IMG/VR virus record: IMGVR_UViG_3300031521_000077
Coordinates: 1-56,977 of that record
DNA: 56,977 nt
Strand: one strand, 5' to 3'
Origin: a virus
Shown here in pieces: positions 1 through 56,977 of this stretch. The notes beneath the pieces were generated by a model. It did no database searches. It had not been told where the DNA came from and saw nothing but the letters and a program-made list of their open reading frames with translations. Position 1 is the first letter of the stretch, and every line of letters begins with the position of its first letter. Both the position numbers and the translations under genes were made by a program.

Positions 1-795
1 ACAATTCAAGGCGGAATTGCCGATAATGTTGATAACACAGATTTTAATGGTGAACAAGTTCGTAAGGGCTTAATGGTTGAAATGGAACATACAGATGACC
101 CTATGGTTGCATTAGATATTGTATATGACCACCTTAGCGAAGACCCTATGTATTATGGTGATGAAAGCCAAGACCCTGAGCAAAGTGCTGAATGTGGTGC
201 ACAAAGCGATGCAGCACCAATACATGGTCAAGACCCAAATATGAGCGGAATAGGTGGAATGATGAATAATGAACCAGATGATGAAGAAACTGATATTCTT
301 TTAGGATTTAAGCCATTAAACATTGGCGACCAATTGGGTGATGAAACAGATAGTGATGAAATTGAAATCAATAGTGATGAACCACAAGAAGAAGCACCAA
401 TTAAACAACCTCAACAAGAATCGACTGATGATTATTTTAGTGATGAAGAAAAAACTATGTACATCACACCGATTACAACGAAAAGGGATAGAATGGGTTT
501 TAGATATTATAAAACAAATGATAATCCAAATGAGGTTTGGGGTGAAAAGAATGGTGCAATATTTAACACTAATGAATATGGTGAACCAACAACTCCACTT
601 AGGATGAACCAAGTAAAAGTAAATGGAATTCTGCCAGATAACGATATTGAAGGGATTAATAATGAAAGAAAAGAATTAGGTACAATTCGCAGAAACATGG
701 GATTAGCCGAAACATCACCAGAAATTGATGAATATTTTGGAGAAAAAGCAATTTCTGGGGCATCGTCAGGTGGTCAAAATATGGGTAGATTTTAA
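1..795 (+). CDS. 5'-truncated phage protein with an EMEHTDDP motif (DUF5661-like)
   Basis: The frame is open from the first base of the window, so the gene begins upstream; an internal ATG at 73 is probably not its start. Near the visible N-terminus is GLMVEMEHTDDPMVALDIV, followed by DHLSEDPMYY, a pattern I associate with the DUF5661 family found in many phage and bacterial proteins of unknown role. The rest is strongly acidic and low in complexity, rich in D, E, N and Q, and ends in a Gly/Ser-rich tail. No enzyme motif is visible. A terminator follows directly and a new transcription unit starts after it, so this closes an upstream operon. The family assignment rests on memory of the motif. 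Confidence 0.75.
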   Translation, partial: TIQGGIADNVDNTDFNGEQVRKGLMVEMEHTDDPMVALDIVYDHLSEDPMYYGDESQDPEQSAECGAQSDAAPIHGQDPNMSGIGGMMNNEPDDEETDILLGFKPLNIGDQLGDETDSDEIEINSDEPQEEAPIKQPQQESTDDYFSDEEKTMYITPITTKRDRMGFRYYKTNDNPNEVWGEKNGAIFNTNEYGEPTTPLRMNQVKVNGILPDNDIEGINNERKELGTIRRNMGLAETSPEIDEYFGEKAISGASSGGQNMGRF

Positions 796-816
796 TCCAA
801 CACAAACATAATCATT

Positions 817-842
817 AAAGGCTGCATATAGTAGCCTTTTTT
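817..842 (+). terminator. Rho-independent terminator
   Basis: The arms AAAGGCT (817-823) and AGCCTTT (833-839) flank a 9-nt loop and run into a T tract. It lies 22 nt after the first gene and before the next promoter. Confidence 0.8.
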
Positions 843-851
843 ATTTTACGT

Positions 852-860
852 GTATTTATA
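852..860 (+). promoter_or_regulatory. Phage promoter motif GTATTTATA
   Basis: This is an exact copy of the recurrent 9-mer, just after a terminator and 12 nt before the ATG at 873. Its role as a promoter is inferred from recurrence, strand specificity and position. Confidence 0.65.
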
Positions 861-872
861 TAAAAATATTAT

Positions 873-2261
873 ATGTCAATTTTCAGGTCTTATCTTAAAA
901 AGAATTCAACACTAATTAGTGGTGTATTATCAAATAATTCACGTAATCCAGTTACGGAGATTTCATATGGTACTCCCGACAAACAAATTAGTAGGTTCAT
1001 CTTCGATATTGAGTTAAGCGAGCTACAATCAAGAATTAATAGTGGAAAAATTAATTCAGATAATATTATTAAGCATACACTACATATGACAAACACCATT
1101 AGGTATGCACCGGAATACATTGGAGGAAAAACATATTTTGAAACCACTGAAAGGGCATCAAGTTTTGATTTGGAACTTTTTAATATTAATGAAGATTGGG
1201 ACGAGGGTGCTGGCTATACATTTGTATATAGCGATACAACATATCCACAAACCACTTCACATGCAAGTAACTGGATAGAGAGAAAAACAAATACTAATTG
1301 GAGTGTTTCTGGTGGCTCTTATTCAAGTGGTAGTACAATTGTTGGAATACAAAGATTTGATAATGGAAATGAAGATTTAGAAGTTGATGTTACTGATTAT
1401 ATTCAAGCCAAACTAGCTAGTAGTGGAAGTACATATGGACTAGGACTTAAATTTTTAAATGAATATGAAGCATTAAGCACCGATATTAGAAAAGCTGTTG
1501 CATTTCATGCAAAAAGAACTAACACATATTATGAACCATATATTGAAACAACAATAAATGATTCTATAGTTGATGATAGAAACTTTTTCTTATTAGATAA
1601 GGACAATTCTTTATTTCTTTATAGTAATATAGGAAACGAAGCACAAAATATAGTTGTTAATAGTGTAACCATATACGACCATGAAGATAATGCATATACA
1701 ATAATTCCAACTAGTGGAGTGACATACGTAAATAAGGGAGTGTTTAAAATTACAGTTAATGTTGATTCAAGCATATATCCAGATGCAGTAATATTTAGGG
1801 ATGAATGGAATATAACAGTAAACAGTAAATCAAAAACAATATCTAATCAATTCTATTTAATTTCTGAAAATCAATACAATACATTTGACCTATCAAATGA
1901 AATAAACCCAAGTAATTATTATTTTACTTTTAGTGGTATATCTGAACGTGAGCACATTACAGCAGGTATAACGAAAAAAATAAAAATATTATTAAGAGAG
2001 TTCTATGCAAATCAAAATAATTCATTACCTTTGGAGATTCAATACAGAGTATTTACAACCATTAGTAATAAATATGAACTTGATATCGTTCCATTTACTG
2101 ATGTAAATAGAACAAGCAGAGGATTGGAATTTAACCTAGATACATCATGGTTAATTCCACAAGACTATAAACTACAAATAAGAATGAAAAATGGCGATAG
2201 CTATGAAACCAAGCAAACTTTATTCTTTACTGTAGTATCAAATGGTTTAATAAAAAACTAG
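873..2261 (+). CDS. Probable virion/tail structural protein
   Basis: This 462-residue protein is rich in Ser, Thr, Asn and Tyr, with the alternating polar pattern of beta-rich phage adhesion proteins. A central stretch (about residues 95-230), with WIERKTNTNWSVSGGSYSSG and later VDVTDYIQAKL, recalls the jelly-roll-like repeat modules of tail-associated proteins. No transmembrane segment or catalytic motif is visible. It has its own terminator upstream and GTATTTATA motif 12 nt before the ATG, so it is probably a single-gene late unit. I do not recognise a named family; the structural role is inferred from composition and promoter class. Confidence 0.6.
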   Translation: MSIFRSYLKKNSTLISGVLSNNSRNPVTEISYGTPDKQISRFIFDIELSELQSRINSGKINSDNIIKHTLHMTNTIRYAPEYIGGKTYFETTERASSFDLELFNINEDWDEGAGYTFVYSDTTYPQTTSHASNWIERKTNTNWSVSGGSYSSGSTIVGIQRFDNGNEDLEVDVTDYIQAKLASSGSTYGLGLKFLNEYEALSTDIRKAVAFHAKRTNTYYEPYIETTINDSIVDDRNFFLLDKDNSLFLYSNIGNEAQNIVVNSVTIYDHEDNAYTIIPTSGVTYVNKGVFKITVNVDSSIYPDAVIFRDEWNITVNSKSKTISNQFYLISENQYNTFDLSNEINPSNYYFTFSGISEREHITAGITKKIKILLREFYANQNNSLPLEIQYRVFTTISNKYELDIVPFTDVNRTSRGLEFNLDTSWLIPQDYKLQIRMKNGDSYETKQTLFFTVVSNGLIKN

Positions 2262-2299
2262 TGTAAATATATTTATTTTGAGTTTTTTTTTAAAAACTC

Positions 2300-2330
2300 T
2301 TGTATTTATGTAAAATGAAAAGTACTTTTG
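2300..2330 (+). promoter_or_regulatory. Host-type (Bacteroidota) promoter for gp32
   Basis: TTG at 2300-2302 and TACTTTTG at 2323-2330 are separated by 20 nt, matching the Bacteroidota -33/-7 consensus (TTTG and TAnnTTTG). It lies 53 nt before the gp32 start. A GTATTTATG phage-type motif (2302-2310) sits inside its spacer. Confidence 0.65.
2302..2310 (+). promoter_or_regulatory. Phage promoter motif variant GTATTTATG
   Basis: One base differs from GTATTTATA. It overlaps the -33 end of the host-type promoter, suggesting gp32 can be read in both early and later phases. The distance to the start (73 nt) is longer than at most other copies. Confidence 0.45.
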
Positions 2331-2383
2331 TAAAGTCAATCTCGATTGAAATAATAATTAAAACTGTAAATAAATAAATAACT

Positions 2384-3613
2384 ATGGAAACAACAAATGT
2401 AAACAACAACCAAGGCGAAAGCGTTGAAGGTTTAAAAACCATGTTTGCTGACTTTCAAAAAAAGCAGACTCAAACAAAAAAGAAATCAAGTGCAGAAATT
2501 CTAGCCAAGTATTTCACTCCCCGAAATAATAAAGAAACATTTAGACTTCTTCCAAAGAATGGTCATCCATTACAGGAAGCATTTTTTCATGTCGTGCCAA
2601 CAAACATACCGGGGGCAAAGATTAAACACAATACCATTATTTATTGTCCAGCACATAATGACCCAAAAGTTCCAAAATTGGATGCTAGTGGTAATAAAGT
2701 GCTTGACCCAAATGGTAATCCTATTATGGTGTTTCAACCTTGTCCATTATGCGCTAAGTATAAAAAAATTATCGCAAGACAGGATGCATCTATTAAATAT
2801 AAGAAGAAAGATGCAATGTCAAAAGCTGAACTTGTTATAAAAACATCAAATGATGCTATTTTTAAAGAGGCAACTGTTTGGGAAGCAAAAAAATTCTATA
2901 TTGTAAAAGGTATCGATAAAGGAGTTGAAAAAGATGGTGTTAAATTTTGGAGGTTTAAATTTAACTTCAAAAATCAAGGCACTGCTGACAAACTCATGCC
3001 AATTCTTGAAAACTTCGTTGAACAACACGGAGTTAGTTTTGCTGACCCATTAAAGGGCTGCGATTTAAGTATTACAACTGCTGATAGTGAATTTATGGGA
3101 AGAACCTATAAACAAATTACTGCAATTACAGCAAAAAATCCGTCACCACTTCATGCAGACCCAATAATGGTACAAGCATGGTTAAATGACCCAATTACAT
3201 GGAGAAATGTTTTTCTTCCTAGAAAAGCACCTAATACTACAGCATACGAATATCTAGCTATGATTGCCGAAGGAAATAGCCCATATTGGGACGATATTGA
3301 TGCTAATAACAAACATTGGGTATTTCCAAATAACCCTGAATTAGAAGCATTGGCAAATACTCGTACTGCAAATCTAGACGATGATGAAGATACATTCGAA
3401 CAAGCATCTGACATATTGGATGGTGAATATACACCAACAGTTACAGTAAGTAATGTTCGTCAATCAGATGTTGGAACATTCAAGGATAATGCCGTTAATA
3501 TGGGTGCAGAGGCACTAGCCGAAACAACACCGGAAACAACACCGGAAGCAGAATCTACTGAAACTCCAGATGCACCGGATAATACAGAGGATTACAACGA
3601 CTTACCATTCTAA
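2384..3613 (+). CDS. 32: gp32-like single-stranded DNA-binding protein
   Basis: This 409-residue protein should coat ssDNA during replication and recombination. A zinc-ribbon is visible at about residues 84-125: CPAH, then after a long insert CPLC, comparable to the Zn site of T4 gp32. The middle is basic and aromatic. The C-terminal 70 residues are acidic and rich in T/E/P, ending in EDYNDLPF. That last peptide resembles the C-terminal tip of bacterial SSB (DDIPF or DDLPF) more than the T4 gp32 tail. The length exceeds T4 gp32 (301 aa). It sits immediately before uvsX and the exonuclease, consistent with a recombination-replication cluster. Tandem host-type and phage-type promoters precede it and a strong terminator follows. 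Confidence 0.85.
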   Translation: METTNVNNNQGESVEGLKTMFADFQKKQTQTKKKSSAEILAKYFTPRNNKETFRLLPKNGHPLQEAFFHVVPTNIPGAKIKHNTIIYCPAHNDPKVPKLDASGNKVLDPNGNPIMVFQPCPLCAKYKKIIARQDASIKYKKKDAMSKAELVIKTSNDAIFKEATVWEAKKFYIVKGIDKGVEKDGVKFWRFKFNFKNQGTADKLMPILENFVEQHGVSFADPLKGCDLSITTADSEFMGRTYKQITAITAKNPSPLHADPIMVQAWLNDPITWRNVFLPRKAPNTTAYEYLAMIAEGNSPYWDDIDANNKHWVFPNNPELEALANTRTANLDDDEDTFEQASDILDGEYTPTVTVSNVRQSDVGTFKDNAVNMGAEALAETTPETTPEAESTETPDAPDNTEDYNDLPF

Positions 3614-3635
3614 TTGGTAGGAGCTAAAAATAACT

Positions 3636-3663
3636 AAAAGGGGGGATTTTCCCCCTTTTTTTT
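3636..3663 (+). terminator. Strong Rho-independent terminator after gp32
   Basis: The stem AAAAGGGGG/CCCCCTTTT has loop ATTTT or close to it and is followed by a continuous T tract, with its 5' arm starting about 24 nt after the gp32 stop codon. Confidence 0.9.
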
Positions 3664-3680
3664 AAATAAATATAATTAAT

Positions 3681-4832
3681 ATGACAATTGATAAAAAAGA
3701 TTCGAAAGAAAGTGCAGTACCAGCCAACAACTCTGTTAGGAAACCAACAGAAAAGAAAAAATTCGTATTAGGCGATTTTCTTGGGAGTATTGGTGAGAAA
3801 AATGTTCCAGATAAAGAGCTTGTATGGATTAGATGCTCAGAAGGTATTGAAAAAGCGACAGGAATGCCGGGAGTCCCTAAAGGATACGTAACATTAGCAC
3901 GTGGTTTTAGTAATACAGGAAAATCCACACTTGTTTGTGAAGCTATTGTTGCAGCGCAAAAAATGGGTATATTTCCAATCATAATTGATACTGAAAATAA
4001 TTTAGGTATCGATAGATTGAAATTAATGGGTTTTGATTGGGATGGTAATTACATTATGGTAGATAATGAATTTTTACTGGAACATTTCGGTAAAAAACAA
4101 AATAAAGACCGTAAGGAAGCAGCAATTGAAGACCTAGGTAAATGTTTACACTATTTCCTTGATTTACAGGATGCTGGGCAACTTCCATTTGATTTATTGT
4201 TTGCAATTGATTCAATTGGAACACTTAATTGCATTAAAACAATTGATGCACAGGAAAGTGATGGTGCGCAAAATAATATGTGGAATGCATTTGCATATGA
4301 AAAAACATTCATGACACTATTAAACAGTACAATTCCAAGTTCTAGAAAATCCAATAAGAAATACACAAACACTGTTGCTGCTGTACAGAAAATTTGGATT
4401 GATAACATGAATGGTGGTGGCGTTAAGCACAAAGGTGGTGAAGCATTTTTCTTTGGAGCAAGGCTAATTTATCATTTTGGTGGTATTGTTGCACATGGTG
4501 TAAAAAAAGTAACTGCAACCAGTAAAAAACGTGAAGTGGTTTATGGGTCAGATGTTAAAGTTAATATTGCAAAAAATCACATAGATGGGCCACTTGGCGG
4601 TATATCAATGGAAGGAAGAATCATATCAGCACCGCACGGATTCATATACCCTGACGATATTGAAGCCTATAAAAAGAAAAATATTCTTTATTTTAGGAAC
4701 ATTTTTGGAAGCGATATTGAGGCCGATGACATTGAAACTAAATTCAGAAACGTCAATGCTAATGGAGACATTATTACCAATGGTGAATATTTTGGTGAAA
4801 ATGATGACGAAGATGAAACAGACAAAGCTTAA
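3681..4832 (+). CDS. uvsX: UvsX/RecA-family recombinase
   Basis: This 383-residue RecA-fold ATPase should catalyse strand invasion in recombination-dependent replication. The Walker A motif GFSNTGKST has its lysine at residue 81. The Walker B-like strand LLFAIDSIG lies near residue 175, followed by a RecA-like core with a Gly-rich loop (NMNGGGVKHKGGEAFFFG). The C-terminus is acidic (GENDDEDETDKA), as expected for interaction with gp32/UvsY-type partners. The length is close to T4 UvsX (391 aa). The stop codon overlaps the ATG of the exonuclease gene by one base, indicating translational coupling. The promoter is not obvious; the ATG follows the gp32 terminator by under 20 nt in a very AT-rich stretch. 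Confidence 0.9.
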   Translation: MTIDKKDSKESAVPANNSVRKPTEKKKFVLGDFLGSIGEKNVPDKELVWIRCSEGIEKATGMPGVPKGYVTLARGFSNTGKSTLVCEAIVAAQKMGIFPIIIDTENNLGIDRLKLMGFDWDGNYIMVDNEFLLEHFGKKQNKDRKEAAIEDLGKCLHYFLDLQDAGQLPFDLLFAIDSIGTLNCIKTIDAQESDGAQNNMWNAFAYEKTFMTLLNSTIPSSRKSNKKYTNTVAAVQKIWIDNMNGGGVKHKGGEAFFFGARLIYHFGGIVAHGVKKVTATSKKREVVYGSDVKVNIAKNHIDGPLGGISMEGRIISAPHGFIYPDDIEAYKKKNILYFRNIFGSDIEADDIETKFRNVNANGDIITNGEYFGENDDEDETDKA

Positions 4833-5884
4833 TGAAAACAAGAACATTATTGGTTGATAGTGACTATCTTTTGCAACGTTCATATCATGGTGCAAAAGAT
4901 AGTCATACACCCAAATTTGGGCATATTGGCGCATTATATTCCTTCCTAATAACACTTCGTAAACTAATTAAAGAACATGCAATAAATAAGGTTGTTCTAG
5001 CTTGGGATGGGGAAAATGGGGGCATATATAGACATAATATTGACCCAAACTATAAGAGTAAACGTAAGAATAAAAAGTGGAACGAAAGAATTCATATGAC
5101 GTTGGCCCAACTAAAGAAAGAAGAAGAAAAAGACCAATCGATTCTTAAACAGAGAAAAAGAATTCAATCATATGTAGAAGAATTATTCATAAGGCAAATT
5201 GAAGCTAATGATGTTGAGGGTGATGATTTGATTGCAGCATACTGCATTGAGTATTCCGATAAAGAAGATATACTATTATACACTAATGATAGGGACTTCT
5301 TGCAATTACTTTATTTAAACATAATAATAAAGTTCGCTAATATCGAGCAGCCAATTACAGCAAAAAACTTTTTCTTTCATTTTAATTACAATTATTCAAA
5401 TGCAATCATCATGAAAACAATTTGTGGTGATACTGCTGATAGTATCCCTTCAATTCCGGGAATGGGTGAAGATACATTATTGAAACATTTTCCTGAGCTT
5501 AAATTCGAAAAGCTTACTGTTAGAGAAATTTGTATTAAAGCAAATGCAATCAATGAAGAACGTATTTCATTGAAGAAAAAGCCATTAAAAGCACTTGAAA
5601 CTCTATGTAATAGTGTTCCAAGGCTTAGGATGAATTATTCATTGGTTAATTTAAAAAAACCAATGCTTAGTGAAGAAGCAATTGAAGAGCTACAGCAACT
5701 AGATATGCCACTCTCACCAGTTAATCGTGGAAGCAAAAATCTAATCGCTATGATGATGGAAGATGAGTTTTTAACGATTTACAACAGTAATTTCGTTAGT
5801 TTTGTCGAACCATTTTATACCGTAATTCAAAAGGAGAGAGACACTTATGAGTCATATAAAAGAAATGTAAAAAATATTTCATAA
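4832..5884 (+). CDS. 5'-3' exonuclease / flap endonuclease (T4 RNase H-like)
   Basis: This 350-residue protein belongs to the FEN/PIN superfamily that removes RNA primers and flaps. N-terminal LLVDSDYLLQRSYHG provides the first metal-binding Asp, and KVVLAWDGE the second. ANDVEGDDLIA and ILLYTNDRDFLQLL give the Asp/Glu cluster of the second metal site. IPSIPGMGEDTLLKHFPE is the helix-hairpin-helix that grips duplex DNA. The order matches T4 Rnh and bacterial Pol I 5' nuclease domains. The start overlaps the uvsX stop by one base. A stand-alone 5' nuclease fits a phage whose polymerase is family B and lacks that domain. Confidence 0.9.
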   Translation: MKTRTLLVDSDYLLQRSYHGAKDSHTPKFGHIGALYSFLITLRKLIKEHAINKVVLAWDGENGGIYRHNIDPNYKSKRKNKKWNERIHMTLAQLKKEEEKDQSILKQRKRIQSYVEELFIRQIEANDVEGDDLIAAYCIEYSDKEDILLYTNDRDFLQLLYLNIIIKFANIEQPITAKNFFFHFNYNYSNAIIMKTICGDTADSIPSIPGMGEDTLLKHFPELKFEKLTVREICIKANAINEERISLKKKPLKALETLCNSVPRLRMNYSLVNLKKPMLSEEAIEELQQLDMPLSPVNRGSKNLIAMMMEDEFLTIYNSNFVSFVEPFYTVIQKERDTYESYKRNVKNIS

Positions 5885-5889
5885 ATGTC

Positions 5890-5920
5890 TTTGAATGTAA
5901 AGAAATTTACTCTATTTTTG
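5890..5920 (+). promoter_or_regulatory. Host-type (Bacteroidota) promoter
   Basis: TTTG at 5890-5893 and TATTTTTG at 5913-5920 are separated by 19 nt. This matches TTTG-N19-21-TAnnTTTG and lies 33 nt before the ATG at 5954. Confidence 0.7.
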
Positions 5921-5953
5921 TATCGTTAAACAAATAATTTAAACAACTAAATC

Positions 5954-6559
5954 ATGATTGAGAAAGAATACAACAACACATTTAAGTTTGCAATAAAACA
6001 AGGCGATGTTTTATTATGTGAAAAGATTTTTGATGCGGATACTTATAGTCCAATCACCAGAAATTCAATTAACATAAAAGACATGCTCCAAAGCACAATC
6101 AGAGGCTTTCAAAAGCTTTTATCGAGAAAGCAGTATGAAACCAATATTGATTTAGGTGATGTTTTGATTGATATGCTTGGGTATAATCATATGCTGATTA
6201 AATCTTATAAGCCATACCAAAGGCAAGGCATGGAGTACAATCCACAATCCTTAACAATTCAAATTGAAAATAGAACCATTCGTGGTGTCGAGTGTAAATT
6301 TGGATTATATATTAATGAAAATCCAATTGTTGAAAGGACTTTCTATGTAGATGGTTTTAATCCAAATGTAAAACAGTCTATTGATATTGTGTACGAGGTT
6401 GAGGATATTGTTTATAAAATATCTGAGCGAATAAAAGCAAATGATATTAAAAACATTTGGGATGATTATTATTTAATTAATGAGGTTGGACTAACGCCAG
6501 CTGAGGTTCGTGAGCTTTCTTTCTATAAGAGAGAAGAAATTCTAAAAAGGCTTAACTAA
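5954..6559 (+). CDS. Conserved-looking phage protein of unknown function
   Basis: I do not recognise this 201-residue protein. It looks globular and mixed alpha/beta, with no membrane segment. Its N-terminus (KEYNNTFKFAIKQGDVLLCE) and a C-terminal LTPAEVRELSFYKREEIL are its most distinctive segments. It is driven by its own host-type promoter and closed by a long hairpin terminator, so it is a single-gene unit lodged between the 5' exonuclease and the gp41 helicase. Position and promoter suggest an early role tied to DNA replication or repair, possibly a primosome or loader factor, but no motif shows this. Confidence 0.7.
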   Translation: MIEKEYNNTFKFAIKQGDVLLCEKIFDADTYSPITRNSINIKDMLQSTIRGFQKLLSRKQYETNIDLGDVLIDMLGYNHMLIKSYKPYQRQGMEYNPQSLTIQIENRTIRGVECKFGLYINENPIVERTFYVDGFNPNVKQSIDIVYEVEDIVYKISERIKANDIKNIWDDYYLINEVGLTPAEVRELSFYKREEILKRLN

Positions 6560-6580
6560 GAAATTTGTGTTTGTAATATG

Positions 6581-6632
6581 ATAAAGTTATCAATGGTTAT
6601 TTTTTAATCTTCCATTGATAGCTTTATTTTTA
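6581..6632 (+). terminator. Long hairpin terminator before gp41
   Basis: A 16-bp stem (6581-6596 with 6612-6627) contains a single G-T pair and a 15-nt AT-rich loop, followed by TTTTT. It separates the unknown gene at 5954 from the helicase gene. Confidence 0.75.
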
Positions 6633-6642
6633 AAAATTATTT

Positions 6643-8040
6643 ATGAGTGAAAAAATTGATAATACATTTACAGCATATTTAGGTCAGGAATTTCAACAAA
6701 GCCTTATGTGGCAATTATTAGTTGAGCCAGAATTTGCCGAAAAGACAATACCTGAATTAGCTGTTGAATATTTTGATGACCCAAACCTAAAAAGGCTGTT
6801 TATCATCATATTGGAATATTGTAAAGAATTTGATAAAGTACCCAACCTTCAAAATAAAAGTATCCAACTTGCAATTCATAAATTTAAGACTCCAAATAAC
6901 ATAATTGAAGAGGAATCTTTATTTGCTGTTATCGAAAGAATTAGACTTTGGAATGAAAGTGTATTGAATAAAATAATACTTCACAATGGTGATGCAATAC
7001 AAAAAGAAACAACAGGCTTCATTAAACAACAGGAATACCGTAAATTAGGCGAGTATATCCTAGAAAAGACACGTACTGGTGAAATCAGGCAAAAAAATGC
7101 TCTTGGAATAATTGAAGAAAAAGTGCTTAGAATCAGTCGTATTGGTGATACGGAAGATATGGGTAGCGAAGTAATCGAAGGTGTTGAAAAAGCCCTCAGA
7201 AAAGAGTTTCGTGAAACAATACCAACAGGTATTATTGTTATCGATGAATTAACTGGTGGAGGATTAGGTAAGGGCGAAGTTGGTATGATATTAACACCAT
7301 CTGGTGTCGGTAAAACAACATCTTTAACCAAAATTGCTAATCAAGCATATGAAGAAGAAAAAAATGTGCTACAAATAGTATTTGAGGACACTGACGACCA
7401 AATTAAACGTAAACACTATGCAATATGGTCTGGAATTCCACAGAGCAAACTAGATGAGAAACATGATGAAGTCGTTGATTTAGTCTATCAGAAAATCAAT
7501 AAAATTAAGGGTGGTAGACTAATTGTTAAGGTTTTCAGCCAAGAAAATACAACCATGCTTGACATTCGCAATTGGATGATTAGGTATGAGAAAAAGTTTG
7601 GCTTCAAATTCGATATCCTAATCTTAGACTACTTAGATTGCCTTGAATCACATAAGCTTAGAAAAAATGATGATAAAAACGAATCTGAACTACAAATTGT
7701 TAAATCATTCTTAGCGTTAGCTGCTGACTTCGACATTCCGGCTTGGACAGCTTTACAGAGTAATCGCTGTTTAGCACTAACGACAAAGGTAGATATATTG
7801 GGAAGGGGTGTAATTGATTTAGGTGACACTTCTGTTGGTGATTATATCCTAACACACGCTGGTTATAATAAAATCACAGAAAAATTCCCAATTGAAAAAC
7901 AAAAAGCATATAAAATAAAAACCAAAACAGGTAAAGAAATTATTTGTTCTGCAAGACATGAGTTTCCTACATCAGATGGGTCATTAAGGTCAATTAATTC
8001 CGGTTTATCTGTTGGTAATTATTTATATGTGAAAAAATAA
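6643..8040 (+). CDS. 41: Replicative helicase gp41, N-terminal part fused to the N-half of a split intein
   Basis: Residues 1-375 are the N-terminal and RecA-like core of a DnaB/gp41-type hexameric helicase. Walker A is TPSGVGKTTS with lysine 224, and Walker B is DILILDYLD. The sequence reaches TALQSNR and then changes at Cys376 into an intein N-fragment of 90 residues, with CLALTTKV (block A), GDYILTHAG, and ICSARHEFPTSDG (block B, with a shifted T-x-x-H-like core). It stops at TAA 8038-8040. The helicase C-terminal part is in the next gene, in the same frame but beyond three stop codons. The mature helicase therefore should require protein trans-splicing. No promoter motif precedes it except weak AT-rich sequence. 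Confidence 0.9.
   Translation: MSEKIDNTFTAYLGQEFQQSLMWQLLVEPEFAEKTIPELAVEYFDDPNLKRLFIIILEYCKEFDKVPNLQNKSIQLAIHKFKTPNNIIEEESLFAVIERIRLWNESVLNKIILHNGDAIQKETTGFIKQQEYRKLGEYILEKTRTGEIRQKNALGIIEEKVLRISRIGDTEDMGSEVIEGVEKALRKEFRETIPTGIIVIDELTGGGLGKGEVGMILTPSGVGKTTSLTKIANQAYEEEKNVLQIVFEDTDDQIKRKHYAIWSGIPQSKLDEKHDEVVDLVYQKINKIKGGRLIVKVFSQENTTMLDIRNWMIRYEKKFGFKFDILILDYLDCLESHKLRKNDDKNESELQIVKSFLALAADFDIPAWTALQSNRCLALTTKVDILGRGVIDLGDTSVGDYILTHAGYNKITEKFPIEKQKAYKIKTKTGKEIICSARHEFPTSDGSLRSINSGLSVGNYLYVKK
7768..8037 (+). other. N-fragment of split intein (90 aa)
   Basis: It begins with the nucleophile Cys376 just after SNR and ends with GNYLYVKK, which closely recalls the ends of the gp41-1/gp41-8 family N-inteins (from memory). 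No homing endonuclease domain is present. Confidence 0.9.
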
Positions 8041-8085
8041 AATTTTCTTGTTTGCATTGCACTAAATTTATAAAAAATAACCTAA

Positions 8086-8217
8086 ATGAATAATAATTTT
8101 ATTGAACTCGATTTAGATGAAATAGTTTCAATTGAAGAAATTGGAATAATTGATACTGTTGATATTTCAGTGAAAAATACTCGAATGTTTTTAGCGAATG
8201 ATATATATACACATAAT
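8086..8217 (+). other. C-fragment of split intein (44 aa)
   Basis: It has its own ATG and ends in the His-Asn dipeptide at 8212-8217, followed by the Ser +1 extein residue. The segment DEIVSIEEIG resembles C-inteins of the gp41-8 type. Confidence 0.9.
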
Positions 8218-9051
8218 TCCGGTTTTGATGCTGAGATAGTTGAGGCTAGTCAATTGGGTGGAAGCATTAAACGTGTTCAAAAAGCTCACTTTTTTATGTC
8301 GGTGGCTAAACCTAACGATATGAAAGACTCTAACTTAGCTAATGTTAAAATCATTAAAGCTAGGTTTGCTAAAGATGGTCAAGTATTTAGGGATAGTATT
8401 TTCGATAATGATAAATTGGAAATTAAGCTAAATGACGAAGTATATGGCAATAGATACAGTAAAGGTTTGCATAAAGTAAGCGAAGAAAATATTGAAAACT
8501 TTAATGCTAAGGTAGAGGATTTGGAAAGAGATATGTTATTAAATGATTTAAGTGGTAAGTATCAGGCAGCATCAAATAAGGTTCAAAAAGAGGATATTAG
8601 CCTTCATACCAAGCTAAGTCAAGTAATCGTACCAATACCTTCACTAGAAGAACTTATTGCAGAAAATGAACCTAAAGACCCATTTGTAATTATTGATATG
8701 GGTGATAACGCAATTGATACTAGCATTGAAAATTCCTTAGTTGGAACATATATTGAAGAGGTGTATATTGAAGAACTAGAACCAATTCATGAAATTATTC
8801 CAATTATTGAAGAACCTGCACTACCAATGAAAACTCTTAATTTTATTCCATTGGAAGATGAACCATTGAAAGTGGAAGAAACTAATCCAACTATTGAAGA
8901 AATCCCGGCAGTTATTGAAACGAAAAAGGAAATTCCAATCGTAAATATCGATAATGTGGTTTTACTTGATGCAGATGAACTCGAAAGCACTGATGATGAT
9001 ATGAAAACTATGCTAGAGAAAATAGCTCGCAAACAGAACGTTATAAAATAA
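8086..9051 (+). CDS. 41: C-half of split intein fused to the gp41 helicase C-terminal part
   Basis: The first 44 residues form an intein C-fragment ending in FLANDIYTHN followed by Ser (blocks F and G with terminal His-Asn and +1 Ser). From Ser45 the helicase resumes with SGFDAEIVEASQLGGS, then the arginine-finger region KRVQKAHFFMSVAKP, as in DnaB/gp41 C-termini. After the core comes an unusually long acidic tail of about 170 residues, full of E, I and P, ending near KTMLEKIARKQNVIK; this may bind primase or polymerase. The ATG lies 45 nt after the upstream stop. The spliced product would be 375 + 277 = 652 residues, well above T4 gp41 (475), because of the tail. Confidence 0.88.
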   Translation: MNNNFIELDLDEIVSIEEIGIIDTVDISVKNTRMFLANDIYTHNSGFDAEIVEASQLGGSIKRVQKAHFFMSVAKPNDMKDSNLANVKIIKARFAKDGQVFRDSIFDNDKLEIKLNDEVYGNRYSKGLHKVSEENIENFNAKVEDLERDMLLNDLSGKYQAASNKVQKEDISLHTKLSQVIVPIPSLEELIAENEPKDPFVIIDMGDNAIDTSIENSLVGTYIEEVYIEELEPIHEIIPIIEEPALPMKTLNFIPLEDEPLKVEETNPTIEEIPAVIETKKEIPIVNIDNVVLLDADELESTDDDMKTMLEKIARKQNVIK

Positions 9052-9096
9052 ATTTAATTTTTTTATAGAAAATTGTAACCTTTTATAAAAAATTAC

Positions 9097-9105
9097 GTAT
9101 TTATA
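9097..9105 (+). promoter_or_regulatory. Phage promoter motif GTATTTATA in front of the tRNA
   Basis: The exact 9-mer ends 3 nt before the predicted 5' end of the tRNA. No start codon is nearby, which favours a transcriptional rather than translational role for the motif. Confidence 0.65.
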
Positions 9106-9108
9106 GTC

Positions 9109-9182
9109 TGCGGGGTGGTCTGGAGTGATTCCAGCTCTGGCTCATAACCAGAATGACGGAGGTTTGAATCCTCCTCCCGCTA
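9109..9182 (+). tRNA. tRNA with CAT anticodon (Met, initiator-like, or Ile2)
   Basis: The acceptor stem pairs 9110-9115 with 9075+100 to 9180 (six pairs, one G-T), while the first position is an unpaired T-T, as in initiator tRNAs that have a 1-72 mismatch. The anticodon arm is TCTGG-CTCATAA-CCAGA with CAT at 9143-9145. The T arm is GGAGG-TTTGAAT-CCTCC. The D arm is atypical; CTGG/CCAG pair only when shifted by two positions. The length of 74 nt without CCA equals that of E. coli initiator tRNA. The 3' CCA is not encoded. Only two G-C pairs close the anticodon stem instead of the three typical of initiators, so elongator Met or lysidine-modified Ile remain possible. Confidence 0.75.
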
Positions 9183-9220
9183 AGTAGTTGAAGCTAAATT
9201 ACCTGCACGTGGTAACTACT
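9183..9220 (+). other. Hairpin after the tRNA
   Basis: AGTAGTT (9183-9189) pairs with AACTACT (9214-9220). There is no T tract on either side, so it may be a processing or stability hairpin rather than a terminator. Confidence 0.45.
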
Positions 9221-9238
9221 GCATAATCGAAAGATTAA

Positions 9239-9913
9239 CTAAATATTTAGCAAATTAATTTTATTATGTATTATTGTTGTAATTATATCTAGAAATTTTT
9301 TTGAACTTAATTCTTTAAAATAATTTTGAGTAGATGTGTCAATAATACAAAAATCAATTTCATGTTCTATACATGCCTGAAACTTACGATTATCATTATT
9401 CTGAATTTGATTTAGCTTATCTTGCCCATATATTGGCTCATAATGAAAAATTCCATTAAGCTCAAATGCAAGTTTAAGTGATGGTATGTAAATATCCAAT
9501 TCTGAATTAATTGTATCTTTCTGATTAAAACGAATCTCTAAATCCGGGTATAATTCAATGAGTTTTGTTTCTAACCAAGCTTCAAGTTTAGACCTTCTAT
9601 TCCCGGTTGTTTTGTGTTTATTGTTATATGTTGCAGAACAAGATTGGCAACAAAATTGATTTTTTGAAATCCTAGATGGACTTTTTCTAAATTTAGTACC
9701 ACAATTTTTACACAATACTAAAACATCAATTGATTGTGATTTTGAACAACATGATGTTGAGCAAAATTTTACTCTTCCTCTTTTTTCTTTTATTTCTTGG
9801 GTAATATTACTTTTTTTCGCATAAAATATGTTATTACAATTATAACAATAACACGGTAATAAATCATAATATTTTGCCATGTTATATTCAGCTTCACTAT
9901 AGTTAGGATTCAT
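9239..9913 (-). CDS. Free-standing Vsr-like (EDxHD-type) homing endonuclease with zinc fingers
   Basis: This 224-residue protein is the only clear minus-strand gene. Its N-terminal half holds three paired-cysteine knuckles (CYCYNC, then CSTSCC; CKNCG, then CCQSC), typical of zinc fingers that bind DNA. The C-terminal half is a Vsr/PD-(D/E)XK-like nuclease: ELDIYIPSLKLAFELNGIFHYE carries the catalytic Asp and Glu and the downstream His. I-Bth0305I and related phage homing enzymes have this fold. It has its own GTATTTATG motif on the minus strand 10 nt before its ATG, so it is expressed independently and opposite to its neighbours. It separates the replication block and tRNA from the fiber genes. 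Confidence 0.8.
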   Translation of the reverse strand: MNPNYSEAEYNMAKYYDLLPCYCYNCNNIFYAKKSNITQEIKEKRGRVKFCSTSCCSKSQSIDVLVLCKNCGTKFRKSPSRISKNQFCCQSCSATYNNKHKTTGNRRSKLEAWLETKLIELYPDLEIRFNQKDTINSELDIYIPSLKLAFELNGIFHYEPIYGQDKLNQIQNNDNRKFQACIEHEIDFCIIDTSTQNYFKELSSKKFLDIITTIIHNKINLLNI

Positions 9914-9923
9914 AATGTTTTAA

Positions 9924-9932
9924 CATAAATAC
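9924..9932 (-). promoter_or_regulatory. Phage promoter motif GTATTTATG on the minus strand
   Basis: It reads CATAAATAC on the plus strand and lies 10 nt upstream of the minus-strand endonuclease start. This shows the motif follows gene orientation. Confidence 0.6.
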
Positions 9933-9983
9933 TTCAAATTTTAATTTCGAATAGTAAATCCGCTATTATATATCATTTAATTT

Positions 9984-10014
9984 ACCTCATAAGCGAAAAC
10001 TTATGAGGTTTTTT
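9984..10014 (+). terminator. Rho-independent terminator
   Basis: The perfect 10-bp stem ACCTCATAAG/CTTATGAGGT has loop CGAAAA and is followed by TTTTTT. It lies between the minus-strand endonuclease and the fiber operon. Confidence 0.85.
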
Positions 10015-10047
10015 ATTTCATGTTGTTGACATTAAATGTTTTCTATT

Positions 10048-10056
10048 GTATTTATA
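10048..10056 (+). promoter_or_regulatory. Phage promoter motif GTATTTATA before the fiber operon
   Basis: Exact 9-mer downstream of a terminator, 39 nt before the ATG at 10096. Confidence 0.65.
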
Positions 10057-10095
10057 TATTAAGACAATAATTACTATAAATAAAAACAATGAGAC

Positions 10096-11088
10096 ATGAG
10101 TTCATTCAAAGCAAGACCTAATTTATCAGACATTCAGTTCAGACAAGAGCCTGATGCTCAATTAACTCTTTCAGGAGACACTTTCATAGCAAGTCCAACA
10201 GGATTATCCATTAATAATGGAATGGGCGTATATGTGCCGATAATCGTTTCTGGTGGCACAGAAAATGATGTTTTAACACTAGTTGGCACTCAAATGATAC
10301 TTAGACCTTCAAGCGCAAGTGGAACATCAGCATTTAATTCAAATAGGGTTACAACAAGAGTTGGAATACCGAGTATTAATGTGGGCGGAGCGACAATAAA
10401 TGAATTTATTGAAGGATATTTCTTTCCATCAGTTGTTCCATCATCAAGCTTAAGTGTTTTTAGTGGTGGCAATGATAGGCAGTTTGGTGATGCTGGCGTT
10501 GGTAATTTAAGTTGGAGTGTTACTAGAAATACAATGCCACTTACCTCAATATCAATAAGCAGTAATGCTTTAGGAACATATAATTGTGTTGTACCGATTA
10601 TTGATGGCAACTCACAAAGCGGAAGTGCATCATATACGATTTCTACATGCCAAACACCTGCAACTAGTGCAGTTACAACAACAATAGCAACATATATGGT
10701 CTCTGCATCAACAAGTACTGGTGAAACCACCCAAACAAATGCAACAATAGTGTGGAGAAATAAAAAATTCTATTTCAACAATTCAACAATTTTAACATCT
10801 GGAACAGTTGGCGCAGTAATGACAGCAAGTGGTGGCGCATTATCAACAACCAAAACATTAAATATTTCACAAGTATTAAATAATGAATATTTTTACTATG
10901 CATACCCTAAAACATTTGGGATACCAGCATTTACAGTAAACGGTTTACCAAATAATGCATGGGGAAACCTAAGCTCAGGTACATTATTTACTGTTACATA
11001 TGTTAATACTAATGGATACTCAACAGAATTCTATGTTGCTAGGTCAGACAATAAAATAACAGGAACATACAACATTATTGTTGCATAA
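10096..11088 (+). CDS. Probable tail fiber / virion surface protein
   Basis: This 330-residue protein is rich in Ser, Thr, Gly and Asn. The opening FKARPNLSDIQFRQEPDAQLTLSGDT looks like an attachment segment, and a similar 'LSGDT' phrase recurs near the start of the gene at 13013. Later parts alternate short hydrophobic strands with S/T/G runs, as in trimeric beta-rich fibers. The final segment, NNEYFYYAYPKTFGIPAFTVNG, is an aromatic-rich strand typical of fiber or hub domains. It opens a run of five fiber-type genes with very short spacers (17 nt to the next). The virion role is inferred from composition, order and late-type promoter. Confidence 0.65.
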   Translation: MSSFKARPNLSDIQFRQEPDAQLTLSGDTFIASPTGLSINNGMGVYVPIIVSGGTENDVLTLVGTQMILRPSSASGTSAFNSNRVTTRVGIPSINVGGATINEFIEGYFFPSVVPSSSLSVFSGGNDRQFGDAGVGNLSWSVTRNTMPLTSISISSNALGTYNCVVPIIDGNSQSGSASYTISTCQTPATSAVTTTIATYMVSASTSTGETTQTNATIVWRNKKFYFNNSTILTSGTVGAVMTASGGALSTTKTLNISQVLNNEYFYYAYPKTFGIPAFTVNGLPNNAWGNLSSGTLFTVTYVNTNGYSTEFYVARSDNKITGTYNIIVA

Positions 11089-11105
11089 ATATAAAATAAA
11101 ACAAC

Positions 11106-12983
11106 ATGGCAAGTCAATATTTTACAGGTACATTAATTCCTTCATCAATAGTAAGAGGTTCATCTGGTGATACATATGGAACACATCATTCTGTTTTGGG
11201 CGTTGGTGGATATATGGAAGTTAAAACAATTGCACAAAGAAATGCAATACCAATTAGTCCGATTGTTCCAATTGGTGAACTATATCATGATGGAATTTCA
11301 TCAGGACAAAGAAGATTAGGAATGGTTGTATATGTTGCTGAGGATAATAATGCTTATCAACTAAACGTTAACTATGATGTCTGGACAGGTTCAACTGATA
11401 GCCAGAAGGTAATTGCATTGGGCAATAATAATAATTGGGTTAAAATATTTAACACAACCACAGGAGAACAAATTTCAAAATCGTTTTATCAGTCGGGGCA
11501 TACATTTACACATGGTAATATACTTGCGCATAATACCACAGTTTTCATTAAGTCAACTGCCACTAATGCTGCCACGTATGAACCACTTGGTATTGTGAGT
11601 AAAGTGGTTGATGTGAATAACTTTATATTAACATTTAGTGGTTATATTAGTACATCTGGAATAACCGATTCAAGTGGCAATACAATAAGCGGGGGAACAC
11701 TTTATTATGTTAGCGATGTTAGTGGTAAGATTTCTAATATTCCAACAAGCACATTAGGAAAGATGGTTAAGCCAATATTGGCTGGAATTGGGAATAACAC
11801 CGGAATTGTATTACAATATAATGGTAAATTGAATGGTGCTGATGGTGTTAGCATATCTGACTTCAACAATTACACTGGTGCAACTCAAACGTTTTTAGAT
11901 GAAGTAATTGTTGATGCTGAAAATCTTGGAGAATTCATTGGAACAATAGCAATCCAAAAGCTTACTATCAATGCATTTGGTTCAACAAATGATGGAGTAT
12001 ATGAATCATTATATAATAATTATTATAGGGATGATGCTGGTGTTATTAGAATTGGTATACCAATTGGCGAATTACCTAGACGAGCATATGTTAGAAATAC
12101 ATTACCAGCAAAATCGTGGGTTTGGAATACATTTACTGGCAGTACCAATCAAATTGGGTGGATTTTAGTTAATGGTAATGCACAAACCAGTGTTGGACTA
12201 CCAATTACCGGGATAACCTATAGTGGCACACCATACGATGAATCAATTTGGATTGAAAGTACTTATTATAATAATGGTGGTAATTTAACTCTTGAAGTAG
12301 TGGGAAACCTTACTAGCGGTGATACATATACCAATAATGGGCCAATATATGCATATAAGTTAAATAATGAGCTTAAATTAAGAACAATTGAGTCGCTTAA
12401 TACTGATACATTAGTAATAACACATGATGACGATTTTATTTATCTTAATGCTAATCCAACAAGCGGGACAGTAACGGGTGCGACCAATGGTTTAACCAAA
12501 ATTGGTGAAAATGTTAGTCTTGGTGGTACACTAATCGGAAGCGGTACAACAATAATTACTGACCCATATAAGGTTGGTATTCAATATTCAGAGGCTTATG
12601 GGGATAATTTTTTACCACAATCACTTGTCGATAAAGAATATGTTGATACAAGAAGTAATAATAAAAACATTTCGAATGTAACTGGAAGTACATATTTTGC
12701 GCTATCTACAGATAATGCAATTGGTGGTAGAAGCAGTCCAAGTGGATGCACAATTTTCCTTCCAGCAGTACCTGCTGGCGGTCATGAGCTAATAATATTC
12801 GATAAAGATGGACTTGCCGGGACAACAGTAAATACCCACATTAATGTAAATGGCAACGGTAAATTGATTTTAGATTGGAATAGTGCAACGATAAATACTG
12901 ATTATGGCTCAATTACATTTTTATATAATGGGATATTTTGGAGTGTAGTTGGTTTTACTTCTGCGCCATCCTATTCATTATAA
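11106..12983 (+). CDS. Tail fiber protein
   Basis: This 625-residue protein is built mainly of G/S/T/N-rich strands. The N-terminus (GGYMEVKTIAQRNAIPISP) followed by GMVVYVAEDNNAYQLN resembles the repeated 'xVxTxAxRdaIp...G..vyV..d...Y' modules found near the start of many Bacteroidota phage fibers. The middle repeats TFTGSTNQIGWILVNG-type phrases, and VDKEYVDTR is the fiber phrase repeated in neighbouring proteins (KAYVDG, KGYVDK). The C-terminal 100 residues form a separate domain beginning SNVTGSTYFALSTDN. It is the second gene of the fiber operon, 17 nt from the first. Probably a trimeric receptor-binding or connector fiber. Confidence 0.75.
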   Translation: MASQYFTGTLIPSSIVRGSSGDTYGTHHSVLGVGGYMEVKTIAQRNAIPISPIVPIGELYHDGISSGQRRLGMVVYVAEDNNAYQLNVNYDVWTGSTDSQKVIALGNNNNWVKIFNTTTGEQISKSFYQSGHTFTHGNILAHNTTVFIKSTATNAATYEPLGIVSKVVDVNNFILTFSGYISTSGITDSSGNTISGGTLYYVSDVSGKISNIPTSTLGKMVKPILAGIGNNTGIVLQYNGKLNGADGVSISDFNNYTGATQTFLDEVIVDAENLGEFIGTIAIQKLTINAFGSTNDGVYESLYNNYYRDDAGVIRIGIPIGELPRRAYVRNTLPAKSWVWNTFTGSTNQIGWILVNGNAQTSVGLPITGITYSGTPYDESIWIESTYYNNGGNLTLEVVGNLTSGDTYTNNGPIYAYKLNNELKLRTIESLNTDTLVITHDDDFIYLNANPTSGTVTGATNGLTKIGENVSLGGTLIGSGTTIITDPYKVGIQYSEAYGDNFLPQSLVDKEYVDTRSNNKNISNVTGSTYFALSTDNAIGGRSSPSGCTIFLPAVPAGGHELIIFDKDGLAGTTVNTHINVNGNGKLILDWNSATINTDYGSITFLYNGIFWSVVGFTSAPSYSL

Positions 12984-13012
12984 AATAACGAAAGATTAAT
13001 AACTTAGCATTG

Positions 13013-13471
13013 ATGCATAAATTTGAAACCAAGCTTAATTTATCAAGTAATGGCTTTGCTCAAAAGGATGGTACAGAAATAGAATTATCTGGTGATACTA
13101 CCATTAGCAGTGTTGGAAGCATTAAATATGCTATTGATGCTAGTGGAACATATACGAATCGTTCACTCACAGACAAGGGATATGTAGACAAAATGGCCTC
13201 TGGTGGTACTACCGAATTTGAGTTATTAAATGCATGGAAGATTGGATACGAAAACTATCAGGAATTTGTTGATGCAAGTGGATATACCACACAAGTTAAT
13301 TATTGGAGTAATTCAGGAAAATTATTAAAATTATTTACAAAAAACATTACCTATGTTTTAGGCAATCCAACATTAATTGTACTTACTGATGAAATAACAC
13401 TTAAAACATTAACTACAGTTATGACATATAGTGGAGATACAATAACGACAATAACCAAAACAATTACATAA
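13013..13471 (+). CDS. Small fiber-associated protein
   Basis: This 152-residue protein starts at ATG 13013; an upstream in-frame TTG at 13010 adds one codon only. The N-terminal third repeats the neighbours' style: FAQKDGTEIELSGDTTISS, then LTDKGYVDKMASGG. The second half is a short beta-rich segment ending in repeated T/I strands. It sits in the fiber operon, with 29 nt before it and 4 nt after it. It is probably a structural partner or short fiber. No enzymatic motif is visible. Confidence 0.65.
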   Translation: MHKFETKLNLSSNGFAQKDGTEIELSGDTTISSVGSIKYAIDASGTYTNRSLTDKGYVDKMASGGTTEFELLNAWKIGYENYQEFVDASGYTTQVNYWSNSGKLLKLFTKNITYVLGNPTLIVLTDEITLKTLTTVMTYSGDTITTITKTIT

Positions 13472-13475
13472 AAAT

Positions 13476-13751
13476 ATGGATATCGAGATAATTAAAACTA
13501 ATGACTCTAACATAGTAATTGAAAGAACTACTATAGACAAGGAAATAAACCTGAGCTTTTTATTAGAAGAAAAAGAGGGCTGTATTACAAGACTTGCTGA
13601 ATATGACGTTACAATTGATAGATTAAAAGATAAGGCTTTGGAAGTTGATGAAGAACTAAAAACACTTATTTTCATAAAAATATCGGATATTCAAGTATGT
13701 AAATATTTAGATGAACAACAGCTTTTAGCGATTAATGAAAAACTAAAATAA
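13476..13751 (+). CDS. Small coiled-coil protein between fiber genes
   Basis: This 91-residue acidic protein contains a predicted helical stretch with heptad-like spacing (LLEEKEGCITRLAEYDVTIDRLKDKALEVDEEL). A fiber chaperone or trimerisation helper is plausible because it lies 4 nt after one fiber gene and 1 nt before the next, but this is inference only. I recognise no family. Confidence 0.6.
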   Translation: MDIEIIKTNDSNIVIERTTIDKEINLSFLLEEKEGCITRLAEYDVTIDRLKDKALEVDEELKTLIFIKISDIQVCKYLDEQQLLAINEKLK

Positions 13752-13752
13752 A

Positions 13753-15846
13753 ATGGCAATAACTGGCACATATAATACTTATTTAAGTTTTGTTACTGAA
13801 CTATATACTGCTAGTGCTGGTGGGACAGTATTTTCAGCTAATTTAGCTGCTAATGCTGCATTTGATTTATTTACTGATACTGCCGTTGTTAATGATGCTA
13901 TTTATTTTGCTAATGGTGCAAATGGTGCTGTTCATTCAGATTACGTTTTCAATGTAGGTACTGCAATGGCTGGCACTGGAATTGTTTTAAAATGGGAGTA
14001 TTATAAAAGAGGTATTGGCTGGGTTGATTTAGAATGTTTGCTTGATGACACATTAGGATTTACTGTACTAGGAACTAATAGAGTCAAATTTCCGATTCAA
14101 TGGAAAAAATATACTGTAACAGTAAATGGTATAAATAGAATGTGGACAAGATGTAGGATTTCCGCATTAACCACAATTACAGAAGGTGGCGCAAATTCTA
14201 CAAATAGGGTAACATTTAGTAATGGCACTGTAACTATTAATGGGGGTACTGATTTAGTGCCAGCAACATTCACAGACCTTTATAATTGGTGTATTGCTAA
14301 TATACCTTATGTTACAGTTGGAAAAAGAAATGATAATTCTTTTGATTTTACGAAAATCGGATTTCTTTTTACAGGAAGGTGTTTAACGAAAAATGAAGTA
14401 ATTGAAATTGGTGGTGATGGGCCGACTAGCCAAGGAAATGGTGCTAGTAGCTTAGAATATGTCACTAGCGGTATTAAAGCGGGAACTAGGGGGTATGCGG
14501 GTTCAACATATATCGTATACGGTGGTTCTAATAGTGGTGTTTTAGTATCGGGTTTAAATACCCGAACATATGGTTCTGTTTTTAAACCGGGTAAATATTG
14601 GGGAGACTCTCTCGTTTTTGCTGGTTATTTAAATATACTTGGTGAATGGATTGATAATGTTGTAGAACAGTCAATCTCAACGCCTCCTGTTGGTGCTGTA
14701 ATGAGTAATACGAGAATAGTTGGTTCGTTACTTATTTGCAGTGGTGTAATTGGCGGATTTAATACAACAACATACATTTGTGTTGGTTTTCAACTATTTT
14801 ATGTTTATTTTACAGGACTCATAATTACAGATTTTGCATATCAATTCATTCAAGCTACGGGTATTGTATTTTTTATTTATCAAAATAGCAGTCAAACTTC
14901 AGTAGAATGGATTCTCATAAATCCTTCAATAACGCTGCCTTTATTATCTAATGCGATAGTGCCTTGTTACATAGCAACGAACAGTTATAGTAATTTTCTT
15001 GCTGTTAAATTTTATGATACATCGGCAGCTACATATACTGATTATACAACACAAGCATCAAGCGCAATTGCGGATGATGTTCCATTAGATGGTGATGTAG
15101 GAGATTATTATTTATTTTGTGCTACTGCTGTATTATATGTTAATAGTTTTAGTATAGATTGCACAATCACCAATCAAGTAAATGATTATGTTTATGCTTG
15201 GGAGTATTATAGAAGTGGTACTTGGATTTCAACAAATCCTACATATGTTTGGGACGGAACTAATAATTTGTCGAAAACTGGTAAATTTTCTACAGCTGCT
15301 CCATCCAACATCGCAATAACCACCATTGATGGAGTTAGTGGATATTGGATGAGGGCAAGAATAGTAACTAAAGGTACTGGAACTCCCAAAGCAAGTAAAT
15401 TAGTTCAGCATAATAATTCTGGTGTTTCTGGTTGGTCGTTAAAAGAAAAATATTCTTTAGATGTTAAAGTAACTGATAGAAGTGCAGTAAACATAAACGG
15501 TGCAACTGTTAAAGCAATAAATCAAAATGGAGTAGAATTATTCTCGATAAGTACTGCACCAAACGGTACTATTACCCAACAGACCATTATTTATAAAGAA
15601 TATCACTTCGACCCAATTAATAATCCAGTAACGCTAATTTCTGAAAATATCTTTAATACTTTTGATTTAATTGTCACAAAAACAGGTTATGAAAATTATT
15701 CATTAATTGGCATTACTCTAGGCAAAAAAATTGATTTAGTTATCACTCTAAATACAATTGTACCAATGCGTAGAGACGTAGAGGGTAATATATATAAAGC
15801 ATTAAAACCCGAACTCGGCTCTAATGTTAAAATAGTTAAAATTTAA
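13753..15846 (+). CDS. Large fiber/adhesin protein with repeated lectin-like modules
   Basis: This 697-residue protein carries two copies of the same module, in its first 130 residues (WEYYKRGIGWVDLECLLDD, ending MWTRCRI) and at about 430-545 (WEYYRSGTWISTNPTYVWDG, ending YWMRARI). A third copy occurs in the 1638-residue fiber at 17985. The middle has long hydrophobic beta strands without charge, suggesting a rigid beta-helix or a buried core. The C-terminal 150 residues form an Ig-like domain (VKVTDRSAVNINGATVKAIN) typical of carbohydrate-binding BIg/carboxypeptidase-regulatory-like folds. It ends the fiber operon started at 10096. Role: host-surface binding, inferred. Confidence 0.7.
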   Translation: MAITGTYNTYLSFVTELYTASAGGTVFSANLAANAAFDLFTDTAVVNDAIYFANGANGAVHSDYVFNVGTAMAGTGIVLKWEYYKRGIGWVDLECLLDDTLGFTVLGTNRVKFPIQWKKYTVTVNGINRMWTRCRISALTTITEGGANSTNRVTFSNGTVTINGGTDLVPATFTDLYNWCIANIPYVTVGKRNDNSFDFTKIGFLFTGRCLTKNEVIEIGGDGPTSQGNGASSLEYVTSGIKAGTRGYAGSTYIVYGGSNSGVLVSGLNTRTYGSVFKPGKYWGDSLVFAGYLNILGEWIDNVVEQSISTPPVGAVMSNTRIVGSLLICSGVIGGFNTTTYICVGFQLFYVYFTGLIITDFAYQFIQATGIVFFIYQNSSQTSVEWILINPSITLPLLSNAIVPCYIATNSYSNFLAVKFYDTSAATYTDYTTQASSAIADDVPLDGDVGDYYLFCATAVLYVNSFSIDCTITNQVNDYVYAWEYYRSGTWISTNPTYVWDGTNNLSKTGKFSTAAPSNIAITTIDGVSGYWMRARIVTKGTGTPKASKLVQHNNSGVSGWSLKEKYSLDVKVTDRSAVNINGATVKAINQNGVELFSISTAPNGTITQQTIIYKEYHFDPINNPVTLISENIFNTFDLIVTKTGYENYSLIGITLGKKIDLVITLNTIVPMRRDVEGNIYKALKPELGSNVKIVKI

Positions 15847-15868
15847 TCGAACTTTTTATATTTTCACA

Positions 15869-15877
15869 GTATTTATA
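15869..15877 (+). promoter_or_regulatory. Phage promoter motif GTATTTATA
   Basis: Exact 9-mer, 22 nt before the ATG at 15900. Confidence 0.6.
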
Positions 15878-15899
15878 AAAAACTATAAAAAATTATAAT

Positions 15900-16811
15900 A
15901 TGAGTGAAAATTCAAACATAATTTCTTCAAACGATAAGTTTGCGATTGTACATATAGAGGGTGGGCATGGTAAATGTGTGGCAGCTACTGCATTTATTAG
16001 AGCAATAAAAAAAGCATATCCAGATTATAAAATAGTTGTCATAACTTCATGGGATGGCCCATTTTTCTATAATTCAGATGTTTATAGATTCTATACACAT
16101 GGTCAAGCACAATATTTCTTCGATGATTATATGAAAGAAGATACTAAAATATTTAGGCAAGAGGTTTATTTTAGTGAAGACCATATTATGCAGAGGAAAC
16201 ATTTAGTTCAATCATGGTGCGATATGTATGGGATTCCTTTTGATGGTGCTAAGCCAAAAATATATCTAAATCCACGTGAAATTGAAATTGCTTGGGATAA
16301 AATTAAACCAGATGGAAGACCAATCATGTTACTGCAAACGCATGGTGGTGGTTTAGGCCAATATTCAAAGAAATCATGGGCAAGAGACATGCCGATTAAA
16401 ACTGCACAACAATTGGTGAATTATTATTCTCAAAAATATAGGATATTACATATTCGAAGAGAAGACCAACCAATACTTCAAGGCGTTGAAACATTAAGTC
16501 TGCCCTTTAGGGAATTATATGCCGTATTTCCACTATCGGAAAAAAGAATATTTATTGATAGTTTTGCACAACATGTGGCAACAGCATTAGACCTACAATC
16601 TGTTGTTTGTTGGATTGCAAATAAACCGGAAGTGTTTGGTTATGAAGAAAATATTAATGTTCTAGCAAATGCAAAGATTATTAATGATTTCAATAAAATT
16701 AGCTATATTGACCAATTTGATATCTCAGGTCAAGTACAGCAATTTCCTTATGATACTGTAAATGTTTTTGACATAAACGATATAGTTAATGCCGTTAACA
16801 AGCAAAAATAA
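15900..16811 (+). CDS. GT9-like (heptosyltransferase-type) glycosyltransferase
   Basis: This 303-residue protein has the GT-B architecture of the ADP-heptose:LPS heptosyltransferase family. The N-terminal FAIVHIEGGHGKCVAATAFI corresponds to the family's G-x-G-D/H loop, and KIVVITSWDGPF follows. The C-terminal half holds RILHIRREDQP and FIDSFAQHVATALDL, the last matching the 'D(S/T)...H.A.AL' donor-binding stretch of GT9. Unlike most phage glycosyltransferases it lies among fiber genes, next to a GH16 glycanase, so it may modify fibers or host glycans. It is a single-gene unit between a GTATTTATA motif and a strong terminator. The donor sugar cannot be read from sequence. Confidence 0.7.
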   Translation: MSENSNIISSNDKFAIVHIEGGHGKCVAATAFIRAIKKAYPDYKIVVITSWDGPFFYNSDVYRFYTHGQAQYFFDDYMKEDTKIFRQEVYFSEDHIMQRKHLVQSWCDMYGIPFDGAKPKIYLNPREIEIAWDKIKPDGRPIMLLQTHGGGLGQYSKKSWARDMPIKTAQQLVNYYSQKYRILHIRREDQPILQGVETLSLPFRELYAVFPLSEKRIFIDSFAQHVATALDLQSVVCWIANKPEVFGYEENINVLANAKIINDFNKISYIDQFDISGQVQQFPYDTVNVFDINDIVNAVNKQK

Positions 16812-16843
16812 TTATCTTTTTGTGTTTAATGTTTATTTTTTTT

Positions 16844-16874
16844 AATCCCCGATAATTTATTGGGGATTTTTTTT
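16844..16874 (+). terminator. Rho-independent terminator
   Basis: AATCCCC and GGGGATT form a 7-bp stem around an 11-nt AT-rich loop, followed by eight T residues. Confidence 0.9.
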
Positions 16875-16883
16875 GTATTTATA
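16875..16883 (+). promoter_or_regulatory. Phage promoter motif GTATTTATA
   Basis: Exact 9-mer immediately after the terminator T tract and 13 nt before the ATG at 16897. Confidence 0.65.
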
Positions 16884-16896
16884 TGAAATATATATC

Positions 16897-17694
16897 ATGA
16901 AAGCAAGACGCACAATAAAAGATACTTTGAGCAGAACATATTTAAGTATTTTAAATGCATTTAGGTACTGGTTTAAGAAAAGCTCATTTGGAAGTTTTGT
17001 AGTTCCAAACGACTATAAATTACAATTTGGTGATACATTCAGTACTATGAACGCTTGGGATAAGACATCTGAATGGGGATTACCACCATACCACCCCAAT
17101 AATATGCTACAATGGTATGATGATGAGCAAGTTAAATTAGTGCCAGATGGAATTGAATTCAATGCAATCCTTAAAGAAGGGTATGATAGACCAAATGCAA
17201 TTGGAATGATACGAAGTAAAGATAGTTGGAAATATGGCATCTTTAAATTCAACGCTAAATTGCCAAAAGGAACATATTTATGGCCTGCTTTATGGTTTTC
17301 TGGGAAGCTTAGCTGGCCCCCCGAAATTGACTTACTTGAGGCATATTCTGATGAAACATTAGATAATCATAAGAACAAAAAACTGCAATCTAACATTCAC
17401 TATACTTATGGTAATGAGCAACAATCATTTGGTGGCACAAATCATTGGTTGCCTGTTGAAACAACAGAAAAATTTGTTGAATATACTTTGTGGTGGGAAA
17501 AAGATTTCATTAAAATCTTCTATAATGGTTATATGGTGCTACATGTAACAAACACTAAGGTTTTAGATGGAATGTTTGAAGAACAGAAGGTCATTATTGG
17601 AAATGGAACTCAGGATGGTTTTAATAAGAATTGTATTTCAGCAATGATTGTTAAATCTTTGAGAATATACCAAAAAATAAATGAAAAAACTTAA
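16897..17694 (+). CDS. GH16-family endo-glycanase (probable virion depolymerase)
   Basis: This protein of 265 residues is a glycoside hydrolase family 16 (beta-glucanase/agarase-type) enzyme. The catalytic signature ExDxxE is present as EIDLLE, with nucleophile Glu143, Asp145 and acid/base Glu148. Upstream are the family strands GMIRSKDSWKYGIFKFNAKL and LWPALWFSG. Downstream, TLWWEKDFIKIFYNGYMVLHV is the typical closing strand. No signal peptide is visible, although the N-terminus is basic (RRTIKDTLSRTYLSILNAFRYW), which may be an amphipathic anchor. The chosen ATG 16897 lies 13 nt after GTATTTATA; an in-frame TTG at 16873 lies inside the promoter. It probably degrades capsule or exopolysaccharide at the host surface. 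Confidence 0.88.
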   Translation: MKARRTIKDTLSRTYLSILNAFRYWFKKSSFGSFVVPNDYKLQFGDTFSTMNAWDKTSEWGLPPYHPNNMLQWYDDEQVKLVPDGIEFNAILKEGYDRPNAIGMIRSKDSWKYGIFKFNAKLPKGTYLWPALWFSGKLSWPPEIDLLEAYSDETLDNHKNKKLQSNIHYTYGNEQQSFGGTNHWLPVETTEKFVEYTLWWEKDFIKIFYNGYMVLHVTNTKVLDGMFEEQKVIIGNGTQDGFNKNCISAMIVKSLRIYQKINEKT

Positions 17695-17703
17695 GTATTT
17701 ATA
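17695..17703 (+). promoter_or_regulatory. Phage promoter motif GTATTTATA
   Basis: Exact 9-mer overlapping the end of the GH16 gene and the spacer, 16 nt before the ATG at 17720. Confidence 0.65.
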
Positions 17704-17719
17704 TAAAAAAGATTTTAAT

Positions 17720-17962
17720 ATGGGCAATTTAATAGAAAATCCAATCAGCAATATTGTTGTAACACCAAATATGGTTATTGATGAACTTTCATCAACAGAA
17801 TTTTATATTGGCACATCTACTAATAGTAAGGCATATGGTGCTTCGAATTGGAGCATCAAAAGAATATGGAAAATCGGAAGTGTTTGGAGCATTGGATATC
17901 CAAATGGTGAGCAAACAAATAAGTTTGTTTGGAATAATAGAACAGGTTATAGTTATACATAA
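17720..17962 (+). CDS. Small virion-associated protein
   Basis: This is an 80-residue protein starting at ATG 17720 (MGNLIENPISN). A longer in-frame start at 17681 would overlap the GH16 gene and the promoter motif and is unlikely. The sequence is rich in aromatic residues and W (NWSIKRIWKIGSVWSIGYP). It stands directly before the 1638-residue fiber gene and shares its promoter. A cap or connector for that fiber is plausible. I recognise no family. Confidence 0.65.
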   Translation: MGNLIENPISNIVVTPNMVIDELSSTEFYIGTSTNSKAYGASNWSIKRIWKIGSVWSIGYPNGEQTNKFVWNNRTGYSYT

Positions 17963-17984
17963 AATTTAAAATAAACAATAGAAA

Positions 17985-20900
17985 ATGGCAATATTCACCC
18001 TAGATTTATTAACAGGAAATCCATTGCTTCTTACTGCCGACTTCACCGGAAGTGGTAGTACATCAGTCAGTGGTTCGACATACACAGAAGTTAATTTGTA
18101 TGCAGATTTACCCTCAGCAGCGGTAAATTCAAATAAAATATTTGTCGTGAGGACAAGTTCTGGAACTTACATGACCAGCAGAAAAGAAGCTGGTCTATAT
18201 CGTTCTAATGGGGTTTCGTGGTCACGTTTGGGTGACATTCCATCTTTCTTCAACTCAAATAATTTTCAGATTTTTGATGGTGATGATAATACCAGTGGTG
18301 TTAAATTTATCACTTCAAATATATTAAGCGGTGTAGTAAGAAACTTAACTGTTCAAAATGCTAGTGGTACTATTGCATATTTATCAGATGTTGCGCTTAA
18401 ATTAAACACAAGTCTATTTAATACATATACTGGTGACACAGATACATTAATTGGTACTAAGTTAAATATCACTTCATTTAATTCATTTACTGGCACAACA
18501 TTGCCAAGTGTTTACTATAACAAAACACAAATCAACTCATATACTGGCAAAACAAATACATTAATTGGGACTAAGGTTAATTCATCGACATTTAATACAT
18601 TTACTGGTACAACTGCACCAAATACGTATTATAATAAGTCTCAAATCAATTCATATACGGGTATAACAGGATTGGCTCAGGTTACGGCAATTAATGCAGC
18701 TACGGCACTAGAAAGTACTTTTAGCGGTGGTTTAATCACAAACAAAATTAAGCCAGTTACGGATAGTACCACAGCCATTCAAATTCATAAAGCAAATGGT
18801 ACATCACATGTCGTGAATATTGACACAGTAAGTGGTTTTACTGGAATTGGTACTGCTACACCAAAAGGTCTTTTACATGTATACGGAAGTGATATTAGTG
18901 GTGGTGCAATTGGATTAAATGTTCAATCAAATTCAATTATTATTGATGGTGTAGCTGGAGCAGATAAAAATATTGTTTGGTCAGAAAATGGCACACCAAA
19001 ATGGCTTGCAAAGACATATAGAGAAGAAAATGGCAAGTTCTGGTATCTCAGTAATGTTGAAGAAGAAACGTTTCCGATTGTAATTTCAGAGTCTGGTCGT
19101 ATTGGTATTAATGGTAGACCCAAATTAATGAATTATCATGCTGCTCAAACAACTGGTACTGGATTAAATGATATTGAAATTGGTGGCAGTTATGATAGGA
19201 CTTATAATACAGTATATCTTGTTCAAATAGATAGTAATACTGGTGCTACAGATACGTTCATTTGGAAAAAATCTGTTGATAATGGTGACAATTATGGTGC
19301 TTGGTCAAGCAGTAGTGCATGTACATTGACATATGTTAATTTGGCATATGGAGTAACACTTAAATTTAGTAATATAACAGGTCATACTACTGGTAATGCT
19401 TGGACATTTGCTGGATATTCTCAATTACCGAATGGTACATTCGTAATAACTCCAAATAAATTTAATGAAGTATTAAGAACTGATGATTATACTGCTGGTA
19501 CTATTATATATGATGATATCACTGCTGAGGCAAACTCTAGTACAGTAGGTGTTACGATAGAAATTTTTAAATCTGGTAGCACTACAAGTGCAATATATTT
19601 TGGTGCACCAACACAAATAGATGCTATTTTTGTGAATTTAAAAACTCCGGGCAATGGAATTGTTTTAATTGCTGAATATTGGAATGGCGTGTCTTGGATA
19701 TCTGTTGAGCCAATTGATAATGTATTTCAAGACAGCACATTTAATTTAACCAAGTCTGGTAGTTTATCGTGGGACTTATTATCACTAACCCAATGGGTAA
19801 AATCGTATTTACCAGATGTTCTAGAGGATAGCTATAATTTATATTGGGTAAGATTTAGAACATCTACAAGCCCCAATATTGCTCCAACTGCAAAAAGTTT
19901 TGCAAGGGGTGGAGATAAAAGATTTTCTGTGTTAACTTCTCCATTTGATTTCAAGCCTAGTTTTTTTATTGATAGTTTAGGTAGAGTAAATATTGGTGGT
20001 GGTAATATTACTGGTAAAAATGCTCTTCAAATCACCAATAAGACGACCATATATCCAATTGCTGGTTATACAGAGAGTCTTGTTGAAATTGATTCAGAAG
20101 ATTCGGATGCAATCGATTTAAAGCTTAGACTATCCTCAAATGATAGAATTGGTGCTGGTATTAATATTATTAAAACTAGAGGCACATTAGATACACCACT
20201 AAATACTATAAGTGGTGATACCATTGGTCACATTACATTTAGTGACCATATTGGTACAACAGCGCAGACATTAGCTAAAATCGAGTCAATTAAAATTGTT
20301 AGTGGTAGCACAAGATTAGGAAATATTGTCATTAGTGTTGCAGAAGGATTAAATACTGTTGAAAAATTAAGAATATCAAATAAGGGAATTGGTATTGGTG
20401 TAACACCATCAGCAATTTTACATTTAGGAAGCGGAAGCACAGCAAATGCTTCTCTTAAATTCACAAGCAGTCCAGTGCTCGCTACACCACAAGCAGGTGC
20501 TATGGAGTTCTTGAATGATAAATGGTACGGTACAATAACATCAGGAAATGCAAGAAAAACATTTGCTTTCCTTGAGAGTCCAACATTTACTGGAACTGTT
20601 TCATTACCGTCTGGCACTACACTAAACAATCCTTTAATTAATGGAATAAACCTCAATACTTATATTATTAATTCTGGTGGTACTAGTAATCCTTTATTAA
20701 CTAAAACATCACTATTTAACTCATATACAGGTGCTTCAAGTCCTATTTTAAATGGTGCAGTTACTGGTGTATCAAACGGGCTAACTGTTTCAAATAGATT
20801 AATTGGTTTAGGTGGTACATTAAGCAATAATACCATAGTATCTGGTGATTCATATGATTTAACACTTAGGGCTAAAAAGATTAATATTTTATCTCATGAT

Positions 20901-22901
20901 GGCATTGATATGCATGATAAACATGGAAATAATATCAATATTTTCAGTAGCGGTGGTACAGTTACATTAAAGGGTCGTACAACATTAGGTGTTGAAAGTT
21001 TAAGCTTTGCCCTTGGCGACACACAAGCAACATTTACTGATTCTAGAATTCTACCTAGGGGTATTGAGTATGCTAATGATTATTCTTCAACATTTAACTC
21101 AAATTCTTTAGTAAATAAGGCATATGTAGATGGTATTGCAGCAGGTATTTCAGCACATGAAGCAGTAATGGTTGCAACAACAGCACCAATTAACCTTATA
21201 ACTCCACCAGCAACGATTGGTGGGGTAACAATGTTAAATGGATATAGAGTACTCGTAAAAAATCAAGTTACTGGTTCAACTAATGGTGTTTATGATTGGC
21301 ATTTAAGTGGAATGACACGTTCAAGCGATTTTGATGGTGCTCCGGGTCTTGAAGTGGTTAACGGTGCATATGTATCTGTAATTACAGGTGCAACAAATGA
21401 AAACACGTCTTGGATATTAACATCTCCAAATCCAATTGTGATTGGCGTTACAAGTCTAAACTTTGTTTTATTTAGTTCACAAGCAGGTGTTGCAGCAGGT
21501 GCTGGTGTTTGTGTGACACAAAGTGGTGGAAATTACAATGTTTCGGTAAAATTAGCAGCAAATCCGGGCATTTGTAGTGATAATAGTGGTATATATTTAA
21601 ACCCAGCAATTGCCGGAACTGGAATATGTTATGGAACTGGTATAATAAGTCTTGATGGTATTAATATTGCCGGAAATTCACTATCATGGTCAGGAAGTCA
21701 ATTAAATGTTAATACCACTGGTGGAACATTAAGTACTGCCCTAAACTCTAAATTAAATACTAGTGTTTATAGTGCATACACTGGTGCAACACAAAGTACA
21801 ATAAATAATAAGCTAAATACAATTATATTCAGCACATATACTGGCACAACAGTTCCAAATAATTATTACAATAAAACACAGATTAATGTATATACTGGCA
21901 CAACAGTTCCAAATAATTATTACAATAAAACACAGATAAATACCTACACAGGTGCAACATCAACAGCAATTGGATTAAAAGCACCAATTACTAGTCCTAC
22001 ATTCTTAGTTAGTGCAAGGTCGGTTACACCAACAGTAAATGATAATAGTACTTGTATAATCACAAGTGCTTGGTATATTGGTCAAGGTGCTACAGCAAAT
22101 GCCCTTATGGATGGAACTGCTGGTTGTGGTACATCAAATTTATTTGCTCGTCAAGACCATATACACCCAAGTGATACTACAAGGCTTACAACAACAGCAT
22201 TTAGCACATATAGTGGCACAACAGCACCAAATGTTTTTGCACCTAAAGCTTCACCAACATTTACTGGTGCTGTTACAATGCCAACACCATTTACATTAGG
22301 TGCTGTTTCAGTAAAAACAACAGGAACTGAATTAAATTTCGTTACCGGAGCAACCTCGAATATTCAAACACAAATCAATCTTAAAGCACCAATTGCTTCA
22401 CCAACATTTACTGGTTCTCCATCTGCAACAACTGCAAGTGTCAATACCAATACAACACGTATTGCAACAACAGCTTTTGTATTGGGACAAGCAAGTAGAG
22501 TGAATCCATTGATGAATGGCGTTGCAGCAAGTGGAACATCATTTAGTTACTCACGTCAAGACCATGTACATCCAAGTGACACAACTAAGGCTAATTTAAC
22601 ATCACCAGTTTTCCAAACATCGGTTAAGATTAATGGTAGTTTTAATATAGTACAGGATAATAGTGTGGCTGGAAATGATACGTATACAGCAACAGATGCA
22701 ACACTAACACCAGTTGCTGGTATGTTGATATTATTTAGGTCATTAACAAGCAATACTGGTGCATGTACATTAAACATGAATGGCATTGGAGCAAAGGCGA
22801 TTCAAAATTTTGATGGTTCAAACCCCGGTAATGATGATATTGTTGCCAATAAATATACTTTAATGGTATATGATGGAACAGTATGGACATTGATGCGATA
22901 A
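17985..22901 (+). CDS. Giant tail fiber protein (1638 aa)
   Basis: This is the longest protein in the window. Its N-terminus is a G/S/T-rich head (LTADFTGSGSTSVSGSTYTE). Residues about 140-220 and 1250-1320 contain tandem fiber repeats of the form YTGTTxPNxYYNKTQIN. At about 520-640 it has a copy of the module shared with the gene at 13753 (AEYWNGVSWISVEPIDNVFQ ... YWVRFR). Residues around 1045-1160 hold a conserved fiber domain (NKAYVDGIAAGISAHEAVM), and the last 300 residues alternate LKAPIASPTFTGSP-type and DHxHPSDTT motifs. The end, DGTVWTLMR, closes a receptor-binding tip. It shares a promoter with the small gene before it. Role: host recognition. Confidence 0.85.
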   Translation: MAIFTLDLLTGNPLLLTADFTGSGSTSVSGSTYTEVNLYADLPSAAVNSNKIFVVRTSSGTYMTSRKEAGLYRSNGVSWSRLGDIPSFFNSNNFQIFDGDDNTSGVKFITSNILSGVVRNLTVQNASGTIAYLSDVALKLNTSLFNTYTGDTDTLIGTKLNITSFNSFTGTTLPSVYYNKTQINSYTGKTNTLIGTKVNSSTFNTFTGTTAPNTYYNKSQINSYTGITGLAQVTAINAATALESTFSGGLITNKIKPVTDSTTAIQIHKANGTSHVVNIDTVSGFTGIGTATPKGLLHVYGSDISGGAIGLNVQSNSIIIDGVAGADKNIVWSENGTPKWLAKTYREENGKFWYLSNVEEETFPIVISESGRIGINGRPKLMNYHAAQTTGTGLNDIEIGGSYDRTYNTVYLVQIDSNTGATDTFIWKKSVDNGDNYGAWSSSSACTLTYVNLAYGVTLKFSNITGHTTGNAWTFAGYSQLPNGTFVITPNKFNEVLRTDDYTAGTIIYDDITAEANSSTVGVTIEIFKSGSTTSAIYFGAPTQIDAIFVNLKTPGNGIVLIAEYWNGVSWISVEPIDNVFQDSTFNLTKSGSLSWDLLSLTQWVKSYLPDVLEDSYNLYWVRFRTSTSPNIAPTAKSFARGGDKRFSVLTSPFDFKPSFFIDSLGRVNIGGGNITGKNALQITNKTTIYPIAGYTESLVEIDSEDSDAIDLKLRLSSNDRIGAGINIIKTRGTLDTPLNTISGDTIGHITFSDHIGTTAQTLAKIESIKIVSGSTRLGNIVISVAEGLNTVEKLRISNKGIGIGVTPSAILHLGSGSTANASLKFTSSPVLATPQAGAMEFLNDKWYGTITSGNARKTFAFLESPTFTGTVSLPSGTTLNNPLINGINLNTYIINSGGTSNPLLTKTSLFNSYTGASSPILNGAVTGVSNGLTVSNRLIGLGGTLSNNTIVSGDSYDLTLRAKKINILSHDGIDMHDKHGNNINIFSSGGTVTLKGRTTLGVESLSFALGDTQATFTDSRILPRGIEYANDYSSTFNSNSLVNKAYVDGIAAGISAHEAVMVATTAPINLITPPATIGGVTMLNGYRVLVKNQVTGSTNGVYDWHLSGMTRSSDFDGAPGLEVVNGAYVSVITGATNENTSWILTSPNPIVIGVTSLNFVLFSSQAGVAAGAGVCVTQSGGNYNVSVKLAANPGICSDNSGIYLNPAIAGTGICYGTGIISLDGINIAGNSLSWSGSQLNVNTTGGTLSTALNSKLNTSVYSAYTGATQSTINNKLNTIIFSTYTGTTVPNNYYNKTQINVYTGTTVPNNYYNKTQINTYTGATSTAIGLKAPITSPTFLVSARSVTPTVNDNSTCIITSAWYIGQGATANALMDGTAGCGTSNLFARQDHIHPSDTTRLTTTAFSTYSGTTAPNVFAPKASPTFTGAVTMPTPFTLGAVSVKTTGTELNFVTGATSNIQTQINLKAPIASPTFTGSPSATTASVNTNTTRIATTAFVLGQASRVNPLMNGVAASGTSFSYSRQDHVHPSDTTKANLTSPVFQTSVKINGSFNIVQDNSVAGNDTYTATDATLTPVAGMLILFRSLTSNTGACTLNMNGIGAKAIQNFDGSNPGNDDIVANKYTLMVYDGTVWTLMR
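21837..21937 (+). repeat. Tandem 54-bp repeat inside the fiber gene
   Basis: Two 47-nt copies (21837-21883 and 21891-21937) are identical at a 54-nt (18-codon) period and encode YTGTTVPNNYYNKTQI. Such exact repeats allow copy-number variation of fiber shaft length. Confidence 0.9.
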
Positions 22902-22912
22902 TATTTTAATTA

Positions 22913-22921
22913 GTATTTATA
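22913..22921 (+). promoter_or_regulatory. Phage promoter motif GTATTTATA
   Basis: Exact 9-mer, 13 nt before the ATG at 22935. Confidence 0.65.
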
Positions 22922-22934
22922 AGAAACTATTTAA

Positions 22935-23324
22935 ATGAATTTTTTTATAAGACAAAACAGTACATTGCCAGAACTAAAATTTCCCTTAACCCCAAAATTA
23001 AGGGAAAAATATGGCATTACAGATGATATGCTTGAAGGTGTTGCAGTTACATTTTCAATGATAAATGCAGAAACAGGCATATACCAAATTGCTAATGTTG
23101 CAGCTAATATTGTATTTTCTCCAAATAGAGCTGAAAATCCTAGTGAGGAATTTTATACATTGACACATGTGTTTAAATTAAGAGACACAGCAAAACCCGG
23201 AAGATATTATGCGGAATTCTGCCTAGATTTCCTCTGCGAAGGCTGCGGTAAGCTAAAATTACCAGCTAATGACACCATAAATGTGATTATTAGTGGTTCA
23301 ATTACAAAAACTTCTGTGGTATAG
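22935..23324 (+). CDS. Small tail/baseplate-associated protein
   Basis: This 129-residue protein starts MNFFIRQNSTLPELKFPL and contains VAVTFSMINAETGIYQIAN and GRYYAEFCLDFLCEGCGKL. The arrangement of beta strands is like the N-terminal domain of phage baseplate upper proteins, which also open with a line resembling 'x.i.qgd.lp.l...l' and a '.v.f.m.d..tG......'. It follows the giant fiber and has its own GTATTTATA promoter. Two cysteine pairs near the C-terminus (CLDFLCEGC) may bind metal. Structural role inferred. Confidence 0.6.
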   Translation: MNFFIRQNSTLPELKFPLTPKLREKYGITDDMLEGVAVTFSMINAETGIYQIANVAANIVFSPNRAENPSEEFYTLTHVFKLRDTAKPGRYYAEFCLDFLCEGCGKLKLPANDTINVIISGSITKTSVV

Positions 23325-23355
23325 TTGTTTTGCTCATTTATTTGATTTAAATTTG
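23325..23355 (+). promoter_or_regulatory. Host-type (Bacteroidota) promoter
   Basis: TTG at 23325-23327 and TAAATTTG at 23348-23355 are separated by 20 nt. A transcript starting about 7 nt downstream could include ATG 23372 but not ATG 23357. Confidence 0.65.
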
Positions 23356-23371
23356 CATGAAAAATAATTTT

Positions 23372-25159
23372 ATGCAAGCACCAATATTTACGGTTAATTG
23401 TGAAAGAGTTCCAAAGGGAATGTCTTATAAAATTAAATTTCCCTATAATGAGCAATTAATTGGGCGTATTAGAGACTTGCCAGAAGAAACACGCAAGTGG
23501 ATAGCAGGTGAAGGCGCATGGAAATTAACCACAGTATCATTAGTTGCTATCATTAAGGCATATAGGAATAGTAATAAAATTTATTTTGATTTTGGAAGCA
23601 TCGATGGTAGAAATGTGTTTAAGGCACAAATTCAGAAAATTGAAGTAGATGAAATCGAAAAAAGACGATTTATTCAGGAACTAAACCAAAATAAGGAAAA
23701 TTGGCTTAAATATAAAGAAGATTTGGAGAATAATTATGAAAATTTTAGGTCAGATGTTCATAGATATTTAAAAGATGGAATTACATTATATCCTCACCAA
23801 ATAGTTGGTACTATGCTATTAAATGAAACCAAATCACATTTATTGGCATTAGATATGGGCACTGGAAAAACAATAATTTCAATTGCTTTTGTTGAAATGA
23901 ATGATTTTAATAAGGTAATTGTAATTACACCTAATTCGCTAAAATTTAATTATTTTAATGAGGTTGAAAAATTTACGAATAGTAAAGCATATATTATAGG
24001 CAGAAAAAATAAATATACCATTGACGAATCTAAATATATTATTGTAAATTATGAATTTTTTAGTTCATCAAGTCATCTTAAGTTAAGAAAAAAATTTGAT
24101 TCATTAAATATTGGAAAAATTGATTGCCTAATTGCTGATGAATCTCACCGTTTAAAGAATTTAGATTCTAATTGCTACAAGAATTTTAAGAAAATATTTC
24201 AAGAAGATATATTCAAAAACAAAAAAGTATCTAAAATTTTTATGTCTGGAACTCCAGCACCATCAAAAGCAGCAGAACTATATACTGTACTAAATCAAAT
24301 ATCTCCAACTGATTTTGCATCACAAAAATATTTTTATGAATATTATTGTGGAATGTTTTATAATAGGGACGGTTTTGGATGGGAAAAAAATATTACAATG
24401 GGTCGGTTTGAGGAATTATTTAATAAGATTGCACCATATACATATAGGAAGAAAAAAAGTGATGTTTTAAAAGATTTACCAGAAAAAACATATCAGAAAA
24501 TTATTCTTGAAATGACACCTAAAGAATATGATATTTATTATGATTTAGAAGAAGGTGTAGCCAACGAATTTAATGATGCTGAAATGAAAAACCCATTATC
24601 AATTATGGGTAAATTGAGAGAATATACATCACATCTGAAAATCAATGGGTGCATGGAATTAATTGATTCTATTTTAGAGTGTGGCGAAAAATTTGTTGCT
24701 GTAGATTTTTATAAAAATAGCCTTCGTGAGCTTCATAGTAAATATCCAGAAGTTTCTAAACTACATACTGGCGATGAAAATGACGTTATTCGTGCAGAAA
24801 TAGTTAAAGAGTTTCAGGATATAAATGGAACAACTAAACTATTCTTAGGTTCAGAAGGGACAACTAAAGAAGGACTAACATTAACCGCTGCTAGTAAGAT
24901 TGGGGTACTAACAATACCTTGGACTCCGGGAGCATTAGACCAAATTACAGATAGATTATGTAGAATTGGACAAAAAAACGCAGTTAATGCATATCTTTTT
25001 ATTTATAAGGATAGTATTGATGAATATATATTTAATTTAATTGAAGCAAAAAGGAGTGAGATTGCCCAAGTTATCGATGGTGAAAAATATGAATCAAATA
25101 TAAATCAAAGTATAATAAAGGATTTAATTGAAATAATTAAAAATAAACACAATAAATAG
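23372..25159 (+). CDS. SNF2/UvsW-type superfamily 2 helicase
   Basis: This is a DNA translocase or helicase of the SF2 group. Motif I is LDMGTGKT with lysine at about residue 166. Motif II is DESH at 256-259 (LIADESHRLKN), the SNF2-type form. Motif III is FMSGTPAPS. The C-terminal lobe carries GTTKLFLGSEGTTKEGLTLTAAS and the arginine motif QITDRLCRIGQKNAVNAYLF, a clear SNF2 signature. An N-terminal region (1-150) is unassigned. The alternative ATG 23357 touches the -7 box of the promoter, so 23372 is preferred. In T4-like phages such enzymes remodel replication forks and R-loops. A host-type promoter suggests early expression. Confidence 0.87.
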   Translation: MQAPIFTVNCERVPKGMSYKIKFPYNEQLIGRIRDLPEETRKWIAGEGAWKLTTVSLVAIIKAYRNSNKIYFDFGSIDGRNVFKAQIQKIEVDEIEKRRFIQELNQNKENWLKYKEDLENNYENFRSDVHRYLKDGITLYPHQIVGTMLLNETKSHLLALDMGTGKTIISIAFVEMNDFNKVIVITPNSLKFNYFNEVEKFTNSKAYIIGRKNKYTIDESKYIIVNYEFFSSSSHLKLRKKFDSLNIGKIDCLIADESHRLKNLDSNCYKNFKKIFQEDIFKNKKVSKIFMSGTPAPSKAAELYTVLNQISPTDFASQKYFYEYYCGMFYNRDGFGWEKNITMGRFEELFNKIAPYTYRKKKSDVLKDLPEKTYQKIILEMTPKEYDIYYDLEEGVANEFNDAEMKNPLSIMGKLREYTSHLKINGCMELIDSILECGEKFVAVDFYKNSLRELHSKYPEVSKLHTGDENDVIRAEIVKEFQDINGTTKLFLGSEGTTKEGLTLTAASKIGVLTIPWTPGALDQITDRLCRIGQKNAVNAYLFIYKDSIDEYIFNLIEAKRSEIAQVIDGEKYESNINQSIIKDLIEIIKNKHNK

Positions 25160-25179
25160 AAACATTTTAATTTAATGTT

Positions 25180-25188
25180 GTATTTATA
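25180..25188 (+). promoter_or_regulatory. Phage promoter motif GTATTTATA
   Basis: Exact 9-mer, 13 nt before ATG 25202, which supports that start over the upstream ATG at 25175 that precedes the motif. Confidence 0.6.
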
Positions 25189-25201
25189 TGTAAATACAAA
25201 T

Positions 25202-25363
25202 ATGTACATGAAAAAAGAGAAAGAATTAATCAAAACCCTAACAATAAGATTATCTAATGAGCAATTGGATGAATATAGGAAATTTTGTGAAAATAATGAC
25301 TACTCAATATCAAAAAGATTGAGACGTTTAATGAAATTAGATATTGAAGGGAATATGGCATGA
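25202..25363 (+). CDS. Small ribbon-helix-helix-like DNA-binding protein
   Basis: About 53 residues. After MYMKKEKE comes LIKTLTIRLSNEQLDEYRKF and then NDYSISKRLRRLMKLDI, which fits a beta strand followed by two helices of the Arc/CopG ribbon-helix-helix fold. It overlaps the next gene, an endonuclease, by the ATGA stop/start arrangement, so the pair is a cotranslated unit with its own promoter. It may control expression of the endonuclease or add DNA specificity. It is typical in size for a regulator, not an enzyme. Confidence 0.65.
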   Translation: MYMKKEKELIKTLTIRLSNEQLDEYRKFCENNDYSISKRLRRLMKLDIEGNMA

Positions 25364-26220
25364 TAATTAGCAATACTATTGAGATTAAATGGATTCGAAA
25401 TAATATTAAATATTATACTAGCAGGGGATATAAATATACTGGTATAAATTTATCATTTATTGTTAATGTTATTGATTTGCCATTAGGAAGTGGACAGTTG
25501 GTACATGTTAAATGCGACATTTGTGGTAATGAGAAAATGATTAATTATAGAAAATATCTAAGAAATTTATCACTAGGAAACGAATTTGCTTGTTCAACTA
25601 CTTGCGCTAAAGTAAAAAGAGAAAAGACTAATCTAAAAAAGTTTGGAGTTACTAATTGTTTTCAATCAGAAGCAATGAAGAAGAAATGTAAAGAAACATG
25701 TTTAAAAAACTGTGGATTTGAATATTCTCAACAATCAAAAGAGATTAGGGATAGAACTCATGAAACCAATTTAAAATTATATGGATTTAAGAATCCAGCA
25801 AAAAACGAAATCATAAAATCCCGCTCAATCAAGAAACAAATTGAAAAATATGGTGAACTATGGTTAAAACACATTCCCAAGTACAATCCAAATTCAATAA
25901 TATATATAGACATGATTTCCGAAAAATTGGGAATGCCTATTCAACATGCATTAAATGGTGGTGAAAAAAAATTTACAAGATATTGGGTTGATGGTTATAT
26001 TAAAGAATACAACATTTGTATAGAGTGGGATGAAAAGCACCATTTTTCAAAAAAACAAATTGAGCACGATAGAATCAGAGACGAATTTTTAAGAAATGAA
26101 TGTAAGTGTTTGATTTTTAGAATTAACGAGAGGTTATTCTTAAAAGATATTAACAATCAGCTTATTTTCACTATAGATAAAATCAACAATATCATTAATG
26201 AAGAAAAACATGGGAAGTAA
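25360..26220 (+). CDS. Free-standing Vsr-like homing endonuclease with tandem helical repeats
   Basis: This 286-residue protein has a zinc knuckle near the N-terminus (CDICG, later CSTTC) and then two or three copies of a helical repeat of the form KKFGVTNCFQSEAMKKK / KNCGFEYSQQSKEIRDR / KLYGFKNPAKNEIIKSR, a NUMOD-like arrangement of DNA-reading helices. The C-terminal half is the nuclease: YWVDGYIKEYNICIEWDEKHHF supplies Asp, Glu and the 'DxxHH' group, followed by HDRIRDEFLRNECKCLIFRINE, as in Vsr-like enzymes. It overlaps the regulator gene before it (ATGA) and the unknown gene after it by 23 bp. It appears to be inserted between the SNF2 helicase and the polymerase operon. Confidence 0.8.
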   Translation: MIISNTIEIKWIRNNIKYYTSRGYKYTGINLSFIVNVIDLPLGSGQLVHVKCDICGNEKMINYRKYLRNLSLGNEFACSTTCAKVKREKTNLKKFGVTNCFQSEAMKKKCKETCLKNCGFEYSQQSKEIRDRTHETNLKLYGFKNPAKNEIIKSRSIKKQIEKYGELWLKHIPKYNPNSIIYIDMISEKLGMPIQHALNGGEKKFTRYWVDGYIKEYNICIEWDEKHHFSKKQIEHDRIRDEFLRNECKCLIFRINERLFLKDINNQLIFTIDKINNIINEEKHGK

Positions 26221-26575
26221 AGAAGCATTAGGTAAAAATCCATTACAGGATTTTCTTATTACACTCATTATTAGTGGTGTTGATATATCTGATATGTCAT
26301 ATAAGCAATCTATTGAAAATGAATGTAAAAATTATTTGGAAATGTGCTTGATTAATCCAAAAGATGTTGTATTTTTGGACTTTGAAATTAAAGCATCGAA
26401 ATCAAATACACATTTAAAGGTAGTTAGCAATAACATATTGACTGCCTTATGGTTTTCAGGAATAGTTCCAGCGAATAGCCTAGAAATACTTGCTAACAAT
26501 CGTCATTATTATGATGGAAGTGTTTATAAGTTCAACGAAAAAACAAAAGTACTAACTGTAAAAAAAATAGTGTAA
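26198..26575 (+). CDS. Unknown protein directly before DNA polymerase
   Basis: About 125 residues, starting at ATG 26198 or at ATG 26210 (MGSKEALGKNPLQDF); the second is plausible because the first lies inside the endonuclease gene. It is a mixed alpha/beta protein with no recognisable motif. It abuts the polymerase gene with no spacer (stop 26575, start 26576), so it is translated together with it. A polymerase accessory role is suggested by position only. Confidence 0.6.
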   Translation: MKKNMGSKEALGKNPLQDFLITLIISGVDISDMSYKQSIENECKNYLEMCLINPKDVVFLDFEIKASKSNTHLKVVSNNILTALWFSGIVPANSLEILANNRHYYDGSVYKFNEKTKVLTVKKIV

Positions 26576-29500
26576 ATGGATATAAACACTGATAAGATTG
26601 GAGTATTAACTGAAATTAAATCATTTCTTGAAGGATATAATAGTGATATAAAGTATCTGGTTAATGTTGAGACTAGTCGTGATACTAATTTTGCTGAATG
26701 CATAATTCACGAACCCGGAGAAGAGCCAAGTTCCAGAAAAATATCATATAGACCTTTCATGTATATGAAGGATGTTTCAAAGCATGGCTTAGAACTATAT
26801 GCTCATAATCCTGAGTTAATGGACTATAAGAAGGAGCAATATGGCATTGAAATAGTAAAATTGAAAACTGGCAATCAAAAAAGACTTGTTGACGGATATT
26901 GTTATAAATTATCTAGCACTAAGTCATTTAATGCTATTACAAACTTTCTTAGGGATGGTAGAATTTATCCATATGAAAAATTAAAGGACGAAAACGGTAA
27001 AATTGTAACTGACTTTAAGGGTGAGGCAATATACATGTACCGTGACATGTTTTACAATGTTAGTCCGACTGAACAGTTCATGATTTCGAATAAATGTCGT
27101 CTATATAAAGGGTATAATGATTATAGCGATGTTCATAGGGTTACCTTTGATATTGAAACAACTGGTTTAAGATACCAAATAAAAAGAATTTTTGCTATTG
27201 GTGTTAGAGATAATAGGGGGTTTGAAACAATACTTGAAGTTGATAAATGGAATGATGATGCTTCTGAAATTAAATTAATTCAGAATGTGTTTAATTTAGT
27301 TACATTTTTAAGACCAGCAATAATCGCAGGTTATAACTCTGAAATGTTTGACTTTGACTTTATTGTTGGCAGAGCAAAATTATTAGGCATGAATCTATCC
27401 GCAATTCATACTACCCTTAGTGATAATGAGGTAATTAAAAGAAGAGCAAATACCTCAGTAAAATATGGTAATGTTTCAGATAAATATACATCTACTGAAA
27501 TGTGGGGCATTTCAGTTATTGATATCATGCATGCTGTTAAGAAAACGGCTGCTGTAAATACTGAAATTAAAGAAAATAAGCTAAAATATATTGCAAAATT
27601 CGAAAAGATTGCAAAATCAAATCGAACATATATTTTAGGCGATGATGGCGGTATTTCGAATATGTATCAGGAAAATGCTATGCATGTTTGCGATAGCGAA
27701 AACAACTATCTTCAAATTCCAGAAAAACACCAAGAGGTTGCAATTAAAATGCATAAATTGCAAGCTAACAAAGGAAGAATTTCCGATGAACAATATAATG
27801 AATTCAAAAGGCAATATTTAAGCTCTGACCCAATTTTTGTTAATTGGCTTAAAGAAGAAGCTATTCCTAAAGGAATGACAACATTTATTACTGGCAAGAA
27901 GCTACTTAGGCAATACTTGCTTGACGACTTATGGGAAACTGAGAAGGTTGATGAATTATATAACCAATCAGCATTTATGTTGGCTAAAATTGTACCTACT
28001 ACATTTCATAGGATTTGTACTATGGGTACTGCATCTATTTGGAACTTATTGCTAACTGCATGGAGTTTTGAACAGGACTTAGCTATTCCACATAGTGATG
28101 TTAAGGAAAAATTTAGTGGAGGTTTGGCTAGGTGTTATAAACGTGGATTCTCAAAAAGATGGGTTAAAATTGACTATGCATCACTTTATCCAATGGTGCA
28201 GTTAACACACGATATTTTTCCATTTTTTGATATTACTGGTGTTATAAAGAAACTGCTCCTTTATTTAACTACAACACGTAATATTTATAAAAAATTGGCT
28301 AATGCTGATGTATTAAATGAAGAAGAAATTTATATTCTTAAGGAAATTGACCACGAAACCTATAATCGTTTTATTAATGGCGAGATTACCGATAAGAATC
28401 GTGCCATGTTTAAAACTAAACAATTACCAATTAAAATCCTAAATAACTCATTATTTGGAGCTTTAGGTTCTGATAGGTCGTTTAATTGGTCGGACAATGT
28501 TTGTGCATCCAGAATTACTTGTATTGGTAGGCTTAGGTTGAGACAAGCAGTTAAATGGTTTATTCCATATGGTTGTATTCCATTGCTTGCCGTAACTGAC
28601 GGTATTAATTTTGAAATTCCTGAATTCACTAATATTAAATTAGTTAAAAATGGGGAAAACATTATTCTGGATGAAGAAATCCTAATTGAAGAAGCATGGC
28701 AATATAATGGTAAAGTTGGTATCGGTGCATTAATTGAAAAATTTAATGAAGAAGAAATGATTGCGCCATTTATGACTGTTGATAATGATGGTGAATTTGT
28801 ATCGTGTCTTAACCTGTCACGTATCAACTATGCCACATTACAGCTCGTTAAGGACAAGGAAAGTGGTGAAATGAAGGAGAAGATTAAACTAACCGGAAAC
28901 ACCATTAAATCGAAGGTAATGCCTGAATATGTTCAAGATTTTTTTGACAAAGGTCTTGAACTGATTTTACATGGAAAAGGTAAGGAATTTATCGATTATT
29001 ACTATGAGTATGTAAATGATATTTTCTACATGCAAATTCCATATAAGAAAATTGCAACAAAAAGCAAAATTAAAACAACAATTAAAGCGTATCAGAACAG
29101 GGGTAAGGATAAAAATGGTAGGGAAAAGGGAAAACAAGCGTATATGGAGCTTTTAATTGAAAAACGCAATAATATTGCGGAAGAATTATTTCAGCAACAT
29201 AAATCAGAATTAGAATTTACAAAAGAAGAGGAAAAACTAACAATAGATGACAAATTGAAGCTTGTGGCTGATTTTATGCCAGCAGAGCAAGAATTAGACT
29301 CCATTGTATATATTGTAAATATTGGGACTAAACAATCAGAAGGCGACTCAAAACTTATAATTAATAAGTTAACTGGTGAAGAGCATTATGCATCTAAAAT
29401 AGTGACAGCACAAGATTTGAAAGATAATCCAAATATGAATGGTCATTATAATGTTAAGAAATATTTAACAGGTTTTAATAAGCGTATTAAGCCAATTTTG

Positions 29501-30271
29501 GTTGGATTTGACCCCGAAGTAGTAACTGGATTAATGTCAAAAATTAAGACTCCAAAAAAGAAGGATGTTATAAAAACAGAAACACTAATTCCAGATAAAA
29601 ATTATTTTACTAGCGATAAGCAACAATTGTTTAATTTTGACGATGATGACGTAGAAGCATCCATGATGCTTGAACCGAAAGAAGTTGAATTTTGGAATAA
29701 AAGTGGCTACGACCCAAGGGCAATGTGGAACGGATTTACTATGGTTGAAAACAATAAAGTAAATTATGATGTTTATGAAAACGCATTAAATCACCTCAAT
29801 GAATTAATGAAAAAATCTGGTAATCCACCAATTAAATCAATTGACAGTAAATATCTAGATGGTGATTTAGTGTTAATAAAGAAAGACAAAGTATTTTCCG
29901 TTGGATTATATAATGGCATTTACTTGAAAATCATTAGAGAAAATGTTGAAATACCAAAAACTGAACGAGAACTTGAACTAGAAAGAAAAGAAGCCATTCA
30001 AAAGGAAAAGAATGAAATAAATTTATCACTTACCGAAATTAAATCATTGGAAGAAGTTCAACTAGAAAAGGAATCTGAAATAAAAAGAGAAAGGCAACTC
30101 AAATATTTGAACAAATTTAAGAAAAAATATAAAATTGTTTCGGATATTGAGTTAGATGATTTGCTTGCACTTCCAAATGCAATTGATGCATTTGATGAAT
30201 TCCTTGATGAAATTGAAATTGAGGAAGATGGCGAAGCAACAGAATCTGATGAAGTTGAGGATGATGATTAA
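26576..30271 (+). CDS. 43: Family B DNA polymerase (gp43-like)
   Basis: At 1231 residues this is larger than T4 gp43 (898). The 3'-5' exonuclease is complete: ExoI FDIETTGL (Asp192), ExoII GYNSEMFDFDF, and ExoIII-like elements farther on. Motif A is DYASLYP (Asp533), motif B is KILNNSLFG (Lys620). Motif C is AVTDGINF: the second Asp (675) is retained but the usual first Asp is Val673 and the following Ser is Gly. The motif A-B distance (87 residues) is shorter than in RB69 polymerase. A charged, Lys/Glu-rich C-terminal extension of about 300 residues ends in a highly acidic tail (EEDGEATESDEVEDDD), perhaps a clamp-contact region. No inteins are present in it. Confidence 0.92.
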   Translation: MDINTDKIGVLTEIKSFLEGYNSDIKYLVNVETSRDTNFAECIIHEPGEEPSSRKISYRPFMYMKDVSKHGLELYAHNPELMDYKKEQYGIEIVKLKTGNQKRLVDGYCYKLSSTKSFNAITNFLRDGRIYPYEKLKDENGKIVTDFKGEAIYMYRDMFYNVSPTEQFMISNKCRLYKGYNDYSDVHRVTFDIETTGLRYQIKRIFAIGVRDNRGFETILEVDKWNDDASEIKLIQNVFNLVTFLRPAIIAGYNSEMFDFDFIVGRAKLLGMNLSAIHTTLSDNEVIKRRANTSVKYGNVSDKYTSTEMWGISVIDIMHAVKKTAAVNTEIKENKLKYIAKFEKIAKSNRTYILGDDGGISNMYQENAMHVCDSENNYLQIPEKHQEVAIKMHKLQANKGRISDEQYNEFKRQYLSSDPIFVNWLKEEAIPKGMTTFITGKKLLRQYLLDDLWETEKVDELYNQSAFMLAKIVPTTFHRICTMGTASIWNLLLTAWSFEQDLAIPHSDVKEKFSGGLARCYKRGFSKRWVKIDYASLYPMVQLTHDIFPFFDITGVIKKLLLYLTTTRNIYKKLANADVLNEEEIYILKEIDHETYNRFINGEITDKNRAMFKTKQLPIKILNNSLFGALGSDRSFNWSDNVCASRITCIGRLRLRQAVKWFIPYGCIPLLAVTDGINFEIPEFTNIKLVKNGENIILDEEILIEEAWQYNGKVGIGALIEKFNEEEMIAPFMTVDNDGEFVSCLNLSRINYATLQLVKDKESGEMKEKIKLTGNTIKSKVMPEYVQDFFDKGLELILHGKGKEFIDYYYEYVNDIFYMQIPYKKIATKSKIKTTIKAYQNRGKDKNGREKGKQAYMELLIEKRNNIAEELFQQHKSELEFTKEEEKLTIDDKLKLVADFMPAEQELDSIVYIVNIGTKQSEGDSKLIINKLTGEEHYASKIVTAQDLKDNPNMNGHYNVKKYLTGFNKRIKPILVGFDPEVVTGLMSKIKTPKKKDVIKTETLIPDKNYFTSDKQQLFNFDDDDVEASMMLEPKEVEFWNKSGYDPRAMWNGFTMVENNKVNYDVYENALNHLNELMKKSGNPPIKSIDSKYLDGDLVLIKKDKVFSVGLYNGIYLKIIRENVEIPKTERELELERKEAIQKEKNEINLSLTEIKSLEEVQLEKESEIKRERQLKYLNKFKKKYKIVSDIELDDLLALPNAIDAFDEFLDEIEIEEDGEATESDEVEDDD

Positions 30272-30297
30272 ATAGAGGTTTTTATTCCATTTAAATA

Positions 30298-30306
30298 GTA
30301 TTTATA
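30298..30306 (+). promoter_or_regulatory. Phage promoter motif GTATTTATA
   Basis: Exact 9-mer, 15 nt before ATG 30322. Confidence 0.6.
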
Positions 30307-30321
30307 TGAAATGATTTTCGT

Positions 30322-30963
30322 ATGAAATTAAAACTAAGCAAAATAAATGAAATAATTGATGGGAACGGTGAATTGATTGGAGCAGATGATATGCCATCAA
30401 GCGGTTCTGATTTAGATACAGCTGCCAATAATACTACAGACTACAATGCAAGCATTTCACATCAGCCATACCGTTATAGCACATTAGCTATGATGGGTAT
30501 GAGCATGCCGTTTTACGAAAGTAAAGATAATATCGGAAGCATTGAATCTCCAATTTTAAAGGACATTGCTAAGTTATTGTATGATAACTACATGAGCACA
30601 TTAAAGCATTACTATCAAAACCCAAATAAGCTAAAATCTGATTACAGAGTCAAATCCGAAGAAACATTTGATACTCAATCTGAACATGGAATGCAGATTA
30701 ATATGGATTTGGCTAATGAAATATTGAAAAAAATTGAACCATATTTCGAAAAAGATAAAGCAAAGAATATTGATGAATCTGTAGTTCCTGTCGTTGAAGA
30801 TAAGATGGTTAATAAAAGTGAAGACGAAATTTCGGTGAAGGGGGATGATAATGGTATTAAGGATAAAAAACTGATTAAAATTGCTGGTCTTATAAATAAA
30901 ATGTCACAAACCGATATCAATAAAATCGTTAATCTTTTAGAAAAAAATAATGGCAAACAGTAG
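30322..30963 (+). CDS. Unknown, possibly virion-associated protein
   Basis: This 213-residue protein opens with basic KLKLSKINEIIDGNGELIG, then a polar linker and a helical central part. The C-terminal half is charged and coiled-coil-like, with runs of K, E and D. It overlaps the next gene by 14 bp and shares its GTATTTATA promoter. No family is recognised and no catalytic motif is visible. Confidence 0.65.
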   Translation: MKLKLSKINEIIDGNGELIGADDMPSSGSDLDTAANNTTDYNASISHQPYRYSTLAMMGMSMPFYESKDNIGSIESPILKDIAKLLYDNYMSTLKHYYQNPNKLKSDYRVKSEETFDTQSEHGMQINMDLANEILKKIEPYFEKDKAKNIDESVVPVVEDKMVNKSEDEISVKGDDNGIKDKKLIKIAGLINKMSQTDINKIVNLLEKNNGKQ

Positions 30964-31720
30964 TTTAATTGATAAGCAATATAGAATCCCGCCAGATATA
31001 CTAAAAAGTATTAACGTGGCTCTTGTATCACATCCACATGGAAATGGCGTTAAAAGGGCCAAATTCATGCTAGGAAATGGCATGCTAACGTATCAGGCAA
31101 TGAAACGTATTAAACACGACCTAGAGAATACTCCACCTAATACACCTGATTATATTTTAGCTGGTGGAGAACTAATGTTAACATTCATTAATAGAATGTT
31201 AAATACTGACCGTACCGGAGTTGAAATGGAGAAACATGCCAAACAAGACGTTACAAATAATGTCATGATGGGTACTGAAAATTCAGGTTTAAGACCCGGA
31301 TTAAATGAAGTAAAAAAAAAGGAGCCAATTGATAATGCAATTGCAATAATTGTTAATGGTGACAATAAGGTACTTTTATTAAAAAGAGCTGTTAATGATG
31401 CATGGGGAAGTGGTAAATGGGCATTAGTTGGTGGAGGTGTTGAGAAAAAAGACAAAAGTATTGAAGATGCCTGTCGCAGAGAAGTAAAAGAAGAAACTGG
31501 ATTAGTTTTGGGTGATTTTATAAAACGTTATTCAATACAAAGACATAAAGATAGCGTGGAACATATGTTTGTCACTAAATACGATGGTGATGGTATGAAC
31601 ATAAAATTAAATGATGAAAATAGTGCATACGGGTGGTTTAGTATTGAAGAAATTAAGTTTTTAGATACTGTGCCATTATTAATAGAATACTTAAAACTTG
31701 CATTTAAAAGTTATGACTAA
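30950..31720 (+). CDS. Nudix hydrolase with an N-terminal extension
   Basis: This 256-residue protein has a C-terminal Nudix domain. The Nudix box is present as GGGVEKKDKSIEDACRREV followed by KEETGLV; the REVKEETG part (from Arg177) is intact, while the first Glu of the G-x5-E box is displaced by one inserted residue or replaced by Lys. The N-terminal 125 residues (YRIPPDILKSINVALVSHPH) form a separate domain of unknown role. Such enzymes hydrolyse nucleoside-diphosphate-linked metabolites; in phages the usual targets are dNTP damage products, NAD-type signals or mRNA caps. The substrate is not visible. It overlaps the preceding gene by 14 bp. Confidence 0.82.
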   Translation: MANSSLIDKQYRIPPDILKSINVALVSHPHGNGVKRAKFMLGNGMLTYQAMKRIKHDLENTPPNTPDYILAGGELMLTFINRMLNTDRTGVEMEKHAKQDVTNNVMMGTENSGLRPGLNEVKKKEPIDNAIAIIVNGDNKVLLLKRAVNDAWGSGKWALVGGGVEKKDKSIEDACRREVKEETGLVLGDFIKRYSIQRHKDSVEHMFVTKYDGDGMNIKLNDENSAYGWFSIEEIKFLDTVPLLIEYLKLAFKSYD

Positions 31721-31729
31721 GTATTTATA
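31721..31729 (+). promoter_or_regulatory. Phage promoter motif GTATTTATA
   Basis: Exact 9-mer right after the Nudix stop codon and 36 nt before the ATG at 31766. Confidence 0.6.
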
Positions 31730-31765
31730 GTAAAAATAATACATAAAATTTAATAAATTCACAAT

Positions 31766-32005
31766 ATGAGCAGATTAGAAGACATTAGCGCACCATTTAG
31801 GGAAGCACAATTAAACACCAATGACTATAAAACTACCAAACTTTATGATGCAGCAAATCCTGATGCATTATCAACTGGTGATGAACAAGGGAAAGGTGAA
31901 AATAATGGTTCTGTTGGCAGTGCAACCGACATTAGGACAAGAAATGGACTATTAGCAAAAAATAAATACAATTCGAATCACGAATATAACGCAGGTACTG
32001 TATAA
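31766..32005 (+). CDS. Small unknown protein
   Basis: 79 residues, polar and without hydrophobic core, with LEDISAPFREAQLNTNDYKTT at the start and many N, G and D residues. It looks largely disordered. Its stop overlaps the ATG of the next gene by one base, so the two are coupled. No family is recognised; the late-type promoter suggests a virion or assembly role. Confidence 0.55.
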   Translation: MSRLEDISAPFREAQLNTNDYKTTKLYDAANPDALSTGDEQGKGENNGSVGSATDIRTRNGLLAKNKYNSNHEYNAGTV

Positions 32006-32961
32006 TGTTAAATGAAATTAAGCAATTATTCAATAATATCAAAAATTTTCGTCAACTACTAAAAGAGGGTGTTGGGGAAGGTGATATTATTGATGCAATT
32101 GAAAATAATAAGATTTTATACATCTATTATGCTGGTGATAATACAACACTTAAAGGTTATAGGACAATTAAACCCTTTGTGCTAGGTAAAACATCTAAAG
32201 GTAATTTGGTTTTACGTGCTTGGCAAGAAAATGGTTCGAGTGATAGCTACGCTGGCCTCACTGGTAGAAAAAGAGATAGACATGAATATCATCACGAAAA
32301 ATCATATGTAACTCCCGAAGGTATTGAAGATAGTAAGGGTGGTGTAAAACCCGGTTGGAGACTTTTTAGCGTTAGCGGTATCACCTCTGTATTGCCTACA
32401 GGTAAGAGATTTAGCATCGAATTTAAAAACTTACCACCTTATTATAATCCAAATGATAAACAAATGGGTGGTGGAATTATTGCAGCAGTTCCTAAAAATG
32501 CATACAGTACGCTCAAAACTAAAGGATTAGATGCATTAGGTGAACCAGATGTTATTGAGAAACAGCCACAAACAGCAGATAAAAATGTAAATACTTCAAT
32601 TTTTGATAAGCAGAGACAAGGTTTTAGCAACTTTTATAATAAAATAAAAGATGCCACAGCAGACGAGATTGAAAATTTGTATGGTCGAAATAAACAAATG
32701 TCACGCCAGCCAGCAAATACAAAACTAGTCATTAGAAATAAAGATGGTGATGTAGTTTTAGGTGATGTGAGAAATAAGGATAAATTCGACCAAAATTCAA
32801 TTATTGGAAATCTTCAAGACCTGTATGATAAATTGGTTGTGCTAGCCAAATCAGATATTGCCAATAAAAATGCAGATAATTCATTTTTTACTAATGGTAG
32901 TAAAGACGTAATTCAAAAATTGGATAATAAAATTTCTGAAAAAAGAAACTTTTTCAGATAA
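32005..32961 (+). CDS. Protein with WYL-like domain
   Basis: 318 residues. The segment from residue 25 to about 145 follows the WYL pattern: ILYIYYAGDNTTLKGYRTIKP for the first strands, then FVLGKTSKGNLVLRAWQENG, then PGWRLFSVSGITSVLPTGKRF at the end. WYL domains bind nucleic acid or nucleotide ligands in transcription regulators and defence systems. No helix-turn-helix partner is visible. The remaining C-terminal part is polar and helical. It overlaps the small gene before it by one base. The WYL call is by pattern and is tentative; it could be an unrelated Sm-like beta barrel. Confidence 0.55.
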   Translation: MLNEIKQLFNNIKNFRQLLKEGVGEGDIIDAIENNKILYIYYAGDNTTLKGYRTIKPFVLGKTSKGNLVLRAWQENGSSDSYAGLTGRKRDRHEYHHEKSYVTPEGIEDSKGGVKPGWRLFSVSGITSVLPTGKRFSIEFKNLPPYYNPNDKQMGGGIIAAVPKNAYSTLKTKGLDALGEPDVIEKQPQTADKNVNTSIFDKQRQGFSNFYNKIKDATADEIENLYGRNKQMSRQPANTKLVIRNKDGDVVLGDVRNKDKFDQNSIIGNLQDLYDKLVVLAKSDIANKNADNSFFTNGSKDVIQKLDNKISEKRNFFR

Positions 32962-32965
32962 ACGA

Positions 32966-32974
32966 GTATTTATA
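32966..32974 (+). promoter_or_regulatory. Phage promoter motif GTATTTATA
   Basis: Exact 9-mer, 31 nt before the ATG at 33006. Confidence 0.6.
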
Positions 32975-33005
32975 AAAAATAATAAAATTTTATAATTGAA
33001 TTATT

Positions 33006-33692
33006 ATGGCTGAGAAAGTTAATTTAAACAACATAAAAAAAGAAATTGAGGCACGTAAGGCCGAAAAGGGAATCATACCAGCAAATCTTGGCACTGCCAC
33101 AGGTCGATTTGCTGCACCTAAAGACGAATTTTTACATGGGTTGATTCATTCAATCAATAGTGGTCAAGATACTCCATCGACAAATTTATTACGTGAAGTT
33201 AATGATAAGGTTATGATTAAAGATGGCCAAAAAACACGTGCCAGAATACCCAATCAACAAACAGAACAAGCACCACCCCAGCAGTTTAGACAGCCACAAA
33301 GACCAATAAATAATATGGCTGAATCTATGGATAGGGAAGATAAAGCATTTGCTGATTTTGAAAGAGCTAGAAAACAGACATTAGCTGAATCAATTGGCGA
33401 GCTTATTCCGGGTGCACAACAACAGCAACAAGCAGCAAGGTATACTGGTCAGCCACAAATGCTCAATGAAAACATGATATTGGAAAATGTTAAGAATACA
33501 GTAAATCTTTACTTAGCTGAAAGCTTAATGCCAATCTTAGAAGAGTCAACTAGAAGTACAATTATTGAAATGTATGCAGTTGAAACAATAAAAAAGACAC
33601 TCAATGAGAATAAGGCATTGATTAGAGAAGTTGTTATTGAAGTAATTAGAGAGATTAATGCTGCTCAGAAAGCAAAAGCAGCACAAAAATAA
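33006..33692 (+). CDS. Unknown Q/A-rich virion-like protein
   Basis: 228 residues. The N-terminal half carries GTATGRFAAPKDEFLHGLIHS. The middle is a Q-, P- and R-rich linker (QQTEQAPPQQFRQPQRP; QQQQQAARYTGQPQM), likely disordered. The C-terminal 60 residues are helical, with NLYLAESLMPILEESTRS. Single-gene unit between a GTATTTATA motif and a terminator. No family is recognised; a head or scaffold role would fit the composition but cannot be shown. Confidence 0.6.
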   Translation: MAEKVNLNNIKKEIEARKAEKGIIPANLGTATGRFAAPKDEFLHGLIHSINSGQDTPSTNLLREVNDKVMIKDGQKTRARIPNQQTEQAPPQQFRQPQRPINNMAESMDREDKAFADFERARKQTLAESIGELIPGAQQQQQAARYTGQPQMLNENMILENVKNTVNLYLAESLMPILEESTRSTIIEMYAVETIKKTLNENKALIREVVIEVIREINAAQKAKAAQK

Positions 33693-33724
33693 TAATAAAT
33701 ATTGCTAGGGTGAATATAAAAAGG

Positions 33725-33752
33725 CAACAATTAATTTTTTGTTGTTTTTTTT
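33725..33752 (+). terminator. Rho-independent terminator
   Basis: CAACAA (33725-33730) and TTGTTG (33739-33744) form a stem followed by eight T residues. The TTG at 33739 belongs to this hairpin and is not a start codon. Confidence 0.75.
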
Positions 33753-33761
33753 GTATTTATA
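33753..33761 (+). promoter_or_regulatory. Phage promoter motif GTATTTATA
   Basis: Exact 9-mer at the end of the terminator T tract, 16 nt before ATG 33778. Confidence 0.65.
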
Positions 33762-33777
33762 TAAAAAAACTACAATA

Positions 33778-36700
33778 ATGACATATAACGAATTCTTATT
33801 GGTATTGGAGAGATTTAAGACGCTTCCATCATTTGCACAAAAAATTAAATATATTAGTGAAACACTAACCAGAATTGGTTCTGGTAGCGGAAGAATTGTT
33901 TATGATATTGATGGCACTAAAGTATTTAAAGTAGCGAAAAACACTAAAGGCATTGCGCAAAATGAGGTTGAAATTAGTGTTGCATCATATTACGATAGTA
34001 ATAATATCGTTGCAGATGTAATAGAATCTGATGAAGAAAATAGCACTTGGATTGTTGCAGAAAAAGGAAAAAAAGTAAATGAAAGAAGAATTTGCCAATT
34101 AACAGGGATACCAAGCCTAAATGATTTTTATCACTATATTACAAATCAAATAGATGCTAATAATGGTCGTAAGGGACGTTTTAGCATGAACCCAGAGTTA
34201 AAAGAAGCATTGCAAGAAAACGAATGGGTTATTAATATGATTGATTTTATTATTGGCTATGGACAATCTGTTGGCGATTTAGATAGACCAAGTACATATG
34301 GTGAAGTATTACGTGATGGTGGGCCGATTATTGTTTTGGTTGATTATGGTTTAAGTGATGAAGTATATGCCACTCACTATTCAAGAGATAGAATGCATGA
34401 AATTTTTAATAATAGTGATGGAAATGACGACATATTATCTAATATTGGGGGTATTGATGCCGAAATAAAAGGCATGGCATCTATACAGCCATTTGATGTT
34501 AATGATGGTGAAAACACAATTAACATGGAAGAAAGCATTTCATTCATTGAAGGAAGAAATAAATATCCTAAAACTGAAATAAGAAACATAGGTGAACTTG
34601 CAGATAAATTTCATGATTGTGTTAATAATTTAGACCATGCAATAGCAAAATCTAAAGATAAGAATATTTTCTATGAAAATTTGCTTAAACTTGAAGAATA
34701 TTTAACAGAACAAGGTCATTATAATAGAGAACCGCTACCCAAAGTTTTAAATGAAAAAATTGATTTAAATATGACCAATAATGTGGCAAGTGCTGTCGCA
34801 CAAAAATATGGTTTTCAACAATTACAACATTTAGGCGGTAATGGTTATGGTCAAGCATATGATATTGGTAATAACCAAGTGCTTAAAGTTACTACGGACA
34901 GAAGTGAAGCACTTGAAAATGCCGACCTTATAGGAAAACAATTTAACTATATTGCCGACCCATATGCTGTTTATGAAGTTGTTTCAAAAACAACCAGAAC
35001 AAAACTATGGGTTATTATACTCGAAAAGTTAAGAACTGATGATGAATATTTTGATAAAATGTTCAGAAGATTAACCACCGCAATGAAATTCATATTTAAT
35101 GGTACTATATACAACAGCTTTTCCGAAGTATTGAATGAAATGTCATACGGATATTTGAATCCATATGAAAATGAAAACTTCAAAAAATATATGGCTAATA
35201 ATAAAGAAGATTCAGCTTTCTTCGATAATATGGCTAAAATCGTTGAAGAGTGTAATAAATTTGGTATTGAAAGCCACGATTACTTAAATTCGAGAAACTT
35301 AGGATTTAAGCCTAATGGCGCTATTGGATTTTTTGACCTTGGAGGTTCTGATTTAAACACTAGTGATAAAGACCCTGAATTATTTCGCATGAAAGAAAAT
35401 GCACAATCTGATGAATATCCTACGTATAATCAAGGTGATTTAGGCTACGATACTGAAAATAGCATACTTAAAGAAGAGTTTTTAGGTGCTATTGGTACTA
35501 ATCAGGATGGAAGCTCTATTGATTGTTATAGAAATCCACCAAGCATAAGACAATTTAAGCCATTCATAAGAGGTCTCATTGATGGAAGAAATGGCGATTT
35601 ATATGTTGCGGATGCAACATTCTTTATGCATGTTTCAATAGCACAATGGCTTAAGATTGAACATATTGTCGATTTTCCAACACACTATCGTGATTATTAT
35701 GATGGTAGCGGAAGGGTTCTTCCGGTTCAGCGCAATAAAAATACGAATGATTTTTATTTGGGAGAAATCTATCATCCAGAAGAAATTGAAAGAGATTTGC
35801 TAATGATTAAAAGAGTTTTTGCAATGGCAAAACAGAAAAATCCTAGTCAAAACTTTATTCCTAAAAATATTGAAGAAGCACCAAAAATTCCTAGCATAAA
35901 TGAAAGAATAATGTCTTCAATGGAAGGCAGCACAAGCGTTGAGGTAAAAGATAAGTGTAGACTTGGTGGTGGAGCAACATGTAATGTTGGTGATATGAAT
36001 AACTTCAATATTAAACCAATACATGAGCAAATTGATGCAAGTGAAGCATACGATGGTGTAGGTACAATACAGACAGTTATTGACGGTAAACGAAATGTTG
36101 GATTAATTGCAACATTTAATAAACCTAATTTATTGAACATGATTAAAACTGGTGGTTTAAATACAATACCTGTTGAACAAGCGCATCACAATGCTGCCAC
36201 ATATATTATTTATAATAATAATGGCAAAAACGATGCCTTAAAACTTCATGAATACATGAAATCTAAGGATGGTTATGTTAGTGATGAAACCCCGGAAGAA
36301 GCTCGATATATTGGCAAATTATTAGGATATACACCTAATAGCGTAGAGCAATATGTTAATAGGCGTTATGGTCAAGAGCAACAAAATACTCCGCCACAAT
36401 TACAGCCAAATATGCAGTTAGATGAAGATAATATTAATGAATATGCTGGAATAGTTACACCTGATTTAAAACTAATTAAGGGCGAAAATCATAATAAAAT
36501 TTTAGGAAAATTATTTCCCGAAATTGATGGATATTCAGATAGATATGACCATGCATATAACAATGGCTATGTTAGGGTTATTGTTCATGAAGGTATTGTT
36601 GATGGTGAACCATATAATTACTATAATATCGAAGGATTTTTAGCTCCAATTAAAGAAGTAATAAATAGGCTATATTTGCGAGATATGCTGAAAACACGTA

Positions 36701-37515
36701 GTGATATTTATATTGATGATATCGATACGGCTACTAGTTATACTTTCAAAACTCCAAAAGAAAATTTACAATTAAATAAATTTATTGGTGGTATTAATGA
36801 AAATAATATTACATTTGCAGATTCAAATGAAAATTCAAACACTGTAAATGAAACTGAAATGGTAAACGAAAACGAAATAATGTCACTTAATGACCTACCC
36901 TTCAAGCAAGAAATTGAAGGGCTTGGAGCTAAAATTTATAGTGTTGGTGGTGCTGTACGTGATGAATTTTTAGGTAAAGAATCTAAAGACCTAGATATTT
37001 TAATCACAGGCATACCTATGGATAACTTAGAACAACTATTATCTAAATATGGAAGAGTTGATGCAGTTGGTAAATCTTTTGGTGTTATTAAATTCAAGCC
37101 TAAAGGTTCAACCGAAGATATTGATATAGCTATTCCTAGAACAGAAGTCCCAACTGGTGCTGGTGGGCATAAAGGATTTGATGTTAAATCTGACCATACA
37201 TTACCAATCGAAGATGATTTGAAACGTAGAGACCTGACTATTAATGCAATAGCTAAAGACTCCGAAGGCAACATAATTGACCCTTTTGGTGGTGTTGAGG
37301 ATTTAAAGAATAAGATTATTCGTGCTGTAGACCCTAATGCATTCAATGACGACCCTCTTAGAATGTTGAGAGCCGTACAATTTTCTGCACGTTTTGGTTT
37401 CACGATTGAGCCAAATACAATGGAAATGATTAAGCAAACTGCCGATAAAGTGAAAACAATATCCCCGGAGCGAGTTATAATTGAGTTTGAAAAAATTGTA
37501 AAATATAATAAATGA
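33778..37515 (+). CDS. Giant polyprotein: two kinase-like domains plus head of CCA-adding tRNA nucleotidyltransferase (5' part of a split gene)
   Basis: 1245 residues from ATG 33778. Domain 1 (about 25-200) is protein-kinase-like: Gly loop IGSGSGRIVYDI, Lys51 in VFKVAK and VDYGL (Asp189) in the place of DFG. Domain 2 (345-525) repeats it: LGGNGYGQAYDI, VLKVTTD and FFDLGG (Asp520). A further domain at about 565-705 (GLIDGRNGDLYVADATFF ending AKQKNPSQNF) recurs in the gene at 38570. The C-terminal 200 residues are a class II CCA/poly(A) polymerase head: YSVGGAVRDEFLG, Asp1071 and Asp1073 in KDLDILI, DDLKRRDLTINAIA, DPFGG and DDPLRMLRAVQFSARFGF. The protein stops after SPERVIIEFEKI, where the helical neck should follow. 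The neck is in the gene at 38570. Function: probably RNA end processing or tRNA repair. Confidence 0.82.
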   Translation: MTYNEFLLVLERFKTLPSFAQKIKYISETLTRIGSGSGRIVYDIDGTKVFKVAKNTKGIAQNEVEISVASYYDSNNIVADVIESDEENSTWIVAEKGKKVNERRICQLTGIPSLNDFYHYITNQIDANNGRKGRFSMNPELKEALQENEWVINMIDFIIGYGQSVGDLDRPSTYGEVLRDGGPIIVLVDYGLSDEVYATHYSRDRMHEIFNNSDGNDDILSNIGGIDAEIKGMASIQPFDVNDGENTINMEESISFIEGRNKYPKTEIRNIGELADKFHDCVNNLDHAIAKSKDKNIFYENLLKLEEYLTEQGHYNREPLPKVLNEKIDLNMTNNVASAVAQKYGFQQLQHLGGNGYGQAYDIGNNQVLKVTTDRSEALENADLIGKQFNYIADPYAVYEVVSKTTRTKLWVIILEKLRTDDEYFDKMFRRLTTAMKFIFNGTIYNSFSEVLNEMSYGYLNPYENENFKKYMANNKEDSAFFDNMAKIVEECNKFGIESHDYLNSRNLGFKPNGAIGFFDLGGSDLNTSDKDPELFRMKENAQSDEYPTYNQGDLGYDTENSILKEEFLGAIGTNQDGSSIDCYRNPPSIRQFKPFIRGLIDGRNGDLYVADATFFMHVSIAQWLKIEHIVDFPTHYRDYYDGSGRVLPVQRNKNTNDFYLGEIYHPEEIERDLLMIKRVFAMAKQKNPSQNFIPKNIEEAPKIPSINERIMSSMEGSTSVEVKDKCRLGGGATCNVGDMNNFNIKPIHEQIDASEAYDGVGTIQTVIDGKRNVGLIATFNKPNLLNMIKTGGLNTIPVEQAHHNAATYIIYNNNGKNDALKLHEYMKSKDGYVSDETPEEARYIGKLLGYTPNSVEQYVNRRYGQEQQNTPPQLQPNMQLDEDNINEYAGIVTPDLKLIKGENHNKILGKLFPEIDGYSDRYDHAYNNGYVRVIVHEGIVDGEPYNYYNIEGFLAPIKEVINRLYLRDMLKTRSDIYIDDIDTATSYTFKTPKENLQLNKFIGGINENNITFADSNENSNTVNETEMVNENEIMSLNDLPFKQEIEGLGAKIYSVGGAVRDEFLGKESKDLDILITGIPMDNLEQLLSKYGRVDAVGKSFGVIKFKPKGSTEDIDIAIPRTEVPTGAGGHKGFDVKSDHTLPIEDDLKRRDLTINAIAKDSEGNIIDPFGGVEDLKNKIIRAVDPNAFNDDPLRMLRAVQFSARFGFTIEPNTMEMIKQTADKVKTISPERVIIEFEKIVKYNK

Positions 37516-38573
37516 TGAAACATAAAAATTGGAAAAATAAGGAAAACTGTGTTATTGATGCATTAAATTATGCTAACAAATCAGAATGGATTAAATGTTC
37601 TGGTGCATCATATCAATCTGCTCTTAAGAATGGTTGGATTTCTGATTGTTGTGGACATATGAAAAGACCACAAAATTGGAATAAAAAATGGATAAAAGAA
37701 ACTTGTACCATTGAAGCCAAAAAATATAATACAAGAACAATTTTTCAAAAACAATCGTCAGGGGCATATTGTGCAGCTTATGACAATAATTGGATAGATG
37801 AAATTTGTTCACACATGACAAAAACTGGTAATAATAAAAATAGATGTATTTATTCTTATGAGTTTTCAGATAATTCAGTTTATATTGGACTAACATATTC
37901 TTTAGAAAAAAGACAAATAAATAGAAATAATGATATTAATGATGCTGTAACTAAGCATATTTCTAATACAGGTTTAATACCAATTAGAAAACAGTTAACT
38001 GAATATATCTCAGTTGATAGTGCATCAAAACAAGAATCAGCTTTTATTCAACAATATAAAGTCAATGGTTGGAACATACTAAATAGAAATAGTGGTGGTG
38101 GGATTGGTGGAAATTATGTTTTGTGGACGCTTGAAACTTGCAAAGAAGAGGCATTAAAATATAATTATAGAGGTGAGTTTAAAAAAAAATCAAAAAGTGC
38201 ATATGTTGCTTCATTAAAAAATGAATGGCTAAATATTATTTGTGAACATATGCAATATAAATACACTTTATGGACTTTTGAGAAATGTAAAGTAGAGGCA
38301 TTGAAATATAATACGAAACATCAATTTCGTGAAAATTCAAAAAGTGCATGCCAAATAGCTTATCGTAATAAATGGATATTTGACATTTGTCAACATATGA
38401 CAGTAAAAAAGAAACCAAATGGTTATTGGTCAAAAGAAAAATGTTTATTAGATGCGAAAAAATATGATACAGTGCGTGAATTTAGAAAAAAATCAAATAG
38501 TGCATATGTTACAATAATTAATAATGGATGGATAAGTGAAATTGAATTCCTAAAAAAATATGAAAGAATATGA
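37512..38573 (+). CDS. GIY-YIG homing endonuclease with five DNA-binding repeats, inserted in a split gene
   Basis: 353 residues. The GIY-YIG core is YSYEFSDNSVYIGLT (residues 114-128) followed by EKRQINRN. Two repeats lie before and three after it, of the form WxxExCxxxAxKYxTRxxFxKxSxSAYxxAxxNxWIxxICxHM. Each repeat should be a small helical DNA-reading unit. The gene overlaps the 5' and 3' halves of the host gene by ATGA at both ends (37512-37515 and 38570-38573), so all three reading frames are translationally coupled. No flanking non-coding sequence remains that could be a group I intron. This looks like a free-standing homing gene that has broken its target gene at the CCA-nucleotidyltransferase neck, similar in principle to mobE splitting nrdA in phage Aeh1. 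Confidence 0.85.
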   Translation: MMKHKNWKNKENCVIDALNYANKSEWIKCSGASYQSALKNGWISDCCGHMKRPQNWNKKWIKETCTIEAKKYNTRTIFQKQSSGAYCAAYDNNWIDEICSHMTKTGNNKNRCIYSYEFSDNSVYIGLTYSLEKRQINRNNDINDAVTKHISNTGLIPIRKQLTEYISVDSASKQESAFIQQYKVNGWNILNRNSGGGIGGNYVLWTLETCKEEALKYNYRGEFKKKSKSAYVASLKNEWLNIICEHMQYKYTLWTFEKCKVEALKYNTKHQFRENSKSACQIAYRNKWIFDICQHMTVKKKPNGYWSKEKCLLDAKKYDTVREFRKKSNSAYVTIINNGWISEIEFLKKYERI

Positions 38574-40126
38574 AAAATATAGCATTAACTGCCGTTGAAT
38601 TACTTGTTGAAACTGGATTATTTGCAGCAATATTTGGAAAAAATATAAAACCATCACAGATTGACCGTAGGGATTTTCCTAATGTTAAAACAATGGGTGA
38701 ATTTATTTTCTTAATGACTTATGGAGTTATCGAAAACCCTGCTGAATTCTTCTTAAAAAACCTTAAGGGTAATGTCGATTCATATAAAGAGATTAAGGCA
38801 CTTGAATTGGCTTATAATGCCGATTTAAACAATGAGGACATGCCAATTGTTGCTGCTAGGGCAATTGCACATAATATATACTTAATATCGCCACAAGCCT
38901 TAAAAAGCACTATATTACCACAAGCAATTATTAATGGTGCTCAGGATTTACTTTCTGGTAAATATCCTAAGACTGTTAATGAATTAGCATTGAATGGAAA
39001 TGATTTAATGACAATGGGATTGAAGGGCAAAGAAATTGGTGATGTGCAAAAAACATTATTACTTAAAGTCTATGCTGATAAGGTTAGAAATGATAAGGCA
39101 GAATTAACAGCACAATTTCCCAAAGCGAATGTTCAGGATGAAGGTGTTGGCGATAAATATGCAGAAAAAAGATTTAACATTAAGCCAGAGTTTCATGATT
39201 TTGAACAACAATACAGGAATAAGCAAAGTGAGGAAGCAAAAGATGAAGTAGTATACAATGGTGGTAATGATGGATTAGTTATAATAAAAAACCCTAAAAC
39301 ATTATCTAACATTGGATATGATGCACGTGGTGTTATTGATAGAGAAGGAAATCTATATATTGAACAAGAATCGTCAGGACACGTACATGAATATATCTTA
39401 AAAAAATTGGCTGAATTAGGATTAATCACATATAATCGTGATTGGACTACAACATTGCCAGTTAATTTTATTACTGTAATGAGGTATGAAGACGATAATT
39501 TAATTTTACTAGGTGAATCAAATGAAATGATGACACCCCAAGCAGAAAAAGAAATCGATTCATATTATAGCGATGGTTATTGGGAAGATTTTCCTACAAT
39601 AGAAGAAGCCACACCAGTGTTTCAACAATTTCTAGATAAAGCAAAACAAAAGAATCCAAACATTAATTTTATGAACGAAAACATTGTTTATTATGAAGAT
39701 AATGATAACAAATACATTAAAGAAGATATTAATACTATGAGCAAAGTATTATATAGTGCAGTGGTGCTTGATGATAAATCAAGGGAATCGTTATTAGCAT
39801 ATTTAAACCGAAAACATCTGATACCAGAGGGCTGGGAAATTGTCGCACATCACATGACAATTAATCTAGGTGAAATTGACCCAGAATTTGAGAAATATCT
39901 AGGCATGAACGTTAGATTAAATACTGAGGATTATGCGATTGATGATAAAGTAATGGCTGTTGGCGTTTCTGGGTTTGGAAGTAAAAATACTAAACCTCAC
40001 ATAACAATAGCAGTTAATAGAGAAAACGGTGGTAAACCAATGATGTCCAATAACTTAAGAAATTGGGAGAAAATAAGACCAATAATGTTAGTTGGAAAAG
40101 TTACAGAAGTAATGCCAAAGTTTTAA
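38570..40126 (+). CDS. 3' part of the split polyprotein: CCA-nucleotidyltransferase neck plus 2H phosphoesterase
   Basis: 518 residues. The first 60 residues (LTAVELLVETGLFAAIFG) continue the helical neck of the tRNA nucleotidyltransferase that ends at 37515. A long helical region follows to about 200. At about 230-365 is a second copy of the domain found in the upstream gene (NIGYDARGVIDREGNLYIEQ, ending AKQKNPNINF). The C-terminal 130 residues are a 2H phosphoesterase (LigT-like): HMT (His428, Thr430) in AHHMTINLG and HIT (His477, Thr479) in KPHITIAV. Such enzymes open 2',3'-cyclic phosphates at broken RNA ends. The ATG overlaps the GIY-YIG stop. Whether the halves associate to form an active enzyme is not known. 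Confidence 0.8.
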   Translation: MKNIALTAVELLVETGLFAAIFGKNIKPSQIDRRDFPNVKTMGEFIFLMTYGVIENPAEFFLKNLKGNVDSYKEIKALELAYNADLNNEDMPIVAARAIAHNIYLISPQALKSTILPQAIINGAQDLLSGKYPKTVNELALNGNDLMTMGLKGKEIGDVQKTLLLKVYADKVRNDKAELTAQFPKANVQDEGVGDKYAEKRFNIKPEFHDFEQQYRNKQSEEAKDEVVYNGGNDGLVIIKNPKTLSNIGYDARGVIDREGNLYIEQESSGHVHEYILKKLAELGLITYNRDWTTTLPVNFITVMRYEDDNLILLGESNEMMTPQAEKEIDSYYSDGYWEDFPTIEEATPVFQQFLDKAKQKNPNINFMNENIVYYEDNDNKYIKEDINTMSKVLYSAVVLDDKSRESLLAYLNRKHLIPEGWEIVAHHMTINLGEIDPEFEKYLGMNVRLNTEDYAIDDKVMAVGVSGFGSKNTKPHITIAVNRENGGKPMMSNNLRNWEKIRPIMLVGKVTEVMPKF

Positions 40127-40143
40127 TATTATTATCAAAAGTA

Positions 40144-40175
40144 TTTGGGTGTTAGTATAATTTAGTTTATATTTG
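40144..40175 (+). promoter_or_regulatory. Host-type (Bacteroidota) promoter
   Basis: TTTG at 40144-40147 and TATATTTG at 40168-40175 are separated by 20 nt, a near-perfect match. It lies 17 nt before the ATG at 40193. Confidence 0.75.
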
Positions 40176-40192
40176 CACCCAAATACTTTTAT

Positions 40193-40729
40193 ATGGGTAG
40201 TGATAAGGAAAATGCGTGGGAATCATCCCTTGAAGTTGGTAAGGAATTTGAAACGTTAATAATTGAGGATATTAGGAATAAAAGGTATCCATTAGCACAC
40301 GAAAATAATAGTAGTGACTATTCTGTGCTTAAATTATATGATGTTATAATTCCAGAAATTAATCGAGAGATTGAATTAAAGAATGACATTGAATCAAAAA
40401 ATAGCGGGAATATTTGTATAGAGGTTGGGTGCAACGGTAATAAATCTGGATTGCTTGTAACAAAAGCAAAATATTGGATACATGGTGATGGAAATTATCA
40501 TTACTTAATGTTAACTAACAATATAAAAAAATTGATTAAAGAACTTTACCTAGACAAGTACCCTGACCATGAAAGCTATGTAGTAAAAAAAGTAACTAAA
40601 TATCCAGTAAAACAAAAGGATAATAATGTTAAATACATGGATTTTTATTTAATACGAAAAGATGTTTTTGCGGCATATTCATTAGAATTTAAAGATGCTG
40701 GAATGTTAACCTATGAAAAATTAATATAA
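40193..40729 (+). CDS. Probable PD-(D/E)XK-superfamily nuclease-like protein
   Basis: 178 residues. After an N-terminal helix (EVGKEFETLIIEDIRN) there is KLYDVIIPEINREIELKND, where Asp and the E-x-K triad (EIELK) have the spacing of a PD-(D/E)XK nuclease core, followed by strand NICIEVGCNG and a helix. This suggests a resolvase or restriction-like endonuclease, but the fold is too divergent to be certain. It has its own host-type promoter and its stop overlaps the start of the HAD gene, so the two are coexpressed early. Confidence 0.55.
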   Translation: MGSDKENAWESSLEVGKEFETLIIEDIRNKRYPLAHENNSSDYSVLKLYDVIIPEINREIELKNDIESKNSGNICIEVGCNGNKSGLLVTKAKYWIHGDGNYHYLMLTNNIKKLIKELYLDKYPDHESYVVKKVTKYPVKQKDNNVKYMDFYLIRKDVFAAYSLEFKDAGMLTYEKLI

Positions 40730-41337
40730 TGAAAGAAACTGAAAAAATAAAAAGGCTTTATGTCTTCGACTTAGATGGTACTCTTATGAATTCACCTATG
40801 CCAGATGAAGGTAAACTTCTATGGAAAGAAAAGAAGGGCGTTGACTATCCACATTTAGGCTGGTGGGGCAGAGCAGAGAGTTTAGACATTGAAGTATTTA
40901 ACATTATGCCAATAGCTAGAATTGAAGCCATTTTTAGAAGTCAAATTGACTGTGAGGATACCTATTGTGCTATCATGACCTCTAGGATGGAAAAATTACG
41001 CCCACAGGTTGAAAAGGTTTTAATTAAAACCGGATTAATTGTCGATGAACTCATTATGAAGAGAAGTGCAAAAAGTAAGGGTGAAAAACTCTTACGTTTA
41101 GCTAAGAAGTTCCTAAATTTGGAACTTATCTGTGTATTCGATGATAGAGATACTGATATTGCATCGTATCTTAATCATAGTGAACACATCGAAGAATTTT
41201 CTGAATTCATGATAATTCATTTCAAAGAAGATAAGCTAGTCCATGTTGAAACCAAGAAACAAAGCTTTAATAGAATTTTTGATAATGTTATTAAGAAAAT
41301 TATGTGGGAGAAGTATGGATTTTATGGCAATATTTAA
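40729..41337 (+). CDS. HAD phosphatase of the Swiss-Army-Knife RNA-repair type
   Basis: 202 residues. Motif I is YVFDLDGTLMNSPMPDEG, with Asp14 and Asp16, followed by LLWKEKK and HLGWWG. The 'TP-x-P...LW...GWW' sequence after the HAD motif is the signature I know from the HAD_SAK_1 family, found in Swiss-Army-Knife RNA-repair proteins. Motif II is MTSRMEKLRPQ, and motif IV is VFDDRDTDI (Asp pair). Likely function: 3'-phosphate (or 2'-phosphate) removal at RNA ends. It is coupled by a one-base overlap to the gene before it and lies 0.6 kb after the 2H phosphoesterase, supporting a joint RNA-repair pathway. Confidence 0.78.
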   Translation: MKETEKIKRLYVFDLDGTLMNSPMPDEGKLLWKEKKGVDYPHLGWWGRAESLDIEVFNIMPIARIEAIFRSQIDCEDTYCAIMTSRMEKLRPQVEKVLIKTGLIVDELIMKRSAKSKGEKLLRLAKKFLNLELICVFDDRDTDIASYLNHSEHIEEFSEFMIIHFKEDKLVHVETKKQSFNRIFDNVIKKIMWEKYGFYGNI

Positions 41338-41344
41338 AATCACT

Positions 41345-41353
41345 GTATTTATA
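41345..41353 (+). promoter_or_regulatory. Phage promoter motif GTATTTATA
   Basis: Exact 9-mer, 14 nt before the ATG at 41368. Confidence 0.65.
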
Positions 41354-41367
41354 TAGAAATTAGCATT

Positions 41368-42198
41368 ATGATAAGAATGGGATTACGTCCACCACATCTT
41401 CCACAAATTTCGATGCCTATTCATGAAATATTGAGTAAGTTAGATGAAGAAGGAATTGAATATGAAGTATTAGAACAAGACCCAAATGAACTAAATCCCT
41501 CACAGGGCATAACATTTTCAGATGAAGTGCATGAACCTAATGAGGAAAAATTTACTTGGAGTGATAAAGATAATAATGTTTTGGATGGACACCATAATCT
41601 CGTATATCACATTATTAAGTCAGCACCAATAAAATGCATTAAAATAAATCTTGATGATAAGACTGCTTGCAGGGTGTTAAATAAAATTCAAGACATATTT
41701 GAATACGAAACCCAACGAAAAATGGAGGAAGTTCTTGGTCAAGATGCAATCAATACCCAAAATGATATTGATGCTGGTAATAACCAAGGTGATTTCTTAG
41801 ATTTACTCGAAAAGGACAATAGTGATATTGAAGCCGAAACTGAATCAGATTCTATGAATCCCAAGCTTGTTATTGGTTATAGAAAAGAGCCAATAATTGA
41901 AAACTCCGTTATTGGAAATTTTTTCACGCTTAAGCCAATCGATGGTTATAATAAATATGAAATTGAATGTGATAATCTTTTAGATACAAATGATTTAGGA
42001 ATTGGCTATAAAAGTGGTCAAATTCCTGTCGATGTGCTATCAAAAACTTGGTTTCCACATGTTAATTTTGAAAAATTGAGCGAAAAATATAATATGCCAG
42101 CAATAAACCTAAAAAATAAAGCTGTTGCGCATAAAGCCAAGAAACATGGATATGATGCAATTAAATATGGCGATACATTAATTCAAGGACTTAAATAA
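41368..42198 (+). CDS. Unknown protein with ParB-like and possible ART-like segments
   Basis: 276 residues. The N-terminal half includes FTWSDKDNNVLDGHHNLVYHI followed by IKCIKINLDD, similar to the 'DGHHR...' strand-helix of ParB/Srx-like domains. The middle is acidic. The C-terminal segment AVAHKAKKHGYDAIKYGDTL resembles the last strand of ADP-ribosyltransferase-like and similar phage domains ('GYDGI.yg'). Neither match is strong. It opens a two-gene unit with its own GTATTTATA promoter. Confidence 0.5.
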   Translation: MIRMGLRPPHLPQISMPIHEILSKLDEEGIEYEVLEQDPNELNPSQGITFSDEVHEPNEEKFTWSDKDNNVLDGHHNLVYHIIKSAPIKCIKINLDDKTACRVLNKIQDIFEYETQRKMEEVLGQDAINTQNDIDAGNNQGDFLDLLEKDNSDIEAETESDSMNPKLVIGYRKEPIIENSVIGNFFTLKPIDGYNKYEIECDNLLDTNDLGIGYKSGQIPVDVLSKTWFPHVNFEKLSEKYNMPAINLKNKAVAHKAKKHGYDAIKYGDTLIQGLK

Positions 42199-42209
42199 AC
42201 CCAAAAACT

Positions 42210-42533
42210 ATGAATACTTATAGAATAATCAACACAACCAACGAAATTGGAAAAAGAGAAATTAATTATAATTCAACATTAGATATTGAATATGTTGATG
42301 GTATGACCAAGAAAATAATTAAGCTCAAACCCTCTGAAACGCTATATTTGACACTCAAATCATTGCCGTTATCGATTAGGAAACTTATTGTAAAACATAT
42401 GGTTGATGTTATTGAAATTCCAGAAAATCAGTTAAAAGCAATAATGTCACCGCAAAAAAGCACCGTTGATGGGCTAAAAACAGAACTTTCAAACTCCATT
42501 GAGGCTAAATTGCACAATAAAAAAATAAAATAA
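42210..42533 (+). CDS. Small unknown protein
   Basis: 107 residues, mixed alpha/beta, with MTKKIIKLKPSETLYLTLKS and a basic, helical C-terminus. It follows the gene at 41368 after 11 nt and ends the operon at a strong terminator. No family is recognised. Confidence 0.6.
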   Translation: MNTYRIINTTNEIGKREINYNSTLDIEYVDGMTKKIIKLKPSETLYLTLKSLPLSIRKLIVKHMVDVIEIPENQLKAIMSPQKSTVDGLKTELSNSIEAKLHNKKIK

Positions 42534-42567
42534 TCTACGCAAGTATCTGATATTATGATTATAAACT

Positions 42568-42597
42568 AAAGCAAATAATTTATTTGCTTTTTTTTAT
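42568..42597 (+). terminator. Rho-independent terminator
   Basis: AAAGCAAATA (42568-42577) and TATTTGCTTT (42581-42590) form a perfect 10-bp stem with a 3-nt loop and an extended T tract. Confidence 0.88.
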
Positions 42598-42637
42598 GAC
42601 ATTTCTTTCATGTTTTAATGTTTTTTCATAATTTTGA

Positions 42638-42646
42638 CTATTTATA
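42638..42646 (+). promoter_or_regulatory. Phage promoter motif variant CTATTTATA
   Basis: This is the only TATTTATA copy listed here that is preceded by C rather than G. It lies 44 nt before ATG 42691. Confidence 0.5.
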
Positions 42647-42690
42647 ATTAATTACATTAATTTATAAAAATTTATAAAACGATAGAAAAA

Positions 42691-45147
42691 ATGAAGGAAA
42701 AGATTAGAATATTATTTTACAACATAGACGGAGCAGGTGTTAACTATTTTCGTACATTAACCCCAGCAATGGAAATCGAAAGAAACCATTCAGATGATTT
42801 CTTTGTTGAAATTAACCCTAAATTGGATTTTAATAGTCCAGACACAATAGAATATTTAAAAACCTTTAATATTATTCATTACCATCGTCAATTAGTTGAT
42901 GATAGTGTGAAAATGGTTGCTATTGCAAATGAACTTAAGGCTGCTGGGGTTATTTTAATTATGGACATTGATGACTATTGGAATCTTCATAAAAAGCATC
43001 CACTCTATGATATGAACATGGAGAATAATTCCTCAGCTAAAATTGTGAATAACTTAAAGATTGCTGACTACTGTACAACAACAACAGATATATTTGCAAA
43101 TGAAATCAATAAAATAACGAAGAGAAATAATACTCAGGTTTTGTTGAATTCTATCGACCCAATTTGGATGAAACAATTTCAAAATAATTGGAAACCAGAC
43201 CCAGATGGTCGTATTAGAATTACATATATGGCTGGTTCGTGTTATGACAATAAAACAGAAATTTTTACTGAAAATGGATGGAAGTTCTTTAAGGACTTAG
43301 AGAAGGATGAAAAGGTTGCAACATTAAATTCTGTCACGAATTTGCTCGAATATCAACAACCAACTGAATATATTAACGAACTGTACTCAGGTGATATGTA
43401 TTATGGCAAAAATTCATTAATCGATTTTGCCGTAACCCCGAATCATAATATGTATGCACATAAATCGAAATCGCTAAATAGAAAAAAACCATTTAATTTT
43501 GAATTAAATAAAATGGAAAATTTGGTTAATTACGACCTAACATTTAAAAAGAATTGTGATTGGATTGGCAATGATGATGAATACATTATAATACCTAAGC
43601 ATCTAACAACTAAGCAACATACAGATAAGTGTGGAGAAATTAAAATAAAAATGGATGATTGGCTTAAGTTTTTTGGGTTTTGGATGGGAGATGGTTGGAC
43701 AACAAATGGTGAATGTAATCAGGTGGGAGTTTGTGGTTATAAAAAAATTGGTATTGATACAATGAAAGAAATTAAAGGAATTTTTGATAACTACGGTATA
43801 AGTTCAACATATAGTGGTGAAAATACATTAAGGTTTTTCAATACTCCCCTATATAATTATCTACATCAATTTGGTGGTGCTAATGAAAAGCACATACCCA
43901 AATCTATTCTTAATTTAAATAAAAATAAATTAGAAATATTTTTGGAATATTATTTAAGAGCAGATGGACACATTAGAAAAAATGGTAGAAAGACAGCATA
44001 CACATCATCCGAATCATTAGCAAATAATTTAAATGAATTAGCACTAAAAATTGGGTTAGCTGCTACAATTACTAATCGTGGCATTAGAAATAATAATACT
44101 GTTCTAAAAAATGGTAGAACTATTAAAGCTAATTATGATTCACATGCAATTAATTTCTATTTATCCTCAAAGAAAAATAATTTAATGCCTACTATGTCTC
44201 ATGATAATATCATGATTGAAAAATATGAAGGAAATATATTTTGTGTAACTGTCCCAAATCATATATTATATGTAAGAAGAAACGAAAAATCATATTGGTG
44301 TGGTAATAGCCACGAAGCCGATTTTCAGCAATTGAATGGTACTATGAATCTTCTTATTAGCGACCCTGAACTTACTGATAAGTTTAAAGTTATTATTGCT
44401 GGCTGGGACACCGAAGGTGATACAGCTGACGTTACCTTTAATCAGGAGTTTGGAAAACTCTTAGAAAAAAAGGGCATGTGGAACATGAAAACAGTTAAAA
44501 TTATCAACAAAACCAGAGGTAATGTTGATATGATTCCCGGATTGAGTGATGAAATTAAAAATCAATATAGGGGCAAAGTATTTGATTTAAGTCATAGGAG
44601 TATTAATTCAACAGAATCTACCTATTATAGGTATGAGAAAATATTGACAGATAATTACAGGTTAATTAAAAATCAGGATTATCTTCAATGGTTAATGAAT
44701 TTTGAAAGAAACATTAAATACCCAAATGAAGGCAATTTTGGAAGACGTTGGACTGAAAAGGCAAATGCGTATGCTAAGGTTTTGGATGAAAGTGACATTG
44801 TAATCGCACCACTTGAAAACAATGTATTTAACACAATGAAGTCTAACCTCAAACAGGTTGAATGTTGGACTAGAAACCTTCCTATTGTTTGTTCTGATAT
44901 GCCACCATATAATGTTGATGGAAAAAATATGGAGAATTGTATCTTGATTCCAACAAAAAAGAACTGTGACAGGGATTGGGCAAAAGCATTAAAAAAATTA
45001 ATTCTTGATGCTGATTTGCGTAAAAAACTAGGGGAACAATTACATGAGGATTTCAAACTTAAATATAATTTAGCTGATGTAACAAAAACACGTGTTGAAT
45101 TTTATCAAGGTATTATGAAAAAATCATTAGAAGCAGCCAACCAATAA
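42691..45147 (+). CDS. GT4-type glycosyltransferase interrupted by a LAGLIDADG intein
   Basis: 818 residues. The exteins (residues 1-183 and 540-818) form a GT-B glycosyltransferase: FYNIDGAGVNYFRTLTPAME at the start, IMDIDDYWNLH, then after the intein KVIIAGWDTEG, IVIAPLENNVFNTMKSNLKQVE and LPIVCSDMPPYNVDG, the GT4-like donor site. The intein starts at Cys184 after TYMAGS and ends with Asn539 before Ser540 (SHEADFQQL). Removing it would yield a 462-residue protein. The target may be virion protein, teichoic-like or host glycans, or DNA bases; the donor is not visible. A terminator and GTATTTATA-like motif lie upstream. Confidence 0.88.
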   Translation: MKEKIRILFYNIDGAGVNYFRTLTPAMEIERNHSDDFFVEINPKLDFNSPDTIEYLKTFNIIHYHRQLVDDSVKMVAIANELKAAGVILIMDIDDYWNLHKKHPLYDMNMENNSSAKIVNNLKIADYCTTTTDIFANEINKITKRNNTQVLLNSIDPIWMKQFQNNWKPDPDGRIRITYMAGSCYDNKTEIFTENGWKFFKDLEKDEKVATLNSVTNLLEYQQPTEYINELYSGDMYYGKNSLIDFAVTPNHNMYAHKSKSLNRKKPFNFELNKMENLVNYDLTFKKNCDWIGNDDEYIIIPKHLTTKQHTDKCGEIKIKMDDWLKFFGFWMGDGWTTNGECNQVGVCGYKKIGIDTMKEIKGIFDNYGISSTYSGENTLRFFNTPLYNYLHQFGGANEKHIPKSILNLNKNKLEIFLEYYLRADGHIRKNGRKTAYTSSESLANNLNELALKIGLAATITNRGIRNNNTVLKNGRTIKANYDSHAINFYLSSKKNNLMPTMSHDNIMIEKYEGNIFCVTVPNHILYVRRNEKSYWCGNSHEADFQQLNGTMNLLISDPELTDKFKVIIAGWDTEGDTADVTFNQEFGKLLEKKGMWNMKTVKIINKTRGNVDMIPGLSDEIKNQYRGKVFDLSHRSINSTESTYYRYEKILTDNYRLIKNQDYLQWLMNFERNIKYPNEGNFGRRWTEKANAYAKVLDESDIVIAPLENNVFNTMKSNLKQVECWTRNLPIVCSDMPPYNVDGKNMENCILIPTKKNCDRDWAKALKKLILDADLRKKLGEQLHEDFKLKYNLADVTKTRVEFYQGIMKKSLEAANQ
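43240..44307 (+). other. Intein with LAGLIDADG homing endonuclease (356 aa)
   Basis: The intein runs from Cys184 (codon 43240-43242) to Asn539 (44305-44307). Block A is CYDNKTEIFTENGW, block B is FAVTPNHNMYAH with T-x-N-H, and the C-terminal blocks are NIFCVTVPNHILYVRR and SYWCGN, with +1 Ser. The penultimate residue is Gly instead of the usual His. The homing endonuclease carries two dodecapeptide motifs: FGFWMGDGW and LEYYLRADGH, so it looks intact. Confidence 0.92.
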
Positions 45148-45214
45148 ATAATGAGAAAATTAAAAATTTGGTTAGGACTTACATAAACCAATCGGGTTTT
45201 TTCCATATTACATA

Positions 45215-45223
45215 GTATTTATA
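45215..45223 (+). promoter_or_regulatory. Phage promoter motif GTATTTATA
   Basis: Exact 9-mer, 14 nt before ATG 45238. Confidence 0.65.
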
Positions 45224-45237
45224 ATAAAACAAGTAAT

Positions 45238-46551
45238 ATGGAAAAAACCATAACATATATTGAAAAAGCAAATCATGTTCATAAAAATAAGTATGACTAT
45301 TCCCAACTTAAATACATTAATTATGATATTAAGGTGAGAATAATTTGTAACGTTCATGGTGAATTTCTTCAATTACCTAGCTCACATTTAATGGGATTTG
45401 GGTGTCCTAAATGTGGGTCGGAAAATAGTAAAATTAAAAGGTGCTTGGGAAAAGAAACTTTTTGCAAAAGAGCAAACATATTATATGAAAATAAATACGA
45501 TTACTCGTTAGTTGAATATCTATCTGAAAAAAAGACAATAAAAATAATTTGTCCAAAGCATGGTGAATTTACAACTACACCGCAACGACATCTTCTCAGA
45601 AAAACAGAATGCCCAATTTGTTCGGGTCATAAAAAGAATAATGAAATGATAATTAATGAATTTAAAATGAAACATGGTGTGGAATATGACTATTCATTAG
45701 TTAATTATATTAATAATCAAAAAAAAGTAAAAATAATATGTCAAGTACATGGAGAATTCGAACAAACCCCTGCAAACCATCTATCTGGTACTAAATGCCC
45801 TATTTGTTCTACAACAAAACGAGCTGAGAATAGAAAATATGATAAGAACATTTTTATAAATAAAGCAAGCATTAAACATGGTAATAAGTACGATTATTCG
45901 TCATCTGATTATATCAGTAGCAAAACTAAAATAAAAATAATTTGTCCAATACATGGGGAATTTGAACAAATAGCTGCCAATCATTTAAATGGACAGGGAT
46001 GTATAAAATGTGGAACTTTGTCAGCTTCAACCATCAAATCAAAAACAAATGATTTGTTTATATTAACAGCAAATTTAAAACACCAAAGTTCGTATGATTA
46101 TTCACTGACCAATTATTCTCATTCTCAAAAGAAAGTAAAAATAATTTGTCCAATTCATGGTGCTTTTGAACAAATAGCTGCCAATCATTTAATGGGGGCT
46201 AAATGCCCTAAATGTTCAGAATCGAAAGGTGAAATTGAAATAAGAAGATTGCTAGAAAATAATAAAATTAATTTTATCTCACAAAAAACATTTGAAAAAT
46301 GCGTAGGCAAAATAAAAAAATTGCCATTTGATTTTTATTTGCCAGATGAAAACATATTAATTGAATATAATGGAATGCAACATTATATGGAAATAAAATA
46401 TTTTGGCGGTAAAATAACATTTGAACGAATAAAAAAATGTGATGCAATAAAAAGAGAATTTGCTAAAAAAAACAACATAAAATTAATTGAAATAAAATAT
46501 AATACAAAAAATATTAGGGAGATACTAATAAATGAAAACATTATTAAATAA
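45238..46551 (+). CDS. Large Vsr-like homing endonuclease with five zinc-ribbon repeats
   Basis: 437 residues. Five repeats of about 65 residues each carry KYDYSLVEY, then VKIICPxHGEFEQ, NHLxGxxCPxC, so each has a C/H and a CxxC pair that could bind zinc. They cover residues 1-330. The C-terminal nuclease follows SESKGEIEI: KLPFDFYLPDENILIEYNG and MQHY provide the Asp, Glu and His of the Vsr/EDxHD fold. It is a paralogue of the gene at 49281. It has its own GTATTTATA motif and its 3' end overlaps the next gene by 20 bp. The repeats should read a long DNA target in a modular way. Confidence 0.85.
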   Translation: MEKTITYIEKANHVHKNKYDYSQLKYINYDIKVRIICNVHGEFLQLPSSHLMGFGCPKCGSENSKIKRCLGKETFCKRANILYENKYDYSLVEYLSEKKTIKIICPKHGEFTTTPQRHLLRKTECPICSGHKKNNEMIINEFKMKHGVEYDYSLVNYINNQKKVKIICQVHGEFEQTPANHLSGTKCPICSTTKRAENRKYDKNIFINKASIKHGNKYDYSSSDYISSKTKIKIICPIHGEFEQIAANHLNGQGCIKCGTLSASTIKSKTNDLFILTANLKHQSSYDYSLTNYSHSQKKVKIICPIHGAFEQIAANHLMGAKCPKCSESKGEIEIRRLLENNKINFISQKTFEKCVGKIKKLPFDFYLPDENILIEYNGMQHYMEIKYFGGKITFERIKKCDAIKREFAKKNNIKLIEIKYNTKNIREILINENIIK

Positions 46552-47434
46552 AACATACAATTCCATTAGATTATTTTTCAGTAACATAATACTTGGAATT
46601 GTATTATCGATACACCAAATTGAAGATGTTATAGTTGGTGATTTGGATGAAGACACGATTCAACGACAAAGAATAACATACAGAAATCCGTTTATTGAAA
46701 TGGGTGTTAGTGGTGTTCGCAATGAAAAAACAGTTAAGCATTTTTACGAAATACTTAAAGGTGCTGATAAATTTATGAAGAATGCAACACCATTTAAAAT
46801 GGCAGTTGCTTCGGATAAATTCAGTATGTCATATGGGCAGAAAGACAAGTGGGGTAGACGTTATGAACATTATGGCTTCTTTGATGATAAGTCTAAGAAT
46901 GCTGGAAAAACATTGGCTGAGGTACTTGCTATTGAATATGAAGAGCGTAGAACCAAAGACGATAATTATAAACTCTTGCTCATTTACAATAACTTCCCAA
47001 TTGAGGTTGGTCTTACTAAGGCACTTAAGACAGAAGTAAAAGAGAAGATTAAAGATGGCGAAAAATACGTATTCGAAACACTTGATAGCGAAGAAAAATC
47101 AAAGAAAGCCGAATTTCCGTTGAAAATCTATCGTGATGTTGAATGCCTAAATAAACTTGAACAGCTAACAAATTTCTTACATATTAAGCGTGTTTACGAT
47201 GAAGTTGTTCAGTTGGAGTTTTTCATACCCCTCAAATACGGCACTGATAAAGTCCCGGAGGATTCACCAATATTTACTGAACTTAAAACAATGAACTATT
47301 TGAGAATTATCGATGATTACGGTAAAGAAATTTATTTTAGAATTGATGGTTACTTAAAACGAATGACTCATAATAATGAATATGATGTGCTTAAATTCGA
47401 GGGTGCAGAGATTCAAGACATTGGACTATTTTAA
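46532..47434 (+). CDS. Unknown phage structural-type protein
   Basis: 300 residues. It opens with a hydrophobic segment (SIRLFFSNIILGIVLSIHQI, residues 11-30) which could be amphipathic or membrane-associated. Then RITYRNPFIEMGVSGVRN and a long alpha/beta body end in FEGAEIQDIGLF. I recognise no family. Its start lies within the upstream endonuclease gene (20-bp overlap), so that element has probably replaced or joined the original leader. Position just before small assembly-type genes and the baseplate cluster suggests a virion component. Confidence 0.6.
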   Translation: MKTLLNKTYNSIRLFFSNIILGIVLSIHQIEDVIVGDLDEDTIQRQRITYRNPFIEMGVSGVRNEKTVKHFYEILKGADKFMKNATPFKMAVASDKFSMSYGQKDKWGRRYEHYGFFDDKSKNAGKTLAEVLAIEYEERRTKDDNYKLLLIYNNFPIEVGLTKALKTEVKEKIKDGEKYVFETLDSEEKSKKAEFPLKIYRDVECLNKLEQLTNFLHIKRVYDEVVQLEFFIPLKYGTDKVPEDSPIFTELKTMNYLRIIDDYGKEIYFRIDGYLKRMTHNNEYDVLKFEGAEIQDIGLF

Positions 47435-47444
47435 ATAAAAAATC

Positions 47445-47690
47445 ATGAAAAAGAAAGTAAAAAAAACAGAAATTGAACCAGATGGTTACACCATTGGATT
47501 TTTAAGAAAAGGTACTACATTTTTTGACATTACCGATGGAATGTATGAAATTCCTCTTGAACTCTGCACAGCATATGTTGAGGGCTGTAATAAAAATGAA
47601 TTAACAAAACTCAATGAAGGTTTTATCCCATCAGAAGACATACTTGATGCATGGGGAAAGGAAAATAAAGTAAAAATAATTAAATCATAA
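47445..47690 (+). CDS. Small unknown protein
   Basis: 81 residues with a basic N-terminus (KKKVKKTEIEPDGYTIGF) and a conserved-looking centre TFFDITDGMYEIPLELC. It lies 10 nt after the previous gene and 12 nt before the next and is part of that operon. No family is recognised. Confidence 0.6.
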   Translation: MKKKVKKTEIEPDGYTIGFLRKGTTFFDITDGMYEIPLELCTAYVEGCNKNELTKLNEGFIPSEDILDAWGKENKVKIIKS

Positions 47691-47702
47691 AAAAATAAAA
47701 TT

Positions 47703-48251
47703 ATGTCACAATTTTTAGATAATCTAAAACACACTCTCGAAAATGGAGAATTTAACTCTGAGGCAGTGAAAAAAATTAATCAAGTGGGAGCTATGGCTGA
47801 TAACGTATTAGCTGAATCAAAAGGAAATGATGGGTTTGTTGATACAAATATCTTATCAGATAAGCTAAGAAAAAGAATTGAAGAAGTTGGATATGCAAAT
47901 GCTTTACCAGAAGACGGTGCTTTGGCTAATGGAGAATATGAAAAATCAATTCTATTAAACCAAGAAATTGACAAAGCTTTAAATACGACAGCAACACTTC
48001 TGGATATGGAACAAATGGTTTCTGACGCTATTAATGATATGACAGCACATATTTATGTTATTGAGGATGCGTTAGATTTAACCAACCCCAATTTTAAAGA
48101 ATTGGCTGATACAATTCAGGGAATTAAAGAAAAATATGGTTCACTTATATTATCTAAAGAAGAAATTAGTAATATGGAAATTGTAACATTCATCAAGCCA
48201 GATTCTAATGATATTCTTAATGATTCATTTGACGAAAGCCACAGAAAATAA
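47703..48251 (+). CDS. Unknown, helical acidic protein
   Basis: 182 residues, mostly helical and acidic, with heptad-like regions (IEEVGYANALPEDG; TATLLDMEQMVSDAINDMTAH). No catalytic residues are visible. It ends the operon of the two preceding genes. A tail-assembly or chaperone role is possible from its place before the baseplate genes, but not shown. Confidence 0.6.
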   Translation: MSQFLDNLKHTLENGEFNSEAVKKINQVGAMADNVLAESKGNDGFVDTNILSDKLRKRIEEVGYANALPEDGALANGEYEKSILLNQEIDKALNTTATLLDMEQMVSDAINDMTAHIYVIEDALDLTNPNFKELADTIQGIKEKYGSLILSKEEISNMEIVTFIKPDSNDILNDSFDESHRK

Positions 48252-48263
48252 TTTTATTATTCA

Positions 48264-48294
48264 TTGCTTGTTTGATAATTAATAATTACTTTTG
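48264..48294 (+). promoter_or_regulatory. Host-type (Bacteroidota) promoter
   Basis: TTG at 48264-48266 and TACTTTTG at 48287-48294 are separated by 20 nt and lie 29 nt before the ATG at 48324. Confidence 0.65.
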
Positions 48295-48323
48295 TAGAAA
48301 TTAATAACTAAACAAAATATATT

Positions 48324-48797
48324 ATGGCAATTTATGGTGAACCAGACGAAAAACTGGAAAAACTTTTCGAAAGAATTAAAGACGAAACGTCTATTCGTGA
48401 ATGGATTAAATTCCAATTGTTAACAAATAGTAGGCAAAAGAAAGCTTACGACATCATTAAATTAAATGACCTTGTTGGCGCATTAACAGAAGGAATAAAT
48501 TTTGCTGTTGTAATTAATGAACCAATTTTTGAACAACTTCCAGAAGACTTGCAAATAATTGCATTTACGGAATGTTTAACCGGAGTCAATTTATCTGAAA
48601 CAGATGTGGTTACGTTAGAAAAACCTGATTTTACGACATTTACTGGAATATTACAGAAGTTTGGACATGAGGAAGTAATTAAATTGAAAGAAAGCATTAA
48701 AAGTTTATTTGATGCACAGAGAGAAGAAGCAGAAAAGGAGAAGGCACAGAAGAAAGCAACAAAAGCAGAGGGTAAGAAGAAAGTCACTTTCAAATAA
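48324..48797 (+). CDS. Unknown early-expressed phage protein (metallopeptidase-like pattern without HExxH)
   Basis: 157 residues. The central INEPIFEQLPEDLQIIAFTECLTGV follows the 'F..L....q.i.f.E.L.G' arrangement I recall from phage proteins related to putative metallopeptidases, but no HExxH motif is present, so catalysis cannot be claimed. The C-terminal 30 residues are a highly charged helix (EEAEKEKAQKKATKAEGK). It has its own host-type promoter and terminator. It thus forms an early single-gene unit between two late operons. Confidence 0.55.
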   Translation: MAIYGEPDEKLEKLFERIKDETSIREWIKFQLLTNSRQKKAYDIIKLNDLVGALTEGINFAVVINEPIFEQLPEDLQIIAFTECLTGVNLSETDVVTLEKPDFTTFTGILQKFGHEEVIKLKESIKSLFDAQREEAEKEKAQKKATKAEGKKKVTFK

Positions 48798-48817
48798 ATA
48801 ACCGAATCAGAAATTAA

Positions 48818-48846
48818 AAATCCCGATAATATCGGGATTTTTTTTT
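48818..48846 (+). terminator. Rho-independent terminator
   Basis: The perfect stem AAATCCCGAT/ATCGGGATTT has a 3-nt loop and runs into a nine-base T tract. Confidence 0.92.
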
Positions 48847-48850
48847 GTTA

Positions 48851-48859
48851 GTATTTATA
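48851..48859 (+). promoter_or_regulatory. Phage promoter motif GTATTTATA before the baseplate operon
   Basis: Exact 9-mer 11 nt before ATG 48871, the shortest spacing on the plus strand. Confidence 0.65.
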
Positions 48860-48870
48860 AAAAAACAATA

Positions 48871-49269
48871 ATGAAGTCATATAATATAAAGTATCCTATT
48901 AGGGATAACGTTGAAACAAATACATTGTTTCAGATGTCACAAATAACCAAAGATGCATTTAGTTCTGATTTGCTATTATTGTTATTGACTCAAAAGGGAG
49001 AAAGATACTACGAACCAGATTATGGCACTGACTTACTTAAATTCATTTTTGAGCCGAATGATGGTGTTACTGCCGGGGATATTGAAGGAGAAATAAAGAA
49101 TACCGTATCATTATATATTCCAAGTCTAACAATTAATAATGTGATATTTAATTGGGATACTGATGATAATGGCGAAAAGATTGAAGAAAATCAATTATCT
49201 GTGATGATTAATTTCACATATAGTGAAGATGTATTTACCGAACAAGGAACGATAACAATAAATTTTTAA
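48871..49269 (+). CDS. 25: gp25-like baseplate wedge protein
   Basis: 132 residues, matching T4 gp25 (132 aa) in length. The pattern SSDLLLLLLTQKGERYYEPDYG followed by DLLKFIFEPND is the core of the GPW/gp25 family, which forms the baseplate sheath-polymerisation initiator. DIEGEIKNTVSLYIPSLTINNVIF closes the fold. It opens the baseplate operon directly after a GTATTTATA motif. An endonuclease gene now lies between it and gp6. Confidence 0.88.
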   Translation: MKSYNIKYPIRDNVETNTLFQMSQITKDAFSSDLLLLLLTQKGERYYEPDYGTDLLKFIFEPNDGVTAGDIEGEIKNTVSLYIPSLTINNVIFNWDTDDNGEKIEENQLSVMINFTYSEDVFTEQGTITINF

Positions 49270-49280
49270 AATATTATATA

Positions 49281-50537
49281 ATGGCAGAACGTAAAACAGT
49301 TGAAAAATTCATATTAGATGCGAAAAGAACGCATGGCGATAAGTATGATTATTCATTGGTTGAATATGCCAATAGTGCCACCAAAATTATAATTATTTGT
49401 CCTGTGCATGGAAAATTCGAACAGATGCCATACAAACATTTAGAGGGCAAGGCTTGTCCTAAATGTGCTGGGCAAAATAAAACAACAGAGGAATTTATAG
49501 ATGAGGCAAATAATATACATAAAGGAATATATAATTATTCAGTAAGCGATTATAAAAAGGCGCATATTAAAATAAAAATTATTTGTAATTCACATGGCAT
49601 TTTTACACAAAAACCAAGCAATCATTTACTAGGGCAAGGCTGTCCCAAATGTGGGGGTAAAAATAAAACCACTGAAGAGTTTATTGATGAAGCTAAATTA
49701 CTTCATGGTGATAAATATGATTATTCTTTAGCTGATTATAAAAAAAGTAAGTCTAGAATAAAAATCATTTGTTCCATACATGGCGTTTTTGAACAAAATC
49801 CCAATAATCATTTAAGTGGTGCTGGTTGTCCTAAGTGCGATAATAAAAATAAAACAACAGATGAGTTTATTTGTGGAGCAAAGGAGATACATGAAAATAA
49901 ATATGATTATTCATTAGTCGAATATAAAAAAAGTAAGTCTAGAGTAAAAATTATTTGTCCAGTTCACGGTATATTCGAACAAAAACCCAATAATCATTTA
50001 TATGGTGAAGGGTGTCCTAAGTGTGATGGTAAAAATAAAACAACAGATGAGTTTATTTGTGGAGCAAATGAGATACATGAAAATAGGTACGATTATTCAT
50101 TAACAGATTATTTTCGTTGTAAGTCTAAAGTAAAAATCATTTGTCCAGTTCATGGTATATTTGAACAAACGCCAAGCGACCATTTGAGTGGTTATGGATG
50201 TAAATTTTGTAGTGAATCGAAAGGGGAAATGAAAATTGTAAAATACTTAAATGAAAATGAAATTAATTATGTAAGGGAAAAAACATTTAGTGGTTGTAGA
50301 AATAAACTTCCCCTACACTTCGATTTTTATTTGCCAGAAAAAAAAATATTAATTGAATATGATGGTCAACAACATTTTATTCCAGTAAAGTATTTTGGTG
50401 GAGAAAAAAATTTTAAAATTGGACAGATGAATGATGAAATTAAAAATAATTTTGCAAAAAATAATAATATTATTCTATTGAGAATAAATTATCTTGATGC
50501 AAAAAATATAAATCAAATATTAAAGGAGGTAATATAA
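49281..50537 (+). CDS. Second large Vsr-like homing endonuclease with five zinc-ribbon repeats
   Basis: 418 residues. Five repeats of about 62 residues share KYDYSLVEYKKSKSR, IICPVHGIFEQ, NHLSGxGCPKC and the linker NKTTDEFI. The C-terminal nuclease has LHFDFYLPEKKILIEYDG, QQHF and NNFAKNNNIILLRIN, as in the Vsr/EDxHD group. It is a paralogue of the gene at 45238 and carries very recent internal duplication (39-bp exact repeats). It is inserted between gp25 and gp6; its stop shares one base with the gp6 start and its last codons contain the only strong Shine-Dalgarno sequence noticed in the window. Confidence 0.85.
   Translation: MAERKTVEKFILDAKRTHGDKYDYSLVEYANSATKIIIICPVHGKFEQMPYKHLEGKACPKCAGQNKTTEEFIDEANNIHKGIYNYSVSDYKKAHIKIKIICNSHGIFTQKPSNHLLGQGCPKCGGKNKTTEEFIDEAKLLHGDKYDYSLADYKKSKSRIKIICSIHGVFEQNPNNHLSGAGCPKCDNKNKTTDEFICGAKEIHENKYDYSLVEYKKSKSRVKIICPVHGIFEQKPNNHLYGEGCPKCDGKNKTTDEFICGANEIHENRYDYSLTDYFRCKSKVKIICPVHGIFEQTPSDHLSGYGCKFCSESKGEMKIVKYLNENEINYVREKTFSGCRNKLPLHFDFYLPEKKILIEYDGQQHFIPVKYFGGEKNFKIGQMNDEIKNNFAKNNNIILLRINYLDAKNINQILKEVI
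49844..50068 (+). repeat. Direct repeats within the endonuclease gene
   Basis: A 39-nt segment is exactly repeated at 49844-49882 and 50030-50068, an offset of 186 nt (62 codons) equal to one protein repeat. Surrounding repeat units are also alike, indicating recent unit duplication. Confidence 0.85.
50525..50529 (+). promoter_or_regulatory. Strong Shine-Dalgarno GGAGG before gp6
   Basis: AAAGGAGGT is inside the last codons of the endonuclease, with 7 nt between GGAGG and the gp6 ATG at 50537. Other starts in the window lack such a sequence. Confidence 0.55.
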
Positions 50538-52402
50538 TGGCAACTGAGAAAACACAAAATATTATTCAATATAACAGTCGCACTTTCGGAGAAATTCGTA
50601 CCGACCTTATTAGCTATATTAGAATGGCGTATGGGGAGGTTTTGTCAGATTTTACGGACAGTTCTGTGGGAAGTTTATTAATTGATGTGAATGCTGGTGT
50701 TGCCAATAATCTAGCTGTTAATACAGACAGAAATTTTCAAGAAACCCAATTAGAATATGCTCAATTAAGGTCATCAATATTAAATATTGCAAAAAACATG
50801 GGATTTATAATTCCATCAAAAAGACCTTCTGTTACTGTCGTTGATTTTTCTGTTACAATACCTGTTTTGGGAGATAGACCAGATTCATCATATTATCCTG
50901 TTTTAGCTCCGGGTGCTCAGGTACTTGGCGGTGGAAAAATATTTGAAACCCAAAATACAATTGATTGGAATTCACCAATAAGTAACTTGGGGGATGCCAA
51001 TCGCTCTACAATACCCAATTTAGACTCAAATGGAGTGATTGTAAGCTATAATGTTACAAAAAGGGAAGTAGTTACCAATGGTTCAACAAGTATCTTTAAA
51101 AGGGTTATAAATGCGTCTGATGTAGTTCCATTTTTCAGTATTTTGCTTCCAGACCAAGACGTAATTGAAATTGAAAATATTATATTGCTAGAAGGAACTG
51201 ATTTTACCACAATACCACAAATTTCGGATTTCTTCAATAGCACAAATAGGTATTATGAAACAAATTTTTTAGCACAGCAAAGAGTTTTTGTTGAAAACCA
51301 ATCACTTAATTCAATTACTGGTAACACAAATGGAATTATGGCAGCTCATTGGATTGATGTTAGCAAAAAGTTCATAAAAGAATATACCTCAAATGGTCTA
51401 TGTAAAATCACATTTGGGTCAGGAGACGCTGATGTTGATGCATTTAGAAACGGTTTTATTAAGGCAGGTGTAAATAATCGTGCTTTTCTAGATAATTTTT
51501 TAAATAACACTGCATTAGGTGAAAAACTTAAAGCAAATCATACACTATTCGTAAGATATAGAACAGGTGGTGGTTCAAATTCAAACATTGGAAGCAATGT
51601 ATTAACTAAATTAGGAGCATATCAATTAAGAGTTGCTGGCTCACGTCAAGACATTAATCAATTTGTCCAAAAGAGCATGACGGTAACAAATCCAATACCT
51701 GCAATTGGGGGGAATGACGGGCTTAATATCGAACAAATAAGAGAATTGATAAAATATAATTTTTCGAGTCAAGAACGTGATGTAACATTGACTGATTATT
51801 TGCTTCAAATGTACAAAATGCCGGGCAAATATGGTTCGCCATATAGAGCAAATTCATTCAAGCAAAACAACAAAGTAGTTATATCAATATTGGGGATTGG
51901 AACTGACGGAAAATTATCAAATTCGAGCAATACCTTGCTAAAAAATAATATTTCTGAATATCTTACTGAATTTCGTACAGTTAATGATTATGTTGAGATT
52001 AAAGACGCTAAAATATTTAATCTGGGATTTGAAGTTGATGTATATGTTGATAATATTACCGATAATCAAATAGCAAACAGCATCATCAATATTATTAAAA
52101 ATTACTTTAGCATAAGTGATACTGAAATGAATGAGGATATTCATTTAGGTAGATTACAGAAGAAAATACTTGACGTTAATGGAGTTATTAACATGATTGG
52201 GATAAGGGTTTTTAATAAGGTTGGTGGTCAATACTCAAAAAATACCATATCACAAACGATGCTTGATACATCAACAGGTGAAATATATCCTATTAATAAT
52301 ACCATATATTCTGAATCAGATTCAATGTTTGAAATTAAATTTCCAGAAAAAGATATTAAAGTATTGCTTAGAAAAAAAACTGATATGACATGGAATTCAT
52401 AA
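50537..52402 (+). CDS. 6: gp6-like baseplate wedge protein (baseplate J family)
   Basis: 621 residues, close to T4 gp6 (660). The N-terminus (RTFGEIRTDLISYIRMAYGE, then DFTDSSVGSLLIDVNAGVANNL) is typical of baseplate J/gp6 proteins, followed by the conserved helix RSSILNIAKNMGFIIPSKRP. Later AGVNNRAFLDNFLNNTALG and the C-terminal DYLLQMYKMPGKYGSPYRAN match the family. It assembles into the wedge that surrounds the baseplate hub. It starts on the last base of the upstream endonuclease stop codon and ends with a 13-bp overlap with the next baseplate gene. Confidence 0.88.
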   Translation: MATEKTQNIIQYNSRTFGEIRTDLISYIRMAYGEVLSDFTDSSVGSLLIDVNAGVANNLAVNTDRNFQETQLEYAQLRSSILNIAKNMGFIIPSKRPSVTVVDFSVTIPVLGDRPDSSYYPVLAPGAQVLGGGKIFETQNTIDWNSPISNLGDANRSTIPNLDSNGVIVSYNVTKREVVTNGSTSIFKRVINASDVVPFFSILLPDQDVIEIENIILLEGTDFTTIPQISDFFNSTNRYYETNFLAQQRVFVENQSLNSITGNTNGIMAAHWIDVSKKFIKEYTSNGLCKITFGSGDADVDAFRNGFIKAGVNNRAFLDNFLNNTALGEKLKANHTLFVRYRTGGGSNSNIGSNVLTKLGAYQLRVAGSRQDINQFVQKSMTVTNPIPAIGGNDGLNIEQIRELIKYNFSSQERDVTLTDYLLQMYKMPGKYGSPYRANSFKQNNKVVISILGIGTDGKLSNSSNTLLKNNISEYLTEFRTVNDYVEIKDAKIFNLGFEVDVYVDNITDNQIANSIINIIKNYFSISDTEMNEDIHLGRLQKKILDVNGVINMIGIRVFNKVGGQYSKNTISQTMLDTSTGEIYPINNTIYSESDSMFEIKFPEKDIKVLLRKKTDMTWNS

Positions 52403-53025
52403 AAAAATCCATATTACAAAAAAACAAACTTAATGTTGTTACTACTTCAACCGGAAGTACATGTACAATAATTCCAGATACTAATGCTGTCTATAATTTT
52501 AAGATTGTATTAACTTCGGAAGTTAAGAATCTGGGTTTTTTTAATGTTAATATGGATTATGATGTTCCTCAGATAAGTTCAAATCCCGTAATTGTAACAG
52601 GTACAACTGAAAGCAGATTATCCGAATTACTGAAATATACAATAACAGAGAACTTCATCAATATGTACTTAGTATACGATGGATTTAATGGTGTTGACTA
52701 TGCTACATCACCATCAAATCAAAATATCACCTATTATATAAATGAAATTAAATATCATGATATTATAGTTGATGGAGTTTCTACAACATCATATGAATTT
52801 TATACGATTGGGTCAACAAGTCCACAATTTATTAATGCTCCATATTTTAAGGATTTTAATAATGAAAACATTGTTAGCAATCCTGAAATCAAAGATGATG
52901 TATTTATAGACAGGCAACAAATATCTGCATTTGAAAATAATTACAGATTAGAATACATTAAATCATTGCTTGATTTGGAGACATATGCAGGTGGAAACTT
53001 TTTTAAAATAGTAAATAATACATAA
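52390..53025 (+). CDS. Probable baseplate protein
   Basis: 211 residues, beta-rich with LNVVTTSTGSTCTIIPDTNAV and NITYYINEIKYHDIIVDGV. It overlaps gp6 by 13 bp and precedes the gene at 53030 by 4 nt. The position corresponds to that of gp7/gp53-type wedge genes in T4-like phages, but the sequence gives no clear match. Confidence 0.65.
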   Translation: MEFIKKSILQKNKLNVVTTSTGSTCTIIPDTNAVYNFKIVLTSEVKNLGFFNVNMDYDVPQISSNPVIVTGTTESRLSELLKYTITENFINMYLVYDGFNGVDYATSPSNQNITYYINEIKYHDIIVDGVSTTSYEFYTIGSTSPQFINAPYFKDFNNENIVSNPEIKDDVFIDRQQISAFENNYRLEYIKSLLDLETYAGGNFFKIVNNT

Positions 53026-53029
53026 AAAT

Positions 53030-53938
53030 ATGGGAATTGGAACAATAGGTGTTGTTAGACCTGCCGATGTAAGTATCGATGACATCAGCATATTCTATAA
53101 TTACACGCCAAACAGAGAAACAAATAATAGCATAATTTATCCACTAGTTGCTAGTGAGGTATTGTCATATTGCAATGTTCCACAGGAAGATATCGAAACA
53201 TACATTCCGGGAACTGAAAATTTGCTAGAAGGATTATATGATATGAGATTACCCGCATCGATATTTAATCAGCTTGGAATTTATACTATATATATTAAGC
53301 CTAAAACAATACCTGCGTTAGTAGTTGATTGTAGCGTTTTATCTGCATTACCAACAGTAAAGGGCATAACGCTAGATATTAATAGCTTACCGGATAATTT
53401 AACAGCAAATAACGCACTACAGGGCTTTAGAATTGAGTATATTAATGCGGATGGCACTAAACTTAGAAATGTTGTGAGATATGTTGTTTCATCTAATAGA
53501 GTTTCACCAGTTAGTGAAAATATCGGAAATACGACCCAACGAGCAGTAAGATATAGATTTGATGACTCTGGAAGTGTAATGTTTTTGCAATTAACTCCAA
53601 GTAGTTCATCTGATGTTAAGCCAAATGCATTACCATTTATTGGTAATCCCGGACAAAAAATATTGTTAAATAATACGTATTTCAGTCCATTAGTTATTGA
53701 AGTAAATATGGTGAAGAATACATTAGACACAATTGCTTCGATTTTGGTTGGTGAGCAAGCCAAAGATGTTAAAAACGGAATTTCTACATATTATGATGAA
53801 GAAAGAAATATAACGTATCAATTCAATTTGTTTGAAATTAAAGATGATGTTACAAATGTTCCGTTGTACGAAGTTAGGGAAAAGAGAACTTCTATCGACA
53901 CCACTCAAAATTTAAACGATATTATAAATATTGGCTAA
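53030..53938 (+). CDS. Probable baseplate/tail protein
   Basis: 302 residues, beta-rich. The N-terminal GIGTIGVVRPADVSIDDISIF and LPASIFNQLGIYTIYIKP are distinctive, but no family is recalled. The compact gene order (gp25, gp6, this pair) and a following terminator mark it as the end of the baseplate operon. Confidence 0.65.
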   Translation: MGIGTIGVVRPADVSIDDISIFYNYTPNRETNNSIIYPLVASEVLSYCNVPQEDIETYIPGTENLLEGLYDMRLPASIFNQLGIYTIYIKPKTIPALVVDCSVLSALPTVKGITLDINSLPDNLTANNALQGFRIEYINADGTKLRNVVRYVVSSNRVSPVSENIGNTTQRAVRYRFDDSGSVMFLQLTPSSSSDVKPNALPFIGNPGQKILLNNTYFSPLVIEVNMVKNTLDTIASILVGEQAKDVKNGISTYYDEERNITYQFNLFEIKDDVTNVPLYEVREKRTSIDTTQNLNDIINIG

Positions 53939-53968
53939 CGATAATAGGTAATAAATCAACATATTATT

Positions 53969-54001
53969 AAAATCCTAGTGTTAATCATTAGGATTTTTTT
54001 A
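53969..54001 (+). terminator. Rho-independent terminator
   Basis: AAAATCCTA (53969-53977) and TAGGATTTT (53989-53997) form a 9-bp stem with an 11-nt loop; the T tract continues to 54000. Confidence 0.88.
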
Positions 54002-54008
54002 TTTACAT

Positions 54009-54017
54009 GTATTTATG
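54009..54017 (+). promoter_or_regulatory. Phage promoter motif variant GTATTTATG
   Basis: It lies 16 nt before GTG 54034, after the terminator. The spacing supports the GTG start over the in-frame ATG at 54007, which precedes the motif. Confidence 0.55.
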
Positions 54018-54033
54018 TTTAAATATAGTTTTT

Positions 54034-56977
54034 GTGGCAAAGGTAAGAGTAGTTAATAATGATTTAAATAGCAATCTAAATGGCACGAATTTTAATAATT
54101 CTCCATCTGGTACAATATTTTCATTTGGTTCGTTCAATGTAACATCAAATTTCGACAATAAGAAAATCATTGATTACAATAACGAATTAAGTTCTTTTGT
54201 CCGTCCAGTTACACTGGAGACACTTGGAGTTACTGATGCTCAATCAGCAATATTACACGAAAAAAGTATCAAATCAATACTTAATCTAGATAGGTCGGAT
54301 ATAAACACTTTTGTGAGATTTGGTTCAGCCTATGAATTTTTAAGAGTTACAACCCAAAACATAATATTAAATTATCCGGGCAGTATATTCATAAACTCAC
54401 AAATTGTTAGGGGTGGCAATACAACATTCTTAAACTACAATTACGACATTTTTACTGATACTACAACATTTCAAATACCATTTGAGTATATTGTCAATAC
54501 GTTTGGAATAATAACAAATCGTGGCAATAGTGGAGTTACAACAACAGACTATAATAATCTAAAAAATCTAAATTTGGGATTTGGTAATTATAATATCTGG
54601 TCAGCATATGCACCAGATAATAATTCGTGTAACATTATTGGATATACTGGAAATACTGCATCACAGCCAATTCCATCACAATTTATTACAGTAAAAACAA
54701 ATGGCAATCCATTTAGTTTTACTGGCGGTGCTTCAACAGGTAGATTCGATTTTCACATTAGACCAAATAATGTTATTTTTGAAGAATTCAGGGAAACGCT
54801 AAAAGATTATGAAAAATTTATAGTTTCTGAACGTGATAGCACTAATGGTTTTAGATTTAAAATAAAAGAACCAACATTATTAGATGATGGAAATATTATA
54901 TATGGTGATACATCATTATTGTGGAATACAAGTGATGGATATAATATTGACATTAACACTCCATCATATTCAAGATTTCTTGATGTTATATTAACCATTG
55001 GTGCTAAACACGACTCAATAAAAACAGATTTAATTGCAAGATTTTTAACTCCGTCTTCATTAAAAACATATGACCTTACCGAAGAAGGAAAAATGACTAA
55101 GCTTTTAAGATTATATGGTGCAGAATTTGACCAATTGAGAGAATTTATTGATTCCTTGGTATATATTAATACTGTGACATATGATAAGAAAAACAATGTA
55201 CCAGACCAATTAATTTCTAATATGGCTAGAACTTTTGGATGGGAATATTTCTCATTAATAAATGAGCCTGAATTAATGACCAAGTTTTTAAATATTGACG
55301 ATAGTGAAAGAAATTTGCATACTGATTTATTGCCAGCAGAAATCAATATTGAGCTATGGAGAAGAATTTTAATTAATACAAATTACTTTTGGAAATCAAA
55401 AGGAACTAGAGCTGCAATAAAAGCAATGTTTTTATTAATTGGTATCCCAGAACCATTTATTAATATTACTGAATATGTTTATACTGTCGATGGTAAAATT
55501 GACCCTAGACAAGTGAAATTAACAGCAGCAGATTTTCCATCCAATTCATTGCCATATGATAATAGTGGTTATCCTAAAGCACCATTAGAAACAACAGATT
55601 TCTATTTTCAGGTTTCTGGAAATACGGATAGCGGACAACAGTATATGAATGCTTTTCGTAAAGCAGGTTTTAATCTTACCCTAACTAGGGACAACAAAAA
55701 ATCTTGGATTCAAACTGGTTCAACAACTAGGATTTGGCCCACAACACCACAGTACTACCAAGAGGACAGCATGTTAGTCCTTAACACTAAAGAAGTTGAT
55801 ATTTCTTTAGATACAGTTAATGGTATTGAGAACGATGTGTGGAATTACCTATCTACAGTAGATTATCCAGCTAATTCAAGCGGATATACATTGCCGTATT
55901 CATATATTAACATATCAATTCCATTAAATTATGGTGCAAATTCCACATTCCAATTACCTTCACAATATGGTAATTCAAGTGGTGATTTGGAAGTAAGATT
56001 TAATGGTATTTTATTAAATGCGCCTAAATCTGGAGATTCTGTTAATTTAGTTGATGCTGATTATACCATTTCAGGGAATACATTTACATTAACTGGTGGT
56101 AACTATGCTAACCTAAGTAGCAGCAGTCGTGATGTCATTCAAGCAACCTACATCTATAGCGGTGGCACACAACCAATTAGTGGCGTTACTATTCAATATA
56201 TGGTAACAAGAGTTAGTGCTGATATGAGTGGTACGAGAATTCAATTGCCTTCTGTTGCGAATGGTGATGTTCAGGTTACAATTAATGGGATTGCATTAAT
56301 AAAAGGAACTAATCAATTTATTGGTGACTATATTGTTAACCCTAATGATACTAGTGCGATTGTTATTCAAAATCCAGAAGTTATTGCATTTTTAGCTTCG
56401 CAGCCAAAAATACAGGTTGCGTATTTAACTACAAGTGCTGCAAGCAGTGTGTCATCTAGAAGCGAAATAACTAGAGTTGATAGCTTCAATACAGGTAAAA
56501 TTTATTTTAATAATTCAGCAAACAAATATGTTTATAGGCTAAACTATAAGCTAAGAAATGCTATTGAGGTTAAATTACTTGTTGATGGCATTGCATTAGA
56601 ACCAAATGTTGATTATTCCCTTAATACCAATAACCCATATGAATTATTTCTACCTAGTGGGTTGAGATATGGCAGCATAATAAGCGCATACTACATCGTT
56701 GCTGGAAGTGATTATTTTGAACCGATTATTGGAAACGATTTTGGTGTTGGAGATATTAGCAAGTTATCATTTTTGGAATTTAGTGAATTAGTACAAAGAA
56801 GATTAATTAATGCAAAGAATAGGAAAACAATAACAGATTTTAAGGGTGGGTGGTATCCAACACTACTCAAAGTTTATGTCGATTATCTTAAACGAAGCAA
56901 ATTAGATACATTAAATCCGCTATATTCAAATGGATATACTTTCGAAAATCTATATTCATTTTTGAATAAATATAATA
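54034..56977 (+). CDS. Large tail/baseplate protein, 3'-truncated by the window
   Basis: The frame is open from GTG 54034 to the last base (more than 980 residues). After a polar N-terminal part (VAKVRVVNNDLNSNLNG) comes a helical block LLRLYGAEFDQLREFIDSLVY and FWKSKGTRAAIKAMFLLIGI, typical of phage tail proteins of the P2 I/gp7-like type in Bacteroidota phages. Beyond residue 600 are at least three repeated Ig-like modules, each with an 'xVxFNGxxL...DY.ISGNxFTL' core (LEVRFNGILLNAPKSGDSV; VQVTINGIALIKGTNQF; VKLLVDGIALEPNVDYSL). The start is unusual (GTG) but fits the promoter spacing. Probably a baseplate wedge or fiber connector. Confidence 0.75.
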   Translation, partial: MAKVRVVNNDLNSNLNGTNFNNSPSGTIFSFGSFNVTSNFDNKKIIDYNNELSSFVRPVTLETLGVTDAQSAILHEKSIKSILNLDRSDINTFVRFGSAYEFLRVTTQNIILNYPGSIFINSQIVRGGNTTFLNYNYDIFTDTTTFQIPFEYIVNTFGIITNRGNSGVTTTDYNNLKNLNLGFGNYNIWSAYAPDNNSCNIIGYTGNTASQPIPSQFITVKTNGNPFSFTGGASTGRFDFHIRPNNVIFEEFRETLKDYEKFIVSERDSTNGFRFKIKEPTLLDDGNIIYGDTSLLWNTSDGYNIDINTPSYSRFLDVILTIGAKHDSIKTDLIARFLTPSSLKTYDLTEEGKMTKLLRLYGAEFDQLREFIDSLVYINTVTYDKKNNVPDQLISNMARTFGWEYFSLINEPELMTKFLNIDDSERNLHTDLLPAEINIELWRRILINTNYFWKSKGTRAAIKAMFLLIGIPEPFINITEYVYTVDGKIDPRQVKLTAADFPSNSLPYDNSGYPKAPLETTDFYFQVSGNTDSGQQYMNAFRKAGFNLTLTRDNKKSWIQTGSTTRIWPTTPQYYQEDSMLVLNTKEVDISLDTVNGIENDVWNYLSTVDYPANSSGYTLPYSYINISIPLNYGANSTFQLPSQYGNSSGDLEVRFNGILLNAPKSGDSVNLVDADYTISGNTFTLTGGNYANLSSSSRDVIQATYIYSGGTQPISGVTIQYMVTRVSADMSGTRIQLPSVANGDVQVTINGIALIKGTNQFIGDYIVNPNDTSAIVIQNPEVIAFLASQPKIQVAYLTTSAASSVSSRSEITRVDSFNTGKIYFNNSANKYVYRLNYKLRNAIEVKLLVDGIALEPNVDYSLNTNNPYELFLPSGLRYGSIISAYYIVAGSDYFEPIIGNDFGVGDISKLSFLEFSELVQRRLINAKNRKTITDFKGGWYPTLLKVYVDYLKRSKLDTLNPLYSNGYTFENLYSFLNKYN

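Follow-up and report, generated by a model that had tools for sequence, protein, structure and literature searches.

Phage RNA repair is usually framed as the joint work of a kinase and a ligase that seal cuts in the anticodon loop, and T4 (Pnkp + Rnl1) is served in this way by end-healing enzymes of its own. E. coli-type multifunctional Cca is a CCA-adding enzyme with an HD domain, and CNPase-type 2H enzymes leave a 2'-phosphate. Accounts of jumbo phages already include end-healing enzymes, CCA enzymes, 2H domains, Swiss-Army-Knife (SAK) HADs and RNA ligases (PMC7824862; Klebsiella phage RaK2, PMC3622015), while functional split enzymes and coupled UAAUGA starts also have precedents (PMC2988022).

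The DNA analyzed here, referred to as the window, is a viral stretch of 56,977 nucleotides in which a candidate RNA/tRNA repair island had been proposed from the sequence alone (the original prediction). The window is a 57-kb fragment, and the rest of its own genome, with any ligase, PNK or tRNA set located there, lies outside view. The features of the island are listed in Table 1. At a probability of roughly 0.6, we regard the island as a module with which a lineage of jumbo phages restores tRNA 3' ends.

Table 1. Features of the island and its downstream neighbor (positions in the window).
Feature	Position	Strand	Evidence
Multidomain ("polyvalent"-like) protein: two N-terminal kinase-like domains, variable middle, C-terminal class II CCA head + neck	33778..37515	+	
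Kinase-like domain 1	33838..34380 (approximate limits)	+	phrog_4301 3e-10; conserved K, GD, DYG; alignments, structure
Kinase-like domain 2	34798..35400 (approximate limits)	+	conserved K, SxDY..N, FDxGG; alignments, structure
CCA-adding enzyme head + neck	36901..37512	+	GGAVRD 36946, KDLDI 36985, RRD 37225, DDPLR 37348
Free-standing GIY-YIG homing-endonuclease-related gene with repeated DNA-binding-like modules, within the CCA gene	37512..38573	+	phrog_20046 2.4e-65
CCA-adding enzyme body + tail (piece 2 of interrupted gene)	38570..39115	+	PF13735 1.4e-4; alignment; Foldseek
Variable linker, low-confidence model (pLDDT mostly <60)	39116..39730	+	largely missing from L002
Predicted 2H phosphodiesterase domain (HHMT at 39848, PHIT at 39995), on the CCA-tail polypeptide	39731..40126	+	PF08302; CNPase fold
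PD-(D/E)XK-like protein	40193..40729	+	phrog_13596 9.1e-10; alignment; neighborhood
Predicted Swiss-Army-Knife HAD phosphatase (DLDGTL, SPMP, GWW, TSR, DDRDTD)	40729..41337	+	PF10307 in family; phrog_415
Conserved neighbor gene, DGHH motif, ParB-like by eye	41368..42198	+	alignment

The class II CCA-adding enzyme named in the original prediction is correct in identity, since the head matches PolyA_pol (PF01743, E=1.2e-24) and PolyA_pol_RNAbd (PF12627, E=1.4e-8), and among solved structures it lies closest to CCA-adding enzymes (6ibp, 6e-30; 1miv, 3e-29). All class II head motifs (GGxxRD, RRD and [E/D]DxxR) are present in the window; GG..RD and RRD occur in 62 of 62 heads, with DD replacing ED in the third motif of 52 of 58. 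The enzyme is not encoded by a whole gene, being split over two ORFs. The PF12627 match breaks off at model position 37 of 64 in the first ORF, and the remainder of the enzyme is found as PF13735 (tRNA_NucTran2_2) at residues 47-180 of the ORF starting at 38570, the AlphaFold model of which exceeds pLDDT 90 over most of residues 11-180 and matches 1miv in Foldseek (prob 1.00). With the CCA body and tail at its start, this ORF is excluded as a separate 2H protein. Uninterrupted CCA genes are present in relatives, the enzyme being single-chain at 57 of 60 loci, and alignment with them places the cut at the neck/body boundary with all conserved residues kept. Judged by sequence, what the window carries is a derived, split form of the class II CCA family, a "gene in pieces".

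The gene overlooked in the original gene model, which interrupts the CCA gene, is by its sequence a relative of GIY-YIG homing endonucleases. Its homologues, found at 76 places in 26 records of Vibrio, Rhizobium and Burkholderia phages, match PF01541 at 7.5e-5 and 1e-4, and the window ORF, itself without a Pfam match, carries a YSY...YIGLT motif and downstream E and N residues aligned to them. The multiple phage copies are consistent with mobility; no close relatives were confirmed among viral contigs. The endonuclease ORF shares ATGA overlaps at its start and stop with both CCA-piece ORFs. A group I intron or intein is excluded as the cause of the split, because a ribozyme could not fit where the endonuclease ORF overlaps both neighbors, each of the three ORFs (CCA head, endonuclease and CCA body-tail-2H) lies in a frame of its own, and no Rfam intron was detected. 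Insertion of the GIY-YIG gene at the neck/body boundary has spared the conserved residues, so that two separate chains are predicted for the enzyme, a multidomain head-neck protein and a body-tail-2H protein, which may reassemble as other phage enzymes split by homing endonucleases have been shown to do. A short A/T-rich sequence on one side of the insertion matches one on the other, which is uninformative in DNA this AT-rich; its interpretation as a target-site duplication was dropped, as collapsing the copies would break the frame.

The prediction of a 2H phosphoesterase with two HxT motifs is borne out by the structural model. The domain (residues 391-518 of the ORF starting at 38570; AlphaFold block means 85-98) finds its best Foldseek matches in mouse CNPase (E 3.4e-4, prob 1.00) and, among viral models, in a giant-virus protein named RNA ligase. 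Two HxT/S motifs are kept in 74 of 77 homologues, and PF08302, the CPD of fungal tRNA ligase, is matched by 36 of the 43 members of the 2H alignment; a search of PDB sequences with the 2H profile gave no match within the limits used. The domain is accordingly predicted, from its model and sequence, to be a 2H phosphodiesterase of the CNPase/fungal-tRNA-ligase type.

A SAK-type HAD had also been proposed, and the family relationship holds: 47 of 48 members match PF10307 HAD_SAK_1 (best 3e-13), the window copy alone falling below the Pfam cut-off (E 0.005), and the catalytic DxD residues D14 and D16 are invariant. The window HAD matches phrog_415 (polynucleotide kinase/phosphatase, 3.5e-7), its profile found no PDB sequence within the limits used, and it is predicted to be a SAK-family phosphatase. 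Since a stop codon lies inside the HAD frame of two relatives (L043 and L044), the HAD may be dispensable, or these assemblies may be wrong; it was not seen in L069, L070, L072 and L073 despite available downstream sequence. The two kinase-like domains were likewise recognized correctly, their Foldseek matches being APH(2'')-Ia as well as protein kinases (E ~1e-4, prob 0.97-1.00), and this protein-kinase/APH-type fold excludes them as polynucleotide kinases. P-loop kinase domains are absent from the island, PNK-like ones being confined to other phages or, in relatives, to regions outside it, and the island therefore lacks a recognized enzyme for 5'-OH ends. Among the activities originally assigned to the healing of cleaved tRNA ends, those predicted for the 2H and HAD proteins are healing activities; the kinase-like domains have another fold than polynucleotide kinases, and CCA addition has no part in anticodon mending. 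The assignment of the PD-(D/E)XK-like protein is tentative, with a D...ExK pattern kept in three homologues and no Pfam match; its gene adjoins the set in many, not all, relatives.

Relatives were found with the conserved neighbor gene as a marker, giving 80 loci; the comparison covers 60 non-redundant loci (61 clusters minus the window's own fragment). The 2H and CCA genes are fused in 29 of these 60, directly adjacent in 15 and at most 2.5 kb apart in 14, and a SAK HAD, either fused or no more than 3 kb away, accompanies them in 50. A gene set recurring in about 60 non-redundant loci is beyond chance, although the gene order shared by most of them partly reflects common descent, as they belong to one phage lineage. 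Gene order alone is thus weak, and the case rests on fusions, altered orders and cousins of the 2H family. Natural triple fusions (2H-CCA-HAD) occur in two phages (L102, 717 aa; L208, 1035 aa), a 320,934-bp contig (L103) has the differing order 2H, CCA, HAD, and a divergent CCA gene stands beside a SAK HAD in L130. In the cousins L218-L231, members of the 2H family share a polypeptide with a P-loop polynucleotide-kinase-like domain (AAA_33, 1.5e-9), and an Rnl1-type ligase (PF09511, 4.8e-15) follows about 1-2 kb downstream; L220, L229 and L231 also carry a kinase-like domain 1 homologue upstream. This comparison strengthens the reading of the predicted CCA/2H/HAD set as one for RNA/tRNA repair.

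As originally noted, RNA ligases are not visible in the island, and none was found in the whole 57-kb window by a profile search whose model does match in relatives. Of 15 long related contigs, 11 have ATP-grasp RNA ligases scoring above the family cut-off; these lie at a distance from the island, some of them inside tRNA arrays. An RtcB ligase is represented in relatives by one sub-threshold match only. Six of the 15 carry 19-53 tRNA hits, and one relative (G007) combines 49 such hits with CCA, 2H, HAD, kinase-phosphatase, Rnl1, Rnl2 and KptA matches. Of 206 tRNA genes sampled from the window and from arrays in relatives, 198 have no encoded CCA, among them, in agreement with the original prediction, the window's tRNA-Met (9109-9182).

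From these identities, we infer the activities of the module, the order of its steps and its trigger. A metal-independent RNase would leave a tRNA 3' end with a 2',3'-cyclic phosphate, which the CNPase-type 2H domain would open; the SAK-type HAD would then take off the remaining phosphate, and the CCA-adding enzyme would restore CCA on the freed 3'-OH, so that healing and CCA re-addition would form a ligase-free step. The CCA enzyme may also complete the phage's own CCA-less tRNAs, and a phage RNA ligase from elsewhere in the genome could use the healed end as its substrate where a strand needs rejoining. SAK HADs are not known to remove a 2'-phosphate, and KptA, which would remove it, occurs in one of the 15 relatives. 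A more specific version, in which the set is a ligase-free device (at its most compact, a 2H-CCA-HAD polypeptide) that reverses acceptor-end damage and counters host defenses or toxins acting on 3' ends, with its CCA enzyme here in two chains split by a homing-endonuclease gene, is put forward tentatively, at somewhat below even odds.

RNA/tRNA repair remains the best-supported reading of the island, with ligases in most of the long relatives; a host anticodon nuclease, the damaging enzyme originally proposed, is a possible trigger. Classical repair, in which the island heals anticodon-loop cuts and a phage RNA ligase seals them, draws on the 2H and HAD healing activities, on these ligases and on the full complement in G007. 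We nevertheless consider it somewhat unlikely, because CCA addition has no role in it, the ligases are distant from the island, the island has no PNK, and ligases stand beside members of the 2H family but not beside the CCA set; taken together, CCA, 2H and HAD suit tRNA 3'-end damage, or the finishing of the CCA-less phage tRNAs, no less well. Maturation alone, without repair or counter-defense, would have the CCA enzyme complete the CCA-less tRNAs of the arrays while 2H and HAD trim precursors, a role of the former kind having been suggested by the RaK2 authors for their phage CCA enzyme (PMC3622015). The pairing of the same 2H family elsewhere with a polynucleotide-kinase-like domain and an RNA ligase makes so purely housekeeping a function rather improbable. 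Moreover, the 3' ends that host nucleases generate on tRNA precursors normally bear no cyclic phosphates, for which reason 2H and HAD would be superfluous.

Two further readings concern single components. The split CCA gene would be a decaying pseudogene, and the module incomplete in this phage, if the single insertion and the different frames of the pieces had abolished it, and the search gave no close relative sharing the split in which selection could be tested. Such decay appears unlikely given that the pieces, 1245 and 518 codons long, are free of stop codons with the catalytic motifs of both intact, that the junction costs no conserved residues, and that the start/stop overlaps permit coupled translation. 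The 2H domain might instead be an Acb1-like anti-defense cyclic-nucleotide phosphodiesterase with an incidental CCA link: two members of the family match PF23474 (Acb1), a weak Foldseek match to phage Acb1 exists (E 7e-3), and nucleotide-degradation or RNase roles have been argued for the 2H domains of polyvalent proteins (PMC5512222). Its best matches (CNPase, the fungal CPD and the giant-virus protein) and its recurrent fusion to CCA, HAD and PNK-like domains make this highly improbable.

As a restoration module, the CCA-2H-HAD unit, which is conserved and at times a single chain, suggests that phage repair also has a ligase-free form directed at the tRNA acceptor end, and it predicts host defenses aimed at tRNA 3' ends. 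A single-chain 2H-CCA-HAD protein would allow a clean in vitro test with one protein and one substrate, and the naturally split gene lends itself to asking whether two chains can do the work of a CCA-adding enzyme. No description of such a unit without an adjoining PNK or ligase was found in the literature compared, outside which lies a review of RNA repair in conflicts (doi 10.1093/nar/gkw722) that may hold an earlier one.

Compared with known systems, the split resembles Aeh1 nrdA/mobE and T4 topoisomerase mobA (PMC2988022), where an enzyme gene is likewise divided by a free-standing endonuclease gene with stop/start overlap; here the endonuclease is of GIY-YIG type, and the gene is that of a CCA-adding enzyme predicted to be made in two chains. 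The large multidomain protein, with kinase-like and effector domains and a location near virion genes, recalls the polyvalent proteins, but includes part of a CCA enzyme, and the survey of those proteins saw no case of 2H adjoining an RNA ligase, as occurs in the cousins (PMC5512222). Fungal Trl1 CPD and vertebrate CNPase share the 2H fold and HxT motifs, and the cousins' 2H is also fused to a PNK-like domain, whereas the window's 2H is partnered with a CCA-adding enzyme rather than a PNK or ligase. Phage-encoded end-healing enzymes are common to T4, the jumbo-phage sets and this locus, which differs in that its CCA, 2H and HAD components make up a single conserved and often fused unit with no adjoining PNK or ligase. 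With E. coli-type Cca it would share the combination of CCA addition and phosphodiesterase/phosphatase functions on one polypeptide, the phage relying on 2H and HAD domains where Cca has HD.

The candidate repair island (33778-41337) comprises five main ORFs, all on the + strand, among which the gene for a class II CCA-adding enzyme is present in pieces, since the head and neck are encoded in the C-terminal part of a multidomain ORF, behind two N-terminal kinase-like domains, and the body and tail lie in the third ORF, with a homing-endonuclease-type ORF between them. The head is matched by PF01743 (1.2e-24, profile search), the match to PF12627 ends early (model position 37 of 64), and the nearest solved structures are CCA-adding enzymes (6ibp, 6e-30; 1miv, 3e-29). 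In a PDB structure search with the model of the third ORF, the B. stearothermophilus CCA-adding enzyme was found as a match for the tail. Aligned with the one-chain enzymes of three related loci (L001, L002, L003), the two pieces abut with zero conserved residues lost. The CCA-adding enzyme named in the original prediction is therefore present, but split over two ORFs and not in one intact gene. The enzyme is predicted to function as two chains, since each half has an open frame with its motifs preserved and split phage enzymes of such type have been shown to be active (PMC2988022).

Coordinates of features in and around the island
Feature	Position	Strand	Remarks
NUDIX hydrolase gene	30950-31720		upstream of island; PF00293, 2.7e-20
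Multidomain ORF	33778-37515	+	listed from a TTG; ATG at codon 14
GIY-YIG homing-endonuclease-type ORF	37512-38573	+	phrog_20046, 2.4e-65
Third ORF: CCA body and tail, then 2H domain	38570-40126	+	PF13735 at residues 47-180
Neighbouring DGHH gene	41368-42198		search marker
Glycosyltransferase gene	42691-45147		contains intein
LAGLIDADG-type intein	43240-44307		PF14528, 2.8e-9
Treble-clef/HNH homing-endonuclease-like ORF	45238-46551		flanks gp25-containing stretch
gp25 baseplate gene	48871-49269		downstream of island; 8.6e-11
Treble-clef/HNH homing-endonuclease-like ORF	49281-50537		flanks gp25-containing stretch

Homologues of the interrupting ORF are multi-copy in Vibrio, Rhizobium, and Burkholderia phages and match the GIY-YIG domain (E about 1e-4), with a motif that aligns with the window ORF. 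Its G+C content is 27%, against 32% in its neighbours, and it overlaps both neighbouring ORFs through ATGA start/stop sequences, the same pattern as the comparable overlapping UAAUGA of T4 mobE (PMC2988022).

The 2H phosphoesterase domain with two HxT motifs was borne out: the model of residues 391-518 of the third ORF is of high confidence (block means 85-98), catalytic domains of mouse CNPase head the PDB matches, 36 of 43 sequences in the family alignment match the fungal tRNA-ligase CPD family, and two HxT/S motifs are kept in 74 of 77 homologues. The Swiss-Army-Knife (SAK) assignment of the HAD phosphatase likewise held, with HAD_SAK_1 matched by 47 of 48 family members. Both kinase-like domains are present, but structure comparison relates them to APH(2'')-type and protein kinases, which rules them out as 5'-OH polynucleotide kinases; for the PD-(D/E)XK-like protein, a conserved D...ExK pattern is the sole basis.

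A search with the DGHH gene retrieved 80 related loci on contigs of up to 365 kb, in which the order kinase-like/multidomain, CCA, 2H, (PD-(D/E)XK), HAD, and neighbour is widely kept. Once near-identical CCA tails were merged and the fragment from the window itself was left out, 60 clusters remained, with counts that are approximate because grouping used a simple string-similarity ratio. A CCA-2H fusion occurs in 29 of them; 2H is adjacent to CCA in 15, lies up to 2.5 kb away in 14 and farther off in 1, and is absent in 1. The HAD belongs to a fusion in 2, lies up to 3 kb away in 48 and farther off in 3, and was not seen in 7 (some of them at locus ends). An uninterrupted CCA enzyme is encoded in 57 of the 60, the exceptions being the window, L062, which has a frame break that its intact close relative L077 lacks, and L056, in which no CCA head was detected. 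In-frame stops in the HAD genes of two loci (L043:9012 and L044:5053; TAA and TGA) possibly reflect decay or assembly error. Some relatives carry a small response-regulator-like gene between the HAD and DGHH genes (L002:10240-10608, L046:8856-9227), which recalls, as a likeness only, the cRec proteins tied to RNA repair (PMC7824862).

In two phages (L102, L208), 2H, CCA, and HAD form a single polypeptide; the same three genes occur in altered order in L103, and an SAK HAD is paired with a divergent CCA gene in L130. In another phage group (L218-L231), perhaps two lineages since many are near-identical, a protein joins an N-terminal P-loop AAA_33 half with polynucleotide-kinase-like motifs to a 2H-family C-terminal half, and an Rnl1-type RNA ligase lies about 1-2 kb downstream, which ties the window's 2H family to RNA end healing. 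These arrangements lend independent support to a shared function. Three of L218-L231 also encode a homologue of kinase-like domain 1 directly upstream, and kinase-like gene, PNK-2H fusion, and ligase make up a compact healing-and-sealing set. In a different phage group (L104-L118, L129), a ~450-aa region without Pfam match precedes an SAK HAD.

As originally stated, no RNA ligase is recognisable in the 57-kb fragment. In relatives of this phage, Rnl2-like (PF09414) and/or Rnl1-like (PF09511) ligases scored above cut-off in 11 of 15 long contigs; among the 15, RtcB was above cut-off in none and KptA was found in one, and two long contigs encode T4-type kinase-phosphatase proteins. One long contig (G007) has matches for Rnl1/Rnl2-type ligases, KptA, and kinase-phosphatase together with 49 tRNA hits, and Rnl1-type ligases sit within tRNA arrays in several relatives. 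The lack of an encoded CCA, noted for the phage tRNA, extends to 198 of 206 tRNA genes in the relatives' arrays and the window, so that a CCA-adding enzyme, from host or phage, is needed for their use. Arrays on related contigs (L150-L158) contain near-complete tRNA sets, among them CUA-anticodon tRNAs that may be amber suppressors, and one tmRNA.

The domain identities, the split of the CCA gene, the fusions, and the conserved association of the genes are direct observations; the pathway drawn from them is inferred. In it, 2H would open a 2',3'-cyclic phosphate, the HAD would take off the phosphate, and the CCA enzyme would rebuild the tRNA end, whereby acceptor ends would be restored without ligation and the phage's own tRNAs would be matured too. 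A chemical weak point of this mechanism is that CNPase-type enzymes leave a 2'-phosphate, which the SAK HAD would have to remove. Repair of tRNAs cut by host anticodon nucleases, as first proposed, is possible through distant ligases such as those of the relatives, but is a less direct reading of the gene set; acceptor-end and anticodon repair are compatible and not mutually exclusive.

The gp25 gene indicates that the island adjoins late virion genes, and the HNH-like ORFs make the surrounding region rich in mobile genes. The intein has Cys first, Asn last, and Ser next, and three relatives lack it; a glycosyltransferase gene is an uncommon place for an intein. One related locus (L243), whose contig was assigned by binning to a Bacteroidota MAG, gives a hint, and no more, of the host.

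Jumbo phages are known to encode CCA enzymes, 2H domains, SAK HADs, and ligases (PMC7824862), and RaK2 is credited with CCA, PNK, and ligase (PMC3622015), whereas the conserved CCA-2H-HAD unit, its triple fusion, and the homing-endonuclease-split CCA gene appear to be additions, no description having been found in an incomplete literature search. Polyvalent proteins offer parallels: they are often encoded next to late virion genes, as the island is (packaging into the virion is possible), and they include reduced kinases, also in Bacteroidetes phages, similar to the window's kinase-like domains (PMC5512222). ART-like, GNAT-like, and other domains are exchanged in the large multidomain protein of L001 and L003 (translations inspected by eye), as in polyvalent proteins; the 2H domains of the latter are stated not to be associated with RNA ligases (PMC5512222), in contrast to those of L218-L231.
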